This document shows, in pieces, positions 1-40,094 of a stretch of DNA of 40,094 bases. The notes beneath the pieces were generated by a model. The model was not told the DNA's origin, did not search any database, and saw nothing but the letters and a program-made list of their open reading frames with translations. The number at the start of each line of letters is the position of its first letter. Within the stretch, counting starts at the first letter, position 1. The DNA is from an uncultured Alphaproteobacteria bacterium (lineage in GTDB: Bacteria; Pseudomonadota; Alphaproteobacteria; Parvibaculales; Parvibaculaceae): the NCBI GenBank assembly GCA_903889655.1, contig CAISYL010000212.1:1-40094 (forward strand). The letters are read 5' to 3'. A program made the translations under genes and the position numbers.

Positions 1-45
1 ATCGGCGGCGGCATGGGCGCAGCCGGTCTGTTTGAATTCGCATAA
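1..45 (+). CDS. Thiolase (acetyl-CoA acyltransferase), C-terminal end only
   Basis: The window opens inside a coding sequence. The first 15 codons read IGGGMGAAGLFEFA and stop at TAA (43-45). An (I)GGGxG segment a few residues before the end is characteristic of the thiolase C-terminus, where the preceding Cys of the C-x-G motif is a catalytic residue; that Cys lies just outside the window. Thiolases cleave 3-ketoacyl-CoA or condense acetyl-CoA, which fits the lipid-degradation genes nearby. The stop codon lies in the loop of a long imperfect hairpin, and nearly the same peptide tail is encoded again about 100 bases downstream in another frame. With only 15 residues visible the family call rests on one motif. 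Confidence 0.6.
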   Translation: MGGGMGAAGLFEFA

Positions 46-146
46 GCGAATTCAAACGAACGGAAGCTGCGCCCGCACTCGATAAATGAGCTGAAATCGC
101 CGAGGCGATTTCAGCGGGCGCTGCCGGCCTCTTCGAATTCGCGTAA
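15..146 (+). repeat. Palindromic element repeating the thiolase 3' end
   Basis: Two inverted repeats follow each other. The first pairs 15-22 with 67-74 (GGGCGCAG/CTGCGCCC) and 30-41 with 46-57 (12 bp, GTTTGAATTCGC), with the thiolase stop codon at its apex. The second is a perfect 12-bp stem with a 2-base loop at 90-115 (GCTGAAATCGCC, GA, GGCGATTTCAGC). Directly after it, 117-146 encodes GAAGLFEFA and two stops, the same peptide as the thiolase tail but with different third positions and in another frame. It looks like a palindromic insertion at the gene's 3' end that supplied a new tail and pushed the old one downstream; this is inference. Confidence 0.6.
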
Positions 147-175
147 TAAAAACAAGAAACAACAACGACCAATCG

Positions 176-208
176 GGCCCGCCAGCAATGGCGGGCCTTT
201 TTCTTCTT
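176..208 (+). terminator. Rho-independent terminator of the thiolase gene
   Basis: A perfect 8-bp stem, GGCCCGCC (176-183) with GGCGGGCC (190-197), closes the loop AGCAAT and is followed by TTTTTCTTCTT. It lies about 30 bases past the second copy of the thiolase tail, the spacing expected if that copy was once the real gene end. Confidence 0.85.
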
Positions 209-318
209 ACCTCTTCCGTTGAAGGGAGAGGTTGAAACGCGGGAACCGCGTTTCGGGTGAGGGGGCTTCTTCGAAAGACGCTTTCCTGAACCCGCCTCTC
301 CGAGCGGCTTCGACGGCT

Positions 319-1176
319 TCATTCCGCCGCCACGCTCTCCGTCCGCGATAACGTCTGCACGAACGCGACGAAATCCTCCACGAACGCCTCGGGCTGTTCG
401 AGAAACGGCGCGTGCCCCGCGTCGAACGTCGTCAGCGATCCGCGCTTCATCTTTTTGATCGCGGGCAGGCAGAGACTGAGCGGGATCACGCGGTCCTTCT
501 TCGCCCAGGCGAAATGTACGGGCACATCGAGCGCCTGCGCGACCGTACGAATGTCGGCATCGGGCTGTCGGAAACTTTCCCACGCCTCGCGCAGCAGCGT
601 CGCGATTTCGGCCCCCGCGCGGATGATGCGTTCGCGCTGCGTCGCGGCGGCGGGTGAGGGCAGCACCATGCGGCGATAGTAAAAACGGAACGCCGGTCCG
701 AACCACCAGGCCCGGCGTTCTCCCGCCGCGAAGAAGCGCACAAGGGTGCCGCAGAAGCGCCGCGCCGCGAATCCCACCTCGACAAGCCCGCCCGTGTCGC
801 AGAGCACCAGTGCCCGTACCGGGCGCCGGCTCGCATGGAGGATCGCCGCCGCCCCGCCTATGGAATTGCCGATGATGATCGGTCGCTCGATCCCGAGCTT
901 GTCCAATGCGGCCGTCAGAAGTTCGCCGTAGCGCGTGGCGCCGGCGGGTCCCCTGTCGGCGCCCGAGCGGCCTTGTCCCGGCCAGTCGATGCGGACGATC
1001 TCGAAACGGTCCCCCATCGCCTCCGTGAAAACATCGAAATCGCCGCCGCCATGGCCGATCGCATGCAGGCAGACGATGACGGGGCCGCGCCCTTTCCGCG
1101 CGACCGCAAGCCGGACGCCATCGACCTCGATCGAGGGCGACCCCGCCGGAACGCCCGTTTCTTCCCTGAAGGTCAT
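319..1176 (-). CDS. Alpha/beta-hydrolase fold protein
   Basis: A 285-residue single-domain alpha/beta hydrolase. The nucleophile elbow is GNSIG with Ser105; the probable acid is Asp228 in AKKDRVIP and the base His255 in DAGHAPFLEQP. A GQGRSG segment near residue 68 is typical of this fold. There is no signal peptide, so it is cytoplasmic. The ATG is preceded by a good ribosome site (GGAGGAG in the transcribed strand). It is divergent from a TetR regulator across two operator-like palindromes, the nearer ending about 20 bases from this start, so TetR control is likely. The substrate cannot be told: esters, lactones, epoxides or C-C bonds are all possible in this family. The neighbouring MaoC gene hints at an acyl or aromatic catabolic substrate. 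Confidence 0.85.
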   Translation of the reverse strand: MTFREETGVPAGSPSIEVDGVRLAVARKGRGPVIVCLHAIGHGGGDFDVFTEAMGDRFEIVRIDWPGQGRSGADRGPAGATRYGELLTAALDKLGIERPIIIGNSIGGAAAILHASRRPVRALVLCDTGGLVEVGFAARRFCGTLVRFFAAGERRAWWFGPAFRFYYRRMVLPSPAAATQRERIIRAGAEIATLLREAWESFRQPDADIRTVAQALDVPVHFAWAKKDRVIPLSLCLPAIKKMKRGSLTTFDAGHAPFLEQPEAFVEDFVAFVQTLSRTESVAAE

Positions 1177-1194
1177 GTCTGCTTCTCCTCCGAT

Positions 1195-1232
1195 GTGATA
1201 GCGGCATCACTTATATGTGATATGTATATCAC
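1195..1232. promoter_or_regulatory. Two operator-like palindromes for the TetR regulator
   Basis: Site 1 (1195-1210) is GTGATAGCGGCATCAC, with 5-bp arms GTGAT/ATCAC. Site 2 (1217-1232) is GTGATATGTATATCAC, with 7-bp arms around GT. Both are 16 bp with the same half-site, and their centres are 22 bp apart, about two helical turns. They sit between the divergent hydrolase and tetR starts, as expected for a TetR dimer binding cooperatively and controlling both directions. The assignment to this TetR is by position only. Confidence 0.65.
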
Positions 1233-1308
1233 AAACGGCTGGATTTCAACAACCGGACAAAAGGATCGTTGCGGGGCTCCCGGGCCCGCGTTATCAGGGA
1301 TCATGGCC

Positions 1309-1893
1309 ATGCAGAAACCCCTCCGCCGTGCCGCCCCCGCCGCCCGCTCCGTCAAGGATACGGGCGCGAAGCTCGTCGAAGCGGCGGCGAAGGAATTCCG
1401 CCAGCATGGCTTCGCCGGCACCGACACCAACAAGATCGCGCGCCGCGCCGGCTTCGCGCCGCAGACCTTCTATCGCTGGTTCGGCGATAAAACGGACATC
1501 TTCCTCGCCGTCTATCGCGCCTGGGAGGAAGACGAGAAAGATCTGCTGGCGCGGCTCCACGCGGAGAAAGCGCCGACCTCCGCGCTCGTCGACGCCGCCA
1601 TCGCGCACCACCAGTCGTTCCGCATCTTCCGCCGCAGCCTGCGCCAGCTTTCGGTCGATGAGCCGACGGTGCGCAAGGCCCGCGCCGAAAGCCGGCGGCG
1701 TCAGATCGATCGCTTCAAGGCATGGGGCAACGCCTCGGCTTTTTCGACCGACGAGATCGCCACCATGCTCCTCGAAATGGAACGCCTCTGCGACGCGGTT
1801 GCCGAAGGCGAATTCGCCGATCTCGGCATCGGCGAGGCGGTACCCCGTGCCGAAATTGCCCGATTGCTGGACCGGCTCAGAGACGGAAAATGA
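1309..1893 (+). CDS. TetR/AcrR-family transcriptional regulator
   Basis: About 194 residues, normal for TetR. The N-terminal helix-turn-helix covers roughly residues 15-65 and carries family landmarks: AAAKEFRQHGFAGT, then NKIARRAGFAPQTFYRWFGDK, the recognition helix with the F/LYxxFxxK-type end. The C-terminal ligand domain is not diagnostic. Two ATGs lie at 1303 and 1309; the second has AGGGA (1296-1300) at 8 bases and is preferred. The stop overlaps the start of the MaoC gene (ATGA), so the two are probably co-translated. Divergent from the hydrolase, with paired palindromes between them, it most likely represses both directions and responds to a hydrophobic metabolite; the ligand is unknown. 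Confidence 0.88.
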   Translation: MQKPLRRAAPAARSVKDTGAKLVEAAAKEFRQHGFAGTDTNKIARRAGFAPQTFYRWFGDKTDIFLAVYRAWEEDEKDLLARLHAEKAPTSALVDAAIAHHQSFRIFRRSLRQLSVDEPTVRKARAESRRRQIDRFKAWGNASAFSTDEIATMLLEMERLCDAVAEGEFADLGIGEAVPRAEIARLLDRLRDGK

Positions 1894-2336
1894 CCATGCG
1901 CTATTTCGACGACTTCGTGGTCGGCGAACGTCACGAGATTGACGCCGTCTACGACATGACCGAAGACGAGATCGTCTCCTTCGCCACGAAGTGGGACCCG
2001 CAGCCCTTCCATGTCGACGAGGAAGCGGCGGCGAAATCCGTCTACGGTACACTGACCGCCTGCGGCACGCATATTCAGGCGGTCGTTCTGTGGCTCGCCG
2101 CACGTCTCCCCGAGGAAACCGCCGTCATCGGCGCGCTGGGCTATGACGAAGTCCGCTTCCTGAAAGCCGCCAAACTCGGCGACCGCCTCCGCCTCGTCAT
2201 CGACTGCATCGAGACGAAACCCTCCTCCTCGAAACCCGATCGCGGCGTCGTGAAAAACCGTCACACGCTCCTGAACCAGTCCGGCGAAACGATCTTCACC
2301 CAGACGACGACGCTGCTGATCGCGCGGAAGATGTGA
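1890..2336 (+). CDS. MaoC-like hotdog-fold dehydratase
   Basis: 148 residues, a single hotdog domain of the MaoC type. Residues about 30-45 read FATKWDPQPFHVDEEAA, the conserved region where MaoC enoyl hydratases carry their Asp and His catalytic pair (D-x-x-x-x-H form), followed by the GT/CGTH segment. Members hydrate 2-enoyl-CoA or act on related acyl thioesters. The first ATG (1890) overlaps the tetR stop; an alternative ATG is at 1896 and only two residues differ. The two genes form one transcription unit. The hydrolase across the shared promoter may act in the same pathway. The acyl substrate is not determinable. Confidence 0.85.
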   Translation: MTMRYFDDFVVGERHEIDAVYDMTEDEIVSFATKWDPQPFHVDEEAAAKSVYGTLTACGTHIQAVVLWLAARLPEETAVIGALGYDEVRFLKAAKLGDRLRLVIDCIETKPSSSKPDRGVVKNRHTLLNQSGETIFTQTTTLLIARKM

Positions 2337-2361
2337 GAAAGATTCATCCACATCAGGCGAA

Positions 2362-2393
2362 ATGGCCGGGCTTGGCCCGGCCATCCACGTCTT
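2362..2393. repeat. Palindromic repeat, family A (copy 1)
   Basis: ATGGCCGGGC (2362-2371), loop TTG, GCCCGGCCAT (2375-2384), then the tail ATCCACGTCTT. The same unit recurs at 13615-13650 and 22394-22496. Here it lies between convergent genes and could act as a two-way transcription stop. Family A resembles intergenic repeats widespread in Alphaproteobacteria. Confidence 0.8.
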
Positions 2394-2404
2394 GCCTTTG
2401 CCGA

Positions 2405-3118
2405 CTAGCGCGCCGCCCCGAACTGAACTTCGCCCTCATTGAGGAAGCAGGTCTTGCTGAAGAGCTTCAGATCCAGCGGATTGGGCAGCCTGACATCTTC
2501 CAGATCGGGGCACGGCTTCTTCGACGGATCGTATGATCGGTCGATCTGCGAAATGAAGACGATGATCAGCCCTCTGTCTCGCGCGAATGTCTCCAGCGTG
2601 CGAACCTGGAGGTTCAATTCTGGATTCTCGCGCTTCTGATCGAGGAGCTGCAAATAGTCCACGACCACCAGAGTGCCGCGTGGCGCGGAGGCCAGCCTCT
2701 TCACGATATAATCGGCGCTGATGTCGTCGGAACTGTCGAACTCGAACAGACCGTTGAACCGCGCGGGCTCGGCGCCGATGTCACGGAACCGGTCCAGCAT
2801 ATCTTTCGCCGTATACTCGAGAGTGAAGAATACGCCTCGATTGCCGGCCTTCATGGCCTCCACGGCAAGCTCGATGCTCATCAGGGTTTTGCCCTGGCCG
2901 GGACGCGCTCCCACGAGCAGCAGGTCGCCGGGAGACAGCCGGGCAAATAGCTCCCTGACGGGTGTGGTCTCGGATGCTTTGGCGGCGAGCAAGCTCCAGC
3001 TGCCGAATCCCTCATCCGCGGCAACGCGGTCGAGCGCCTCGTGCAGCGGGATATTTTTTTCACGGGAGAGAAGTTTGGCTATGCGCTTCAGGCGATAGAT
3101 GGGTGCAGACAGCTTCAT
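2405..3118 (-). CDS. Stand-alone DnaB-like RecA-fold ATPase
   Basis: 237 residues. Residues about 58-237 form a RecA-like core matching the DnaB helicase C-terminal domain: Walker A GARPGQGKT (70-78), the H1a-type FTLEY with Glu101, Walker B VVVDYLQLLD (151-160) and the H3-type FISQIDR (188-194). The DnaB N-terminal primase-binding domain is missing. Instead residues 7-47 hold a helical segment ending EGFGSWSLLAAK, a G-F-x-x-W-x-x-L pattern. Length and layout fit a small family usually annotated simply as DNA helicase, of unknown role. A strong AGGAGG precedes the ATG. It stands alone on its strand with less GC-biased codons than its neighbours, which may mean transfer. Whether it unwinds DNA is unproven. 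Confidence 0.8.
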   Translation of the reverse strand: MKLSAPIYRLKRIAKLLSREKNIPLHEALDRVAADEGFGSWSLLAAKASETTPVRELFARLSPGDLLLVGARPGQGKTLMSIELAVEAMKAGNRGVFFTLEYTAKDMLDRFRDIGAEPARFNGLFEFDSSDDISADYIVKRLASAPRGTLVVVDYLQLLDQKRENPELNLQVRTLETFARDRGLIIVFISQIDRSYDPSKKPCPDLEDVRLPNPLDLKLFSKTCFLNEGEVQFGAAR

Positions 3119-3317
3119 CGAAAGAACCTCCTACAACGAGCAGTTGTTGCAACCCCTCCTTATGCTCGGCGCTCGTAAAGTTGGTTCGATATTCAGGCTG
3201 TCCAGCATGAAATATGCTTTCCCGATGGAGGGGGGAGGCGCGGACAACACCCGAGATGAATGCTAGCGCGATTCTCGCCGATGGCGAATGGTCACGTGCT
3301 TTCGCCCGCGCGCTCCC

Positions 3318-4517
3318 CTAAAGCCCCAGCACCAGCTTCGCCATGATCCCGCGCTGGATTTCGTTCGAGCCGCCATAGATCGAGGCCGCGCGGTTGTTGA
3401 GATAGCGCGGCATGGCGGTGAGCCCGTAGGCAGGTCCGACGGGCTCGACATTCGATCCGGGTTCGCGGGCGTCGCGCTGGTCGACATGCGCGTAATAGGC
3501 GAGCGCCTCGATGGCAAGCTCGTCCAGCGTCTGCGTCATCTCGGTGCCGCGCGTCTTGAGCATGGAGGAGGCGGGGCCGGGGTTCTTGCCGCCCGCGAGT
3601 TCCGCCATCACGCGATGCTCGGTCACTTCCATCGCCTTCACCGAAATCTCGGCCTCGTCGAGCCGGCGGCGGAAGGCCGGATCGTCGATCAGCCGCGCAC
3701 CGTCCGCGCGTTCCTCGCTCGCGATTGCGCGCACCTTCTCGACGCCGACCGAAAGCCCCGCCGCATAGGCGCCCCCGCGCTCGAATTCGAGGAGATACTT
3801 AGCCACCGTCCAGCCTTCATGCTCCGGCCCGACGCGGTTCGCCTTCGGCACGCGCACATCGTCGAAGAAGACCTGATTGACCTCGTGCTCGCCCGCCAGC
3901 GTGATGATCGGCTCGACCTTGAGGCCGGGTGTGTCCATCTCGAGCAGGATGAAGGTGATGCCCTCCTGCGGTTTCCCGTCCCATCTGGTGCGCACGAGGC
4001 AGAACATGCGATTGGCGAAATGCGCATGCGTCGTCCAGATCTTCGATCCGTTGAGCACGTAATCGTCGCCGTCCGAAACCGCGCGGAGTTGCAGCGAGGC
4101 AAGGTCCGATCCCGACCCCGGCTCCGAATAGCCCTGACACCAGTAGTCCTCGCCCTTCAGGATGCGCGGCAGGTAAAAGGCCTTCTGCTCCGGCGTCCCG
4201 TATTTCATCAGCACCGGCGCGCACATGCGCAACCCCATCGGCGAGAGGTTCGGCGTCCCCGCCCGCGCGCATTCCGACGCCCAGATATATTTCTGCATCT
4301 CGGTCCAGCCGGTGCCGCCATGTTCGACCGGCCAGGCGGGCGCGACCCAGCCCTTCTCGTGGAGGATTTTCTGCCAGGCGAGATTCCACTGCTTGTCGGT
4401 GAAGACGCTGGTGGTGAGCTTGCCTGCTTCCTTCAGTTCCGGCGTCAGCTTCTCGTCGAGAAAGCTGCGCACCTCGTCGCGAAACGCCGCGTCCTCGCGC
4501 GTGAAATGAAGATCCAT
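3318..4517 (-). CDS. Acyl-CoA dehydrogenase (paralogue 1)
   Basis: 399 residues, the usual length for the family. These FAD enzymes oxidise acyl-CoA to 2-enoyl-CoA and pass electrons to electron-transfer flavoprotein. Visible landmarks: an N-terminal helical domain with SFLDEKL and GWVAPAWPVEHGG, the beta-domain signature YSEPGSGSDLASLQ with DGDDYVLNGSKIWTTHA, and the C-terminal YGGSNEIQRGIMAKLVLGL, where the FAD-binding GGxxE turn lies. AGGGA precedes the ATG. The next gene on the same strand is a paralogue with the same block order and the same KLVLGL end, separated by about 250 bases that include a palindromic repeat. The type resembles large-substrate dehydrogenases (branched, steroid-side-chain or aromatic acyl-CoA) more than short-chain ones, but chain length cannot be read. 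Confidence 0.92.
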   Translation of the reverse strand: MDLHFTREDAAFRDEVRSFLDEKLTPELKEAGKLTTSVFTDKQWNLAWQKILHEKGWVAPAWPVEHGGTGWTEMQKYIWASECARAGTPNLSPMGLRMCAPVLMKYGTPEQKAFYLPRILKGEDYWCQGYSEPGSGSDLASLQLRAVSDGDDYVLNGSKIWTTHAHFANRMFCLVRTRWDGKPQEGITFILLEMDTPGLKVEPIITLAGEHEVNQVFFDDVRVPKANRVGPEHEGWTVAKYLLEFERGGAYAAGLSVGVEKVRAIASEERADGARLIDDPAFRRRLDEAEISVKAMEVTEHRVMAELAGGKNPGPASSMLKTRGTEMTQTLDELAIEALAYYAHVDQRDAREPGSNVEPVGPAYGLTAMPRYLNNRAASIYGGSNEIQRGIMAKLVLGL

Positions 4518-4681
4518 TGTCCCTGTCTTTTCTCGATCGGCGCGCGGATGAAGCCGGCCCGGATTGTCCCTACCGCAGGCAGTCTGTCGAGACACCCATG
4601 CGGCGGCAAGTCCGTCGCGGAGTCGTCACCGCAGGCCCGGGCGGCCCCTGCGTCAAAGCGCGAGGCCGGATCGTCCCGGAT

Positions 4682-4762
4682 CGTCATTGCGAGGAATGAA
4701 ACGACGAAGCAATCCAGTCCGCATCATCGCGCTGGATTGCTTCGTCTGCGCCCGCAACGACG
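4682..4762. repeat. Palindromic repeat, GTCATTGCGAGG type
   Basis: CGTCATTGCGAGGAATG opens the element at 4682 and CCCGCAACGACG closes it. Inside, GACGAAGCAATCCAG (4703-4717) and CTGGATTGCTTCGTC (4732-4746) form a perfect 15-bp inverted repeat around a 14-base spacer. This wording is a well-known dispersed bacterial intergenic repeat. It lies between the two acyl-CoA dehydrogenase genes, so part of their transcript would fold here. Confidence 0.85.
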
Positions 4763-4773
4763 GGGAGGGGGCG

Positions 4774-5979
4774 TTAAAGCCCCAGCACCAGCTTCGCCAT
4801 GATGTTGTGCTGAACTTCGTTCGAGCCGCCGAAGATCGTCGTGGCGCGGGTGTTGAGATATTTCGGCATCACCATCAGCGCGTGGTCGGGTCCGACCGGC
4901 GGCACGTTGGAGCCCCAGTTGCGCGCTTCCAGCACATGCGGTTCCGCGTAGTAGCCGATAGCCTCGACGCAGAGCTCGGTGATGCGCTGGCTGGTGTCGG
5001 CGCCGCGCAGCTTGATCATGGACGCGGCCGCGCCGGGGTTCTGCCCGTTGGCAAGCTGCGACATGATGCGATGCTCTGTGAACTCGACCGCCGTCACCTC
5101 GACATCGGTCTCGTCGATCTTGCGGCGGAAGGCCGGATCGTCGATCAGCCGCTCGCCGTCGTTGCGCTCGGCCGCTGCGATCGTCTTCAGCCGGTTGATC
5201 GAGTTGCGGAGGTTCGCGCCATGCGCCGCGCCGCCGCGCTCGAATTCGAGCAGATACTTCGCCACCGTCCAGCCGTTGTTTTCGGCGCCGACGCGGTTGG
5301 CCTTGGGCACGCGCACATCGTCGAAGAAGACCTGGTTGACCTCGTGGTCGCCCGCCAGCGTGATGATCGGCTCGACCTTGATGCCCGGCGCGTTGAACTC
5401 GTCGATCAGGATGAAGGAAATGCCTTCCTGCGGCTTCGCCGTCGGGTCGGTGCGCACGAGGCAGAACATCTTGTTGGCGATATGCGCGCCCGTGGTCCAG
5501 AGCTTGGTGCCGTTGACGATGTAATCGTCGCCGTCCGAAACCGCCTTGCATTGCAGGCTCGCAAGGTCCGATCCCGAGCCCGGCTCCGAATAGCCCTGGC
5601 ACCACCAGTCCTCGCCCGACAGGATGCGCGGCAGATATTTCGCCCGCTGTTCGTCGGTGCCGTGGCCCATCAGCGTCGGCCCGACCATCGAGAGGCCCAT
5701 GTTGGAGCCGGCCGGCGCGCCCGCCGCCGCGCATTCCGACGCCCAGATGAAACGCTGCATCACGTTCCAGCCCGGCCCGCCATATTGCTTCGGCCAGGAC
5801 GGCGCGGACCAGCCGCGCTTGTAAAGCCGCTTCAGCCATTCGACCCTGAGGTCGTGGTCGGCGAGAATGCCGGGCGTGAGGCGCGCATGCGCCTTCAGCT
5901 CTTCGGTGAGATTCTCGTTGAGAAAGGCCCGGACTTCGTCGCGAAAGGCGACATCCTCGGCCCGCATGGCGAGATCCAT
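4774..5979 (-). CDS. Acyl-CoA dehydrogenase (paralogue 2)
   Basis: 401 residues with the same architecture as paralogue 1: NENLTEELKAHARLTPG at the N-terminus, GWSAPSWPKQYGGPG, the signature YSEPGSGSDLASLQ, DGDDYIVNGTKLWTTGA, and the FAD-turn FGGSNEVQHNIMAKLVLGL at the end. The ATG is preceded by GGGGAGGAA, a strong ribosome site. It is the upstream gene of the two, so the pair may share a promoter in the 200-base gap before the divergent antiporter. Tandem dehydrogenases of this type sometimes form heterotetramers in actinobacterial steroid catabolism. Here both copies look complete rather than one having lost its FAD turn, so independent homomers are equally possible. Confidence 0.92.
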   Translation of the reverse strand: MDLAMRAEDVAFRDEVRAFLNENLTEELKAHARLTPGILADHDLRVEWLKRLYKRGWSAPSWPKQYGGPGWNVMQRFIWASECAAAGAPAGSNMGLSMVGPTLMGHGTDEQRAKYLPRILSGEDWWCQGYSEPGSGSDLASLQCKAVSDGDDYIVNGTKLWTTGAHIANKMFCLVRTDPTAKPQEGISFILIDEFNAPGIKVEPIITLAGDHEVNQVFFDDVRVPKANRVGAENNGWTVAKYLLEFERGGAAHGANLRNSINRLKTIAAAERNDGERLIDDPAFRRKIDETDVEVTAVEFTEHRIMSQLANGQNPGAAASMIKLRGADTSQRITELCVEAIGYYAEPHVLEARNWGSNVPPVGPDHALMVMPKYLNTRATTIFGGSNEVQHNIMAKLVLGL

Positions 5980-6186
5980 CTTGTTCCTCCCCTGGATATG
6001 GCGAGCGGCTTGTTTTTTCTCGTCTCGCCGGTTCTTTTCCCTACTATAGACCGTAAAGCCAATACCGGTCCAAGTCGTCGCTCTGTTCAATCGCCGTTCG
6101 CCGTCCGTTCGTTTATGGACGAGGACCGGCTTGCAGTCCTTTTGTGCCGTTCCCGACCTCACACCGCCCGGACGCCGCGCCCGCCC

Positions 6187-8001
6187 ATGGAATTTGCCAA
6201 CCACATCATCCTGATCACCGCGGCGCTGATCACCTTCTCGATCTTCGCCGGCGTGCTGTCGACGCGGATCGGGGCGCCGCTGCTGCTCGTCTTTCTCGCC
6301 TTCGGCATGCTGGCCGGCGAAGACGGTTTCGGCGGCATCAGGTTTCAGGATTTCCGCCTCGCCTATCTGACGGGCTCGCTGGCGCTGGCCGTCATCCTCT
6401 TCGACGGCGGTCTCAGGACGACGCGCGAGCAATTCTCGCAAGGCCTTTCCCCGGCGATCCTGCTGGCGACGGTCGGCGTTGCGGTCACGGCGGCCATCGC
6501 CGGCGCCGCCGCGCATGCGGTGCTCGGCTACAACTGGATCGAGGCGCTTCTGATAGGCGCCATCGTCGGCCCGACCGACGCCGCCGCCGTCTTCATGCTG
6601 CTCCATCTGCGCGGCCTGCGTCTGAAGCCCCGCGTCGGCTCGGCGCTCGAAGTCGAATCCGGCCTCAACGATCCGATGTCGATCTTCATGACGCTGGCGC
6701 TGGTCGGCCTTGCGGCGCATGGCGTGCCGAAAGGCGGCTGGGGCGACGTCGCCCTGCAACTCGTCTTCGATTTCCTGTGGCAGATGGGCGGCGGCATCCT
6801 CTTCGGCCTGATCGGCGGCCAGATCGTGCTCCGCGCGGTCAACCGCCTGCGCTTCTCGGCCGGCATCTATCCGATCTTCGCCGGGGCGCTTGCCCTTGTC
6901 GTTTTCGCCGCCGCGCAGACGGTCGAGGCCTCGGGCTTTCTTGCGATCTATCTCGTCGGCACGACGCTTGGCAACAACCCGCACCGCGCCACCGCCGAGA
7001 TCAGCCGCTTCTCCGACGGCCTCTCATGGCTCGCCCAGATCGGTATGTTCCTGATGATGGGCCTTCTCGTCACGCCCTCGAAGCTTGTCCCGATCCTGCT
7101 GCCCTCGCTCGCCATCGCCGCCGCGCTGATCCTGGTCGCGCGCCCCGTCGCCGTCTTCCTCTCGCTCCTGCCGTTCAAATATACGGGCGGCGAAAAGAGC
7201 TTCATCTCCTGGGTCGGATTGCGCGGCGCCGTGCCGATCTTCCTCGGCACCATCCCGGTGCTCGAGCATGTTCGCCACGCCCAGACGATCTTCGGCATCG
7301 CCTTCGTCGTCGTCATCGCCTCGCTGGTCGTTCAGGGCTGGACGATCTCGCCCGCTGCGAAGCTCACCGAGGTCGAACTGCCGCCCCGGCCCGAAGCCCG
7401 CGCCCGCGTCGAGCTCGATCTACCGACGGGCGCCGGAAAAACCGTCGTCGCCTACACGGTCGACCCGATGAGCATCATCGCGCGCCGCCGCATGGCCCGC
7501 ATGCCGCTGCCGCCCGGCACCGAGTTCATCTCCCTGATGCGCGAAGGGCAGGTCCGCAACACGCTGCCGTCGGACGGCATCAAGGCCGGCGACGTCGTGA
7601 TGCTGTTGACGGACTCCGACGCGCTCTCCCAGCTCGACCGCCTCTTCGCGGCCCGCAAGTCGCGCAGCCGCGCACGCGACATCGGCCCTGTCGACTTCAA
7701 GCTCGACGCCGGGGCGAATGCCGGCACCGTCGCCGACATGTACGGCTTTCAGGTGACGCCGCACGAGCGCGACCACACGCTGGCGAGCCTGATGCATGCC
7801 CGCCTCGGCCGCGACATCGAGGAAGGTCAACGCATCCGCGCCGGCACGGTCGAACTCGTCGCGCTGTCGATCGGCGAGGAGGGCAGTCCCCGCAAGGTCG
7901 GCCTCGACCTCGACCCCCCGCCGCCGCAAAGCACGACGACGCTGATCCGCCTCCGTCTCGCCGAAATCAAACGCTCGGTGACGGAACTCTTCCTCTCCTG
8001 A
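6187..8001 (+). CDS. Potassium/proton antiporter, CPA1 family, NhaP2-like
   Basis: 604 residues. About 400 N-terminal residues form 12-13 hydrophobic helices of a Na+/H+ exchanger domain in the inner membrane, including GPTDAAAVF and ALEVESGLNDPMSIF, the conserved acidic transport motifs. The cytosolic tail holds an RCK_C/TrkA_C-type module (AYTVDPMSIIARRRMARMPLPPGTEF onward, about residues 415-500) and a final transporter-associated domain. This layout is that of NhaP2/CvrA, which exports K+ in exchange for H+. The ATG at 6187 begins the first membrane helix directly; an in-frame ATG at 6115 would add a hydrophilic stretch and has no better ribosome site. It is divergent from the dehydrogenases and probably has its own promoter. 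Confidence 0.88.
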   Translation: MEFANHIILITAALITFSIFAGVLSTRIGAPLLLVFLAFGMLAGEDGFGGIRFQDFRLAYLTGSLALAVILFDGGLRTTREQFSQGLSPAILLATVGVAVTAAIAGAAAHAVLGYNWIEALLIGAIVGPTDAAAVFMLLHLRGLRLKPRVGSALEVESGLNDPMSIFMTLALVGLAAHGVPKGGWGDVALQLVFDFLWQMGGGILFGLIGGQIVLRAVNRLRFSAGIYPIFAGALALVVFAAAQTVEASGFLAIYLVGTTLGNNPHRATAEISRFSDGLSWLAQIGMFLMMGLLVTPSKLVPILLPSLAIAAALILVARPVAVFLSLLPFKYTGGEKSFISWVGLRGAVPIFLGTIPVLEHVRHAQTIFGIAFVVVIASLVVQGWTISPAAKLTEVELPPRPEARARVELDLPTGAGKTVVAYTVDPMSIIARRRMARMPLPPGTEFISLMREGQVRNTLPSDGIKAGDVVMLLTDSDALSQLDRLFAARKSRSRARDIGPVDFKLDAGANAGTVADMYGFQVTPHERDHTLASLMHARLGRDIEEGQRIRAGTVELVALSIGEEGSPRKVGLDLDPPPPQSTTTLIRLRLAEIKRSVTELFLS

Positions 8002-8062
8002 GCGGATGCTATAGAGTCGCGCCAAACCGAAACTCAGCCAGTTCAAACTCAGGGAGAACGCC

Positions 8063-8833
8063 ATGGACCTCCATCTCAAGGGCAAGAAGGCCGTCGTCAC
8101 CGGCGCCACGCGCGGCATCGGCCGCGCCATCGCCGAAACGCTGGCCGCCGAGGGCGCCGATGTCGCGATCTGCGCGCGCAACCAGCTTCAGGTCAACGAG
8201 ACGGTCGAGTCGCTCTCGAAGAAGGGCGTGAAGGCCTTCGGCGGCGTGGTCGACATCGCCGACGAGGCGGGCTTCAAGGCCTGGATCGCCGAAGCGGGCC
8301 AGCTGCTCGGTGGCATCGACATTCTGGTCTCGAACGCCTCGGCGCTCCAGAACGGCAATGCCGAAGCCGCCTGGAAGGCAGGCTTCGAGGTCGACGTCCT
8401 CGGCGCTGTCCGCGCCACCGACGCGGCCATGCCCTTCCTCGAAAAATCCGCCGAGAAACACGGCGACGCCGCCATCGTCATCATCTCGTCGATCTCCGCC
8501 GCCGAAACGACCTACGGCAATTCCTACGGGGCGATGAAGGCCGCGCAGATCCACTTCGCGAAAGGTCTCGCCAAGGAAAAGGCCGGCAAGCATGTCCGGG
8601 TCAACACCGTCTCTCCGGGTACGGTCTATTTCAAGGGCGGCGTCTGGGACATGATCGAGCAGCACATGCCCGATACCTTCAAGGACGCGATGCGCCGCAA
8701 CCCCACCGGCCGCATGGCGACGCCGCAGGACATCGCCAACGCGACCGTCTTCCTGACGAGCCCCGTCTCATCCTTCACGACGGGCATCAACATGGTCGTC
8801 GACGGCGCGATGACCAGCCGCGTGAATTTCTAA
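8063..8833 (+). CDS. Short-chain dehydrogenase/reductase (SDR)
   Basis: 256 residues, a classical cytosolic SDR. The dinucleotide-binding TGATRGIG is at 13-20 and NAS at 91-93. The catalytic set is Ser142/143, Tyr155 and Lys159 (SYGAMK). ICARN after the second strand, with a basic residue, is compatible with NADP(H), but this is weak. The end VDGAMTSRVNF is usual for the family. AGGGAG lies 7 bases before the ATG. It is a single gene downstream of the antiporter with a 61-base gap. The substrate, probably a hydroxyacyl or alcohol/ketone, is not recognisable. Confidence 0.9.
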   Translation: MDLHLKGKKAVVTGATRGIGRAIAETLAAEGADVAICARNQLQVNETVESLSKKGVKAFGGVVDIADEAGFKAWIAEAGQLLGGIDILVSNASALQNGNAEAAWKAGFEVDVLGAVRATDAAMPFLEKSAEKHGDAAIVIISSISAAETTYGNSYGAMKAAQIHFAKGLAKEKAGKHVRVNTVSPGTVYFKGGVWDMIEQHMPDTFKDAMRRNPTGRMATPQDIANATVFLTSPVSSFTTGINMVVDGAMTSRVNF

Positions 8834-8844
8834 GGAAGAGGCGG

Positions 8845-9198
8845 TTGGCCGGAAAAAGCTGGCAGGACGTCGAGGCGGAAATCCGTCATATCGTCACGGG
8901 GAGTTCTGAAAAATTCTCCAGGGACACACTTGTGCAAGTCTCCGACTTTGTGATGCTCGCGCGCGAGTGCTGCCCCGTGCCTGATAACGTTGGAAAGGGG
9001 TACCGGGCCACCCTCTCGCTCTATTGGGCTGCGGAGTCCTTTGAGGTCGAAATCTTTGCGGATCGCCTCGAGCTCTACCGGTTCTTCGGCGGACGGACGG
9101 AGATTCGCCACGTTGAGCACGTGGCGGGTTCGCCATTTCCTCAAGAACTGGCAGCTGAACTTCCGAAGCGCGGGGCGGGCGATCGCCTCACCCCTTGA
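8845..9198 (+). CDS. Hypothetical protein, TTG start
   Basis: A possible 117-residue protein starting at TTG (8845) just after AAGGAAGAG, 11 bases past the SDR stop. I do not recognise a family. The sequence alternates polar and hydrophobic residues as in a small alpha/beta domain (YRATLSLYWAAESFEVEIFADRLELYRFFGG). Its codons are less GC-biased than the SDR's. Its end overlaps the convergent amidotransferase gene by 11 bases. Coding is supported by the ribosome site and tight placement after the SDR, not by homology. It could be co-transcribed with the SDR. Confidence 0.5.
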   Translation: MAGKSWQDVEAEIRHIVTGSSEKFSRDTLVQVSDFVMLARECCPVPDNVGKGYRATLSLYWAAESFEVEIFADRLELYRFFGGRTEIRHVEHVAGSPFPQELAAELPKRGAGDRLTP

Positions 9199-9913
9199 GC
9201 CCCATCCACCGCGCCATCACCCGCCGCGCAAAGGCCTGCTGCGGCGAAAGCACTTCGTCGATCGGCCCGATCTCGGCGGCGATGGCGTCGAGCGGCACGC
9301 CCTGCTGCCGCGCCCGCATCCCCATCCAGTCGTCCAGCGTCTCGCGCGTGAGTTCGAGATGGAACTGGAACGCATAGGTGCCGCGTCCGATGCGGAACGA
9401 CTGGTTCGGGCAGCCTTCCCGCGTCGAAAGCTGAACCGCGCCCTCCGGAATCCCGAACGTGTCCTGATGCCACTGCACGATGCGAAGCCCCGGCTCCGCA
9501 TCCTTCAGCAGCGCGTCGTCCTCCGCCGCCGGCAGCCATCTCTGCGGCAGGAATCCGAACTCGACCAGATCGTCCATCTTCCAGACATCCGCGCCGAACG
9601 CGCTCGCGACAAGCTGCGAACCGAGACAGACGCCCATCACCGGCTTCTCCGCCGCGTGAAATCCGCGAATGAGTTTCCGCGTCTCCTCGATGAAGGGAAA
9701 TTGATCCGCCTCGTAAACCCCCATCGGCCCGCCCATCACCACGAGCGCGTCATGCGCGTCGTGGCCTTCCGGCACCGGCTCCAGCGGCAACGCCGGATCG
9801 CCGAACCCGTAATGAACGAGCCGCACATCGCAGTCGGCCCCCCGCGCCCGCGCCTCTTCAAGCAGCACACCGGGCGGCGACGTCACATCGTTGACGAGAA
9901 AGAGAATACGCAT
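9188..9913 (-). CDS. Class I glutamine amidotransferase-like protein
   Basis: 241 residues with the class I (triad) amidotransferase fold throughout and no synthetase domain. The nucleophile is Cys96 in GVCLGSQL; His185 and Glu187 in FQFHLEL complete the triad. The oxyanion region GGPMGVYE is at 61-68. In this stand-alone group (GMP-synthase-like amidotransferases) substrates include gamma-glutamyl compounds such as gamma-glutamyl-putrescine, but many members have no assigned role. No polyamine genes are adjacent. The ATG has no strong ribosome site. The gene converges on the hypothetical TTG-start ORF. Confidence 0.88.
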   Translation of the reverse strand: MRILFLVNDVTSPPGVLLEEARARGADCDVRLVHYGFGDPALPLEPVPEGHDAHDALVVMGGPMGVYEADQFPFIEETRKLIRGFHAAEKPVMGVCLGSQLVASAFGADVWKMDDLVEFGFLPQRWLPAAEDDALLKDAEPGLRIVQWHQDTFGIPEGAVQLSTREGCPNQSFRIGRGTYAFQFHLELTRETLDDWMGMRARQQGVPLDAIAAEIGPIDEVLSPQQAFARRVMARWMGLKG

Positions 9914-9956
9914 GGGGGAGGGGACTCTCGTTTACTCAGGCGGCGCAAAACAAAAA

Positions 9957-10003
9957 CCTCATCCTGAGGAGGCGCGCAAGCGCCGTCTCGAAGGAGGGCC
10001 GCA
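9957..10003. repeat. Palindromic repeat, CCTCATCCTGAGG type
   Basis: CCTCATCCTGAGG with GGCGCGCAAGCGCC and TCTCGAAGGAGGG is a recognisable dispersed alphaproteobacterial repeat: a short CCTCATCCTGAGG palindrome plus a GGCGC/GCGCC hairpin. It begins just upstream of the amidotransferase start and ends a few bases past the iminopeptidase stop. Confidence 0.65.
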
Positions 10004-10006
10004 TCC

Positions 10007-10972
10007 TCACCCCTTCGCGAACCGGTCGCTCGCCCTCACCATCACATCGACGATCCCCGGCTCCGTCGCCGTATGCCCGGCATCCGGCACGATGTTCAAT
10101 TCCGCGTCCGGCCACGCCTTCGACAATTCCCAGGCCGTGAACATCGGCGTCACCACGTCGTAGCGGCCTTGCGCGATCACGCCCGGAATGCCCTTGAGCT
10201 TGCCCGCGTTGCGGATCAGCTGGTCCTGCGGTTTGAAGAAGCCCTCGTTCATGAAGTAGTGACACTCGATCCGTGCAAATGCGATTGCGAAATGCCCGTC
10301 GGCGAAGCGCGCCACGCGTTCGGCATCGGGAAAGAGCGACAGCGTCGTCCCCTCCCATGTGCTCCAGGCCTTGGCGCAGAGAAGCTTCTCGGCCTCGTCG
10401 TCGCCCGTCAGCCGCTTGTAATAGGCGGCCATCAGGTTGCCGCGTTCGGCCTCCGGGATCGGCGCCACGAAATGTTCCCAGGCGTCGGGGAAAAGCGCGT
10501 CGGTTCCCTCCTGATAGAACCAGTCGAGCTCGCGCTTCCGAAGCGTGAAGATGCCGCGCAGGATGATCTCGCTGACGCGCTCCGGATGCGTCTCGGCATA
10601 AGCGAGCGCCAGCGTCGAGCCCCAGGAGCCGCCGCAAAGCTGCCAGCGCTCGATCTTGAGATGCTCGCGCAACCGCTCCATGTCGGCGACGAGATCCCAG
10701 GTCGTGTTCTCGCGGAGTTCGGCGTGCGGCGTCGACTTGCCGCTGCCGCGCTGGTCGAACAGCACGATCCGGTAGGCCCTGGGGTCGTGCGTCCGCCGCA
10801 TGGTCGGGTTCGATCCGCCCCCTGGGCCCCCGTGGATGATGGCGACGGGCTTTCCCTCCGGGTTGCCGCATTCCTCGAAATAGATCGTGTGGAGGTCCGA
10901 GACCTTGAGCATGCCCGTCCGGAAGGGCTCGATTTCGGGGTAAAGTGTCCGTCGTGCGGCAGTGTCGAACAT
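10007..10972 (-). CDS. pip: Proline iminopeptidase (peptidase S33)
   Basis: 321 residues, close to the family norm of about 310-320. It removes N-terminal proline from peptides in the cytoplasm. HGGPGGG (48-54), the oxyanion-hole motif of this group, is followed by DQRGSGKS, the nucleophile elbow GGSWGS with Ser116, an Asp in GRYDVVTP and a His in DAGHTATEP. The ATG at 10972 (MFDTAARRTLYPEIEPF) was chosen because AGGA lies 6 bases upstream and homologues begin at this PxIxPF region; an in-frame ATG further upstream adds 27 unconserved residues. It is divergent from nrdA. Confidence 0.93.
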   Translation of the reverse strand: MFDTAARRTLYPEIEPFRTGMLKVSDLHTIYFEECGNPEGKPVAIIHGGPGGGSNPTMRRTHDPRAYRIVLFDQRGSGKSTPHAELRENTTWDLVADMERLREHLKIERWQLCGGSWGSTLALAYAETHPERVSEIILRGIFTLRKRELDWFYQEGTDALFPDAWEHFVAPIPEAERGNLMAAYYKRLTGDDEAEKLLCAKAWSTWEGTTLSLFPDAERVARFADGHFAIAFARIECHYFMNEGFFKPQDQLIRNAGKLKGIPGVIAQGRYDVVTPMFTAWELSKAWPDAELNIVPDAGHTATEPGIVDVMVRASDRFAKG

Positions 10973-11142
10973 GTGGAATCCTGCGCTTTCGCTGCTGGCA
11001 AATGGGTGGGGAATCCCTTCCGGCATTCCGCCGCGCGTGGGGCCTTCCGTCAACCGGAATCAAGCTCTTGATAATGCGAAGTTTTTCGCCTCGACGCTGC
11101 GTCCGTGTGGCTTCGGTTAACCACTTTTTTGTCTTTCGACTG

Positions 11143-11189
11143 ACACAAGTCGTTGACGTGAATCGCAGCTTGGCTACTATATGTGGACG
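11143..11189 (+). promoter_or_regulatory. nrdA promoter with two candidate NrdR boxes
   Basis: Box 1 (11143-11158) is ACACAAGTCGTTGACG and box 2 (11174-11189) is CTACTATATGTGGACG. Against the known NrdR core CwATATATwG, box 2 matches 8 of 10; box 1 keeps only the outer CAA...TTG. Their starts are 31 bases apart (15-base gap), the spacing known for paired NrdR boxes. TTGACG (11153-11158) and TACTAT (11175-11180), 16 bases apart, make a plausible sigma-70 promoter lying inside the boxes, so NrdR would block RNA polymerase. The spacing is the strongest support; box 1 alone is weak. Confidence 0.6.
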
Positions 11190-11251
11190 CGTCGCGCTTC
11201 GGCGAAGCACTAGATAGAGCAGAAGCCGGCGTCATCATCGAAATCTGAGTT

Positions 11252-11345
11252 CTGCCCGACACGCCGGGCAGATAGACGGCGAAGGTTTAGGCCTTCTGCC
11301 GACGGGGATTTGTCGCGCTTTGCCGTGGCGGCGGACGAAAGCGCG
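11252..11345 (+). promoter_or_regulatory. Structured 5' leader of nrdA
   Basis: Three hairpins follow one another between the proposed promoter and nrdA: 11252-11271 (CTGCCC/GGGCAG), 11277-11301 (CGGC-GAAGG with CCTTC-T-GCCG, loop TTTAGG) and 11314-11345 (perfect 8-bp CGCGCTTT/AAAGCGCG). The leader would be about 180 nucleotides. No known riboswitch is recognised and no U-tract follows, so attenuation by termination is not obvious. The stems are seen; a function is inference. Confidence 0.45.
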
Positions 11346-11370
11346 TAGAGGGCCAAGGGGAACAAAGAAA

Positions 11371-13362
11371 ATGCTGAACGACACGTCGAAGGCAGCCGAG
11401 CTGAACGAGATCGAGGCGACGCTGTCCGGTCTCATCACGGGCGACCGCGCGCCGAAGCGCGCCGAAGCGCGCCGGCCGCGCGCCGACCTTCTGCAGCCGG
11501 AAATGCCCTTCGGCGAGATGGATCAGGCCGTGCAGCACGAGCGCGGCTATCGCGTGAAGGTCGATCACGGCCGCGACGCGCTGCTGACCGAATTCGGCAA
11601 GGCGACGCTCCGCGACCGCTATCTGATGCCCGGCGAGTCGTTTCAGGATCTCTTCGCCCGCGTCGCGTCCTATTACGCTGACGACGAGGCCCATGCCCAG
11701 CGCCTCTACGACTACATCTCGAAGCTCTGGTTCATGCCCGCGACGCCCGTTCTGTCGAATGGCGGCACCAAGCGCGGCCTGCCGATCTCCTGCTTTCTCA
11801 ACGAAGCGTCGGACAGCCTCGAAGGCATTGTCGGCCTCTGGAACGAGAATGTCTGGCTCGCGGCCAAGGGCGGCGGCATCGGCTCCTATTGGGGCAATCT
11901 GCGCTCCATCGGCGAAACGGTGCATGGCAACGGCAAGACCTCCGGCATCATTCCCTTCATCCGCGTCATGGATTCGCTGACGCTGGCGATCTCGCAAGGT
12001 TCGCTCCGTCGTGGGAGCGCCGCCGTCTATCTCCCGGTCGATCATCCGGAGATCGAGGAGTTCATGGAAATCCGCCGTCCGACCGGTGGCGATCCGAACC
12101 GCAAGGCGCTGAACCTCCATCACGGCATCCTCGTCTCCGACGCCTTCATGCGCGCCGTCGAGGCCGATGGCGACTGGGAGCTGAAGAGCCCGAAGGACCG
12201 TTCGGTCCAGAAGACCGTCTCCGCGCGTTCGCTCTGGATCCGCATGCTGACCTCGCGCATCGAAACGGGCGAGCCCTACATCGTCTTCAAGGACACCGTG
12301 AACAACGCGCGGCCCGAGTACCACAAGCTCGCCGGCCTCGAGGTCAAGACCTCGAACCTCTGCGCCGAGATCACGCTGCCGACCGGCGTCGATCATCACG
12401 GCCAGAACCGCACGGCGGTCTGCTGCCTCTCCTCGCTCAACTTCGAAACCTTCTTCGAGTGGCAGGATCACCCGACCTTCATCGAGGATGCGATGCGCTT
12501 CCTCGACAACGTGCTGGAAGATTTCATCCAGCGCGCGCCCGACGAAATGGCGCGGGCCAAATACGCCGCCGCGCGCGAGCGCTCGGTTGGACTCGGCATC
12601 ATGGGTTTTCACTCCTTCCTGCAGGCCAACATGATCCCCTTCGAGGGCGTGATGGCGAAGGTCTGGAACAAGCGCATGTTCAGCCACATCAAGACGCAGG
12701 TCGACGCCGCCTCGAAGAAGCTCGCCGACGAACGCGGCGCCTGCCCGGATGCGGCGGAATACGGCTTCCACGAGCGCTTCTCGAACAAGACGGCGATCGC
12801 GCCGACCGCCTCGATCTCGATCATCACCGGCGGCACCTCGCCGGGCATCGAGCCGATCGCGGCGAACAGCTTCACGCACAAGACGCTGTCGGGCTCCTTC
12901 AACGTGCGCAACCGTCATCTGACGAAGCTTCTCGAGGAGAAGGGTCAGAACACGGACGACGTATGGTCTTCCATCGTCACCAATGGCGGTTCCGTGCAGC
13001 ATCTCGATTTCCTTTCGGATGAAGAAAAGGACGTCTTCAAGACGGCCTTCGAACTCGACCAGCGCTGGGTGATCGAGCATGCCGGCGACCGCGCCCCGAT
13101 GATCGATCAGGCGCAGTCGGTGAACCTCTTCCTCGCGGCCGACGTCCACAAGCGCGACCTCCACCAGCTCCACTTCCAGGCATGGAAGAAGGGCGTGAAG
13201 AGCCTCTATTACTGCCGCTCGCTCTCGATCCAGCGCGCCGAAAAGGCCGAAGTGATCGCGCTCGTCCCGGCCAAGAAGCTCGACGTCAAAACCCTCGATC
13301 AGGTCGCGAGCGAAAGCCGCCGCGAAACGGTCGAATACGACGAATGCCTGGCCTGCCAGTGA
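11371..13362 (+). CDS. nrdA: Ribonucleotide reductase class I, large (alpha) subunit
   Basis: 663 residues. It reduces ribonucleoside diphosphates to deoxy forms using the radical made by NrdB. The ten-stranded barrel residues are visible: Cys141 (PISCFLN) and Cys351/352 as the redox pair, Asn329-Cys331-Glu333 (SNLCAEI) at the active site, the radical-transfer tyrosines in LYYCRS, and the C-terminal pair Cys659/Cys662 (CLAC) that is recharged by thioredoxin. The barrel's helical domain begins about residue 55 and no N-terminal ATP-cone is present, so the dATP overall-activity switch is apparently missing. The ATG at 11371 follows AAGGGGAAC. nrdB lies 544 bases downstream rather than adjacent, with a small ORF and a repeat between them. 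Confidence 0.95.
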   Translation: MLNDTSKAAELNEIEATLSGLITGDRAPKRAEARRPRADLLQPEMPFGEMDQAVQHERGYRVKVDHGRDALLTEFGKATLRDRYLMPGESFQDLFARVASYYADDEAHAQRLYDYISKLWFMPATPVLSNGGTKRGLPISCFLNEASDSLEGIVGLWNENVWLAAKGGGIGSYWGNLRSIGETVHGNGKTSGIIPFIRVMDSLTLAISQGSLRRGSAAVYLPVDHPEIEEFMEIRRPTGGDPNRKALNLHHGILVSDAFMRAVEADGDWELKSPKDRSVQKTVSARSLWIRMLTSRIETGEPYIVFKDTVNNARPEYHKLAGLEVKTSNLCAEITLPTGVDHHGQNRTAVCCLSSLNFETFFEWQDHPTFIEDAMRFLDNVLEDFIQRAPDEMARAKYAAARERSVGLGIMGFHSFLQANMIPFEGVMAKVWNKRMFSHIKTQVDAASKKLADERGACPDAAEYGFHERFSNKTAIAPTASISIITGGTSPGIEPIAANSFTHKTLSGSFNVRNRHLTKLLEEKGQNTDDVWSSIVTNGGSVQHLDFLSDEEKDVFKTAFELDQRWVIEHAGDRAPMIDQAQSVNLFLAADVHKRDLHQLHFQAWKKGVKSLYYCRSLSIQRAEKAEVIALVPAKKLDVKTLDQVASESRRETVEYDECLACQ

Positions 13363-13373
13363 AGATAGTAATA

Positions 13374-13610
13374 ATGGCTATCGCGGAAGCATACTTGAGG
13401 CAGCAACTCACTCTAGCGAGAGAGACGCGCATTCAATTCGACAAGCTCAACCCACATTGGGCTAGTGATGGCGACAAGTCTGCTGTGCGTATGCGGTTGG
13501 TACATCGAGCCGCCGATATCAGCTCAGATTTGGAGGCCGTTCGTTCCGGCGGCGTGGCAAGAAGGTGCGAAGAAGTCCTCCAAGGATCTCTGCCAGTCTT
13601 CGCTCGCTGA
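13374..13610 (+). CDS. Small hypothetical protein between nrdA and nrdB
   Basis: 78 residues from ATG 13374, or 83 from an in-frame GTG at 13359 that overlaps the nrdA stop (GTGA). I recognise no family. The sequence is charged and probably helical (AEAYLRQQLTLARETRIQFDKLNPHWASDGDKSAVRMRLVHRAA begins it, in two stretches). Its codons differ sharply from nrdA: CTA, AGA, AGG, TTG, GTA, CGA and GGA are used, all rare in the neighbours. That suggests recent acquisition. The GTGA overlap would couple its translation to nrdA. There is no clear ribosome site for the ATG, so expression is uncertain. Confidence 0.5.
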   Translation: MAIAEAYLRQQLTLARETRIQFDKLNPHWASDGDKSAVRMRLVHRAADISSDLEAVRSGGVARRCEEVLQGSLPVFAR

Positions 13611-13614
13611 TTAA

Positions 13615-13650
13615 CGTCATGGCCCGGCTTGACCGGGCCATCCACGTCTT
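13615..13650. repeat. Palindromic repeat, family A (copy 2)
   Basis: CGTC, then ATGGCCCGG (13619-13627), loop CTTGA, CCGGGCCAT (13633-13641), and the tail CCACGTCTT. It has the same order as copies at 2362-2393 and 22394-22496. It begins 5 bases after the stop of the foreign-looking ORF. Confidence 0.8.
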
Positions 13651-13667
13651 CCCGTCCCCCGGAAACG

Positions 13668-13691
13668 AAAAAACCTCCCGTTGCGGGGAGG
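13668..13691 (-). terminator. Rho-independent terminator facing the minus strand
   Basis: On the minus strand CCTCCC-loop-GGGAGG (13691-13674, 6 bp, loop CGCAAC) is followed by TTTTTT (13673-13668). On the plus strand the run is upstream, so it cannot serve nrdA. No minus-strand gene is visible to the right. It may end a small antisense RNA from the 13.69-13.9 kb region, or simply belong to the neighbouring repeat. Confidence 0.5.
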
Positions 13692-13906
13692 CTTGAGGCA
13701 TCGGATACACGTCTGGAGATACCAGATAAGTGGGAAGGAGCGTCACGCTGGTCAAGGGGTGACGTGCACATAAAGAAGTTTCTGTGGAAAAGCCTTGGGG
13801 CGGCGCGCTTCCCGCGACTCCTGACGGTTCCGACCCGCTAAAATCTTATCCCCGCCCGATGCGGGAAGCAGGCGAGGCTATCCCGCCCGCAGTGAGGAGA
13901 AAGCCC

Positions 13907-14866
13907 ATGTCCCTTCTCGAAGAACGTCACGTCTACAAGCCCTTCCGTTATCCCTGGGCCTATGAGGCCTGGCTGACGCAGCAACGCATCCATTGGCTGC
14001 CGGAGGAAGTTCCGCTGGCGGACGATGTGAAGGACTGGGCGAAGAAGCTCTCCGACGGCGAGCGCAACCTTCTGACGCAGATTTTCCGCTTCTTCGTCCA
14101 GGCCGACGTCGAAGTGAACAACTGCTACATGAAGCACTATTCGCGCGTCTTCAAGCCGACCGAAGTGCAGATGATGCTGTCGGCCTTCTCCAACATGGAG
14201 ACGATCCACATCTCGGCCTATTCGCATCTGCTCGATACGATCGGCATGCCGGAATCCGAATACGAAGCCTTCATGAAATACAAGCAGATGAAGGACAAGT
14301 ACGACTACATGCAGGAATGGGGCGTCGACACCAAGGAAGACATCGCGAAGACGCTCGCGGTCTTCGGCGCCTTCACCGAAGGCGTGCAGCTTTTCGCCTC
14401 TTTCGCGATCCTGATGAACTTCCCGCGCTTCAACAAGATGAAGGGCATGGGCCAGATCATCACATGGTCGGTGCGCGACGAGTCGCTGCACACCAATTCC
14501 GCGATCAAGCTCTTCCGCACCTTCGTCGAGGAAAACCCGGAAGTCTGGAACGACGGCTTGCAGCGCGACATCTACAAGGCCTGCGAAACGATCATCCATC
14601 ACGAGGACGCCTTCATCGACCTCGCCTTCGAGATGGGCTCGATCGAGGGGCTGACGGCCGCGGAAGTGAAGAGCTACATTCGCTACATCGCCGACCGCCG
14701 CCTGACGCAGCTCAACCTCCAGCCCATCTACCGCACGGACAAGAACCCGCTGCCCTGGATGGACGAGATGCTGAACGGCATCGAGCACGCGAACTTCTTC
14801 GAAAACCGCGCCACGGAATATTCGAAAGCCTCGACCAAGGGCACCTGGGACGAAGCCTTCGATTGA
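13907..14866 (+). CDS. nrdB: Ribonucleotide reductase class I, small (beta) subunit
   Basis: 319 residues, the compact form of the subunit (E. coli NrdB has 376). It houses the metal cofactor that makes the radical. Ligands visible: Asp67 (FFVQADVEV), Glu98 and His101 (METIH), Glu158 (AFTEGVQ), Glu192 and His195 (RDESLH). Tyr105, four residues after His101, is in the position of the stable tyrosyl radical, which points to class Ia/Ib chemistry and not the Tyr-less class Ic. No ATP-cone is fused. GTGAGGAGAAA precedes the ATG. Being 544 bases from nrdA, it may have its own promoter; a DnaA-box-like TGTGGAAAA lies at 13783. Confidence 0.95.
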   Translation: MSLLEERHVYKPFRYPWAYEAWLTQQRIHWLPEEVPLADDVKDWAKKLSDGERNLLTQIFRFFVQADVEVNNCYMKHYSRVFKPTEVQMMLSAFSNMETIHISAYSHLLDTIGMPESEYEAFMKYKQMKDKYDYMQEWGVDTKEDIAKTLAVFGAFTEGVQLFASFAILMNFPRFNKMKGMGQIITWSVRDESLHTNSAIKLFRTFVEENPEVWNDGLQRDIYKACETIIHHEDAFIDLAFEMGSIEGLTAAEVKSYIRYIADRRLTQLNLQPIYRTDKNPLPWMDEMLNGIEHANFFENRATEYSKASTKGTWDEAFD

Positions 14867-14888
14867 GGTGGCCGGATAAATATATTGG

Positions 14889-14974
14889 TGTCATCCCGGC
14901 TTTATGCCGGGATCCAGGAGCGGCTGGTTGAGCATTCGACGCCCCTGGGCCCCGGAACGAGTCCGGGGTGACGG
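14889..14974. repeat. Paired palindromic repeat, GTCATCCCGGC type
   Basis: ATCCCGGC (14893-14900) and GCCGGGAT (14906-14913) form one hairpin; CCCCGGA (14950-14956) and TCCGGGG (14962-14968) followed by TGACG form the other. The ends GTCAT/TGACG and GATCCAG/CTGGGC also pair roughly, giving a two-armed element typical of alphaproteobacterial intergenic repeats. It lies between nrdB and the EamA gene and would shield the 3' end of the nrdB message. Confidence 0.8.
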
Positions 14975-14994
14975 CGTGGGGAGGAGACAGGGCC

Positions 14995-15423
14995 ATGAAC
15001 CTCACCACCTCCTGGATCTTCTGGGCTTTCCTCTCCGCCTGCTTCGCGGCGCTGACTGCGATCTTCGCCAAGGTCGGCGTCGAGAACGTCAATTCCGATC
15101 TCGCGACGCTGATCCGCACCGTCGTCATCTTCGTGACGCTCGCCTTGATCCTCGCCGCCATCGGCGAACTCAAAAGGCCCGAAGCTCTCTCCGCCCGCAC
15201 ATGGATATTCCTGATCCTCTCGGGCCTCGCCACCGGCGGCTCGTGGATATGTTACTTCCGTGCCCTGAAGATCGGGCAGGCAGCGCAGGTTGCGCCCATC
15301 GACAAGCTCTCGGTCGTCATGGTCGCGATCTTCGGCGCGGTCTTCCTCGGCGAGAAACTCTCGATGATCGGCTGGCTCGGCGTCGCCCTTATCGGCCTCG
15401 GCGCCATCCTCGTCGCACTCTGA
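14995..15423 (+). CDS. Half-size EamA/DMT-family membrane protein
   Basis: 142 residues with one EamA domain: about five hydrophobic helices (WIFWAFLSACFAALTAIFAKVG, the TLIRTVVIFVTLALILAAIG region, WIFLILSGLATGGSWICYF, the PIDKLSVVMVAIFGAVFLGE region, then the last helix to the C-terminus). Full drug/metabolite transporters carry two such domains in about 300 residues; this one must dimerise to make a pore. A strong GGAGGAGACAGG precedes the ATG. It converges on the LysR gene with one base between stops. The transported compound is unknown. Confidence 0.85.
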   Translation: MNLTTSWIFWAFLSACFAALTAIFAKVGVENVNSDLATLIRTVVIFVTLALILAAIGELKRPEALSARTWIFLILSGLATGGSWICYFRALKIGQAAQVAPIDKLSVVMVAIFGAVFLGEKLSMIGWLGVALIGLGAILVAL

Positions 15424-15424
15424 C

Positions 15425-16255
15425 TCAGGCCGCGCGCTTGCGCATCCGTCGTCCGCCGAGCCGTGCGATCAATCCTTCGAGATCGATCGAGGGCGCGCCC
15501 GCATAGGCGAGCCCCACCTCGCGCGCGAGGTCTACATCCGCGATCTCGCGGGTGACGACGCCGCTTGCATCCCGCGCCACGCCTTCCGGCAGAAACGCAA
15601 TGCCGACGCCTGCCGCGACCAGCGCCAGCGCCCATTCCTCCGTCTGCGCAATCGCCGCAGTCACGAGCGGCGCGCCGGCTCGCGTGAAGAGTTCGCTGTG
15701 CTCGCAATGGCAACGCGCGACGAGGCCGGCTCCGGCAAGGTCCGCCGCGCGCAGCTTCGCCTTGGAGGCCAGCGGATGCGCCGCAGGCAGCGCCACGACA
15801 TAGCGTTCCGTCCAGAGCGGCAGGAAGGCCTCGCCCTTCAGCAGCATCACTTTCGAGATGAAGCGCGCGTCGCAATCCTCGTCCGCATCGACGAGCCTGA
15901 GATGGAGATCGGCGATCCCGGTGACGGGCCGGATCAGTTCCATCGTCCGCGCGATGTCGAGCGACTTCATCAGGCCGAGCGTCAATGTGCGTCGCGGCGC
16001 CGGTTGCCGGAAGAGGGCGCGCAATCCGTCCGCCTCTCCGATCATGCGCCGGGCCGCCGGATAAAGCTGTTCGGCCGCCGCCGTCGGCGACATGCCCTTC
16101 TTGTGGCGGATGAAGAGCTTCGTCTCGAGGTCCTGCTCGAGACTCTGCACGGCCGCCGAAACCGAAGGCTGCGAAATGAAGCAGCGGCGCGCCGCCGCCG
16201 TCAGGTTCCGCTCCTCGAAAACGGCCACGAAATAGCGCAGCGCCCGTATATCCAT
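15425..16255 (-). CDS. LysR-type transcriptional regulator
   Basis: 276 residues. The N-terminal winged helix-turn-helix is clear: ALRYFVAVFEERNLTAAARR at 5-24, then FISQPSVSAAVQSLEQDLET and LFIRHKKGMSPTAAAEQLYP. A periplasmic-binding-protein-like effector domain follows. ATG 16255 was chosen, with AGGA about 7 bases upstream; a TTG two codons earlier is possible. It is divergent from the metallo-beta-lactamase fold gene across a 92-base AT-rich region with two inverted repeats, the usual LysR arrangement. It most likely regulates itself and that enzyme. The inducer is unknown. Confidence 0.9.
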   Translation of the reverse strand: MDIRALRYFVAVFEERNLTAAARRCFISQPSVSAAVQSLEQDLETKLFIRHKKGMSPTAAAEQLYPAARRMIGEADGLRALFRQPAPRRTLTLGLMKSLDIARTMELIRPVTGIADLHLRLVDADEDCDARFISKVMLLKGEAFLPLWTERYVVALPAAHPLASKAKLRAADLAGAGLVARCHCEHSELFTRAGAPLVTAAIAQTEEWALALVAAGVGIAFLPEGVARDASGVVTREIADVDLAREVGLAYAGAPSIDLEGLIARLGGRRMRKRAA

Positions 16256-16267
16256 AGTCAAATCCTA

Positions 16268-16303
16268 TTGAATATATCAAAGACAAATATTTTACCTATA
16301 TTT
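16268..16303. promoter_or_regulatory. Probable LysR operator region
   Basis: Two AT-rich inverted repeats lie between the divergent starts: TTGA-N5-TCAA at 16268-16280 and AAATAT-N7-ATATTT at 16285-16303. The second has a T-N11-A-like spacing of the LysR type. Their AT content stands out from the GC-rich surroundings. Binding is inferred from position. Confidence 0.5.
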
Positions 16304-16347
16304 CGGCGGATGCCAAACAGGTTCCTCAACGAATTTCGGAGGAGCCC

Positions 16348-17181
16348 ATGCACATTCACCATCTCAACACCGCCACCATGTGCCCGCTGGGTGGCCGTCT
16401 CGTCAGCGGCGAGGGCCGGCTCTTCGCCCGCGCCCGCCTCGTCTGCCATGTGCTGCTGGTCGAAACCGATGACGGCCTTGTTCTGATCGATACCGGCCTC
16501 GGCCTCGGCGACATCGCGGACCCGAACCGCCTCGGTCCAAAATGGGTCCGGCAGGTGCATCCCCGCCTCGATCCCGCCGAAACCGCCTTCGAACAAGTGA
16601 GGGCGCTCGGCTTCTCGCCCGGCGATGTGCGCCACATCATCCCGACCCATCTCGATATCGACCACGCCGGTGGCCTCCCGGATTTTCCGAAGGCCCGAAT
16701 CCATGTCCATATCCGCGAGCACGAGGCGGCCGTGCGTCGCACCGTCGAGGTGAAGCGCGCGCGTTATATCGACGATCACTGGGCGCATGGGCCCGACTGG
16801 AAACTCTTCGGCAATGGCGGCGAGGACTGGTTCGGTTTCAAGGGTGTCCGTCCCTTCTCCAATCGCGAGACGGACATCGTCATCGTGCCCCTGCCCGGAC
16901 ATACGCCCGGCCATTGCGGGGTCGCGGTGCGCGGCGACGGCAAATGGCTCTTTCATGCAGGCGATGCCTTCTTCCATCACGGCCAGATCGAAACTCCGCC
17001 CGCGCCCATGCCCTTCGCGCTCAGGATATTCCAGCGCAAGGCGGATACCGATCGCGCGGCGCGTATCGCCAATCAGGAACGCCTGCGCGCGTTGAACGAA
17101 GCGCATGGAGATGACATCGCGATCTTCAATGCGCACGATCCCGCGAGCTTCGATGGCTTTTGCGGCCACGCGCATGGTTAA
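16348..17181 (+). CDS. Metallo-beta-lactamase fold hydrolase
   Basis: 277 residues with no signal peptide. The zinc motif appears as THLDIDHAGG (100-109), an H-x-D-x-D-H variant in which the usual second His is Asp. Later metal ligands are in PGHTPGHCG, FHAGDAFFH and FNAHDP. This subgroup of cytoplasmic enzymes includes lactonases and thioesterase-like proteins, and resembles AHL lactonases in size, but the variant motif argues against assuming that activity. CGGAGGAG precedes the ATG. It is controlled most probably by the divergent LysR gene. The substrate is unknown. Confidence 0.85.
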   Translation: MHIHHLNTATMCPLGGRLVSGEGRLFARARLVCHVLLVETDDGLVLIDTGLGLGDIADPNRLGPKWVRQVHPRLDPAETAFEQVRALGFSPGDVRHIIPTHLDIDHAGGLPDFPKARIHVHIREHEAAVRRTVEVKRARYIDDHWAHGPDWKLFGNGGEDWFGFKGVRPFSNRETDIVIVPLPGHTPGHCGVAVRGDGKWLFHAGDAFFHHGQIETPPAPMPFALRIFQRKADTDRAARIANQERLRALNEAHGDDIAIFNAHDPASFDGFCGHAHG

Positions 17182-17228
17182 GGCGAGAGTGCTGGCGCGC
17201 GCACGCGATCCCGCCTAACCTTCCGCCC

Positions 17229-18191
17229 ATGCGCACACTCATCGCCGTCATCATCCTGTCGTTTTTCGCCACCGCCGCCTCTGCCGCCGAGCTTTGCGAG
17301 CCGCGCGCCAAGGTCGCGCCCGCGCTGCACCGTCTTGAAGACGCGATGGCGAAGGACCGCTTCATCACCTACACGCCGACCTCGCTGAAGGTGGTCGACG
17401 GCAATGTGACGCGCGCCGATGCCGACAACATCCGCGCCGACCTGAAGACGCTGCGTCCCTGGTTCGACGCCATCGTCACCTATTCGGCGCGCGACGGCGC
17501 CGAACTCATTCCGGGCATCGCGCAGGAACTCGGTTACAAGGCCGTGATCATCGGCATCTGGTCGCCCGGCGATTCCGAGGAACTTTCCAACGCGCTGAAG
17601 CTCGCCAAGCGCTACCCGAAACTCGTGGTCGGCCTTTCGCTCGGCAACGAGATCGTCTTCGGCAAGCGCGGCACATGGGCCGAGCTCGCCCGTTATGTGA
17701 AGCTGACCCGCGAGCGCGTACCGGACCTTCCGATCACCGTGTCGGAGCCCTTCGCGCAATTTCTTGAAAGCGATTCCAGCGACGTCCGCGACGATCTCGA
17801 TTTCCTGCTGGTGAATGTCCATCCGGTCTTCGAAAGCTGGTTCAGGACCGCCGGTCCCGACAACTGGGCCGACTTCGACGTGAAGATCGTCGAGAAACTC
17901 GCCGGTGCCTTCTGCGGGCCGATCCTGATCAAGGAAACGGGCGTGCCGACCGGCCCGGCCGACATGGGCTATGACGGGGGCAAGCAGGCCGCCTTCTGGC
18001 GCGCGCTGGAGCGCCAGATGCCGCCATCGAAGGCGCACGCGTTTTCCTATTTCGCCGCCTTCGACGCTCCCTGGCGGACGCAGGATTTCAACCCGGTCGC
18101 CGGCCACCATCCCGAAGAAGCCTTCTGGGGCCTCTTCACGGAAGCCCGTGCACCGAAACCCGCGATCGAGGGTTTGAAGAAACTGCCCTGA
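17229..18191 (+). CDS. Secreted GH17-like glycoside hydrolase
   Basis: 320 residues with a Sec signal peptide (MRTLIAVIILSFFATAASA, cleavage probably after residue 19 or 20). The remaining domain is a beta/alpha barrel with GH17-type catalytic marks: GLSLGNE with acid/base Glu141, and LIKETGVPTGP with nucleophile Glu236, like the ETGWP of beta-1,3-glucanases. NVHPVFESW also fits. It likely acts in the periplasm or outside on beta-1,3-glucan or a related glucan. No polysaccharide synthesis genes are adjacent. It starts 47 bases after the MBL gene on the same strand, possibly in one unit. Confidence 0.8.
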   Translation: MRTLIAVIILSFFATAASAAELCEPRAKVAPALHRLEDAMAKDRFITYTPTSLKVVDGNVTRADADNIRADLKTLRPWFDAIVTYSARDGAELIPGIAQELGYKAVIIGIWSPGDSEELSNALKLAKRYPKLVVGLSLGNEIVFGKRGTWAELARYVKLTRERVPDLPITVSEPFAQFLESDSSDVRDDLDFLLVNVHPVFESWFRTAGPDNWADFDVKIVEKLAGAFCGPILIKETGVPTGPADMGYDGGKQAAFWRALERQMPPSKAHAFSYFAAFDAPWRTQDFNPVAGHHPEEAFWGLFTEARAPKPAIEGLKKLP

Positions 18192-18214
18192 ACGTCGTCC
18201 GATAAATCGATATA

Positions 18215-18296
18215 CGTCACCCCGGACCTGGTCGGGGGTCCACCTTCGCCAAAACGAAGGAAGAAGTTGAATGCCGGACCGGGTCCGGCATGACGT
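18215..18296. repeat. Paired palindromic repeat, GTCACCCCGGA type
   Basis: CGTCACCCCGGACC opens the element; CCTTCG-CCAAAA-CGAAGG forms a central hairpin; ATGCCGGAC (18271-18279) and GTCCGGCAT (18283-18291) form the last arm before GACGT. It resembles the element at 14889-14974 in overall plan. It lies between the glycosidase and MFS genes. Confidence 0.75.
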
Positions 18297-18371
18297 TCAG
18301 AGCGCGCGGCGCTCTTCCCACTCCGCACCCTCTCCCCTATGGTCTCGGCCCAAAAGCCGGGGAGGGGACCC

Positions 18372-19676
18372 ATGACAGCATTGACCACCGACGAGCGCCG
18401 CCTCTTTGCGCGCGCCAGCCGCAGGATCATCCCGCTGATGATCCTGCTCTACATGGTGAGCTTCCTCGACCGTGTGAATGTCGGCTTCGCGGCGCTGACC
18501 ATGAACGCCGATCTCGGTTTCTCTCCCGCCGTCTTCGGCTGGGGCGTCGGCATTTTCTTCATCGGCTATTTCATTTTCGAAATTCCCTCGAACGTCATCA
18601 TCGAGAAAGTCGGCGCGCGCATCTGGATCTGCCGCATCATGCTGACCTGGGGTGCGATCTCCGGTGCCATGGCCTTCATCCACAGCGAGACAAGCTTCTA
18701 TGTGCTGCGCTTTCTTCTCGGCGCCGCCGAAGCGGGCTTCGCGCCCGGCATGATCCTCTATCTGACCTACTGGTTCCCGGCGGAGCTGCGCGCGAAATAC
18801 TACGGCACCTATTTCATCGCGATCCCGCTCGCCAGCGTCATCGGCGCGCCGGTCTCGGCCTATCTGCTGGGCTTCGACGGCCATCTCGGCATGAAGGGCT
18901 GGCAATGGATGTTCATCCTCGAAGCCGCACCTGCGATCCTGCTCGGGATTGCCGTTCTCTGGCTGCTGCCCGACGGTCCGACGAAAGCCCGCTGGCTCAG
19001 CGACGACGAGAAGGCGCGCATCGCTGCCTGCCTGAAGCGCGACCGCGAGGCGACGCATGCGACCGACGCCCACCATGCGCTCTGGCCGGCGCTGCGCGAC
19101 CCGCGTGTGCTCCTCATGGCCGCCATCTATTTCGGCATTGTCATCGGCCTCTATGGCATCAGCCTCTGGCTGCCGCAGATGGTGAAAGGCATGGGCTTCA
19201 CCAATCATCAGGTGGGGTGGATCGTCTCTGCCACCTATGTCGTCGCCGCCATCGCGATGCCGCTCTGGGGCTGGTCGTCGGACCGCGCGCAGGAGCGCAT
19301 CTGGCACACGGCGATTGCGTCCTTTATCGGCGCCATTGGTTTCGTCGGCGGCGCGTATCTCCATTCGCCCGCGCTCGTCATCCTCTCGCTCGGTCTCGCC
19401 GCCATCGGCACCTATATCGCCATCGTACCCTTCTGGGCGCTCCCGCCGACCTTCCTCGGCGGCACGGCGGCGGCGGCCGGCATTGCCCTCATCAACTCGA
19501 CGGGTAATCTCGGCGGCTTCGTCGGCCCTTCCATCGTCGGCTGGGTCAAGGACACGACGCAGAGCTATTCGGCCGGCATGCTGGCGCTCGCCGTCGCGCT
19601 CGTTGCCGCCGGGCTGCTGACATTGCTCGTGCGCCTGCAGCTGACGCGCCGGTCCGCCGCCGTCCAATCCGCCTGA
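18372..19676 (+). CDS. MFS transporter, anion:cation symporter (ACS) type
   Basis: 434 residues with 12 predicted membrane helices in two halves and a cytoplasmic loop near residues 215-245. The N-terminal half carries IPLMILLYMVSFLDRVNVGF, the first-helix signature of the ACS family (phthalate, tartrate, glucarate, hexuronate carriers), and GAAEAGFAPGMILYLTYWFP in helix 4-5. Such carriers import organic anions with H+ or Na+. GGAGGGGACCC precedes the ATG; a GTG-like extension upstream is unneeded. It stands alone, with no catabolic operon attached, so the substrate is open. Confidence 0.88.
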   Translation: MTALTTDERRLFARASRRIIPLMILLYMVSFLDRVNVGFAALTMNADLGFSPAVFGWGVGIFFIGYFIFEIPSNVIIEKVGARIWICRIMLTWGAISGAMAFIHSETSFYVLRFLLGAAEAGFAPGMILYLTYWFPAELRAKYYGTYFIAIPLASVIGAPVSAYLLGFDGHLGMKGWQWMFILEAAPAILLGIAVLWLLPDGPTKARWLSDDEKARIAACLKRDREATHATDAHHALWPALRDPRVLLMAAIYFGIVIGLYGISLWLPQMVKGMGFTNHQVGWIVSATYVVAAIAMPLWGWSSDRAQERIWHTAIASFIGAIGFVGGAYLHSPALVILSLGLAAIGTYIAIVPFWALPPTFLGGTAAAAGIALINSTGNLGGFVGPSIVGWVKDTTQSYSAGMLALAVALVAAGLLTLLVRLQLTRRSAAVQSA

Positions 19677-19727
19677 CGGAAAGGCCGCCGGATGGAGCGG
19701 GGCGGTCCTCCGTGCTAAAGCAGAGCC

Positions 19728-20597
19728 ATGAAGCCGATCGCGTCCCTTCTCGCCATTCTCATCGTCGCCTCGGGCCTCGCGCCGGCGCGCGCAGGTGAGC
19801 CCGCGCCGAAGCGCATCGTCTCGATCAATCTTTGCTCCGACGTTCTGGCGCTCGAACTCGCCGATCCCGGTACGGTGAAGTCGGTCTTCCGCGTTGCAGC
19901 CGACCCGGAGGACTCGCCGGTCGCCGATCTGGCCAGCAAAATTCCGCTCAACAATGCGACGGCCGAAGAGATCCTGGCCGCCAGGCCCGATCTCGTGCTC
20001 GCCCATCGCTTCTCCTCGCCTTTCACGCTGTCGCTGGTTGCCCGCGCGCATGTCCCCGTCGTGCAGGTGAAGGACGCGTCGAACTTCGAGGACATCCGCG
20101 ACAATGTTCGCGCCGTCGCCGCTGCCGTCGGTCATCCCGAAAGGGGCGAGGCCTGGATCGCGCGCTTCGACGCCTCGCTCGCCGCTTCGAAACGCCGGCC
20201 GCCCGCGCACCCGTTGCGCGCCGTCATCTATCAGGATCTCGGCGGCGCGGCGGCGGCGAATACGATCCTCGGCGCGCTCCTCGAACATGCGGGCTTCGAA
20301 AACGTCGTCACCGCACCGTCGAGCGGCGGCTTCGTCAATCTCTCGATCGAGGATCTGATCGACAAGCGCCCCGATTTCGTCGCGGTCGGCGTCTATCGCG
20401 CGAAGGAGCCCTCGCTCGCCCATGCGTTGCTCGCCCATCCTGCGCTCCGCGACTACATCGCCGGCCATGCCCGCGCCGTCGATCTGCCGGCGAAGCTCTG
20501 GACCTGCGGCACGCCCTTCATCACGGACATCGCCGACCGTCTCGCCGCCGCCCGCGACGGTTTCGACGAACCCAAAAGACAGGCGAGCGCGGATTGA
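19728..20597 (+). CDS. ABC importer periplasmic binding protein, BtuF/FepB type
   Basis: 289 residues with a signal peptide (MKPIASLLAILIVASGLAPARA). It is a class III binding protein: KRIVSINLCSDVLALELADP opens the first lobe, EEILAARPDLVLA ends it, and a long helix joins the lobes. NLCSD is common in proteins that bind cobalamin or ferric siderophores. The stop overlaps the permease start (TGATG), so the three genes are coupled. The 51-base gap to the MFS stop is too short for a cobalamin riboswitch, and none is seen. No TonB receptor or siderophore gene is near, so the ligand (B12, haem or siderophore) is undecided. Confidence 0.85.
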   Translation: MKPIASLLAILIVASGLAPARAGEPAPKRIVSINLCSDVLALELADPGTVKSVFRVAADPEDSPVADLASKIPLNNATAEEILAARPDLVLAHRFSSPFTLSLVARAHVPVVQVKDASNFEDIRDNVRAVAAAVGHPERGEAWIARFDASLAASKRRPPAHPLRAVIYQDLGGAAAANTILGALLEHAGFENVVTAPSSGGFVNLSIEDLIDKRPDFVAVGVYRAKEPSLAHALLAHPALRDYIAGHARAVDLPAKLWTCGTPFITDIADRLAAARDGFDEPKRQASAD

Positions 20598-21595
20598 TGC
20601 AGCGGCACAGCTATCTTCTCGTCAATCTCGGCCTCGCGCTTCTCGCGTGCGTCTTCTTCGTCGCGTCGATCTATGTCGGACGCGGTGGCGAACTTCTCGT
20701 CGGCAAGCTTCACGCGATCGACGAGACGGATCGCTCGCTCGCCTGGCTGATCCTGCGCGAAGTGCGTCTGCCGCGCGCTCTGCTCGGACTTTTCGTCGGC
20801 GCGACGCTCGGCCTCACCGGCGCGGCGCTGCAGGGCCTGTTGCGCAATCCGCTTGCCGAACCGGGTCTTATCGGCGCGTCGTCGGGCGCGGCGCTGGGCG
20901 CGGTTCTGGTTTTCTATTTCGGCCTGGCCGCCGGCTCCGCCATGCTTGTGCCTTTCGGCGGTGTCGTGGGCGCGCTTCTTTCTCTCGGCATTCTCTATCT
21001 GCTCGCCGGCCGCAATCCCTCGATCGTCACGCTCATTCTGGCCGGCGTCGCGATCTCGGCCTTCACCTCGGCGCTGACCTCGCTAGCGCTCAGCCTCGCG
21101 GCCTCGCCCTATGCGGTCTATGAAATCATCTTCTGGCTGCTCGGTTCCTTCACCGACCGCAGCATGGATCAGGTCCGCTTCGCCGCGCCCTTCATGGCCA
21201 TCGGCGCGATCCTCGTCGCCTCGACCGCGCGCGGCCTCGACGCGCTGACGCTGGGCGAGGATACGGCGGCGACGCTCGGCTTCAACCAGTCTTCGCTGAA
21301 AGCGCGCGCCGTGCTCGGCACCGGCCTTGCGGTCGGCGCCGCCGTTTCCGTCACCGGCGTCATCGGCTTTGTCGGTCTCGTCGTGCCGCATCTGGTGCGG
21401 CCTCTGGTCGGCCATCAGCCGGGCAGGCTGCTGCTGCCAAGCGCGCTCGCGGGCGCCGCGCTGCTCCTTGCCGCCGATCTTCTCGTGCGCCTGCCGCTCG
21501 ACGGACCGGAACCGAAACTCGGCGTCGTGACGTCGCTGATCGGCGCGCCGTTCTTTCTCTGGCTGATCCTCCGCACAAGGCGGGAGACACCTTGA
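20597..21595 (+). CDS. FecCD-type ABC importer permease
   Basis: 332 residues with about ten hydrophobic helices, as in BtuC. Family marks: LREVRLPRALLGLFVGATLGLTGAALQ in two parts near residues 52-80, RNPLAEPGLIGASSGAALGA, and GFVGLVVPHLVR near the end, the region contacting the ATPase. It forms the inner-membrane channel for the binding protein upstream and the ATPase downstream; both gene borders are TGATG overlaps. Confidence 0.92.
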   Translation: MQRHSYLLVNLGLALLACVFFVASIYVGRGGELLVGKLHAIDETDRSLAWLILREVRLPRALLGLFVGATLGLTGAALQGLLRNPLAEPGLIGASSGAALGAVLVFYFGLAAGSAMLVPFGGVVGALLSLGILYLLAGRNPSIVTLILAGVAISAFTSALTSLALSLAASPYAVYEIIFWLLGSFTDRSMDQVRFAAPFMAIGAILVASTARGLDALTLGEDTAATLGFNQSSLKARAVLGTGLAVGAAVSVTGVIGFVGLVVPHLVRPLVGHQPGRLLLPSALAGAALLLAADLLVRLPLDGPEPKLGVVTSLIGAPFFLWLILRTRRETP

Positions 21596-22365
21596 TGGAA
21601 CTTCGCGTCGAAAATCTCCGGGCCTCGCTTGGCGGTGCGCGCGTGTTGCGCGGTCCGTCCGTCGCGGCGCACTCCCCGAACTTCATCGGTCTCGTCGGGC
21701 CGAATGGCGCCGGCAAGACGACGCTGGTGCGCGCTATCGCCAATCTCATTCCATTCGAAGGCACGATCGCTCTCGACGGCGCCGCCGTCAACGTCATCGA
21801 AGCCCGCGCCCGTGCGAGGAAGATCGCCTATCTCGCGCAAGGCGCCGAAAGCCACTGGCCGTTGACGGCCGAGCGCCTCGTCGCCCTTGGGCGCCTGCCG
21901 CATCTCGAACCTTTCCGCGCGCCGCAACCGTCCGACGAAGAGGCGATCGAACATGCGATGGAACTCGCCGACGTCGCGCAGTTCCGTCAACGCGATGTGC
22001 TGACATTGTCCGGCGGCGAACGCGCCCGCGTGCTGCTTGCCCGCGCGCTCGCGGTCGAAGCGGAGCTTCTGCTGGTCGACGAGCCGGTCGCCTCGCTCGA
22101 TCCCTATCACCAGCTCGGCGTCATGGAAGTGCTGCGTGCCTATGTCGACCGGGGCCGCATGGTGATCGCGGTCCTGCACGATCTCTCGCTCGCCGCGCGT
22201 TTCTGCGATCGCCTGATCCTGCTCGACGAAGGCGTCATCCGCGCCGACGGCGTCCCGGCGCAGGTGCTGACGCCCGAAAATCTCCGCAGCGTTTACCGCG
22301 TGGAGGCGCAGATCGGCGGCGAGGGGCGGAACTTCTTCGTGCAGCCGATGAAAAGGGTGGAATAG
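21595..22365 (+). CDS. ABC importer ATP-binding protein, BtuD/FecE type
   Basis: 256 residues. Walker A is GPNGAGKTT (about 36-44), the signature LSGGERAR lies near residue 140, Walker B is LLLVDEP and the switch His is in VLHDLSLA. It powers the FecCD permease. ATG 21595 overlaps the permease stop and was preferred over the TTG just before it. The Q-loop AYLAQG is present. It is the last gene of the three-gene unit; a long palindromic repeat follows after about 30 bases. Confidence 0.93.
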   Translation: MELRVENLRASLGGARVLRGPSVAAHSPNFIGLVGPNGAGKTTLVRAIANLIPFEGTIALDGAAVNVIEARARARKIAYLAQGAESHWPLTAERLVALGRLPHLEPFRAPQPSDEEAIEHAMELADVAQFRQRDVLTLSGGERARVLLARALAVEAELLLVDEPVASLDPYHQLGVMEVLRAYVDRGRMVIAVLHDLSLAARFCDRLILLDEGVIRADGVPAQVLTPENLRSVYRVEAQIGGEGRNFFVQPMKRVE

Positions 22366-22393
22366 GTAAGAGGCCCCGCGCCTTCTCCCGGTT

Positions 22394-22496
22394 CGTCATG
22401 GCCGGGCTTGGCCCGGCCATCCACGTCTTTGGAGCCTCGGTAGTGAAGACGTGGATACGCGACCTCCTTTAATTGAAGGAGGGCCCGCGCATGACG
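22394..22496. repeat. Palindromic repeat, family A, full-length copy (103 bp)
   Basis: The longest copy shows the whole design. Outer ends CGTCATG (22394-22400) and CATGACG (22490-22496) pair. Inside are hairpin ATGGCCGGGC/GCCCGGCCAT (22398-22420), the paired arms ATCCACGTCTT (22419-22429) and AAGACGTGGAT (22446-22456), and hairpin CCTCCTT/AAGGAGG (22463-22482). It therefore folds as a four-way, cruciform-like structure. Copies at 2362 and 13615 keep only the left half. It lies after the ABC operon, between convergent genes, and may end or protect both messages. Confidence 0.8.
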
Positions 22497-22517
22497 TAAA
22501 AGTGGCGAGGGGTGCCC

Positions 22518-23630
22518 TCACTCCGCCGCGACGTAGTTCCCGACCTTCTGGCCGAAATTCACCATCTTCAGATACTCGATGCCTTCCTCGGCAATTGCGT
22601 CGCCGACCATCCCGTCGCCTTCGCTCCGGAGCTCTTCCATGTCGACATAGACGGCATAGAAGGCCTTGGTGCGGTCGGTAATGATGCCGCCCTTGAGAAG
22701 CGTTTTGATCAGCACCCGGAATATGTTCGTACTGCTCTTCATCGCCTTGCGCCGCACCTCGTCGGTACGGGCCGCGATGAGCTGCGCCTGGACTTCCTGC
22801 CAGTCGAGGCCGAAGCGGGCATACATGTATTTCTTCTGTTCCGGCGAGCCGAGATTGAAGAGCAGTGTCTGGAAGCAGGTCGCCGCCCAGTCCTCGATGA
22901 TGTTGCGCTCTTCCTCATTGAGCTTCGGGATAGTGCGGTCAGCCCATATCTTGCCGAACTTGTGGTGGAAGGCTTCATCCGTCATCACGAGCTGGCAGAG
23001 ATGGCGCAGCAGCGGATCGTTCGCATAGGTATAGAGCGAGGCGAAGGCGCCCATGGCGAGCCCTTCGACCAGCATCTGCATGCCGACGATCTTCTTGTAG
23101 ACTTCCGGCGCGAGAACCATTTCGGTGAGAAGGTTGCCGAGCGTCGGGCCGACCGGGAAGGGCTTACCCCAGCGCGTTTCGATATATTTCGCAAAGCCGG
23201 TCACATGGCGCGCCTCTTCGCGCGTCTGGTTCGCTGCATATTCCTGCGCGCCCGGATCCTTCAGGATGTGGCAGAGCGAGGCCGACAGCGCCAGCGCGCC
23301 CGCTTCGCCATGCAGGATCGACGACAGCGTCCAGCGCATGGATTCGTTCGCGAACTGGATCTTCTGGTCTTCGGTCAGTTTCTCGGCGAGCGGAAGCTGC
23401 AGCTCGAGCACCTGCCCGAAGGGAATGATCGGTTCCTTGTTCATGTCGAAGGGCTGATCGAAGTCGATATATTTCTTGTCCAGCGGATCCCAGAAATGGT
23501 CATGCGTCGCCGAGATGATCTTGTCGAAGGCGGTCGAGCGCCGGCCATAGCGCTCCACATCCATCATCGCGGGAAAGTCGTCCGGCGCCACGGCGTCGTA
23601 GGCGGCGTCCTTGGTGATGTCCTTGCTCAC
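22518..23630 (-). CDS. Ferritin-like diiron protein (probable oxygenase)
   Basis: 370 residues from GTG 23630, chosen because AGGAGAGGA lies 7 bases upstream; an in-frame ATG at 23673 with a close GGAGG would add 14-15 residues. The four-helix core shows two ligand sets: Glu109 (HGEAG) with Glu138/139 and His142 (EEARH), then Glu189 (VEGLAM) with Asp218/Glu219 and His222/223 (DEAFHH). That E, ExxH, E, ExxH order is the ferritin-like diiron pattern of RNR-R2-like and AurF-like oxygenases. No radical Tyr can be assigned. It may hydroxylate or desaturate a small molecule or acyl chain; the substrate is unknown. The IclR gene precedes it on the same strand. Confidence 0.75.
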   Translation of the reverse strand: MSKDITKDAAYDAVAPDDFPAMMDVERYGRRSTAFDKIISATHDHFWDPLDKKYIDFDQPFDMNKEPIIPFGQVLELQLPLAEKLTEDQKIQFANESMRWTLSSILHGEAGALALSASLCHILKDPGAQEYAANQTREEARHVTGFAKYIETRWGKPFPVGPTLGNLLTEMVLAPEVYKKIVGMQMLVEGLAMGAFASLYTYANDPLLRHLCQLVMTDEAFHHKFGKIWADRTIPKLNEEERNIIEDWAATCFQTLLFNLGSPEQKKYMYARFGLDWQEVQAQLIAARTDEVRRKAMKSSTNIFRVLIKTLLKGGIITDRTKAFYAVYVDMEELRSEGDGMVGDAIAEEGIEYLKMVNFGQKVGNYVAAE

Positions 23631-23762
23631 GTTTCGGTCCTCTCCTCTGGGCGCGCATGGGGCCGCGCCGCTCATGTTCCTCCGTCCGCCGCGGGTTTCC
23701 GCGCCAGCCTTGCTTTCAATCTGCGCCAGACTGTCGCGGGTCCAAACCGCAAACGCGATTTT

Positions 23763-23779
23763 GTTTGGAAATGGCAAAC
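23763..23779. promoter_or_regulatory. Palindrome upstream of the diiron gene, candidate IclR site
   Basis: GTTTG-GAAATGG-CAAAC is a 17-bp inverted repeat; flanking TTTT and AAAA extend it imperfectly. It lies in the AT-rich 176-base gap between the IclR stop and the diiron gene start, about 130 bases from that start. An IclR dimer site is a reasonable guess, supported only by position and symmetry. Confidence 0.4.
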
Positions 23780-23806
23780 GAAAATTAATATTACGGAGAA
23801 TAATTA

Positions 23807-24580
23807 TCAGCCGGCATCGTCCGGATCGCGCATCTGCCGCGCGGCCTCGACTGCGGCGGCCTGAAGCACCGGCACAGCCTCCCGGGCGCGCTCGGCAGTC
23901 AGCCGGTTCGACGGCGCCGTGATGCCGAGGGCAAAGCGCGAAAGGCCCGGGCTCACGAAGACGGGCACGGCGATGGTCGCGGTCGCGGCGTCGAACTCGC
24001 CCTGTTCATAGCGATAGCCGTCGGCGAGGATGCGTTCCGACAGGTCGAAGATCGCGCGGACGCTGCGCGGCGTCTTCGGTGTCAGCGCCGCCGGAGGGTG
24101 GTCGCGATAGAGCGATTGCACATAGGCCCGCTCGCGATAGGCGAGCAGCACCTGACCGGAGCCGCAGGCGTGGGCGTCGCGTCGCGGCAGCTTCATCAGT
24201 CCGGCCCCGCCGAAATCGACTGGGCGCGACGGATCGATCTCGATGGCCTGCGGGCCGTCAAGGGCGGCGATGAAGACGATCTCGCCGAGCGCCGTGCCGG
24301 CACGGAGCACCATGCCGCGCGCCGCGTGGCTGAGCGTCGCCATCAGCGTCACGCGATCTGCAACGCGGAAAATCTTGTGGCCGAGCGTATAGCGCCCGTC
24401 GTCCCCGTCCTTGCGCACATAGCCGTGCCGCACCAGCACGGCAAGATGTCCGAAGGCGGTCGAACGGTTCATGCCTTCAGCCTTCGCGATCTCTGCAAGG
24501 CTCATCGGCCGCCTCTCGCGCGAAAGGCGTTCTATTAGCGTCAATGCCTTGTCGATCGAGCTGTTTTCATACTGGGCCAT
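23807..24580 (-). CDS. IclR-family transcriptional regulator
   Basis: 257 residues. The winged helix-turn-helix spans about 5-70: SSIDKALTLIERLSRE, then MSLAEIAKAEGMNRSTAFGHLAVLVRHGYV and RYTLGHKIF, the IclR wing and linker. The effector domain carries a GAG/LPRRDAHACGSGQVLLAY segment and a C-terminal ATIAVPVF stretch. IclR proteins usually govern the neighbouring catabolic gene, here the diiron protein 176 bases downstream on the same strand. Only a weak ribosome site precedes the ATG. It is divergent from the LOG-family gene. Confidence 0.9.
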   Translation of the reverse strand: MAQYENSSIDKALTLIERLSRERRPMSLAEIAKAEGMNRSTAFGHLAVLVRHGYVRKDGDDGRYTLGHKIFRVADRVTLMATLSHAARGMVLRAGTALGEIVFIAALDGPQAIEIDPSRPVDFGGAGLMKLPRRDAHACGSGQVLLAYRERAYVQSLYRDHPPAALTPKTPRSVRAIFDLSERILADGYRYEQGEFDAATATIAVPVFVSPGLSRFALGITAPSNRLTAERAREAVPVLQAAAVEAARQMRDPDDAG

Positions 24581-24701
24581 CGGGAATTCTTATCAGCCTT
24601 GGTCTCATGCTGCGAGCGGCAGAAGCGGCTTTCGCCGGGGCCGGGCTTCGGCGATCATGGCTTCCTTGCGGGGCCACGTCATCAGGTGAAGAAACAGGAC
24701 C

Positions 24702-25583
24702 ATGAACAAGCAACCGACCGGCAGAACGATCGACACGCCGCAAACGCGCTCGCCCTCCTTCACGCTGAGCTTCGAGGACACCGACTTCCTGCTGCGCGAC
24801 GAGCTTCGCCCCGTGCGGTTGCAGCTTGAACTCCTGAAGCCCGAACTCGTGCTTCAGGATCACAATATCCGCTCGACCATCGTCGTCTTCGGCAGCGCGC
24901 GCGTGCCGTCTCCGGAAGATGCCGCCGATCATTGCAGCGAGGCCAATACGGCGCTGGCCGCCGATCCCGACAATCCGGAACTGCAGCGCGCCGTCCGTGC
25001 CCGCGAAAACCAGCGCCGGCGCTGCCGCTATTACGAAGAGGCGCAGCGTTTCGGCCGTCTGGTGTCGGAAGCCGCGCAGACGCCGCAGGGCCGCGATTAT
25101 GTCATCATGACGGGCGGCGGTCCGGGCATCATGGAAGCCGCCAATCGCGGTGCCGCCGAGGCAAAGCGCGTTTCGGTCGGGCTCAATATCAGCCTGCCGC
25201 GCGAGCAGATGCCGAACCCCTACATCACGCCGGAGCTCGCTTTCCAGTTTCACTATTTCGCGCTGCGCAAGATGCATCTGCTGATGCGCGCCAAGGCGCT
25301 CGTGGTTTTTCCCGGCGGCTTCGGCACGCTCGACGAACTCTTCGAAACGCTGACGCTGATCCAGACCGGCAAGATCGATCCGATGCCGGTGCTGCTCTTC
25401 GGCGAGGAATATTGGCGGCGCGTCATCAATTTCGATGTCATGGTCGAAGAGGGCGTCATCTCGCCATCGGATCTCGACATCTTCCATTTCGTCGAAAGCG
25501 CGGACGAGGCCTGGAATTTCATCGCCGCCTTCAATGCGCCGGGCCCGAAAGAGCCGCCGATGCAGAGAAACGAACCGCTCTGA
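24702..25583 (+). CDS. LOG-family protein (TIGR00730-like)
   Basis: 293 residues with a Rossmann fold. The LOG hallmarks are GGGPGIMEAANRGA (near residue 145) and PGGFGTLDELFE (near 205), which bind nucleotide and hold the catalytic Glu. The related lysine decarboxylase name is historical; true LOG proteins cleave cytokinin nucleoside monophosphates, and the longer bacterial members like this one, with an added N-terminal region of about 60 residues, act on nucleoside monophosphates. The ATG has a close AGGA. It precedes the photolyase gene by 55 bases on the same strand. Exact substrate unknown. Confidence 0.9.
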   Translation: MNKQPTGRTIDTPQTRSPSFTLSFEDTDFLLRDELRPVRLQLELLKPELVLQDHNIRSTIVVFGSARVPSPEDAADHCSEANTALAADPDNPELQRAVRARENQRRRCRYYEEAQRFGRLVSEAAQTPQGRDYVIMTGGGPGIMEAANRGAAEAKRVSVGLNISLPREQMPNPYITPELAFQFHYFALRKMHLLMRAKALVVFPGGFGTLDELFETLTLIQTGKIDPMPVLLFGEEYWRRVINFDVMVEEGVISPSDLDIFHFVESADEAWNFIAAFNAPGPKEPPMQRNEPL

Positions 25584-25638
25584 TCCGAACGCGCCGTCGC
25601 GCGTATGAAGTCGGCGTCACAATCGACATCGGAATCCC

Positions 25639-27060
25639 ATGCCCGTCATCCTCTGGTTTCGTCAGGATCTCCGCCTCGCCGACAATCCGGCGCTGACGGC
25701 GGCTGTCGAAACCGGTGAGGAGATCATCGCCCTCTATATCCTCGATACCGACAATACCCTCGGCGGCGCATCGCGCTGGTGGCTCCACGGGAGCCTCGAA
25801 GCGCTTGCCGCCGATCTCGGGAGACGCGGGGTGACGCTTACCCTGCGCCGGGGTCGCGCGACCGATATCGTTCCGGCTCTCGCGCGCGAGGCGAAGGCGA
25901 GCGCCGTTTTCTGGAATCGGTGTTACGATCCCGTCGCCATTGCAGACGATGAAAAACTTGCGCCAGCGCTCGCCGCATCGGGCGTATCCGCGCGAAGCTT
26001 CAATGGCGCCCTTCTGCTTGAACCTTCGGAACTGAAGACCGACAGCGGCGGCCCCTTCAAGGTCTTCACGCCCTTCTGGCGGGCATTGGCCGCGCAGGCA
26101 CCCTTCGATGCGCCGCTTCCGGCACCGAAGAAAATACGCGCCGGTTCGCCGGTTCCGTCCGACCGGCTGGCCTCGTGGGGCCTCCGCTCCGCGAAACCCG
26201 ATTGGGCGGCGGGATTGCGCGAGACATGGAAACCCGGCGAGACGGAAGCGGCCGCGCGGCTGACGCGCTTTCTGGACGGTCCGGTTTCTCTTTACGCCGA
26301 GGCGCGCGACTATCCCGCCGTCGCGGCGACGTCGCGCCTCTCGCCGCATCTCCATTTCGGCGAAATCTCACCGCGCCAGATCTGGGCGGCCGCGGAGGCC
26401 GCGCGTCATGCAATGCCTCGCACGGCAAACGGCGTGGAGGCATTTCTGCGCGAACTGGCCTGGCGCGAATTTTCCATCCATCTCCTCCACCACTGGCCCG
26501 GCATCGTCGAACACGCATGGAAGCCCGCCTTCGATGAATTTCCGTGGGTGGAGGACGAAACGCATCTGCGAGCCTGGCGGAAGGGGCTCACCGGCTATCC
26601 GATCGTCGATGCTGGCATGCGCGAATTATGGACGACCGGCTACATGCATAATCGGGTGCGCATGATCGCGGCATCCTTCCTCGTCAAGGACCTGTTGATC
26701 CATTGGCGGCACGGCGCGGAATGGTTCGAGGACACGCTGGTCGACGCCGACCTCGCGAACAATCGCGGCGGCTGGCAATGGGTTGCCGGTTCCGGCGCCG
26801 ATGCCGCGCCTTATTTCCGCGTCTTCAATCCGGTGCTGCAGGGCGAGAAATTCGACGCCGATGGCGATTACATTCGCCGCCATGTGCCGGAACTGGCCCG
26901 GCTCGACAGGCGCTTCATCCATCGCCCCTGGGAAGCGCCTCCGTCGGTGCTTGCCGATGCGGGCATCGTGCCTGGCGAAACCTATCCGGCGCCGATTGTC
27001 GATCATGCCCGAGCACGGCAGCGCGCACTCGCCGCCTTCGCGAAAATCAAAGGGAACTAG
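25639..27060 (+). CDS. phrB: Deoxyribodipyrimidine photolyase (class I)
   Basis: 473 residues, the usual size. It repairs UV pyrimidine dimers with blue light. The N-terminal antenna domain begins MPVILWFRQDLRLADNPAL; the C-terminal FAD domain shows RLSPHLHFGEISPR, ELAWREFSIHLLHHWP, YPIVDAGMRELWTTGYMHNRVRM and NRGGWQWVAGSGADAAPYFR, the last being the conserved flavin and dimer-binding stretch. These are typical of CPD photolyases; a cryptochrome would be less expected with this intact set. Its stop overlaps the convergent methyltransferase gene by 4 bases. Confidence 0.94.
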   Translation: MPVILWFRQDLRLADNPALTAAVETGEEIIALYILDTDNTLGGASRWWLHGSLEALAADLGRRGVTLTLRRGRATDIVPALAREAKASAVFWNRCYDPVAIADDEKLAPALAASGVSARSFNGALLLEPSELKTDSGGPFKVFTPFWRALAAQAPFDAPLPAPKKIRAGSPVPSDRLASWGLRSAKPDWAAGLRETWKPGETEAAARLTRFLDGPVSLYAEARDYPAVAATSRLSPHLHFGEISPRQIWAAAEAARHAMPRTANGVEAFLRELAWREFSIHLLHHWPGIVEHAWKPAFDEFPWVEDETHLRAWRKGLTGYPIVDAGMRELWTTGYMHNRVRMIAASFLVKDLLIHWRHGAEWFEDTLVDADLANNRGGWQWVAGSGADAAPYFRVFNPVLQGEKFDADGDYIRRHVPELARLDRRFIHRPWEAPPSVLADAGIVPGETYPAPIVDHARARQRALAAFAKIKGN

Positions 27061-27821
27061 CGTGTCGCGATGTAATGCGCGTAAAGCGCGAGGCTCGCGG
27101 CCACCGTCGCGTTGAGCGATTCGACCGCGCCGGTCGTCGGGATCGAAAGCCGCCTGAGCGTCAGCGCTTCGGGAATGCCGCGGCCTTCCTCGCCGAGGAC
27201 GAGCCGGAGGTCGCGCGGCCAGTCCACAAGGGCCATATCTTCGCCGCCGGCATCGAGCGCGAAAATCGGACCGGCTGCTTCGTCCAGCGTTTCCCATGAC
27301 GGTCCGCGCAGCAGCACCAGTTCGAACTGCGCGTTGGCGGCCGCACGAAGGGCCTTCGGATGGAAAGGATGCGCAGCCTCGTTCATCAGGATGATCCGCT
27401 GCGCGCCGAAAGCCGCCGCACTTCGCAGCGCCGCGCCGAGATTGTTCGGATCGCCGAGAGCGCAGACGAGTTCGAGGCCGCGCGGTGGCGCTGAAAGATC
27501 GGCCGCCGACATTGCCGGCACCTTGCCGACGAGCAGCGGCGTGCCGGTGCCAGAAACGTCGAGTGCCTCGAAGAGCGCCCGCGACAAGCGATATTTTTCG
27601 ATGTGATCGGGAAGCGCCCAGCCGTCGATCTGCGCCGGGTCGAGCGCGAGCAGCGCGTGAAAACGGTCGGGATGCGCGGCCAGCGCCTCGGGCACGGCTT
27701 TGCGTCCGGCGAGCAGAAACTCGCCATACTTCTTGATCCCGCGCGTCTCGGTGATCTGTTCCCAGATTTTGGCCTGCGGATTTTGCAGGCTTTCGATCAC
27801 GCGCCAGAAGCCGCCGCTCAT
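27057..27821 (-). CDS. SpoU/TrmH-family RNA 2'-O-methyltransferase
   Basis: 254 residues. An N-terminal substrate-binding part (IESLQNPQAKIWEQI, KKYGEFLLAGRKAV) precedes the SPOUT catalytic domain with its three motifs: DPNNLGAALRSAAAFG (motif 1, with the conserved Asn and Arg), LVLGEEGRGIPE (motif 2) and IPTTGAVESLNATVAASLALY (motif 3, given here as it closes the SAM-binding trefoil knot). It would methylate a ribose in rRNA or tRNA; the target position is not evident. AAGGA lies just before the ATG. Confidence 0.92.
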   Translation of the reverse strand: MSGGFWRVIESLQNPQAKIWEQITETRGIKKYGEFLLAGRKAVPEALAAHPDRFHALLALDPAQIDGWALPDHIEKYRLSRALFEALDVSGTGTPLLVGKVPAMSAADLSAPPRGLELVCALGDPNNLGAALRSAAAFGAQRIILMNEAAHPFHPKALRAAANAQFELVLLRGPSWETLDEAAGPIFALDAGGEDMALVDWPRDLRLVLGEEGRGIPEALTLRRLSIPTTGAVESLNATVAASLALYAHYIATR

Positions 27822-27996
27822 ATTCCTTCACCCTCGCTCATACGAATGGCAATTTCGCCGAAATTCGCCGGAAAATCTCAAAATTATGCCGCTATTTCGA
27901 CGTGATGCCTTCCTAGCTTCGATCCGGGTACATTTCCGCCGCCGGCCGCGGCCTGTCGCCGCCGCCGCTGGCAGAGTGGATAAAGGAGGTTGGGAT

Positions 27997-28317
27997 ATGA
28001 GTACACCTCGCAGCAATGCGGACAAGCCGTCCAGGGGCAGGAAGCTGCTTCTTGCCGCGCTGGCGGCCGCCGCCTTCGCCAGCGGTATCGCTGCGACGCC
28101 GGCATTCGCCGATCCGCGTTGGCACCATGACAGGTGGGATCGTCACTATCATCGCGGCTGGGTCCGTTATTACGACGGCCCTTACGTCTATTACGCGCCG
28201 CCGCCGCCTCGGGTGTTCTATGCGCCGCCCCCGCCGCCGGTCTACTACGCGCCACCGCCTCCGCCGCCGGTCTATTACGGCGGACCTTCGCTCAACGTGG
28301 TCATCCCGATCCGTTGA
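27997..28317 (+). CDS. Small secreted Tyr/Pro-rich protein
   Basis: 106 residues with a signal peptide ending ATPAFA (about residue 38). The mature part is rich in His, Trp and Tyr (PRWHHDRWDRHYHRGW) and then has four proline runs separated by tyrosines (YYAPPPPR, FYAPPPPP, YYAPPPPPP, YYGG). Such short proteins are common in Alphaproteobacteria and are taken as envelope or surface proteins of unknown role. AAAGGAGGTTGGG is a strong ribosome site. A 9-bp GC hairpin (GCCGCCCCG side at 28347) follows the stop without a T-run. Confidence 0.8.
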   Translation: MSTPRSNADKPSRGRKLLLAALAAAAFASGIAATPAFADPRWHHDRWDRHYHRGWVRYYDGPYVYYAPPPPRVFYAPPPPPVYYAPPPPPPVYYGGPSLNVVIPIR

Positions 28318-28429
28318 ATGCCGTGGCGGGGCGGCCGGATGTACGCCGCCCCGTCGCGACGTCTGTCGAAGAGGTTGAAGAACTCCATCCGCCCGCCGAG
28401 AATGACCGGCAAAAATCGGCGGGGGAGAA

Positions 28430-29617
28430 ATGACCGACGCACCGATCGGCGATGAGTTCAATGCGCCGCGAGCCTTGCCTGTCGGCGGCTTTTGCGACGA
28501 CGCCTTTGCCGCCGTACGCGAAGCCTTCATCGCGAATTTCATGGCGCTCGGCGAGCCTGGCGCTGCGGTCACGATTTCCATTGGCGGCCGCGTCGTCGTC
28601 GACCTTTGGGGCGGCTGGTCCGACCGCGCCCGCGTCGCGCCCTGGAAGCAGGACACGCTGGTCAATTTCTTCTCGGTCGGGAAGGCCTTCACGACGCTTT
28701 GCGCGCTCCGTCTTGTCGGTGCGGGCCTCGCCGATCTCGACCGTCCGCTTGCGCGCGACTGGCCGGAATTCGCAGCCGGCGGCAAGGGCGAGATTACGCT
28801 GCGCCATGTGCTCTCCCATCGCGCCGGACTTCCCGCCATCGCCCGCGCGCTTCCAGATGGGTCGATGCTCGATTGGCAGGCGATGACGAAATCTCTCGAG
28901 GAACAGACGCCCTGGTGGCAACCGGGCAGCGCGCATGGCTATCACGTCAACACATTCGGCTATCTTGTCGGTGAACTCGTGCGGCGCCTCACTGGCGCGA
29001 CGCTCGGCGACATGCTGCGCGAGGAGATCGCAAAGCCGCTCGGCGCCGACGTGCATATCGGGCTGCCCTTGTCCGAACATGGCCGCGTCGCGGAATTCCA
29101 CTGGCCCGAGGGCGGACGTCCAGCGATGCCCGGCAACCTCGCCGGCGATGCGCTGATGCGCTGGAACACCTACTGGAATCCGCCGGGTATTTCGGGCGCG
29201 GGCTGGGTCAACACGGCGGCCTGGCGCAGCGCCGAAATTCCCTCGACCAATGGCCATGGCACGGCGAGGGGCGTCGCGCGCATCTACGCGGCGCTCGTTC
29301 GCGGCGGTGCGACCGATGGCGTCGAGATCGTCGGCGGAGATCTGCTGCGCGAGGCGGTGCGGACGCATTCGTTCGGTATCGACCGCGTGCTGGAACGCAC
29401 GACGCGCTTCGGCCTCGGCTTCCAGCTTCCGCATGAAGAAAGAAAGCTCGGACCCAACGGCGGCGCCTTCGGACATTTCGGTGCCGGCGGATCGCTCGGC
29501 TTCTGCGATCCTGAAACCGGCCTCGCCTTCGCCTATGTCACCAACGATATGGGGCCGCGCTGGCAAAACCCGCGTAACCGCGCACTGGTCGACGCGGCTT
29601 ACGCGAGTCTTGCCTGA
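28430..29617 (+). CDS. Serine hydrolase, beta-lactamase-related (class C/EstB type)
   Basis: 395 residues with no signal peptide. The nucleophile motif is Ser82-x-x-Lys85 (FSVGKAF); Tyr172 in HGYHVN is the probable base, and HFGAGG near residue 345 replaces the KTG motif. LRHVLSHRAGLP is typical of the fold. Without an export signal it is more likely an esterase or amidase (EstB/carboxylesterase VIII kind) than a beta-lactamase. The start ATG follows a GGGGGAGAA site. The physiological substrate is unknown. Confidence 0.9.
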   Translation: MTDAPIGDEFNAPRALPVGGFCDDAFAAVREAFIANFMALGEPGAAVTISIGGRVVVDLWGGWSDRARVAPWKQDTLVNFFSVGKAFTTLCALRLVGAGLADLDRPLARDWPEFAAGGKGEITLRHVLSHRAGLPAIARALPDGSMLDWQAMTKSLEEQTPWWQPGSAHGYHVNTFGYLVGELVRRLTGATLGDMLREEIAKPLGADVHIGLPLSEHGRVAEFHWPEGGRPAMPGNLAGDALMRWNTYWNPPGISGAGWVNTAAWRSAEIPSTNGHGTARGVARIYAALVRGGATDGVEIVGGDLLREAVRTHSFGIDRVLERTTRFGLGFQLPHEERKLGPNGGAFGHFGAGGSLGFCDPETGLAFAYVTNDMGPRWQNPRNRALVDAAYASLA

Positions 29618-29631
29618 GGCGCGTGACGGAT

Positions 29632-30015
29632 CTATTTCGTCTGATACTTGAATTCGGGAAGGTTCGTCAGCGCTTCCTTCGAGCCGCCGGGCAGGACCAG
29701 CTTGTCGTCGCCGATTTTCAGCGAGGTATAAGGCACCGCGACATATTTGGCGCCGACGCCGAGGAAGCCGCCCACCGAAAGCACCGCATAAGGAACATGA
29801 TCGCTGCGATTGATGAGGAGGTCGTTGACCGTGCCGATCTTTTCGTTCTTGTCGTTGGTGACATTGGCGCCGATGATTTTCGACGCACGATAGGCGGTCT
29901 GCAGGCTCGACACGTCGACGGTCAGCGACGCCACCGGCTGCGGCGTCAGGTCGGCGGCGAGGGCAGTTGTCCCCAACAGGACGGCAAGCAGCGCACCCGA
30001 AATCACAGATTTCAT
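29632..30015 (-). CDS. Exported PRC-barrel domain protein
   Basis: 127 residues with a signal peptide (MKSVISGALLAVLLGTTALA). The rest is one PRC-barrel-like beta domain: SKIIGANVTNDKNEKIGTVNDLLIN followed in a second stretch by YAVLSVGGFLGVGAKYVAVPYTSL. PRC barrels occur in photosynthetic reaction-centre H subunits and RimM; exported single-domain forms are common in Rhizobiales-like bacteria and of unknown function, often linked to stress. The ATG has GGAG about 10 bases upstream. It converges on the serine hydrolase gene. Confidence 0.85.
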   Translation of the reverse strand: MKSVISGALLAVLLGTTALAADLTPQPVASLTVDVSSLQTAYRASKIIGANVTNDKNEKIGTVNDLLINRSDHVPYAVLSVGGFLGVGAKYVAVPYTSLKIGDDKLVLPGGSKEALTNLPEFKYQTK

Positions 30016-30225
30016 GGGATCGATTCTCCGTTTGGTGAAACGGCTGCCGCAAGGCGAGCAGCCTCGCTCCAGACAACGCCGGGACGTGGGATTGTTTCCG
30101 GAATGCGGGGGCTCTATTTCATGTGGCGCTGCAATAAATTGCCGCGCGAGCCGGTGTGATCTGGCATAGTTTAAGGCAGCAAAACGCGACGGGCCTGAAG
30201 GCCCGCGAGACACAGGGAGAATGGC

Positions 30226-31629
30226 ATGAGCGATTACAGGCTTTTGATCGGCGGCAAACTCGTCGCGGGCGATCAGATGATGGACGTCGTCAATCCGGCG
30301 ACGGAAGAGGTGCTGGCGAAATGCCCCCGCGCCTCGAAGGCGCAACTCGACCAGGCGGTCGCCGCCGCGAAAGCGGCTTTCCCCGGCTGGGCCGCGACGC
30401 CGATTGCCGAACGCAAGAAGGCGCTGGGCGCCATTGCCGACATCATCGAGAAGAATGCGGGCGAGCTTGCGCGGCTCCTCACGCAGGAGCAGGGCAAGCC
30501 CATCGGCGACGCAACCGGCGAGGTCTATGGCACGGCGGCCTTCTTCCGCTACTTCACGATGCTCGACATGCCCGTGAAGGTGATCGACGACAGCGAGCAT
30601 CGCCGCGTCGAGGCGCATCGGAAACCGCTCGGCGTCATTGGCGCCATCGTGCCGTGGAATTTCCCGCTGATCCTGATGGCCTTCAAGGTGCCGCCGGCGC
30701 TGCTCGCGGGCAACGCGATCGTGCTCAAGCCCGCGCCGACGACGCCGCTCTCGACGCTGCGCCTCGGCGAGCTCATCAAGGACGTGCTGCCGGCCGGCGT
30801 CCTCAACATCAGCACCGACGCGAACGATCTCGGCGGTGCGCTGACCGCGCATCCCGACGTCCGCAAGATTTCCTTCACGGGCTCGACCGCGACCGGCGCG
30901 AAGGTCATGGCGGGTGCGGCGGCGACCCTGAAGCGCATCACGCTCGAACTCGGCGGCAATGACGCAGGCATCGTGCTCGACGACGTCGATCCGAAGAAGA
31001 CGGCGCCCGCGCTTTTCCAGAGCGCCTTCCAGAACAACGGCCAGGTCTGCATCGCGATGAAGCGGCTCTATGTGCATGAGTCGATCTATGACGAGATGTG
31101 CTCGGAACTCGCGAAGCTCGCCGACGCGGCCATCGTCGGCAACGGCCTCGAACAGGGCACGCAGCTCGGGCCGCTCCAGAACCGCATGCAGTTCGAGAAG
31201 GTGAAGGAACTCCTCGACGACGCGAAGAAGACCGGCAAGGTCATCGCGGGCGGTACGGTGCCGGACCAGGCGGGCTTCTTCATCAAGCCGACCATCGTCC
31301 GCGACATCACCGACGGCGCGCGTCTGGTGGATGAGGAGCAGTTCGGCCCGGTGCTTCCGGTCATCAGCTACAAGGACCCGGAAGACGCGGTGGCCCGCGC
31401 CAACGCCTCGCCCTACGGCCTCGGCGGCTCGATCTGGTCGTCGGACCTCGACCGCGCCTATGCGCTGGCCGAGAAGATGGACTCAGGGTCCGTCTGGGTG
31501 AACAAACACGCCGAACTCGCGCCCAACATCCCCTTCGGCGGCGCGAAACAATCGGGCCTCGGCACCGAACTCGGCGAGGAAGGTCTCGCGGAATTCACGC
31601 AGCTGAAGATCATCAACGTCGCAAGGTGA
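30226..31629 (+). CDS. NAD(P)-dependent aldehyde dehydrogenase (succinate-semialdehyde type)
   Basis: 467 residues. Aldehyde oxidation machinery is complete: Asn145 (PWNFP), Lys168 (LKPAP), Glu241 (ELGGND) and catalytic Cys275 (NGQVCIAMKR). NAD-binding FTGSTATG lies near 217. The sequence is closest in feel to succinate-semialdehyde or broad-range aldehyde dehydrogenases; the exact aldehyde cannot be fixed. ACAGGGAG precedes the ATG. The gene stands alone and is followed by the lower-GC islet. Confidence 0.92.
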   Translation: MSDYRLLIGGKLVAGDQMMDVVNPATEEVLAKCPRASKAQLDQAVAAAKAAFPGWAATPIAERKKALGAIADIIEKNAGELARLLTQEQGKPIGDATGEVYGTAAFFRYFTMLDMPVKVIDDSEHRRVEAHRKPLGVIGAIVPWNFPLILMAFKVPPALLAGNAIVLKPAPTTPLSTLRLGELIKDVLPAGVLNISTDANDLGGALTAHPDVRKISFTGSTATGAKVMAGAAATLKRITLELGGNDAGIVLDDVDPKKTAPALFQSAFQNNGQVCIAMKRLYVHESIYDEMCSELAKLADAAIVGNGLEQGTQLGPLQNRMQFEKVKELLDDAKKTGKVIAGGTVPDQAGFFIKPTIVRDITDGARLVDEEQFGPVLPVISYKDPEDAVARANASPYGLGGSIWSSDLDRAYALAEKMDSGSVWVNKHAELAPNIPFGGAKQSGLGTELGEEGLAEFTQLKIINVAR

Positions 31630-31741
31630 GATGATCCGTGGACGTTAGGGCCGCCGCTCAGAGATGGGTGGCGGCGCTGAAGCAATCGACAAAAGGGTCA
31701 CTAAGCTCCATGCGATGCTGGCGATTCTGCCGCGATGTTCG

Positions 31742-31963
31742 TTATAGAGTCCCTTTTTCTCGGAGAGCTTTGGCGATTTGTTCATAAGTGTTGATCGACT
31801 CTTTGAGTCGCTTGATCCAATCCGCCGTCTCATCGACCCAAGGGCCATCACCTTTGCGAGATGCGAGCTTCATTTCCCCGGATTCCAACGGTGCGAGATC
31901 GCGCCGTAAGTTCGGAATTTCGACATGCTCAATTCTCTGCAGATAATCTTCTAGATATTTCAA
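31742..31963 (-). CDS. Small hypothetical helical protein, TTG start
   Basis: 73 residues from TTG 31963, which has GAGGAGG 5 bases upstream, a strong site that decides the start. The protein is charged and likely two helices: DYLQRIEHVEIPNLRRDLAP, then ADWIKRLKESINTYEQIAKA. A central LESGEMKLASRKGDGPW segment resembles small uncharacterised alphaproteobacterial proteins, by memory only. It lies 56 bases downstream of the helix-turn-helix gene on the same strand and may share its transcript. Confidence 0.65.
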   Translation of the reverse strand: MKYLEDYLQRIEHVEIPNLRRDLAPLESGEMKLASRKGDGPWVDETADWIKRLKESINTYEQIAKALREKGTL

Positions 31964-32019
31964 GGTCGCCTCCTCGGGAGCCGCCCCGCGTCGTACATGA
32001 AGGGGCTTCGGTTGGGTAT

Positions 32020-32232
32020 TTAGAAGGGCAACTCTGGTTGTGGACTTTCCGGCGGTGTCGTATCCGGCGGCACGTCCGCATGTCTCTTACCGTTGATAAC
32101 CTCAGAGACACGGCCTTGATTAATGCCGAACCTCGAAGCCACATCGTGCTGCATAAATCCGAGTGAACAAAGGTGTTTTATCTTTGCCGCCATGGCGGCG
32201 GTTACCTGCGGCGACCCACATCGTTTTGACAT
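32020..32232 (-). CDS. Small helix-turn-helix protein
   Basis: 70 residues from ATG 32232, with GGAG 7 bases upstream. Residues about 10-45 form a helix-turn-helix: AAKIKHLCSLGFMQHDVASR, then FGINQGRVSEVINGKR. The QHD(V/I)A..FGINQGRVSE pattern recurs in small phage- and island-borne proteins and recalls resolvase-type DNA-binding domains. The C-terminal 25 residues are Pro-rich and probably disordered. A long nested inverted repeat begins 20 bases upstream, a possible binding site. It likely regulates itself and the 73-residue gene downstream. Confidence 0.7.
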   Translation of the reverse strand: MSKRCGSPQVTAAMAAKIKHLCSLGFMQHDVASRFGINQGRVSEVINGKRHADVPPDTTPPESPQPELPF

Positions 32233-32251
32233 AACGTCACTCCAAACAGAA

Positions 32252-32352
32252 GATCGGTCGTCAGTAGCCGCGATGGGGGCCGCTTGATATACATCTCTTT
32301 GGTCGGAGCGATATATCACAATGTCGCTTCACGGACCCGCAGACGACCGATC
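32252..32352. repeat. 101-base nested inverted repeat
   Basis: Outer arms GATCGGTCGTC (32252-32262) and GACGACCGATC (32342-32352) are perfect over 11 bp. Inside, GGG and CCG (from GGGGGCCG near 32275) can pair with CGG and CCC (CGGACCC near 32333), and TGATATA (32285-32291) pairs with TATATCA (32312-32318). Together these make one long imperfect hairpin ending 20 bases before the helix-turn-helix start. No flanking target duplication is seen. Confidence 0.7.
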
Positions 32353-32683
32353 AAGGATTTGCGGGTTCATCGGGCGGCACGCGTCCAACGTGCCACCCGA
32401 TTGCGTCCGACTCGATTCGGCGAAAAACGCAACGTCAGTATACCCATGACACGATGTTTTTCCGAATCGTCCGCCTGTTTATCCACAGATTTAGAAGCCG
32501 ATGCTGCGGTCTACGGACAAGGTGCGGCCATACACATCAAGAGGCGATAAAAAGGGCGCGAAGAACAAGGAAATTAGTTTGGCAAATGACGGGGCGTGAC
32601 GCTCTCGTATTCTAATGGATGCTCCAAACTTTCAAGCTCGAGCCTCCCCTTGCGCATTCCCCCGATGCGCCTACTGTCGCCCT
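32353..32683. other. Non-coding stretch with a perfect DnaA box
   Basis: About 330 bases with mixed base composition and no convincing gene. One exact DnaA box, TTATCCACA, is at 32479-32487. No second box or AT-rich unwinding tract supports an origin. A short open frame crossing this region has no ribosome site and an Arg-rich, shadow-like composition. Confidence 0.5.
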
Positions 32684-32845
32684 ATGTCCCAATCCGAAAA
32701 CTGGCGCCTGAAGGCTCTGAAATATGTGAGCCTCGCGCGCAATCCAGGCGACGTCGCCCTGAAGCGGCGTTTCCTGATGCTGGCGACCGCCTGCATGCGT
32801 CATGCGGTAAAGCTCGTCACGCCGCCGAAGCCGAACGGGCGCTGA
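32684..32845 (+). CDS. Very small conserved-type hypothetical protein
   Basis: 53 residues, MSQSENWRLKAL onward, with NPGDVALKRRFLMLATACMR in the middle. The pattern WR.KA..Y..LA....D..LKR..L.LA.AC is shared by many 50-60 residue alphaproteobacterial proteins of unknown role; this is from memory of the pattern. It is predicted to be two helices. The ribosome site is weak. Confidence 0.5.
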   Translation: MSQSENWRLKALKYVSLARNPGDVALKRRFLMLATACMRHAVKLVTPPKPNGR

Positions 32846-32860
32846 GCCGGTCCGACGGGC

Positions 32861-33172
32861 TTACCACCATCCTTCGTGACGATAGGCATGGCGCTCCCAC
32901 CGGTCTTCCACCGGCCGGCAGCGGTCGCCGTCCTCGTCGCAGATCAATTGCTGGCAGTCGTCCCCGTCCCAGTCGCATTCCGTTCTGTAGGTATGCTCGG
33001 GCCGTACGTAGCGGCAATCGTCGCCGTCCCAGTCGCACTGGACCTGGGGGCGATCGTAACGGTCATAGCCGTCGTCATCGGCCCGTGCCGCACCGGCTCC
33101 CGCGCTGAGAGCGCCGAAGCCCGCTGCCGTCGCGACCGCCAGCATCAGCGCAAATTTCCTGAACCGTTTCAT
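32861..33172 (-). CDS. Secreted Asp/Cys-repeat protein
   Basis: 103 residues from ATG 33172, with GAGGAG 7 bases upstream. A signal peptide ends GAGAARA (about residue 32). The mature part holds three like units: CDWDGDDC, CDWDGDDC and CDEDGDRC, each an acidic D-x-D-G-D loop bracketed by Cys, separated by Arg/Tyr-rich linkers. D-x-D-G-D resembles Ca2+-binding loops, but full EF-hand helices are absent. The six Cys could form disulphides in the periplasm. No family recognised. The end is His/Trp-rich (ERHAYRHEGWW). It lies 105 bases from tRNA-Thr on the same strand. Confidence 0.75.
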   Translation of the reverse strand: MKRFRKFALMLAVATAAGFGALSAGAGAARADDDGYDRYDRPQVQCDWDGDDCRYVRPEHTYRTECDWDGDDCQQLICDEDGDRCRPVEDRWERHAYRHEGWW

Positions 33173-33277
33173 GGGTCCACTCCTCGAAGACGCTCCCCAG
33201 GCGAGGAGCGAGGGTGGGCCTTGCAGGCTGAACCCGCCGTGAACGGGCCGTTTAGGTGGAGATATGCGGGGGAAGGC

Positions 33278-33352
<75 letters not shown>

Positions 33353-33551
33353 CGCTTCGGAGGCCCCGGCGAACCGGGGGCGAAAGGGAGGGCGGGCCGG
33401 GCGAAGCAGGCCGAACCCCTTTTCGGGCGGGCGGAAAGTGCCACAGCCCACCCCCCTCATGCAACAGGGAATGGACCTTTGCCCACAGGCTGTTGACGCC
33501 CGGTTAGCGATGGGCCATATGCGAGGTCCAGATGGAGCTTCGAAAAAGCCG

Positions 33552-33743
33552 ATGAGCATGAAACCCAAGGCCGACGACAACCAGACCCGCGCCCCCCACG
33601 GTCAGGGCCCCGCCCGCAGTCAGCAGGCGAAGGAAGCCCGCCTCGCCGAGGCGCTGCGCGCCAATCTCCGCAAGCGCAAAGCCCAGGCCAAAGGCCGCGA
33701 TGCCGACGCCGCTGCGCCGGAAAAAGGCCCCAAAGGCAAGTAA
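33552..33743 (+). CDS. Small Lys/Arg-rich hypothetical protein
   Basis: 63 residues from ATG 33552 (an ATG at 33558 is also possible). It is strongly basic: [20 protein letters not shown] is a predicted helix, followed by [20 protein letters not shown]. Proteins with this LxxALRxNLxKRKxQ pattern occur next to murA in Alphaproteobacteria; this is recollection, not a search. It is 116 bases upstream of murA. The function is unknown. Confidence 0.65.
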
Positions 33744-33859
33744 CAGTCGCGTCCGCCGGCCATCGGGCCGGCCGGGCCCGTGACTCTTCCGGCCCGCCCC
33801 CCTATAAATCCGGGGATGTTCGGGGCATATGGGCTCCGGGCTCCGGCATCGGACCCATC

Positions 33860-35122
33860 ATGGACACCATTCACATTCGCGGCGGCCGCAGGCTTTCGGG
33901 CTCGATTCCGATCAGCGGCGCGAAAAACGCAGCCCTTCCCCTGATGACGGCGGCCCTGCTGACGGCCGAGCCGGTCAAATTCACCAATGTTCCGGCCCTG
34001 ACCGACGTGCGCTCGCTGGCCAAGCTCCTCGGCGTGCTTGGCTCGAGCGTCGAGCGCAACGGCGACAGCGTGACGATCTCGACGCCCGAGATCACCTCGA
34101 CCACCGCGCCCTACGAAATCGTCTCGCAGTTCCGCGCGAGCTTCTGGGTGCTCGGGCCGCTCGTCGCCCGCTGCCGCGAGGCCAAGGTCTCGCTGCCCGG
34201 CGGCTGCGCCATCGGTGCGCGGCCTGTCGATCTCTATATCAAGGGCCTCCAGAAGATGGGCGCCGAGATCGACCTCGTCGAAGGCTATGTGCTGGCCAAG
34301 GCTCCCGACGGCCTCAAGGGCACGGTCATCCGCTCTCCCATCGTTTCGGTCGGCGTCACCCACACGCTGATGATGGCGGCGACGCTCGCCGACGGCGAAA
34401 CGATCCTCGAAAACGCGGCCCGCGAGCCGGAAGTCTCCGACCTCGCGCATTGCCTCGTCTCGATGGGTGCGAAGATCGAAGGCATCGGCACCTCGACGCT
34501 CCGCATCGAAGGCGTCGAGAAGCTGAAGGGCACCACCCATCGCGTCATCGCCGACCGCATCGAGGCCGGCACCTATGCGATCGCCGCCGCCATGACCGGC
34601 GGCGAGGTGACGCTCGAAGGCGTCGAGGCCGAAACCTTCGACGCGGCGCTTTCCGTGCTGCGTGCGGCGGGCGCCGGTGTCGACGTCCAGCAGGGCCAGG
34701 TCCGCATCTTCAGGAACGGCGAAAGGCTGCAGGCGACGAACGTCGTGACGCAGGTTTTCCCGGGCTTCCCGACAGATTTGCAGGCCCAGTTCATGGCGCT
34801 GATGACGACGGCGGACGGTGAATCCGAAATCACCGAGACGATCTTCGAAAACCGCTTCATGCATGTGCAGGAACTGGCGCGCTTCGGCGCCGACATTTCG
34901 CTCCACGGCGACAAGGCGCTGGTGCGCGGCGTGGAGAAGCTGAAGGCCGCTCCCGTCATGGCGAGCGACCTGCGCGCCTCGGCGGCGCTGATCGTCGCCG
35001 CGCTCGCCGCCGAAGGCGAGACCACCATCAACCGCGTCTATCATCTCGATCGCGGCTTCGAGCGCATGGAAGAAAAGCTCGGCGCCTGCGGTGCCGAGAT
35101 CTGGCGCGCGAAAGCGTCTTGA
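33860..35122 (+). CDS. murA: UDP-N-acetylglucosamine 1-carboxyvinyltransferase
   Basis: 420 residues, the family norm. It transfers enolpyruvate from PEP to UDP-GlcNAc, the first committed step of peptidoglycan synthesis, in the cytoplasm. Lys22-Asn23 in SGAKNAALP and Cys116 in [11 protein letters not shown] are the catalytic residues; Cys116 is the residue alkylated by fosfomycin in sensitive enzymes, so the protein should be sensitive. The inside-out barrel's second half, [20 protein letters not shown], is intact. It is followed by a DUF2948 gene after 13 bases. Confidence 0.97.
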
Positions 35123-35135
35123 GGACAGGGGACCG

Positions 35136-35588
35136 ATGAGCGATTTGCGGCTGAGTGCGGAAGACGCTGCCGATCTCGAAGTGATCTCGGCCTTTCTGCA
35201 GGACGCGGTGACGAAGGTCGGCGATCTCGCTTTTTTGCCGAGCGCGCGGCGCTTCGCGATGGTGCTGAACCGCTTTCGCTGGGAAGGCGAGACCGCGACC
35301 GGCAAGAGCGCGGGCGCGCTGCGCACGCATGAACGCGTGCGCGCCGGTCTGCATTTCGAAAATGTCCTGAAGGCGCAGGCGCGCGGCATCCGTCAGGACC
35401 ATGCCGACGGCGTGCTGAACCTTCTCGCCCTCCGCTTCGAGGAACTCGATACGCCGTCCGGCATCGTGATCCTGACCTTCTCCGGCGGCGGCGAGCTCAG
35501 GCTTGAAGTCGAGGCGCTCGATGCGCATCTCTCGGATCTCGGCCTCGTCTGGCCGACGCCGAACCTTCCCGAACACGATCTCGGTTAA
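35136..35588 (+). CDS. DUF2948 family protein
   Basis: 150 residues. The length and conserved phrases (LSAEDAADLEVISAFLQDAV near the start, RFAMVLNRFRWE, GVLNLLALRFE, PSGIVILTFSGGGELRL) match DUF2948, an alphaproteobacterial family of unknown function found between murA and hisD. There is no signal peptide or membrane segment. GGACAGGGG precedes the ATG, and the hisD start follows the stop by 2 bases, so the three form one operon. Confidence 0.9.
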   Translation: MSDLRLSAEDAADLEVISAFLQDAVTKVGDLAFLPSARRFAMVLNRFRWEGETATGKSAGALRTHERVRAGLHFENVLKAQARGIRQDHADGVLNLLALRFEELDTPSGIVILTFSGGGELRLEVEALDAHLSDLGLVWPTPNLPEHDLG

Positions 35589-35590
35589 TC

Positions 35591-36883
35591 ATGGCCATCC
35601 GACTGGACGCATCAACGCCCGACTTCGAGCGGGCCTTCGAAACGCTGCTCGCGGGCAAGCGCGAATCCTCCGTCGACGTCAACGACGCCGTGGCGAAGAT
35701 CATTGCGGATGTCCGCACGCGTGGCGATGCGGCCCTGATCGAACTCACGAATAAATTCGACCGTCTGTCTCTGACGCCCGAAACGCTCCGCATCCCCGAC
35801 GCCGATCTCGATGCGGCGGTGAAAGCCTGCGATGCGACGACCCTCGATGCGCTGAAGCTCGCCAAGACCCGTATCGAAGCCTATCACGCCCGTCAGAAGC
35901 CGGCGGATGCGCGCTATACGGACGAGCAAGGCGTCGAGCTCGGTCATCGCTGGACGCCGGTCGGCGCCGTCGGCCTCTATGTGCCGGGCGGCACCGCGAA
36001 TTATCCAAGCTCCGTGCTGATGAACGCGGTTCCCGCGAAGGTCGCGGGCGTTCGCCGCGTCGTCATGGTCGTGCCGACGCCGGACGGCAAGGTCAATCCT
36101 CTGGTGCTCGCCGCCGCCCGTCTCGCCGGTGTCGACGAGGTCTATCGCGTCGGCGGCGCGCAGGCGGTGGCGGCGCTCGCCTACGGCACCGCGACCGTCA
36201 AGCCGGTCGACAAGATCGTCGGTCCGGGCAATGCCTTCGTCGCCGCCGCCAAGCGCCAGGTTTTCGGCATCGTCGGCATCGACATGATCGCGGGCCCGTC
36301 GGAAATTCTCGTCGTCGCCGATGGCAAGAACGATCCGGCCTGGATCGCTGCCGATCTCCTGTCGCAGGCCGAACATGACGAAAGTTCGCAGTCGATCCTG
36401 ATCACCGACCATGTCGCTTTCGCGACCCGCGTCGAGGAAGCGGTCGCCTCCCAGTTGAAGCTGCTGCCGCGCGAAGCGACGGCGACGAAGAGCTGGGCCG
36501 ATTTTGGCGCGGTCATCATCGTGAAGTCGCTTGCCGACGCCGTGCCGCTGGTCGACCGGCTCGCGCCCGAACATCTCGAAATCGCCGTCGACGATCCGGA
36601 GCCGCTCGCCGCCGCGATCTCCAATGCCGGTGCGATCTTCCTCGGTCGCTACACGCCGGAGGCGGTAGGCGACTATGTGGCGGGCTCCAACCACGTATTG
36701 CCGACGGCCCGCAGCGCGCGCTTCTCGTCGGGCCTCAACGTGCTCGACTTCATGAAACGCACCTCGATCGTCCGCTGCGACGCGGCGTCTCTGGCCGCTA
36801 TCGGCCCGGCCGCCGTCGCGCTCGCCGCCGCCGAGGGACTTCAGGCGCATGGCCGCTCGGTATCGATCAGGCTGAATAAGTAA
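35591..36883 (+). CDS. hisD: Histidinol dehydrogenase
   Basis: 430 residues. It oxidises L-histidinol to histidine in two NAD-dependent steps, with zinc. Family stretches are clear: [22 protein letters not shown], given here as two parts of one signature, [32 protein letters not shown] and [15 protein letters not shown], the HisD signature, then AEHDESSQS, where the zinc-binding Gln/His lie, and APEHLEI near residue 325. It is in the same operon as murA and DUF2948. Confidence 0.97.
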
Positions 36884-36960
36884 GGCTGCGGGCTCCCGCT
36901 CGCATCTCTCCCGCAAATCGGCTTAAAGTGGCCGCGCTGAAACGCGTGAAGACCGGGTCC

Positions 36961-37449
36961 ATGGACGCTTCGGACGACAGATCGACTTTCCGCATCGCCG
37001 AGCTTGTGCTCGACGAGAAGACGGTCGTGCGCCGCAGTCCCGACGTCGAGCATGAGCGCAAGGTCGCGATCTTCGATCTGCTGGAGGAAAACAGCTTCGC
37101 GCCGACCGGCAGCCCCGGCGGGCCCTACAAGCTGCATCTGGCGATCGAGGAAAGCCGTCTCGTCTTCGACATAAGGCTCGAGGACGGAAACGAGCATGGC
37201 AAGATCATGTTGTCGCTGACGCCTTTCCGAAAGATCATCAAGGACTATTTCCTGATCTGCGAAAGCTATTACGACGCGATCAAGACGGCGGCGCCGACCC
37301 AGATCGAGGCGATCGATATGGGCCGTCGCGGGCTCCACAATGAAGGCTCGCAGCTTCTGAAAGAACGCCTCGCAGGCAAGGTCGACATCGATTTCGATAC
37401 GGCGCGGCGCCTTTTCACGCTGATCTGCGTCCTCCACATCAAGGGTTGA
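36961..37449 (+). CDS. UPF0262 family protein
   Basis: 162 residues from ATG 36961; a GTG at 36928 would add 11. UPF0262 members are about 160 residues, favouring the ATG. Characteristic phrases are [45 protein letters not shown] and ESYYDAI. It is confined mainly to Alphaproteobacteria and has no known function. The next gene starts 4 bases after its stop, an arrangement often seen for this pair. Confidence 0.88.
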
Positions 37450-37453
37450 TGCG

Positions 37454-37912
37454 GTGGCTGGCGACAACAAGCTCCCGGGCTCCATCCTTTTCGTCTGCAA
37501 CCTCAATGCGGTCCGCTCGCCCATGGCGGAAGCCCTGACGAAGTCGCTGTACGGCAAGCGCGCCTATATCGATTCCGCCGGTCTCGAACCGCGCGAGCGC
37601 GATCCCTTCGTCATCTGCGTGATGAGCGAGATCGACGTCGACATGGCCGAGGATCATCCGATGGATGTCGAGGAGATCAATATCGGCTCCTTCGACCTCG
37701 TGATCTGCCTGACGGAAGAAGCGCGCGCCCGGGTGGCCGAGCTGACGCGCGGCCAGGCTGTCGATGTCGAGTTCTGGCCGACCATCGATCCCTTCGCCGC
37801 CGGCGAGCAGGGAAGCCGCGAACAGAAGCTCGAAGCCTATCGCCTCCTGCGCGACGACCTCCGCCGCCTGATCGAGACGCGCTTCGGAGCCGCTGAAAAG
37901 AAGGCCGGTTGA
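37454..37912 (+). CDS. Low-molecular-weight protein-tyrosine-phosphatase-like protein
   Basis: 152 residues from GTG 37454, with AAGGG at 8 bases. The P-loop is Cys15-N-L-N-A-V-Arg21-Ser22, a C-x5-R-S loop, and an Asp in WPTIDPF is in the position of the general acid. This is the low-molecular-weight phosphatase / arsenate-reductase fold. The loop differs from the usual C-x-G-N-x-C-R-S by having no Gly and no second Cys, so activity as a Tyr phosphatase or arsenate reductase is not assured. It is co-transcribed with UPF0262. Confidence 0.85.
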   Translation: MAGDNKLPGSILFVCNLNAVRSPMAEALTKSLYGKRAYIDSAGLEPRERDPFVICVMSEIDVDMAEDHPMDVEEINIGSFDLVICLTEEARARVAELTRGQAVDVEFWPTIDPFAAGEQGSREQKLEAYRLLRDDLRRLIETRFGAAEKKAG

Positions 37913-37970
37913 GCTCCGCCGGGCGGATTTCGGCGATAAATCAAAGGTTTGTAGGGGCTACACTGCGGCT

Positions 37971-37994
37971 AAGGGGCCTCCGCCCCTTGATTTT
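37971..37994 (+). terminator. Rho-independent terminator before infA
   Basis: AAGGGGC (37971-37977), loop CTCC, GCCCCTT (37982-37988), then GATTTT. The 7-bp stem follows the phosphatase stop by 58 bases and separates the hisD-side unit from infA. Confidence 0.7.
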
Positions 37995-38040
37995 GGCCGG
38001 GTTTATGCTCATTCTCCCGCCAAATCTCAAAGGAATATGA

Positions 38041-38259
38041 ATGTCTAAAGAAGAACTGCTTGAGTTCCCGGGCGTCGTGACGGAATTGCTTCCGAATGCG
38101 ACGTTCCGCGTGAAGCTCGAGAACGAACACGAAGTCATCGCCCATACCGCCGGCAAGATGCGCAAGAACCGCATCCGTGTCCTCGCCGGCGATAAGGTGC
38201 TTGTCGAAATGACGCCCTACGATCTGACCAAGGGCCGGATCACCTACCGCTTCAAGTAA
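38041..38259 (+). CDS. infA: Translation initiation factor IF-1
   Basis: 72 residues, a single S1/OB domain. [20 protein letters not shown] (start) and [20 protein letters not shown], then [18 protein letters not shown], are the typical IF-1 sequence. It blocks the ribosomal A site during initiation. AAAGGAAT lies just before the ATG. It has its own promoter after the terminator. Confidence 0.97.
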
Positions 38260-38308
38260 GCGGACGGCGGGGGTTCTCGATGATGAGCCCCGTGCCTCTG
38301 GCGCCGTC

Positions 38309-38914
38309 ATGACCCCTCCCGCAAAAACCCTTCCCGCCAAACCGCGTCTCGTCCTCGCCAGCGCCTCGCCGCGCCGTCTGGCGCTGCTTGCCCAGATCGG
38401 CGTCGGACCCGACCGGGTTTGCGCGGCCGATCTCGATGAAACGCCGGGCAAGGCTGAGTTGCCGCGTGAACATGCCCGTCGCCTCGCCCGCGAAAAGGCG
38501 GAAGCGGTGGCGAAGCTCGAAGCCGGTGCGCTGGTGCTGGCCGCCGATACGGTGGTCGCCTGCGGGCGCCGCATTCTCCCCAAGGCCGAAACCGAAGCGC
38601 AGGCGCGGGCCTGCCTGGCGCTCCTGTCGGGACGCGGCCATCGCGTCTATACGGCGGTGGTGCTTCTCCGCCCCGACGGAAAGCTCGCCGAACGCGTGAG
38701 CGACACCCGCGTCGCCTTCAAGCGCCTGTCGCCGGCTGAAATCGACGCCTATATCGAACATGGTGAATGGCACGGCAAGGCAGGGGGCTATGCTATTCAG
38801 GGCCACGCCGCGGCCTTCGTCCGCTTGCTGACCGGGTCCTATACCGGCGTGGTCGGATTGCCGCTGTTCGAGACCGCCGCGCTGTTGACAGGAGCGGGTT
38901 TCCCTCTCCGCTGA
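38309..38914 (+). CDS. maf: Maf-family nucleotide pyrophosphatase
   Basis: 201 residues. It hydrolyses non-canonical or modified NTPs to monophosphates. Signatures are LASASPRR (17-24), [11 protein letters not shown], and [16 protein letters not shown] near residue 155, the GGYAIQG form of YhdE-type dTTP/UTP pyrophosphatases. The infA-maf-rng order is common in this class. The ribosome site before the ATG is weak; the gene starts 49 bases after infA, likely co-transcribed. Confidence 0.93.
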
Positions 38915-39004
38915 CAACGGTGTTAGGATCGTCCAAACAGGGGTCGCGAAGGGGGAGATAAGCCGGTACGTCGGGGGGTGTGCCGGTGTTGCTCAAGGGT
39001 TTTC

Positions 39005-40094
39005 ATGTCCGAGGAAGTGCTGATCAATGTAGGCCCCGGCGAAACGCGCGTCGCGGTCGTCGAGAATGGCCGTCCCGTGGAGCTCATCCTCGAGCGAACC
39101 ATGGAAGACGACGTCAAGGCGAAGACCGGGCGTGCGGGCCATTCGCTGCTCGGCAACATCTTCCTCGGCCGCGTGCAGCGCGTGCTGCCCGGCATGCAGG
39201 CCGCCTTTGTCGAGATCGGGCTTGAGCGCGCGGGCTTTCTCGGCGCGCGCGAGGCGCGCTGCCTCTGCGAGCTGACGCATCTCGACGAACATATCCTGCC
39301 ACCGATCAGCGCCTGCGTGACCGAAGGCCAGACGATCCTCGTCCAGGCGACGAAGGATCCCATCGGCGACAAGGGCGCGCGGCTTTCCGCCAACGTCACC
39401 ATTCCGGGTCGCCTTCTCGTGCTGGTTCCGAACCAGTCCGGCGTCGCGCTCTCGCGCCGCATCGAGGACGAGACGGAACGCGAAAGGCTGACGGCGCTTG
39501 TCGAGGAGATGATCGCGCGTTTCGGTTCGATGGGCGTCACCGGCGAGCCGGCGGGCTTCATCGTCCGCACGGCGGCCATCGGCGCGACGGTCGACGATAT
39601 CGCGGCCGATGCGCGCATGCTGGCCGAGGAATGGCGCAAGGTGCGCGAGATCGAGAAGCGCTCGAATCCGCCCTGCGTCGTCTTCCACGATCTCGATCCG
39701 GTGTCGAAGACGCTGCGCGACTATGTGAGCACCGACACGGCCCGCGTCCTGATCGACGATGCGGATGCCTTCGGCGAGGCGCAGCGTTATGCGCGCCAGG
39801 CCATGCCGGAGCTTCTCGATCGCATCCAGCTTTTCAACGGACCGGGCGCGCTCTTCTCGCTCTACGATATCGATGGCGAGATCGAGCAGGCGCTGGAGCC
39901 GCGCGTCGAATTGAAGTCGGGCGGCTGGATCACCGTCGAGACGACGGAAGCGCTGACTGCGATCGACGTCAATTCCGGACGCTATACCGCTGCGACCGGT
40001 CTCGAGGAAACGAGCGCCAAGATCAATCTCGAAGCGGTGGACGAGATCATCTACCAGCTTCGCCTGCGTGGTACCGGCGGCCTCATCGTCATCG
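39005..40094 (+). CDS. rng: Ribonuclease G (E/G family), 5' part, runs off the window
   Basis: 363 residues are visible, with no stop before the window end. The N-terminal VGPGETRVAVVENG and the S1 domain (SLLGNIFLGRVQRVLPGMQA, then FVEIGLERAGFL) open it, followed by the 5'-sensor and DNase-I-like part with AIDVNSGRYT, which holds one catalytic Asp. It processes rRNA and decays mRNA. The lack of an RNase-E-like extension cannot be judged from this part, but the maf-rng order and N-terminus favour RNase G. Confidence 0.93.
   Translation, partial: MSEEVLINVGPGETRVAVVENGRPVELILERTMEDDVKAKTGRAGHSLLGNIFLGRVQRVLPGMQAAFVEIGLERAGFLGAREARCLCELTHLDEHILPPISACVTEGQTILVQATKDPIGDKGARLSANVTIPGRLLVLVPNQSGVALSRRIEDETERERLTALVEEMIARFGSMGVTGEPAGFIVRTAAIGATVDDIAADARMLAEEWRKVREIEKRSNPPCVVFHDLDPVSKTLRDYVSTDTARVLIDDADAFGEAQRYARQAMPELLDRIQLFNGPGALFSLYDIDGEIEQALEPRVELKSGGWITVETTEALTAIDVNSGRYTAATGLEETSAKINLEAVDEIIYQLRLRGTGGLIVI

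Follow-up and report, generated by a model that had tools for sequence, protein, structure and literature searches.

A candidate two-hairpin insertion unit recurring at the ends of thiolase genes in two alphaproteobacterial families

Why should a thiolase gene, which serves fat metabolism, be followed, about one hundred nucleotides downstream, by a second copy of its own last codons? The question is raised by the beginning of a 40,094-nucleotide stretch of DNA, hereafter the window, from contig C212 of an uncultured alphaproteobacterium of the family Parvibaculaceae (genome G000). There, the peptide GAAGLFEFA and its stop codon are encoded twice, in different frames (T1 and T2, Table 1). The two copies form a 31-nt direct repeat (15-45/116-146; 84% identity and a spacing of 101 in the repeat analysis of the window), and all five of their sense-codon differences lie at third positions. 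ORF and codon comparison therefore bear out what a first-pass annotation had described, as well as the two palindromes that it placed between the tails, which are perfect 12-nt inverted repeats at 30-41/46-57 and 90-101/104-115. What that annotation overlooked is that the whole of T1 is mirrored by an imperfect inverted copy, T' (minus-strand self-match over 15-74, 81%). Since T' copies all of T1, the first palindrome belongs to a long, imperfect hairpin that lies over the stop codon.

The window opens at a contig edge, inside the end of the thiolase gene. Its first 42 bases are exactly the terminal 42 bases of contig C119, which holds the remainder of the gene, and T1 is thus the working gene end. 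Joined, C119 and the window encode a thiolase of 400 residues with the C-terminal end GGGMGAAGLFEFA. C212 and C119 both break at the hairpin, with this overlap, so that similar palindromes may hide at contig ends of other draft genomes. Directly past the terminator, window 205-297 holds a palindromic repeat (CTCTTCC...GGGTGAGGGGG type) that is dispersed, with relatives, 73-81% identical, on contigs C277, C66, C245, and C101 of the same genome.

Table 1. Features at the thiolase gene end in the window.
Feature	Positions	Strand	Basis
Final sense codons of the thiolase gene, shared base for base with the 42-base end of C119	1-42	+	Contig overlap
T1, working tail GAAGLFEFA with stop TAA; 5' arm of hairpin 1	16-45	+	ORF, repeats, fold
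T', an imperfect inversion of T1 that forms the 3' arm of hairpin 1	46-74	+	Repeats, self-match, fold
Core spacer	75-89	+	Aligned against 14 thiolase-end units and one core elsewhere (15 rows)
PP', second hairpin GCTGAAATCGC/GCGATTTCAGC, 11 bp	90-115	+	Inverted repeats, alignment, covariation
T2, displaced original tail GAAGLFEFA with stop TAA, behind the stop of T1	117-146	+	ORF, codon comparison, flank comparison
Terminator-like hairpin and T run behind T2	177-202	+	Near-identical hairpin behind the single tail of G004

Which of the two tails is the original one can be asked of relatives that have a single tail. The 60 nt behind a carrier's tail were compared with the native flank of an element-free relative. 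Behind the last tail, identity was 0.92 for both G422/G577 and G422/G626, 0.88 for G623/G590, 0.87 for G009/G023, 0.84 for G016/G008, and 0.82 for G016/G001, vs. 0.44-0.54 behind the first tail of the same pairs. The native flank lies behind the last tail in four of the five carriers tested outside the window; the pair G495/G565 failed (0.58 behind the last tail vs. 0.52 behind the first). Pairs made with the window itself are weaker (last vs. first tail, 0.58 vs. 0.48 with G006 and 0.67 vs. 0.47 with G004), and the terminator of G004 is nearly identical to that of the window. Because the native-like flank follows the last tail and not the first, T2 and its terminator represent the old end, whereas T1 was supplied, in agreement with the first-pass annotation, which had taken the second copy for the original end. 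In the 16 carriers that have two intact tails (G015 and G459 are left out for want of an intact second one), 25 of the 27 differences between first and last tail fall at third codon positions. The binomial P of about 2e-10, at one-third each, is a guide only, as the carriers are related, and six of the 27 differences come from G019, in which the last tail belongs to a second unit. T1 has evolved as a coding sequence does, with hardly any drift in T2. The native remnant behind the last unit has decayed in G015 and G019.

The same arrangement is found in other genomes. The genus is set by named Parvibaculum-type records: the 3' ends of L059 (Parvibaculum sedimenti), L060, and L061 are identical over 160 nt to those of G006, G004, and G007, respectively. 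A thiolase match was obtained in 24 of the 27 Parvibaculum genomes searched, and the unit is present at the thiolase end in five of these 24 (G000, G009, G015, G016, and G019). The other 19 are without it; hence the element-free relatives to which the first-pass annotation had looked do exist. It had also held that palindromes confined to one place in the genome would speak against an element. They are indeed found nowhere else in G000, but other genomes have the unit at the same site, and we therefore do not count this as a refutation.

Outside Parvibaculum, Caulobacter zeae 410 (L075, genome G422) has one unit at the same site. The PP' pattern matched 11 of 299 Caulobacteraceae genomes, nine at thiolase ends, one elsewhere (G658), and one judged to be chance (G669). 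When the 30 thiolase loci nearest to that of G638 were read, ten full copies were found, together with a truncated copy in G605 and a stub of hairpin 1 in G544. Four of the ten, in G557, G584, G587, and G623, had been missed by the pattern because PP' varies. Carriers thus number at least 13 of 299 (nine by pattern and four by locus reading), a lower bound since only a minority of the thiolase ends in the 255 matched genomes were read. Two tandem units are present in 5 of 18 full carriers (G019, G498, G557, G587, and G620). From tail to tail, 16 carriers measure 89-104 bp and G459, with its shortened second tail, 77 bp; G015 is without an intact second tail. In G498 and G667, the unit lies on a thiolase paralogue that is 68-69% identical over about 250 residues to the main thiolase of the same genome, which itself ends without a unit in both cases.

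In a class-wide draw of 386 genomes, from families that are not named, the PP' pattern and a covariance model run under strict filters returned the copy in the window as the sole real one, so that others may have been missed; on reading, the element was absent from the weak matches of the model in G215 and G053. The same model, applied to 80 named loci, found only L075 to be real, L071, L129, L070, and L097 being without a full unit among the matches read; a separate pass covered 40 of 80 loci. A structural scan for T, T', and T2 in the collected loci and in 400 kb of G620 found thiolase-end copies, and its remaining matches look, on reading, like coding sequence or unrelated repeats. A dispersed mobile family was considered and rejected: with at most one mismatch, PP' was present in five of the 40 genomes of the family, always at thiolase ends but for one match in G019 (contig C12). 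Apart from tandem units, one locus per genome was found in the genomes searched, and no dispersed family.

Where do the additional tails come from? T1, T', and T2 mostly carry the codons of the local gene, and do so on the thiolase paralogue as well, the tails of G498 and G667 showing the codons of their host paralogue. In 17 units (that of G459 did not parse), T' matches its own T1 strictly best in ten, ties in five, and does worse in two (G015 and G422, where another T1 fits better). The tip of hairpin 1 also varies, with an NTAA loop over the stop in FEFA tails, a loop of TTCT ahead of the stop in FEIF tails, and an 11-nt apex in G667. These comparisons suggest several local events in which T' was made or remade. 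The local-codon pattern of the three tails, which such data establish in part, points to the possibility that fold-back copying of the target yields the tail copies; two papers report that template switching can create and homogenise hairpin arms (PMC8794818; PMC8604942). What is common to both genera in the alignment is the spacer and PP'. A foreign origin had been envisaged for the FEIF tail of the Parvibaculum genomes G015 and G019, and was dropped because these two group with another FEIF-bearing genus on the thiolase tree. One of the explanations offered by the first-pass annotation, an element that targets the 3' end of a gene and brings a replacement tail, hence survives in part. The unit does supply the working tail and element-free relatives exist, but the idea of a foreign tail is weakened by the mostly local codons, also on the paralogue.

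We lean toward regarding the arrangement as a recurrent two-hairpin insertion unit of thiolase gene ends. In the architecture seen, the upstream part of the gene reads into T1, whose stop codon is at the tip of hairpin 1 (T1/T') or next to it; the spacer and hairpin 2 (PP') come next, and the old tail T2 with its terminator lies displaced by about 100 bp, behind the stop of T1. The GGCGC motif in GGCATGGGCGC would be the entry point, ahead of the nine final codons. The transferable part may be the spacer-PP' core, while fold-back (template-switch) copying of the local tail would give T' and the extra tail and could later also keep the hairpin arms alike. Recombination of T1 with T2, or of unit with unit, would produce precise loss and tandem gain. 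As the unit is too short to hold a recombinase gene of its own, it would move either in trans or through homologous recombination between thiolase ends.

A serious rival, which we hold to be possible rather than probable, is that a functional 3' structure has been inherited vertically and then lost. Here, a stop-codon hairpin and a second hairpin would act in RNA (or DNA) and be inherited with the gene, frequent losses would be due to T1/T2 recombination, and tandem units would be slippage products. The folds are indeed strong. Window 10-146 folds at -67 kcal/mol vs. -46.8 +/- 3.9 kcal/mol for 200 shuffles (z -5.1); z ranges from -4.2 to -9.7 in seven units, window included, and is -5.0 in G667, folded separately. 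Hairpin 1 spans the last codons and the stop, and hairpin 2 corresponds to PP'. In PP', both-sided changes at 2 of the 11 pairs make up 8 cells, a value reached in none of 500 shuffles, although two of the five covariation measures are not above shuffles (number of such pairs, 93/500; pair types, 431/500). Short stop-codon hairpins also exceed simple shuffles in unit-free loci (10 of 19 in Parvibaculum and 5 of 19 in Caulobacter; L045, from another genus, did not parse), and partial remnants, truncated in G605 and reduced to hairpin 1 in G544, fit the same explanation. The stop-codon hairpins of unit-free thiolase ends (L026-L049 and L193-L222) may be either a remnant or a precursor. In Rfam, window 1-400 gave four matches, all under the gathering score.

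The identities also suit inheritance with the gene. Of the 78 pairs formed by 13 of the 18 carriers, window left out, just three have units more similar than their genes, so that within a genus the unit mostly travels with the gene. The best such pair is G495/G422, with 0.985 for the unit vs. 0.952 for the gene, and with differing 3' flanks. On the thiolase tree of 29 relatives (G028, which has no end-motif match, is left out; G013 is flagged for its long branch and G021 for being half empty), four changes, each forced by starred branches, are needed to account for the five Parvibaculum carriers. Their label is not clearly clustered, since shuffles need 4.7 changes on average and 117 of 500 are as low; G006, the sister of G000, is without the unit. 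In the 30 Caulobacter loci, the 11 carriers (ten full and one truncated) need seven changes, three of them forced, on a tree whose bootstrap had not settled. Because the T1/T2 direct repeats make precise loss easy, the changes on both trees may be gains, losses, or both.

Against a functional structure stand the absence of the unit from 19 of the 24 Parvibaculum relatives and 19 of the 30 Caulobacter loci, its occurrence in just two families as far as seen, with only the copy in the window among the 386 class genomes, its position on a different paralogue in G498 and G667, the sequence past the last tail, which varies among carriers, and a core-like copy outside thiolase in G658. It is the two families, the two paralogues, and this last core that favor recurrent insertion. 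The G658 piece consists of a PP' that departs from the pattern by one mismatch and a spacer resembling the one in G718, and it lies upstream of a gene that we take to be usg-like. The core replaces the 5-nt loop of a hairpin that the relatives G723 and G498 have with the loop and without the core. The core-like piece (L157, 1450-1580) is thus inside a hairpin, and it is in frame with a possible N-terminal extension of the usg-like gene. This single off-thiolase case is probably a core. The other PP' pattern matches away from thiolase (on C12 of G019, in G669 of the Caulobacteraceae, and in G411, G245, and G249 of the 386 class genomes) were judged to be chance because no GLFE[IFV] tail lies within about 200 nt and PP' is not fully palindromic.

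The recurrent insertion unit can be given a more specific form, in which a mobile palindromic core of about 42 nt enters a GGCGCC-rich, hairpin-prone gene end and copies the tail of its target in both orientations (fold-back insertion). We put this forward tentatively, as possible rather than probable. If true, the host gene would be left intact, and a selfish element would build its arms and the replacement tail from the victim's own gene end.

Two further explanations fare less well. That the arrangement is the remnant attachment site of a larger integrative element, a phage or an island that used the thiolase 3' end and supplied a replacement tail, would account for a tail replaced with mostly synonymous differences, as such elements leave. 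We consider it improbable: no large element lies between the two tails in the thiolase ends read (about 160-300 nt each), no match was found in plasmids and phages with one 98-nt unit as the query or in viral contigs with four exact patterns, and a two-hairpin interior conserved in two families is unlike the product of random deletion. Gene conversion from a paralogue, the other proposal of the first-pass annotation, or an assembly artefact, at which the contig edge at the window start and the 42-base overlap with C119 might hint, is very improbable, since at E <= 1 no further full copy of T2 was found in the genome (the sole 25-nt match, 92% identical, on C38, is unrelated on reading) and the arrangement was read in 17 other genomes, inside their loci, with the last tail decayed in G015 and shortened in G459.

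How does the unit compare with known systems? As described in PMC2229807, CerM-associated intergenic repeats (CIRs) of Caulobacter and other alphaproteobacteria measure about 110 bp and have two long inverted-repeat arms joined by a linker, so that the unit shares their size and two-arm plan. However, CIRs are abundant, intergenic, and carry GANTC, whereas the unit is confined to a single locus and overlaps a coding end. GANTC is absent from 17 of 18 unit copies, a weak test because only about 0.4 occurrences per 100 nt are expected by chance. Many intergenic copies, as in CIRs, were not seen either: in the five Parvibaculum carriers and G422, PP' with at most one mismatch is found only at thiolase ends, barring one non-palindromic match in G019. 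Rickettsia palindromic elements (RPE) and the MITE-like repeats RUP and NEMIS are, according to PMC2229807, palindromic inserts of about 100 bp, some of them within genes, and the unit resembles RPE or MITE-like sequences in this respect. Those form families with terminal repeats of their own, whereas the outer arms of the unit are copies of the target tail and its site is nearly always the thiolase end. In the genomes searched, no dispersed multicopy family like those of MITEs or RPEs was found, with one core-like copy elsewhere (G658). Occupied and empty sites in relatives, another trait of such elements, do occur, and emptiness may here be loss. The arms of the unit are copies of the host tail, and T1 and T2 resemble a 30-nt target duplication.

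According to PMC8794818 and PMC8604942, quasipalindrome template switching makes a hairpin stem in one event and homogenises its arms. Template switching alone gives no account of a spacer-PP' core shared by different genera. In titles and abstracts of the open-licence PMC literature, we did not find such an element described.

In its effect on the gene, the unit resembles e14 and phage 21 in icd, which insert at the 3' end of the gene, supply a working tail with mainly synonymous differences, and displace the old tail. The unit likewise sits at a 3' end with a supplied working tail. Tail-replacing integrative elements of this type are kilobases long and have an integrase, whereas the unit, at about 100 bp, includes the tail a further time in inverted orientation; with 77-104 bp from tail to tail, it is too short for an integrase or recombinase gene, and it has none. 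The unit is thus an unusually small kind of gene-end insert. If the insertion reading is correct, DNA of about 100 bp replaces the gene end that it breaks, as large integrative elements do, without any gene. Copying based on hairpins may then let tiny elements arise, spread, and be lost precisely, and the occupied, empty, tandem, and decayed alleles found at one locus make this process testable.
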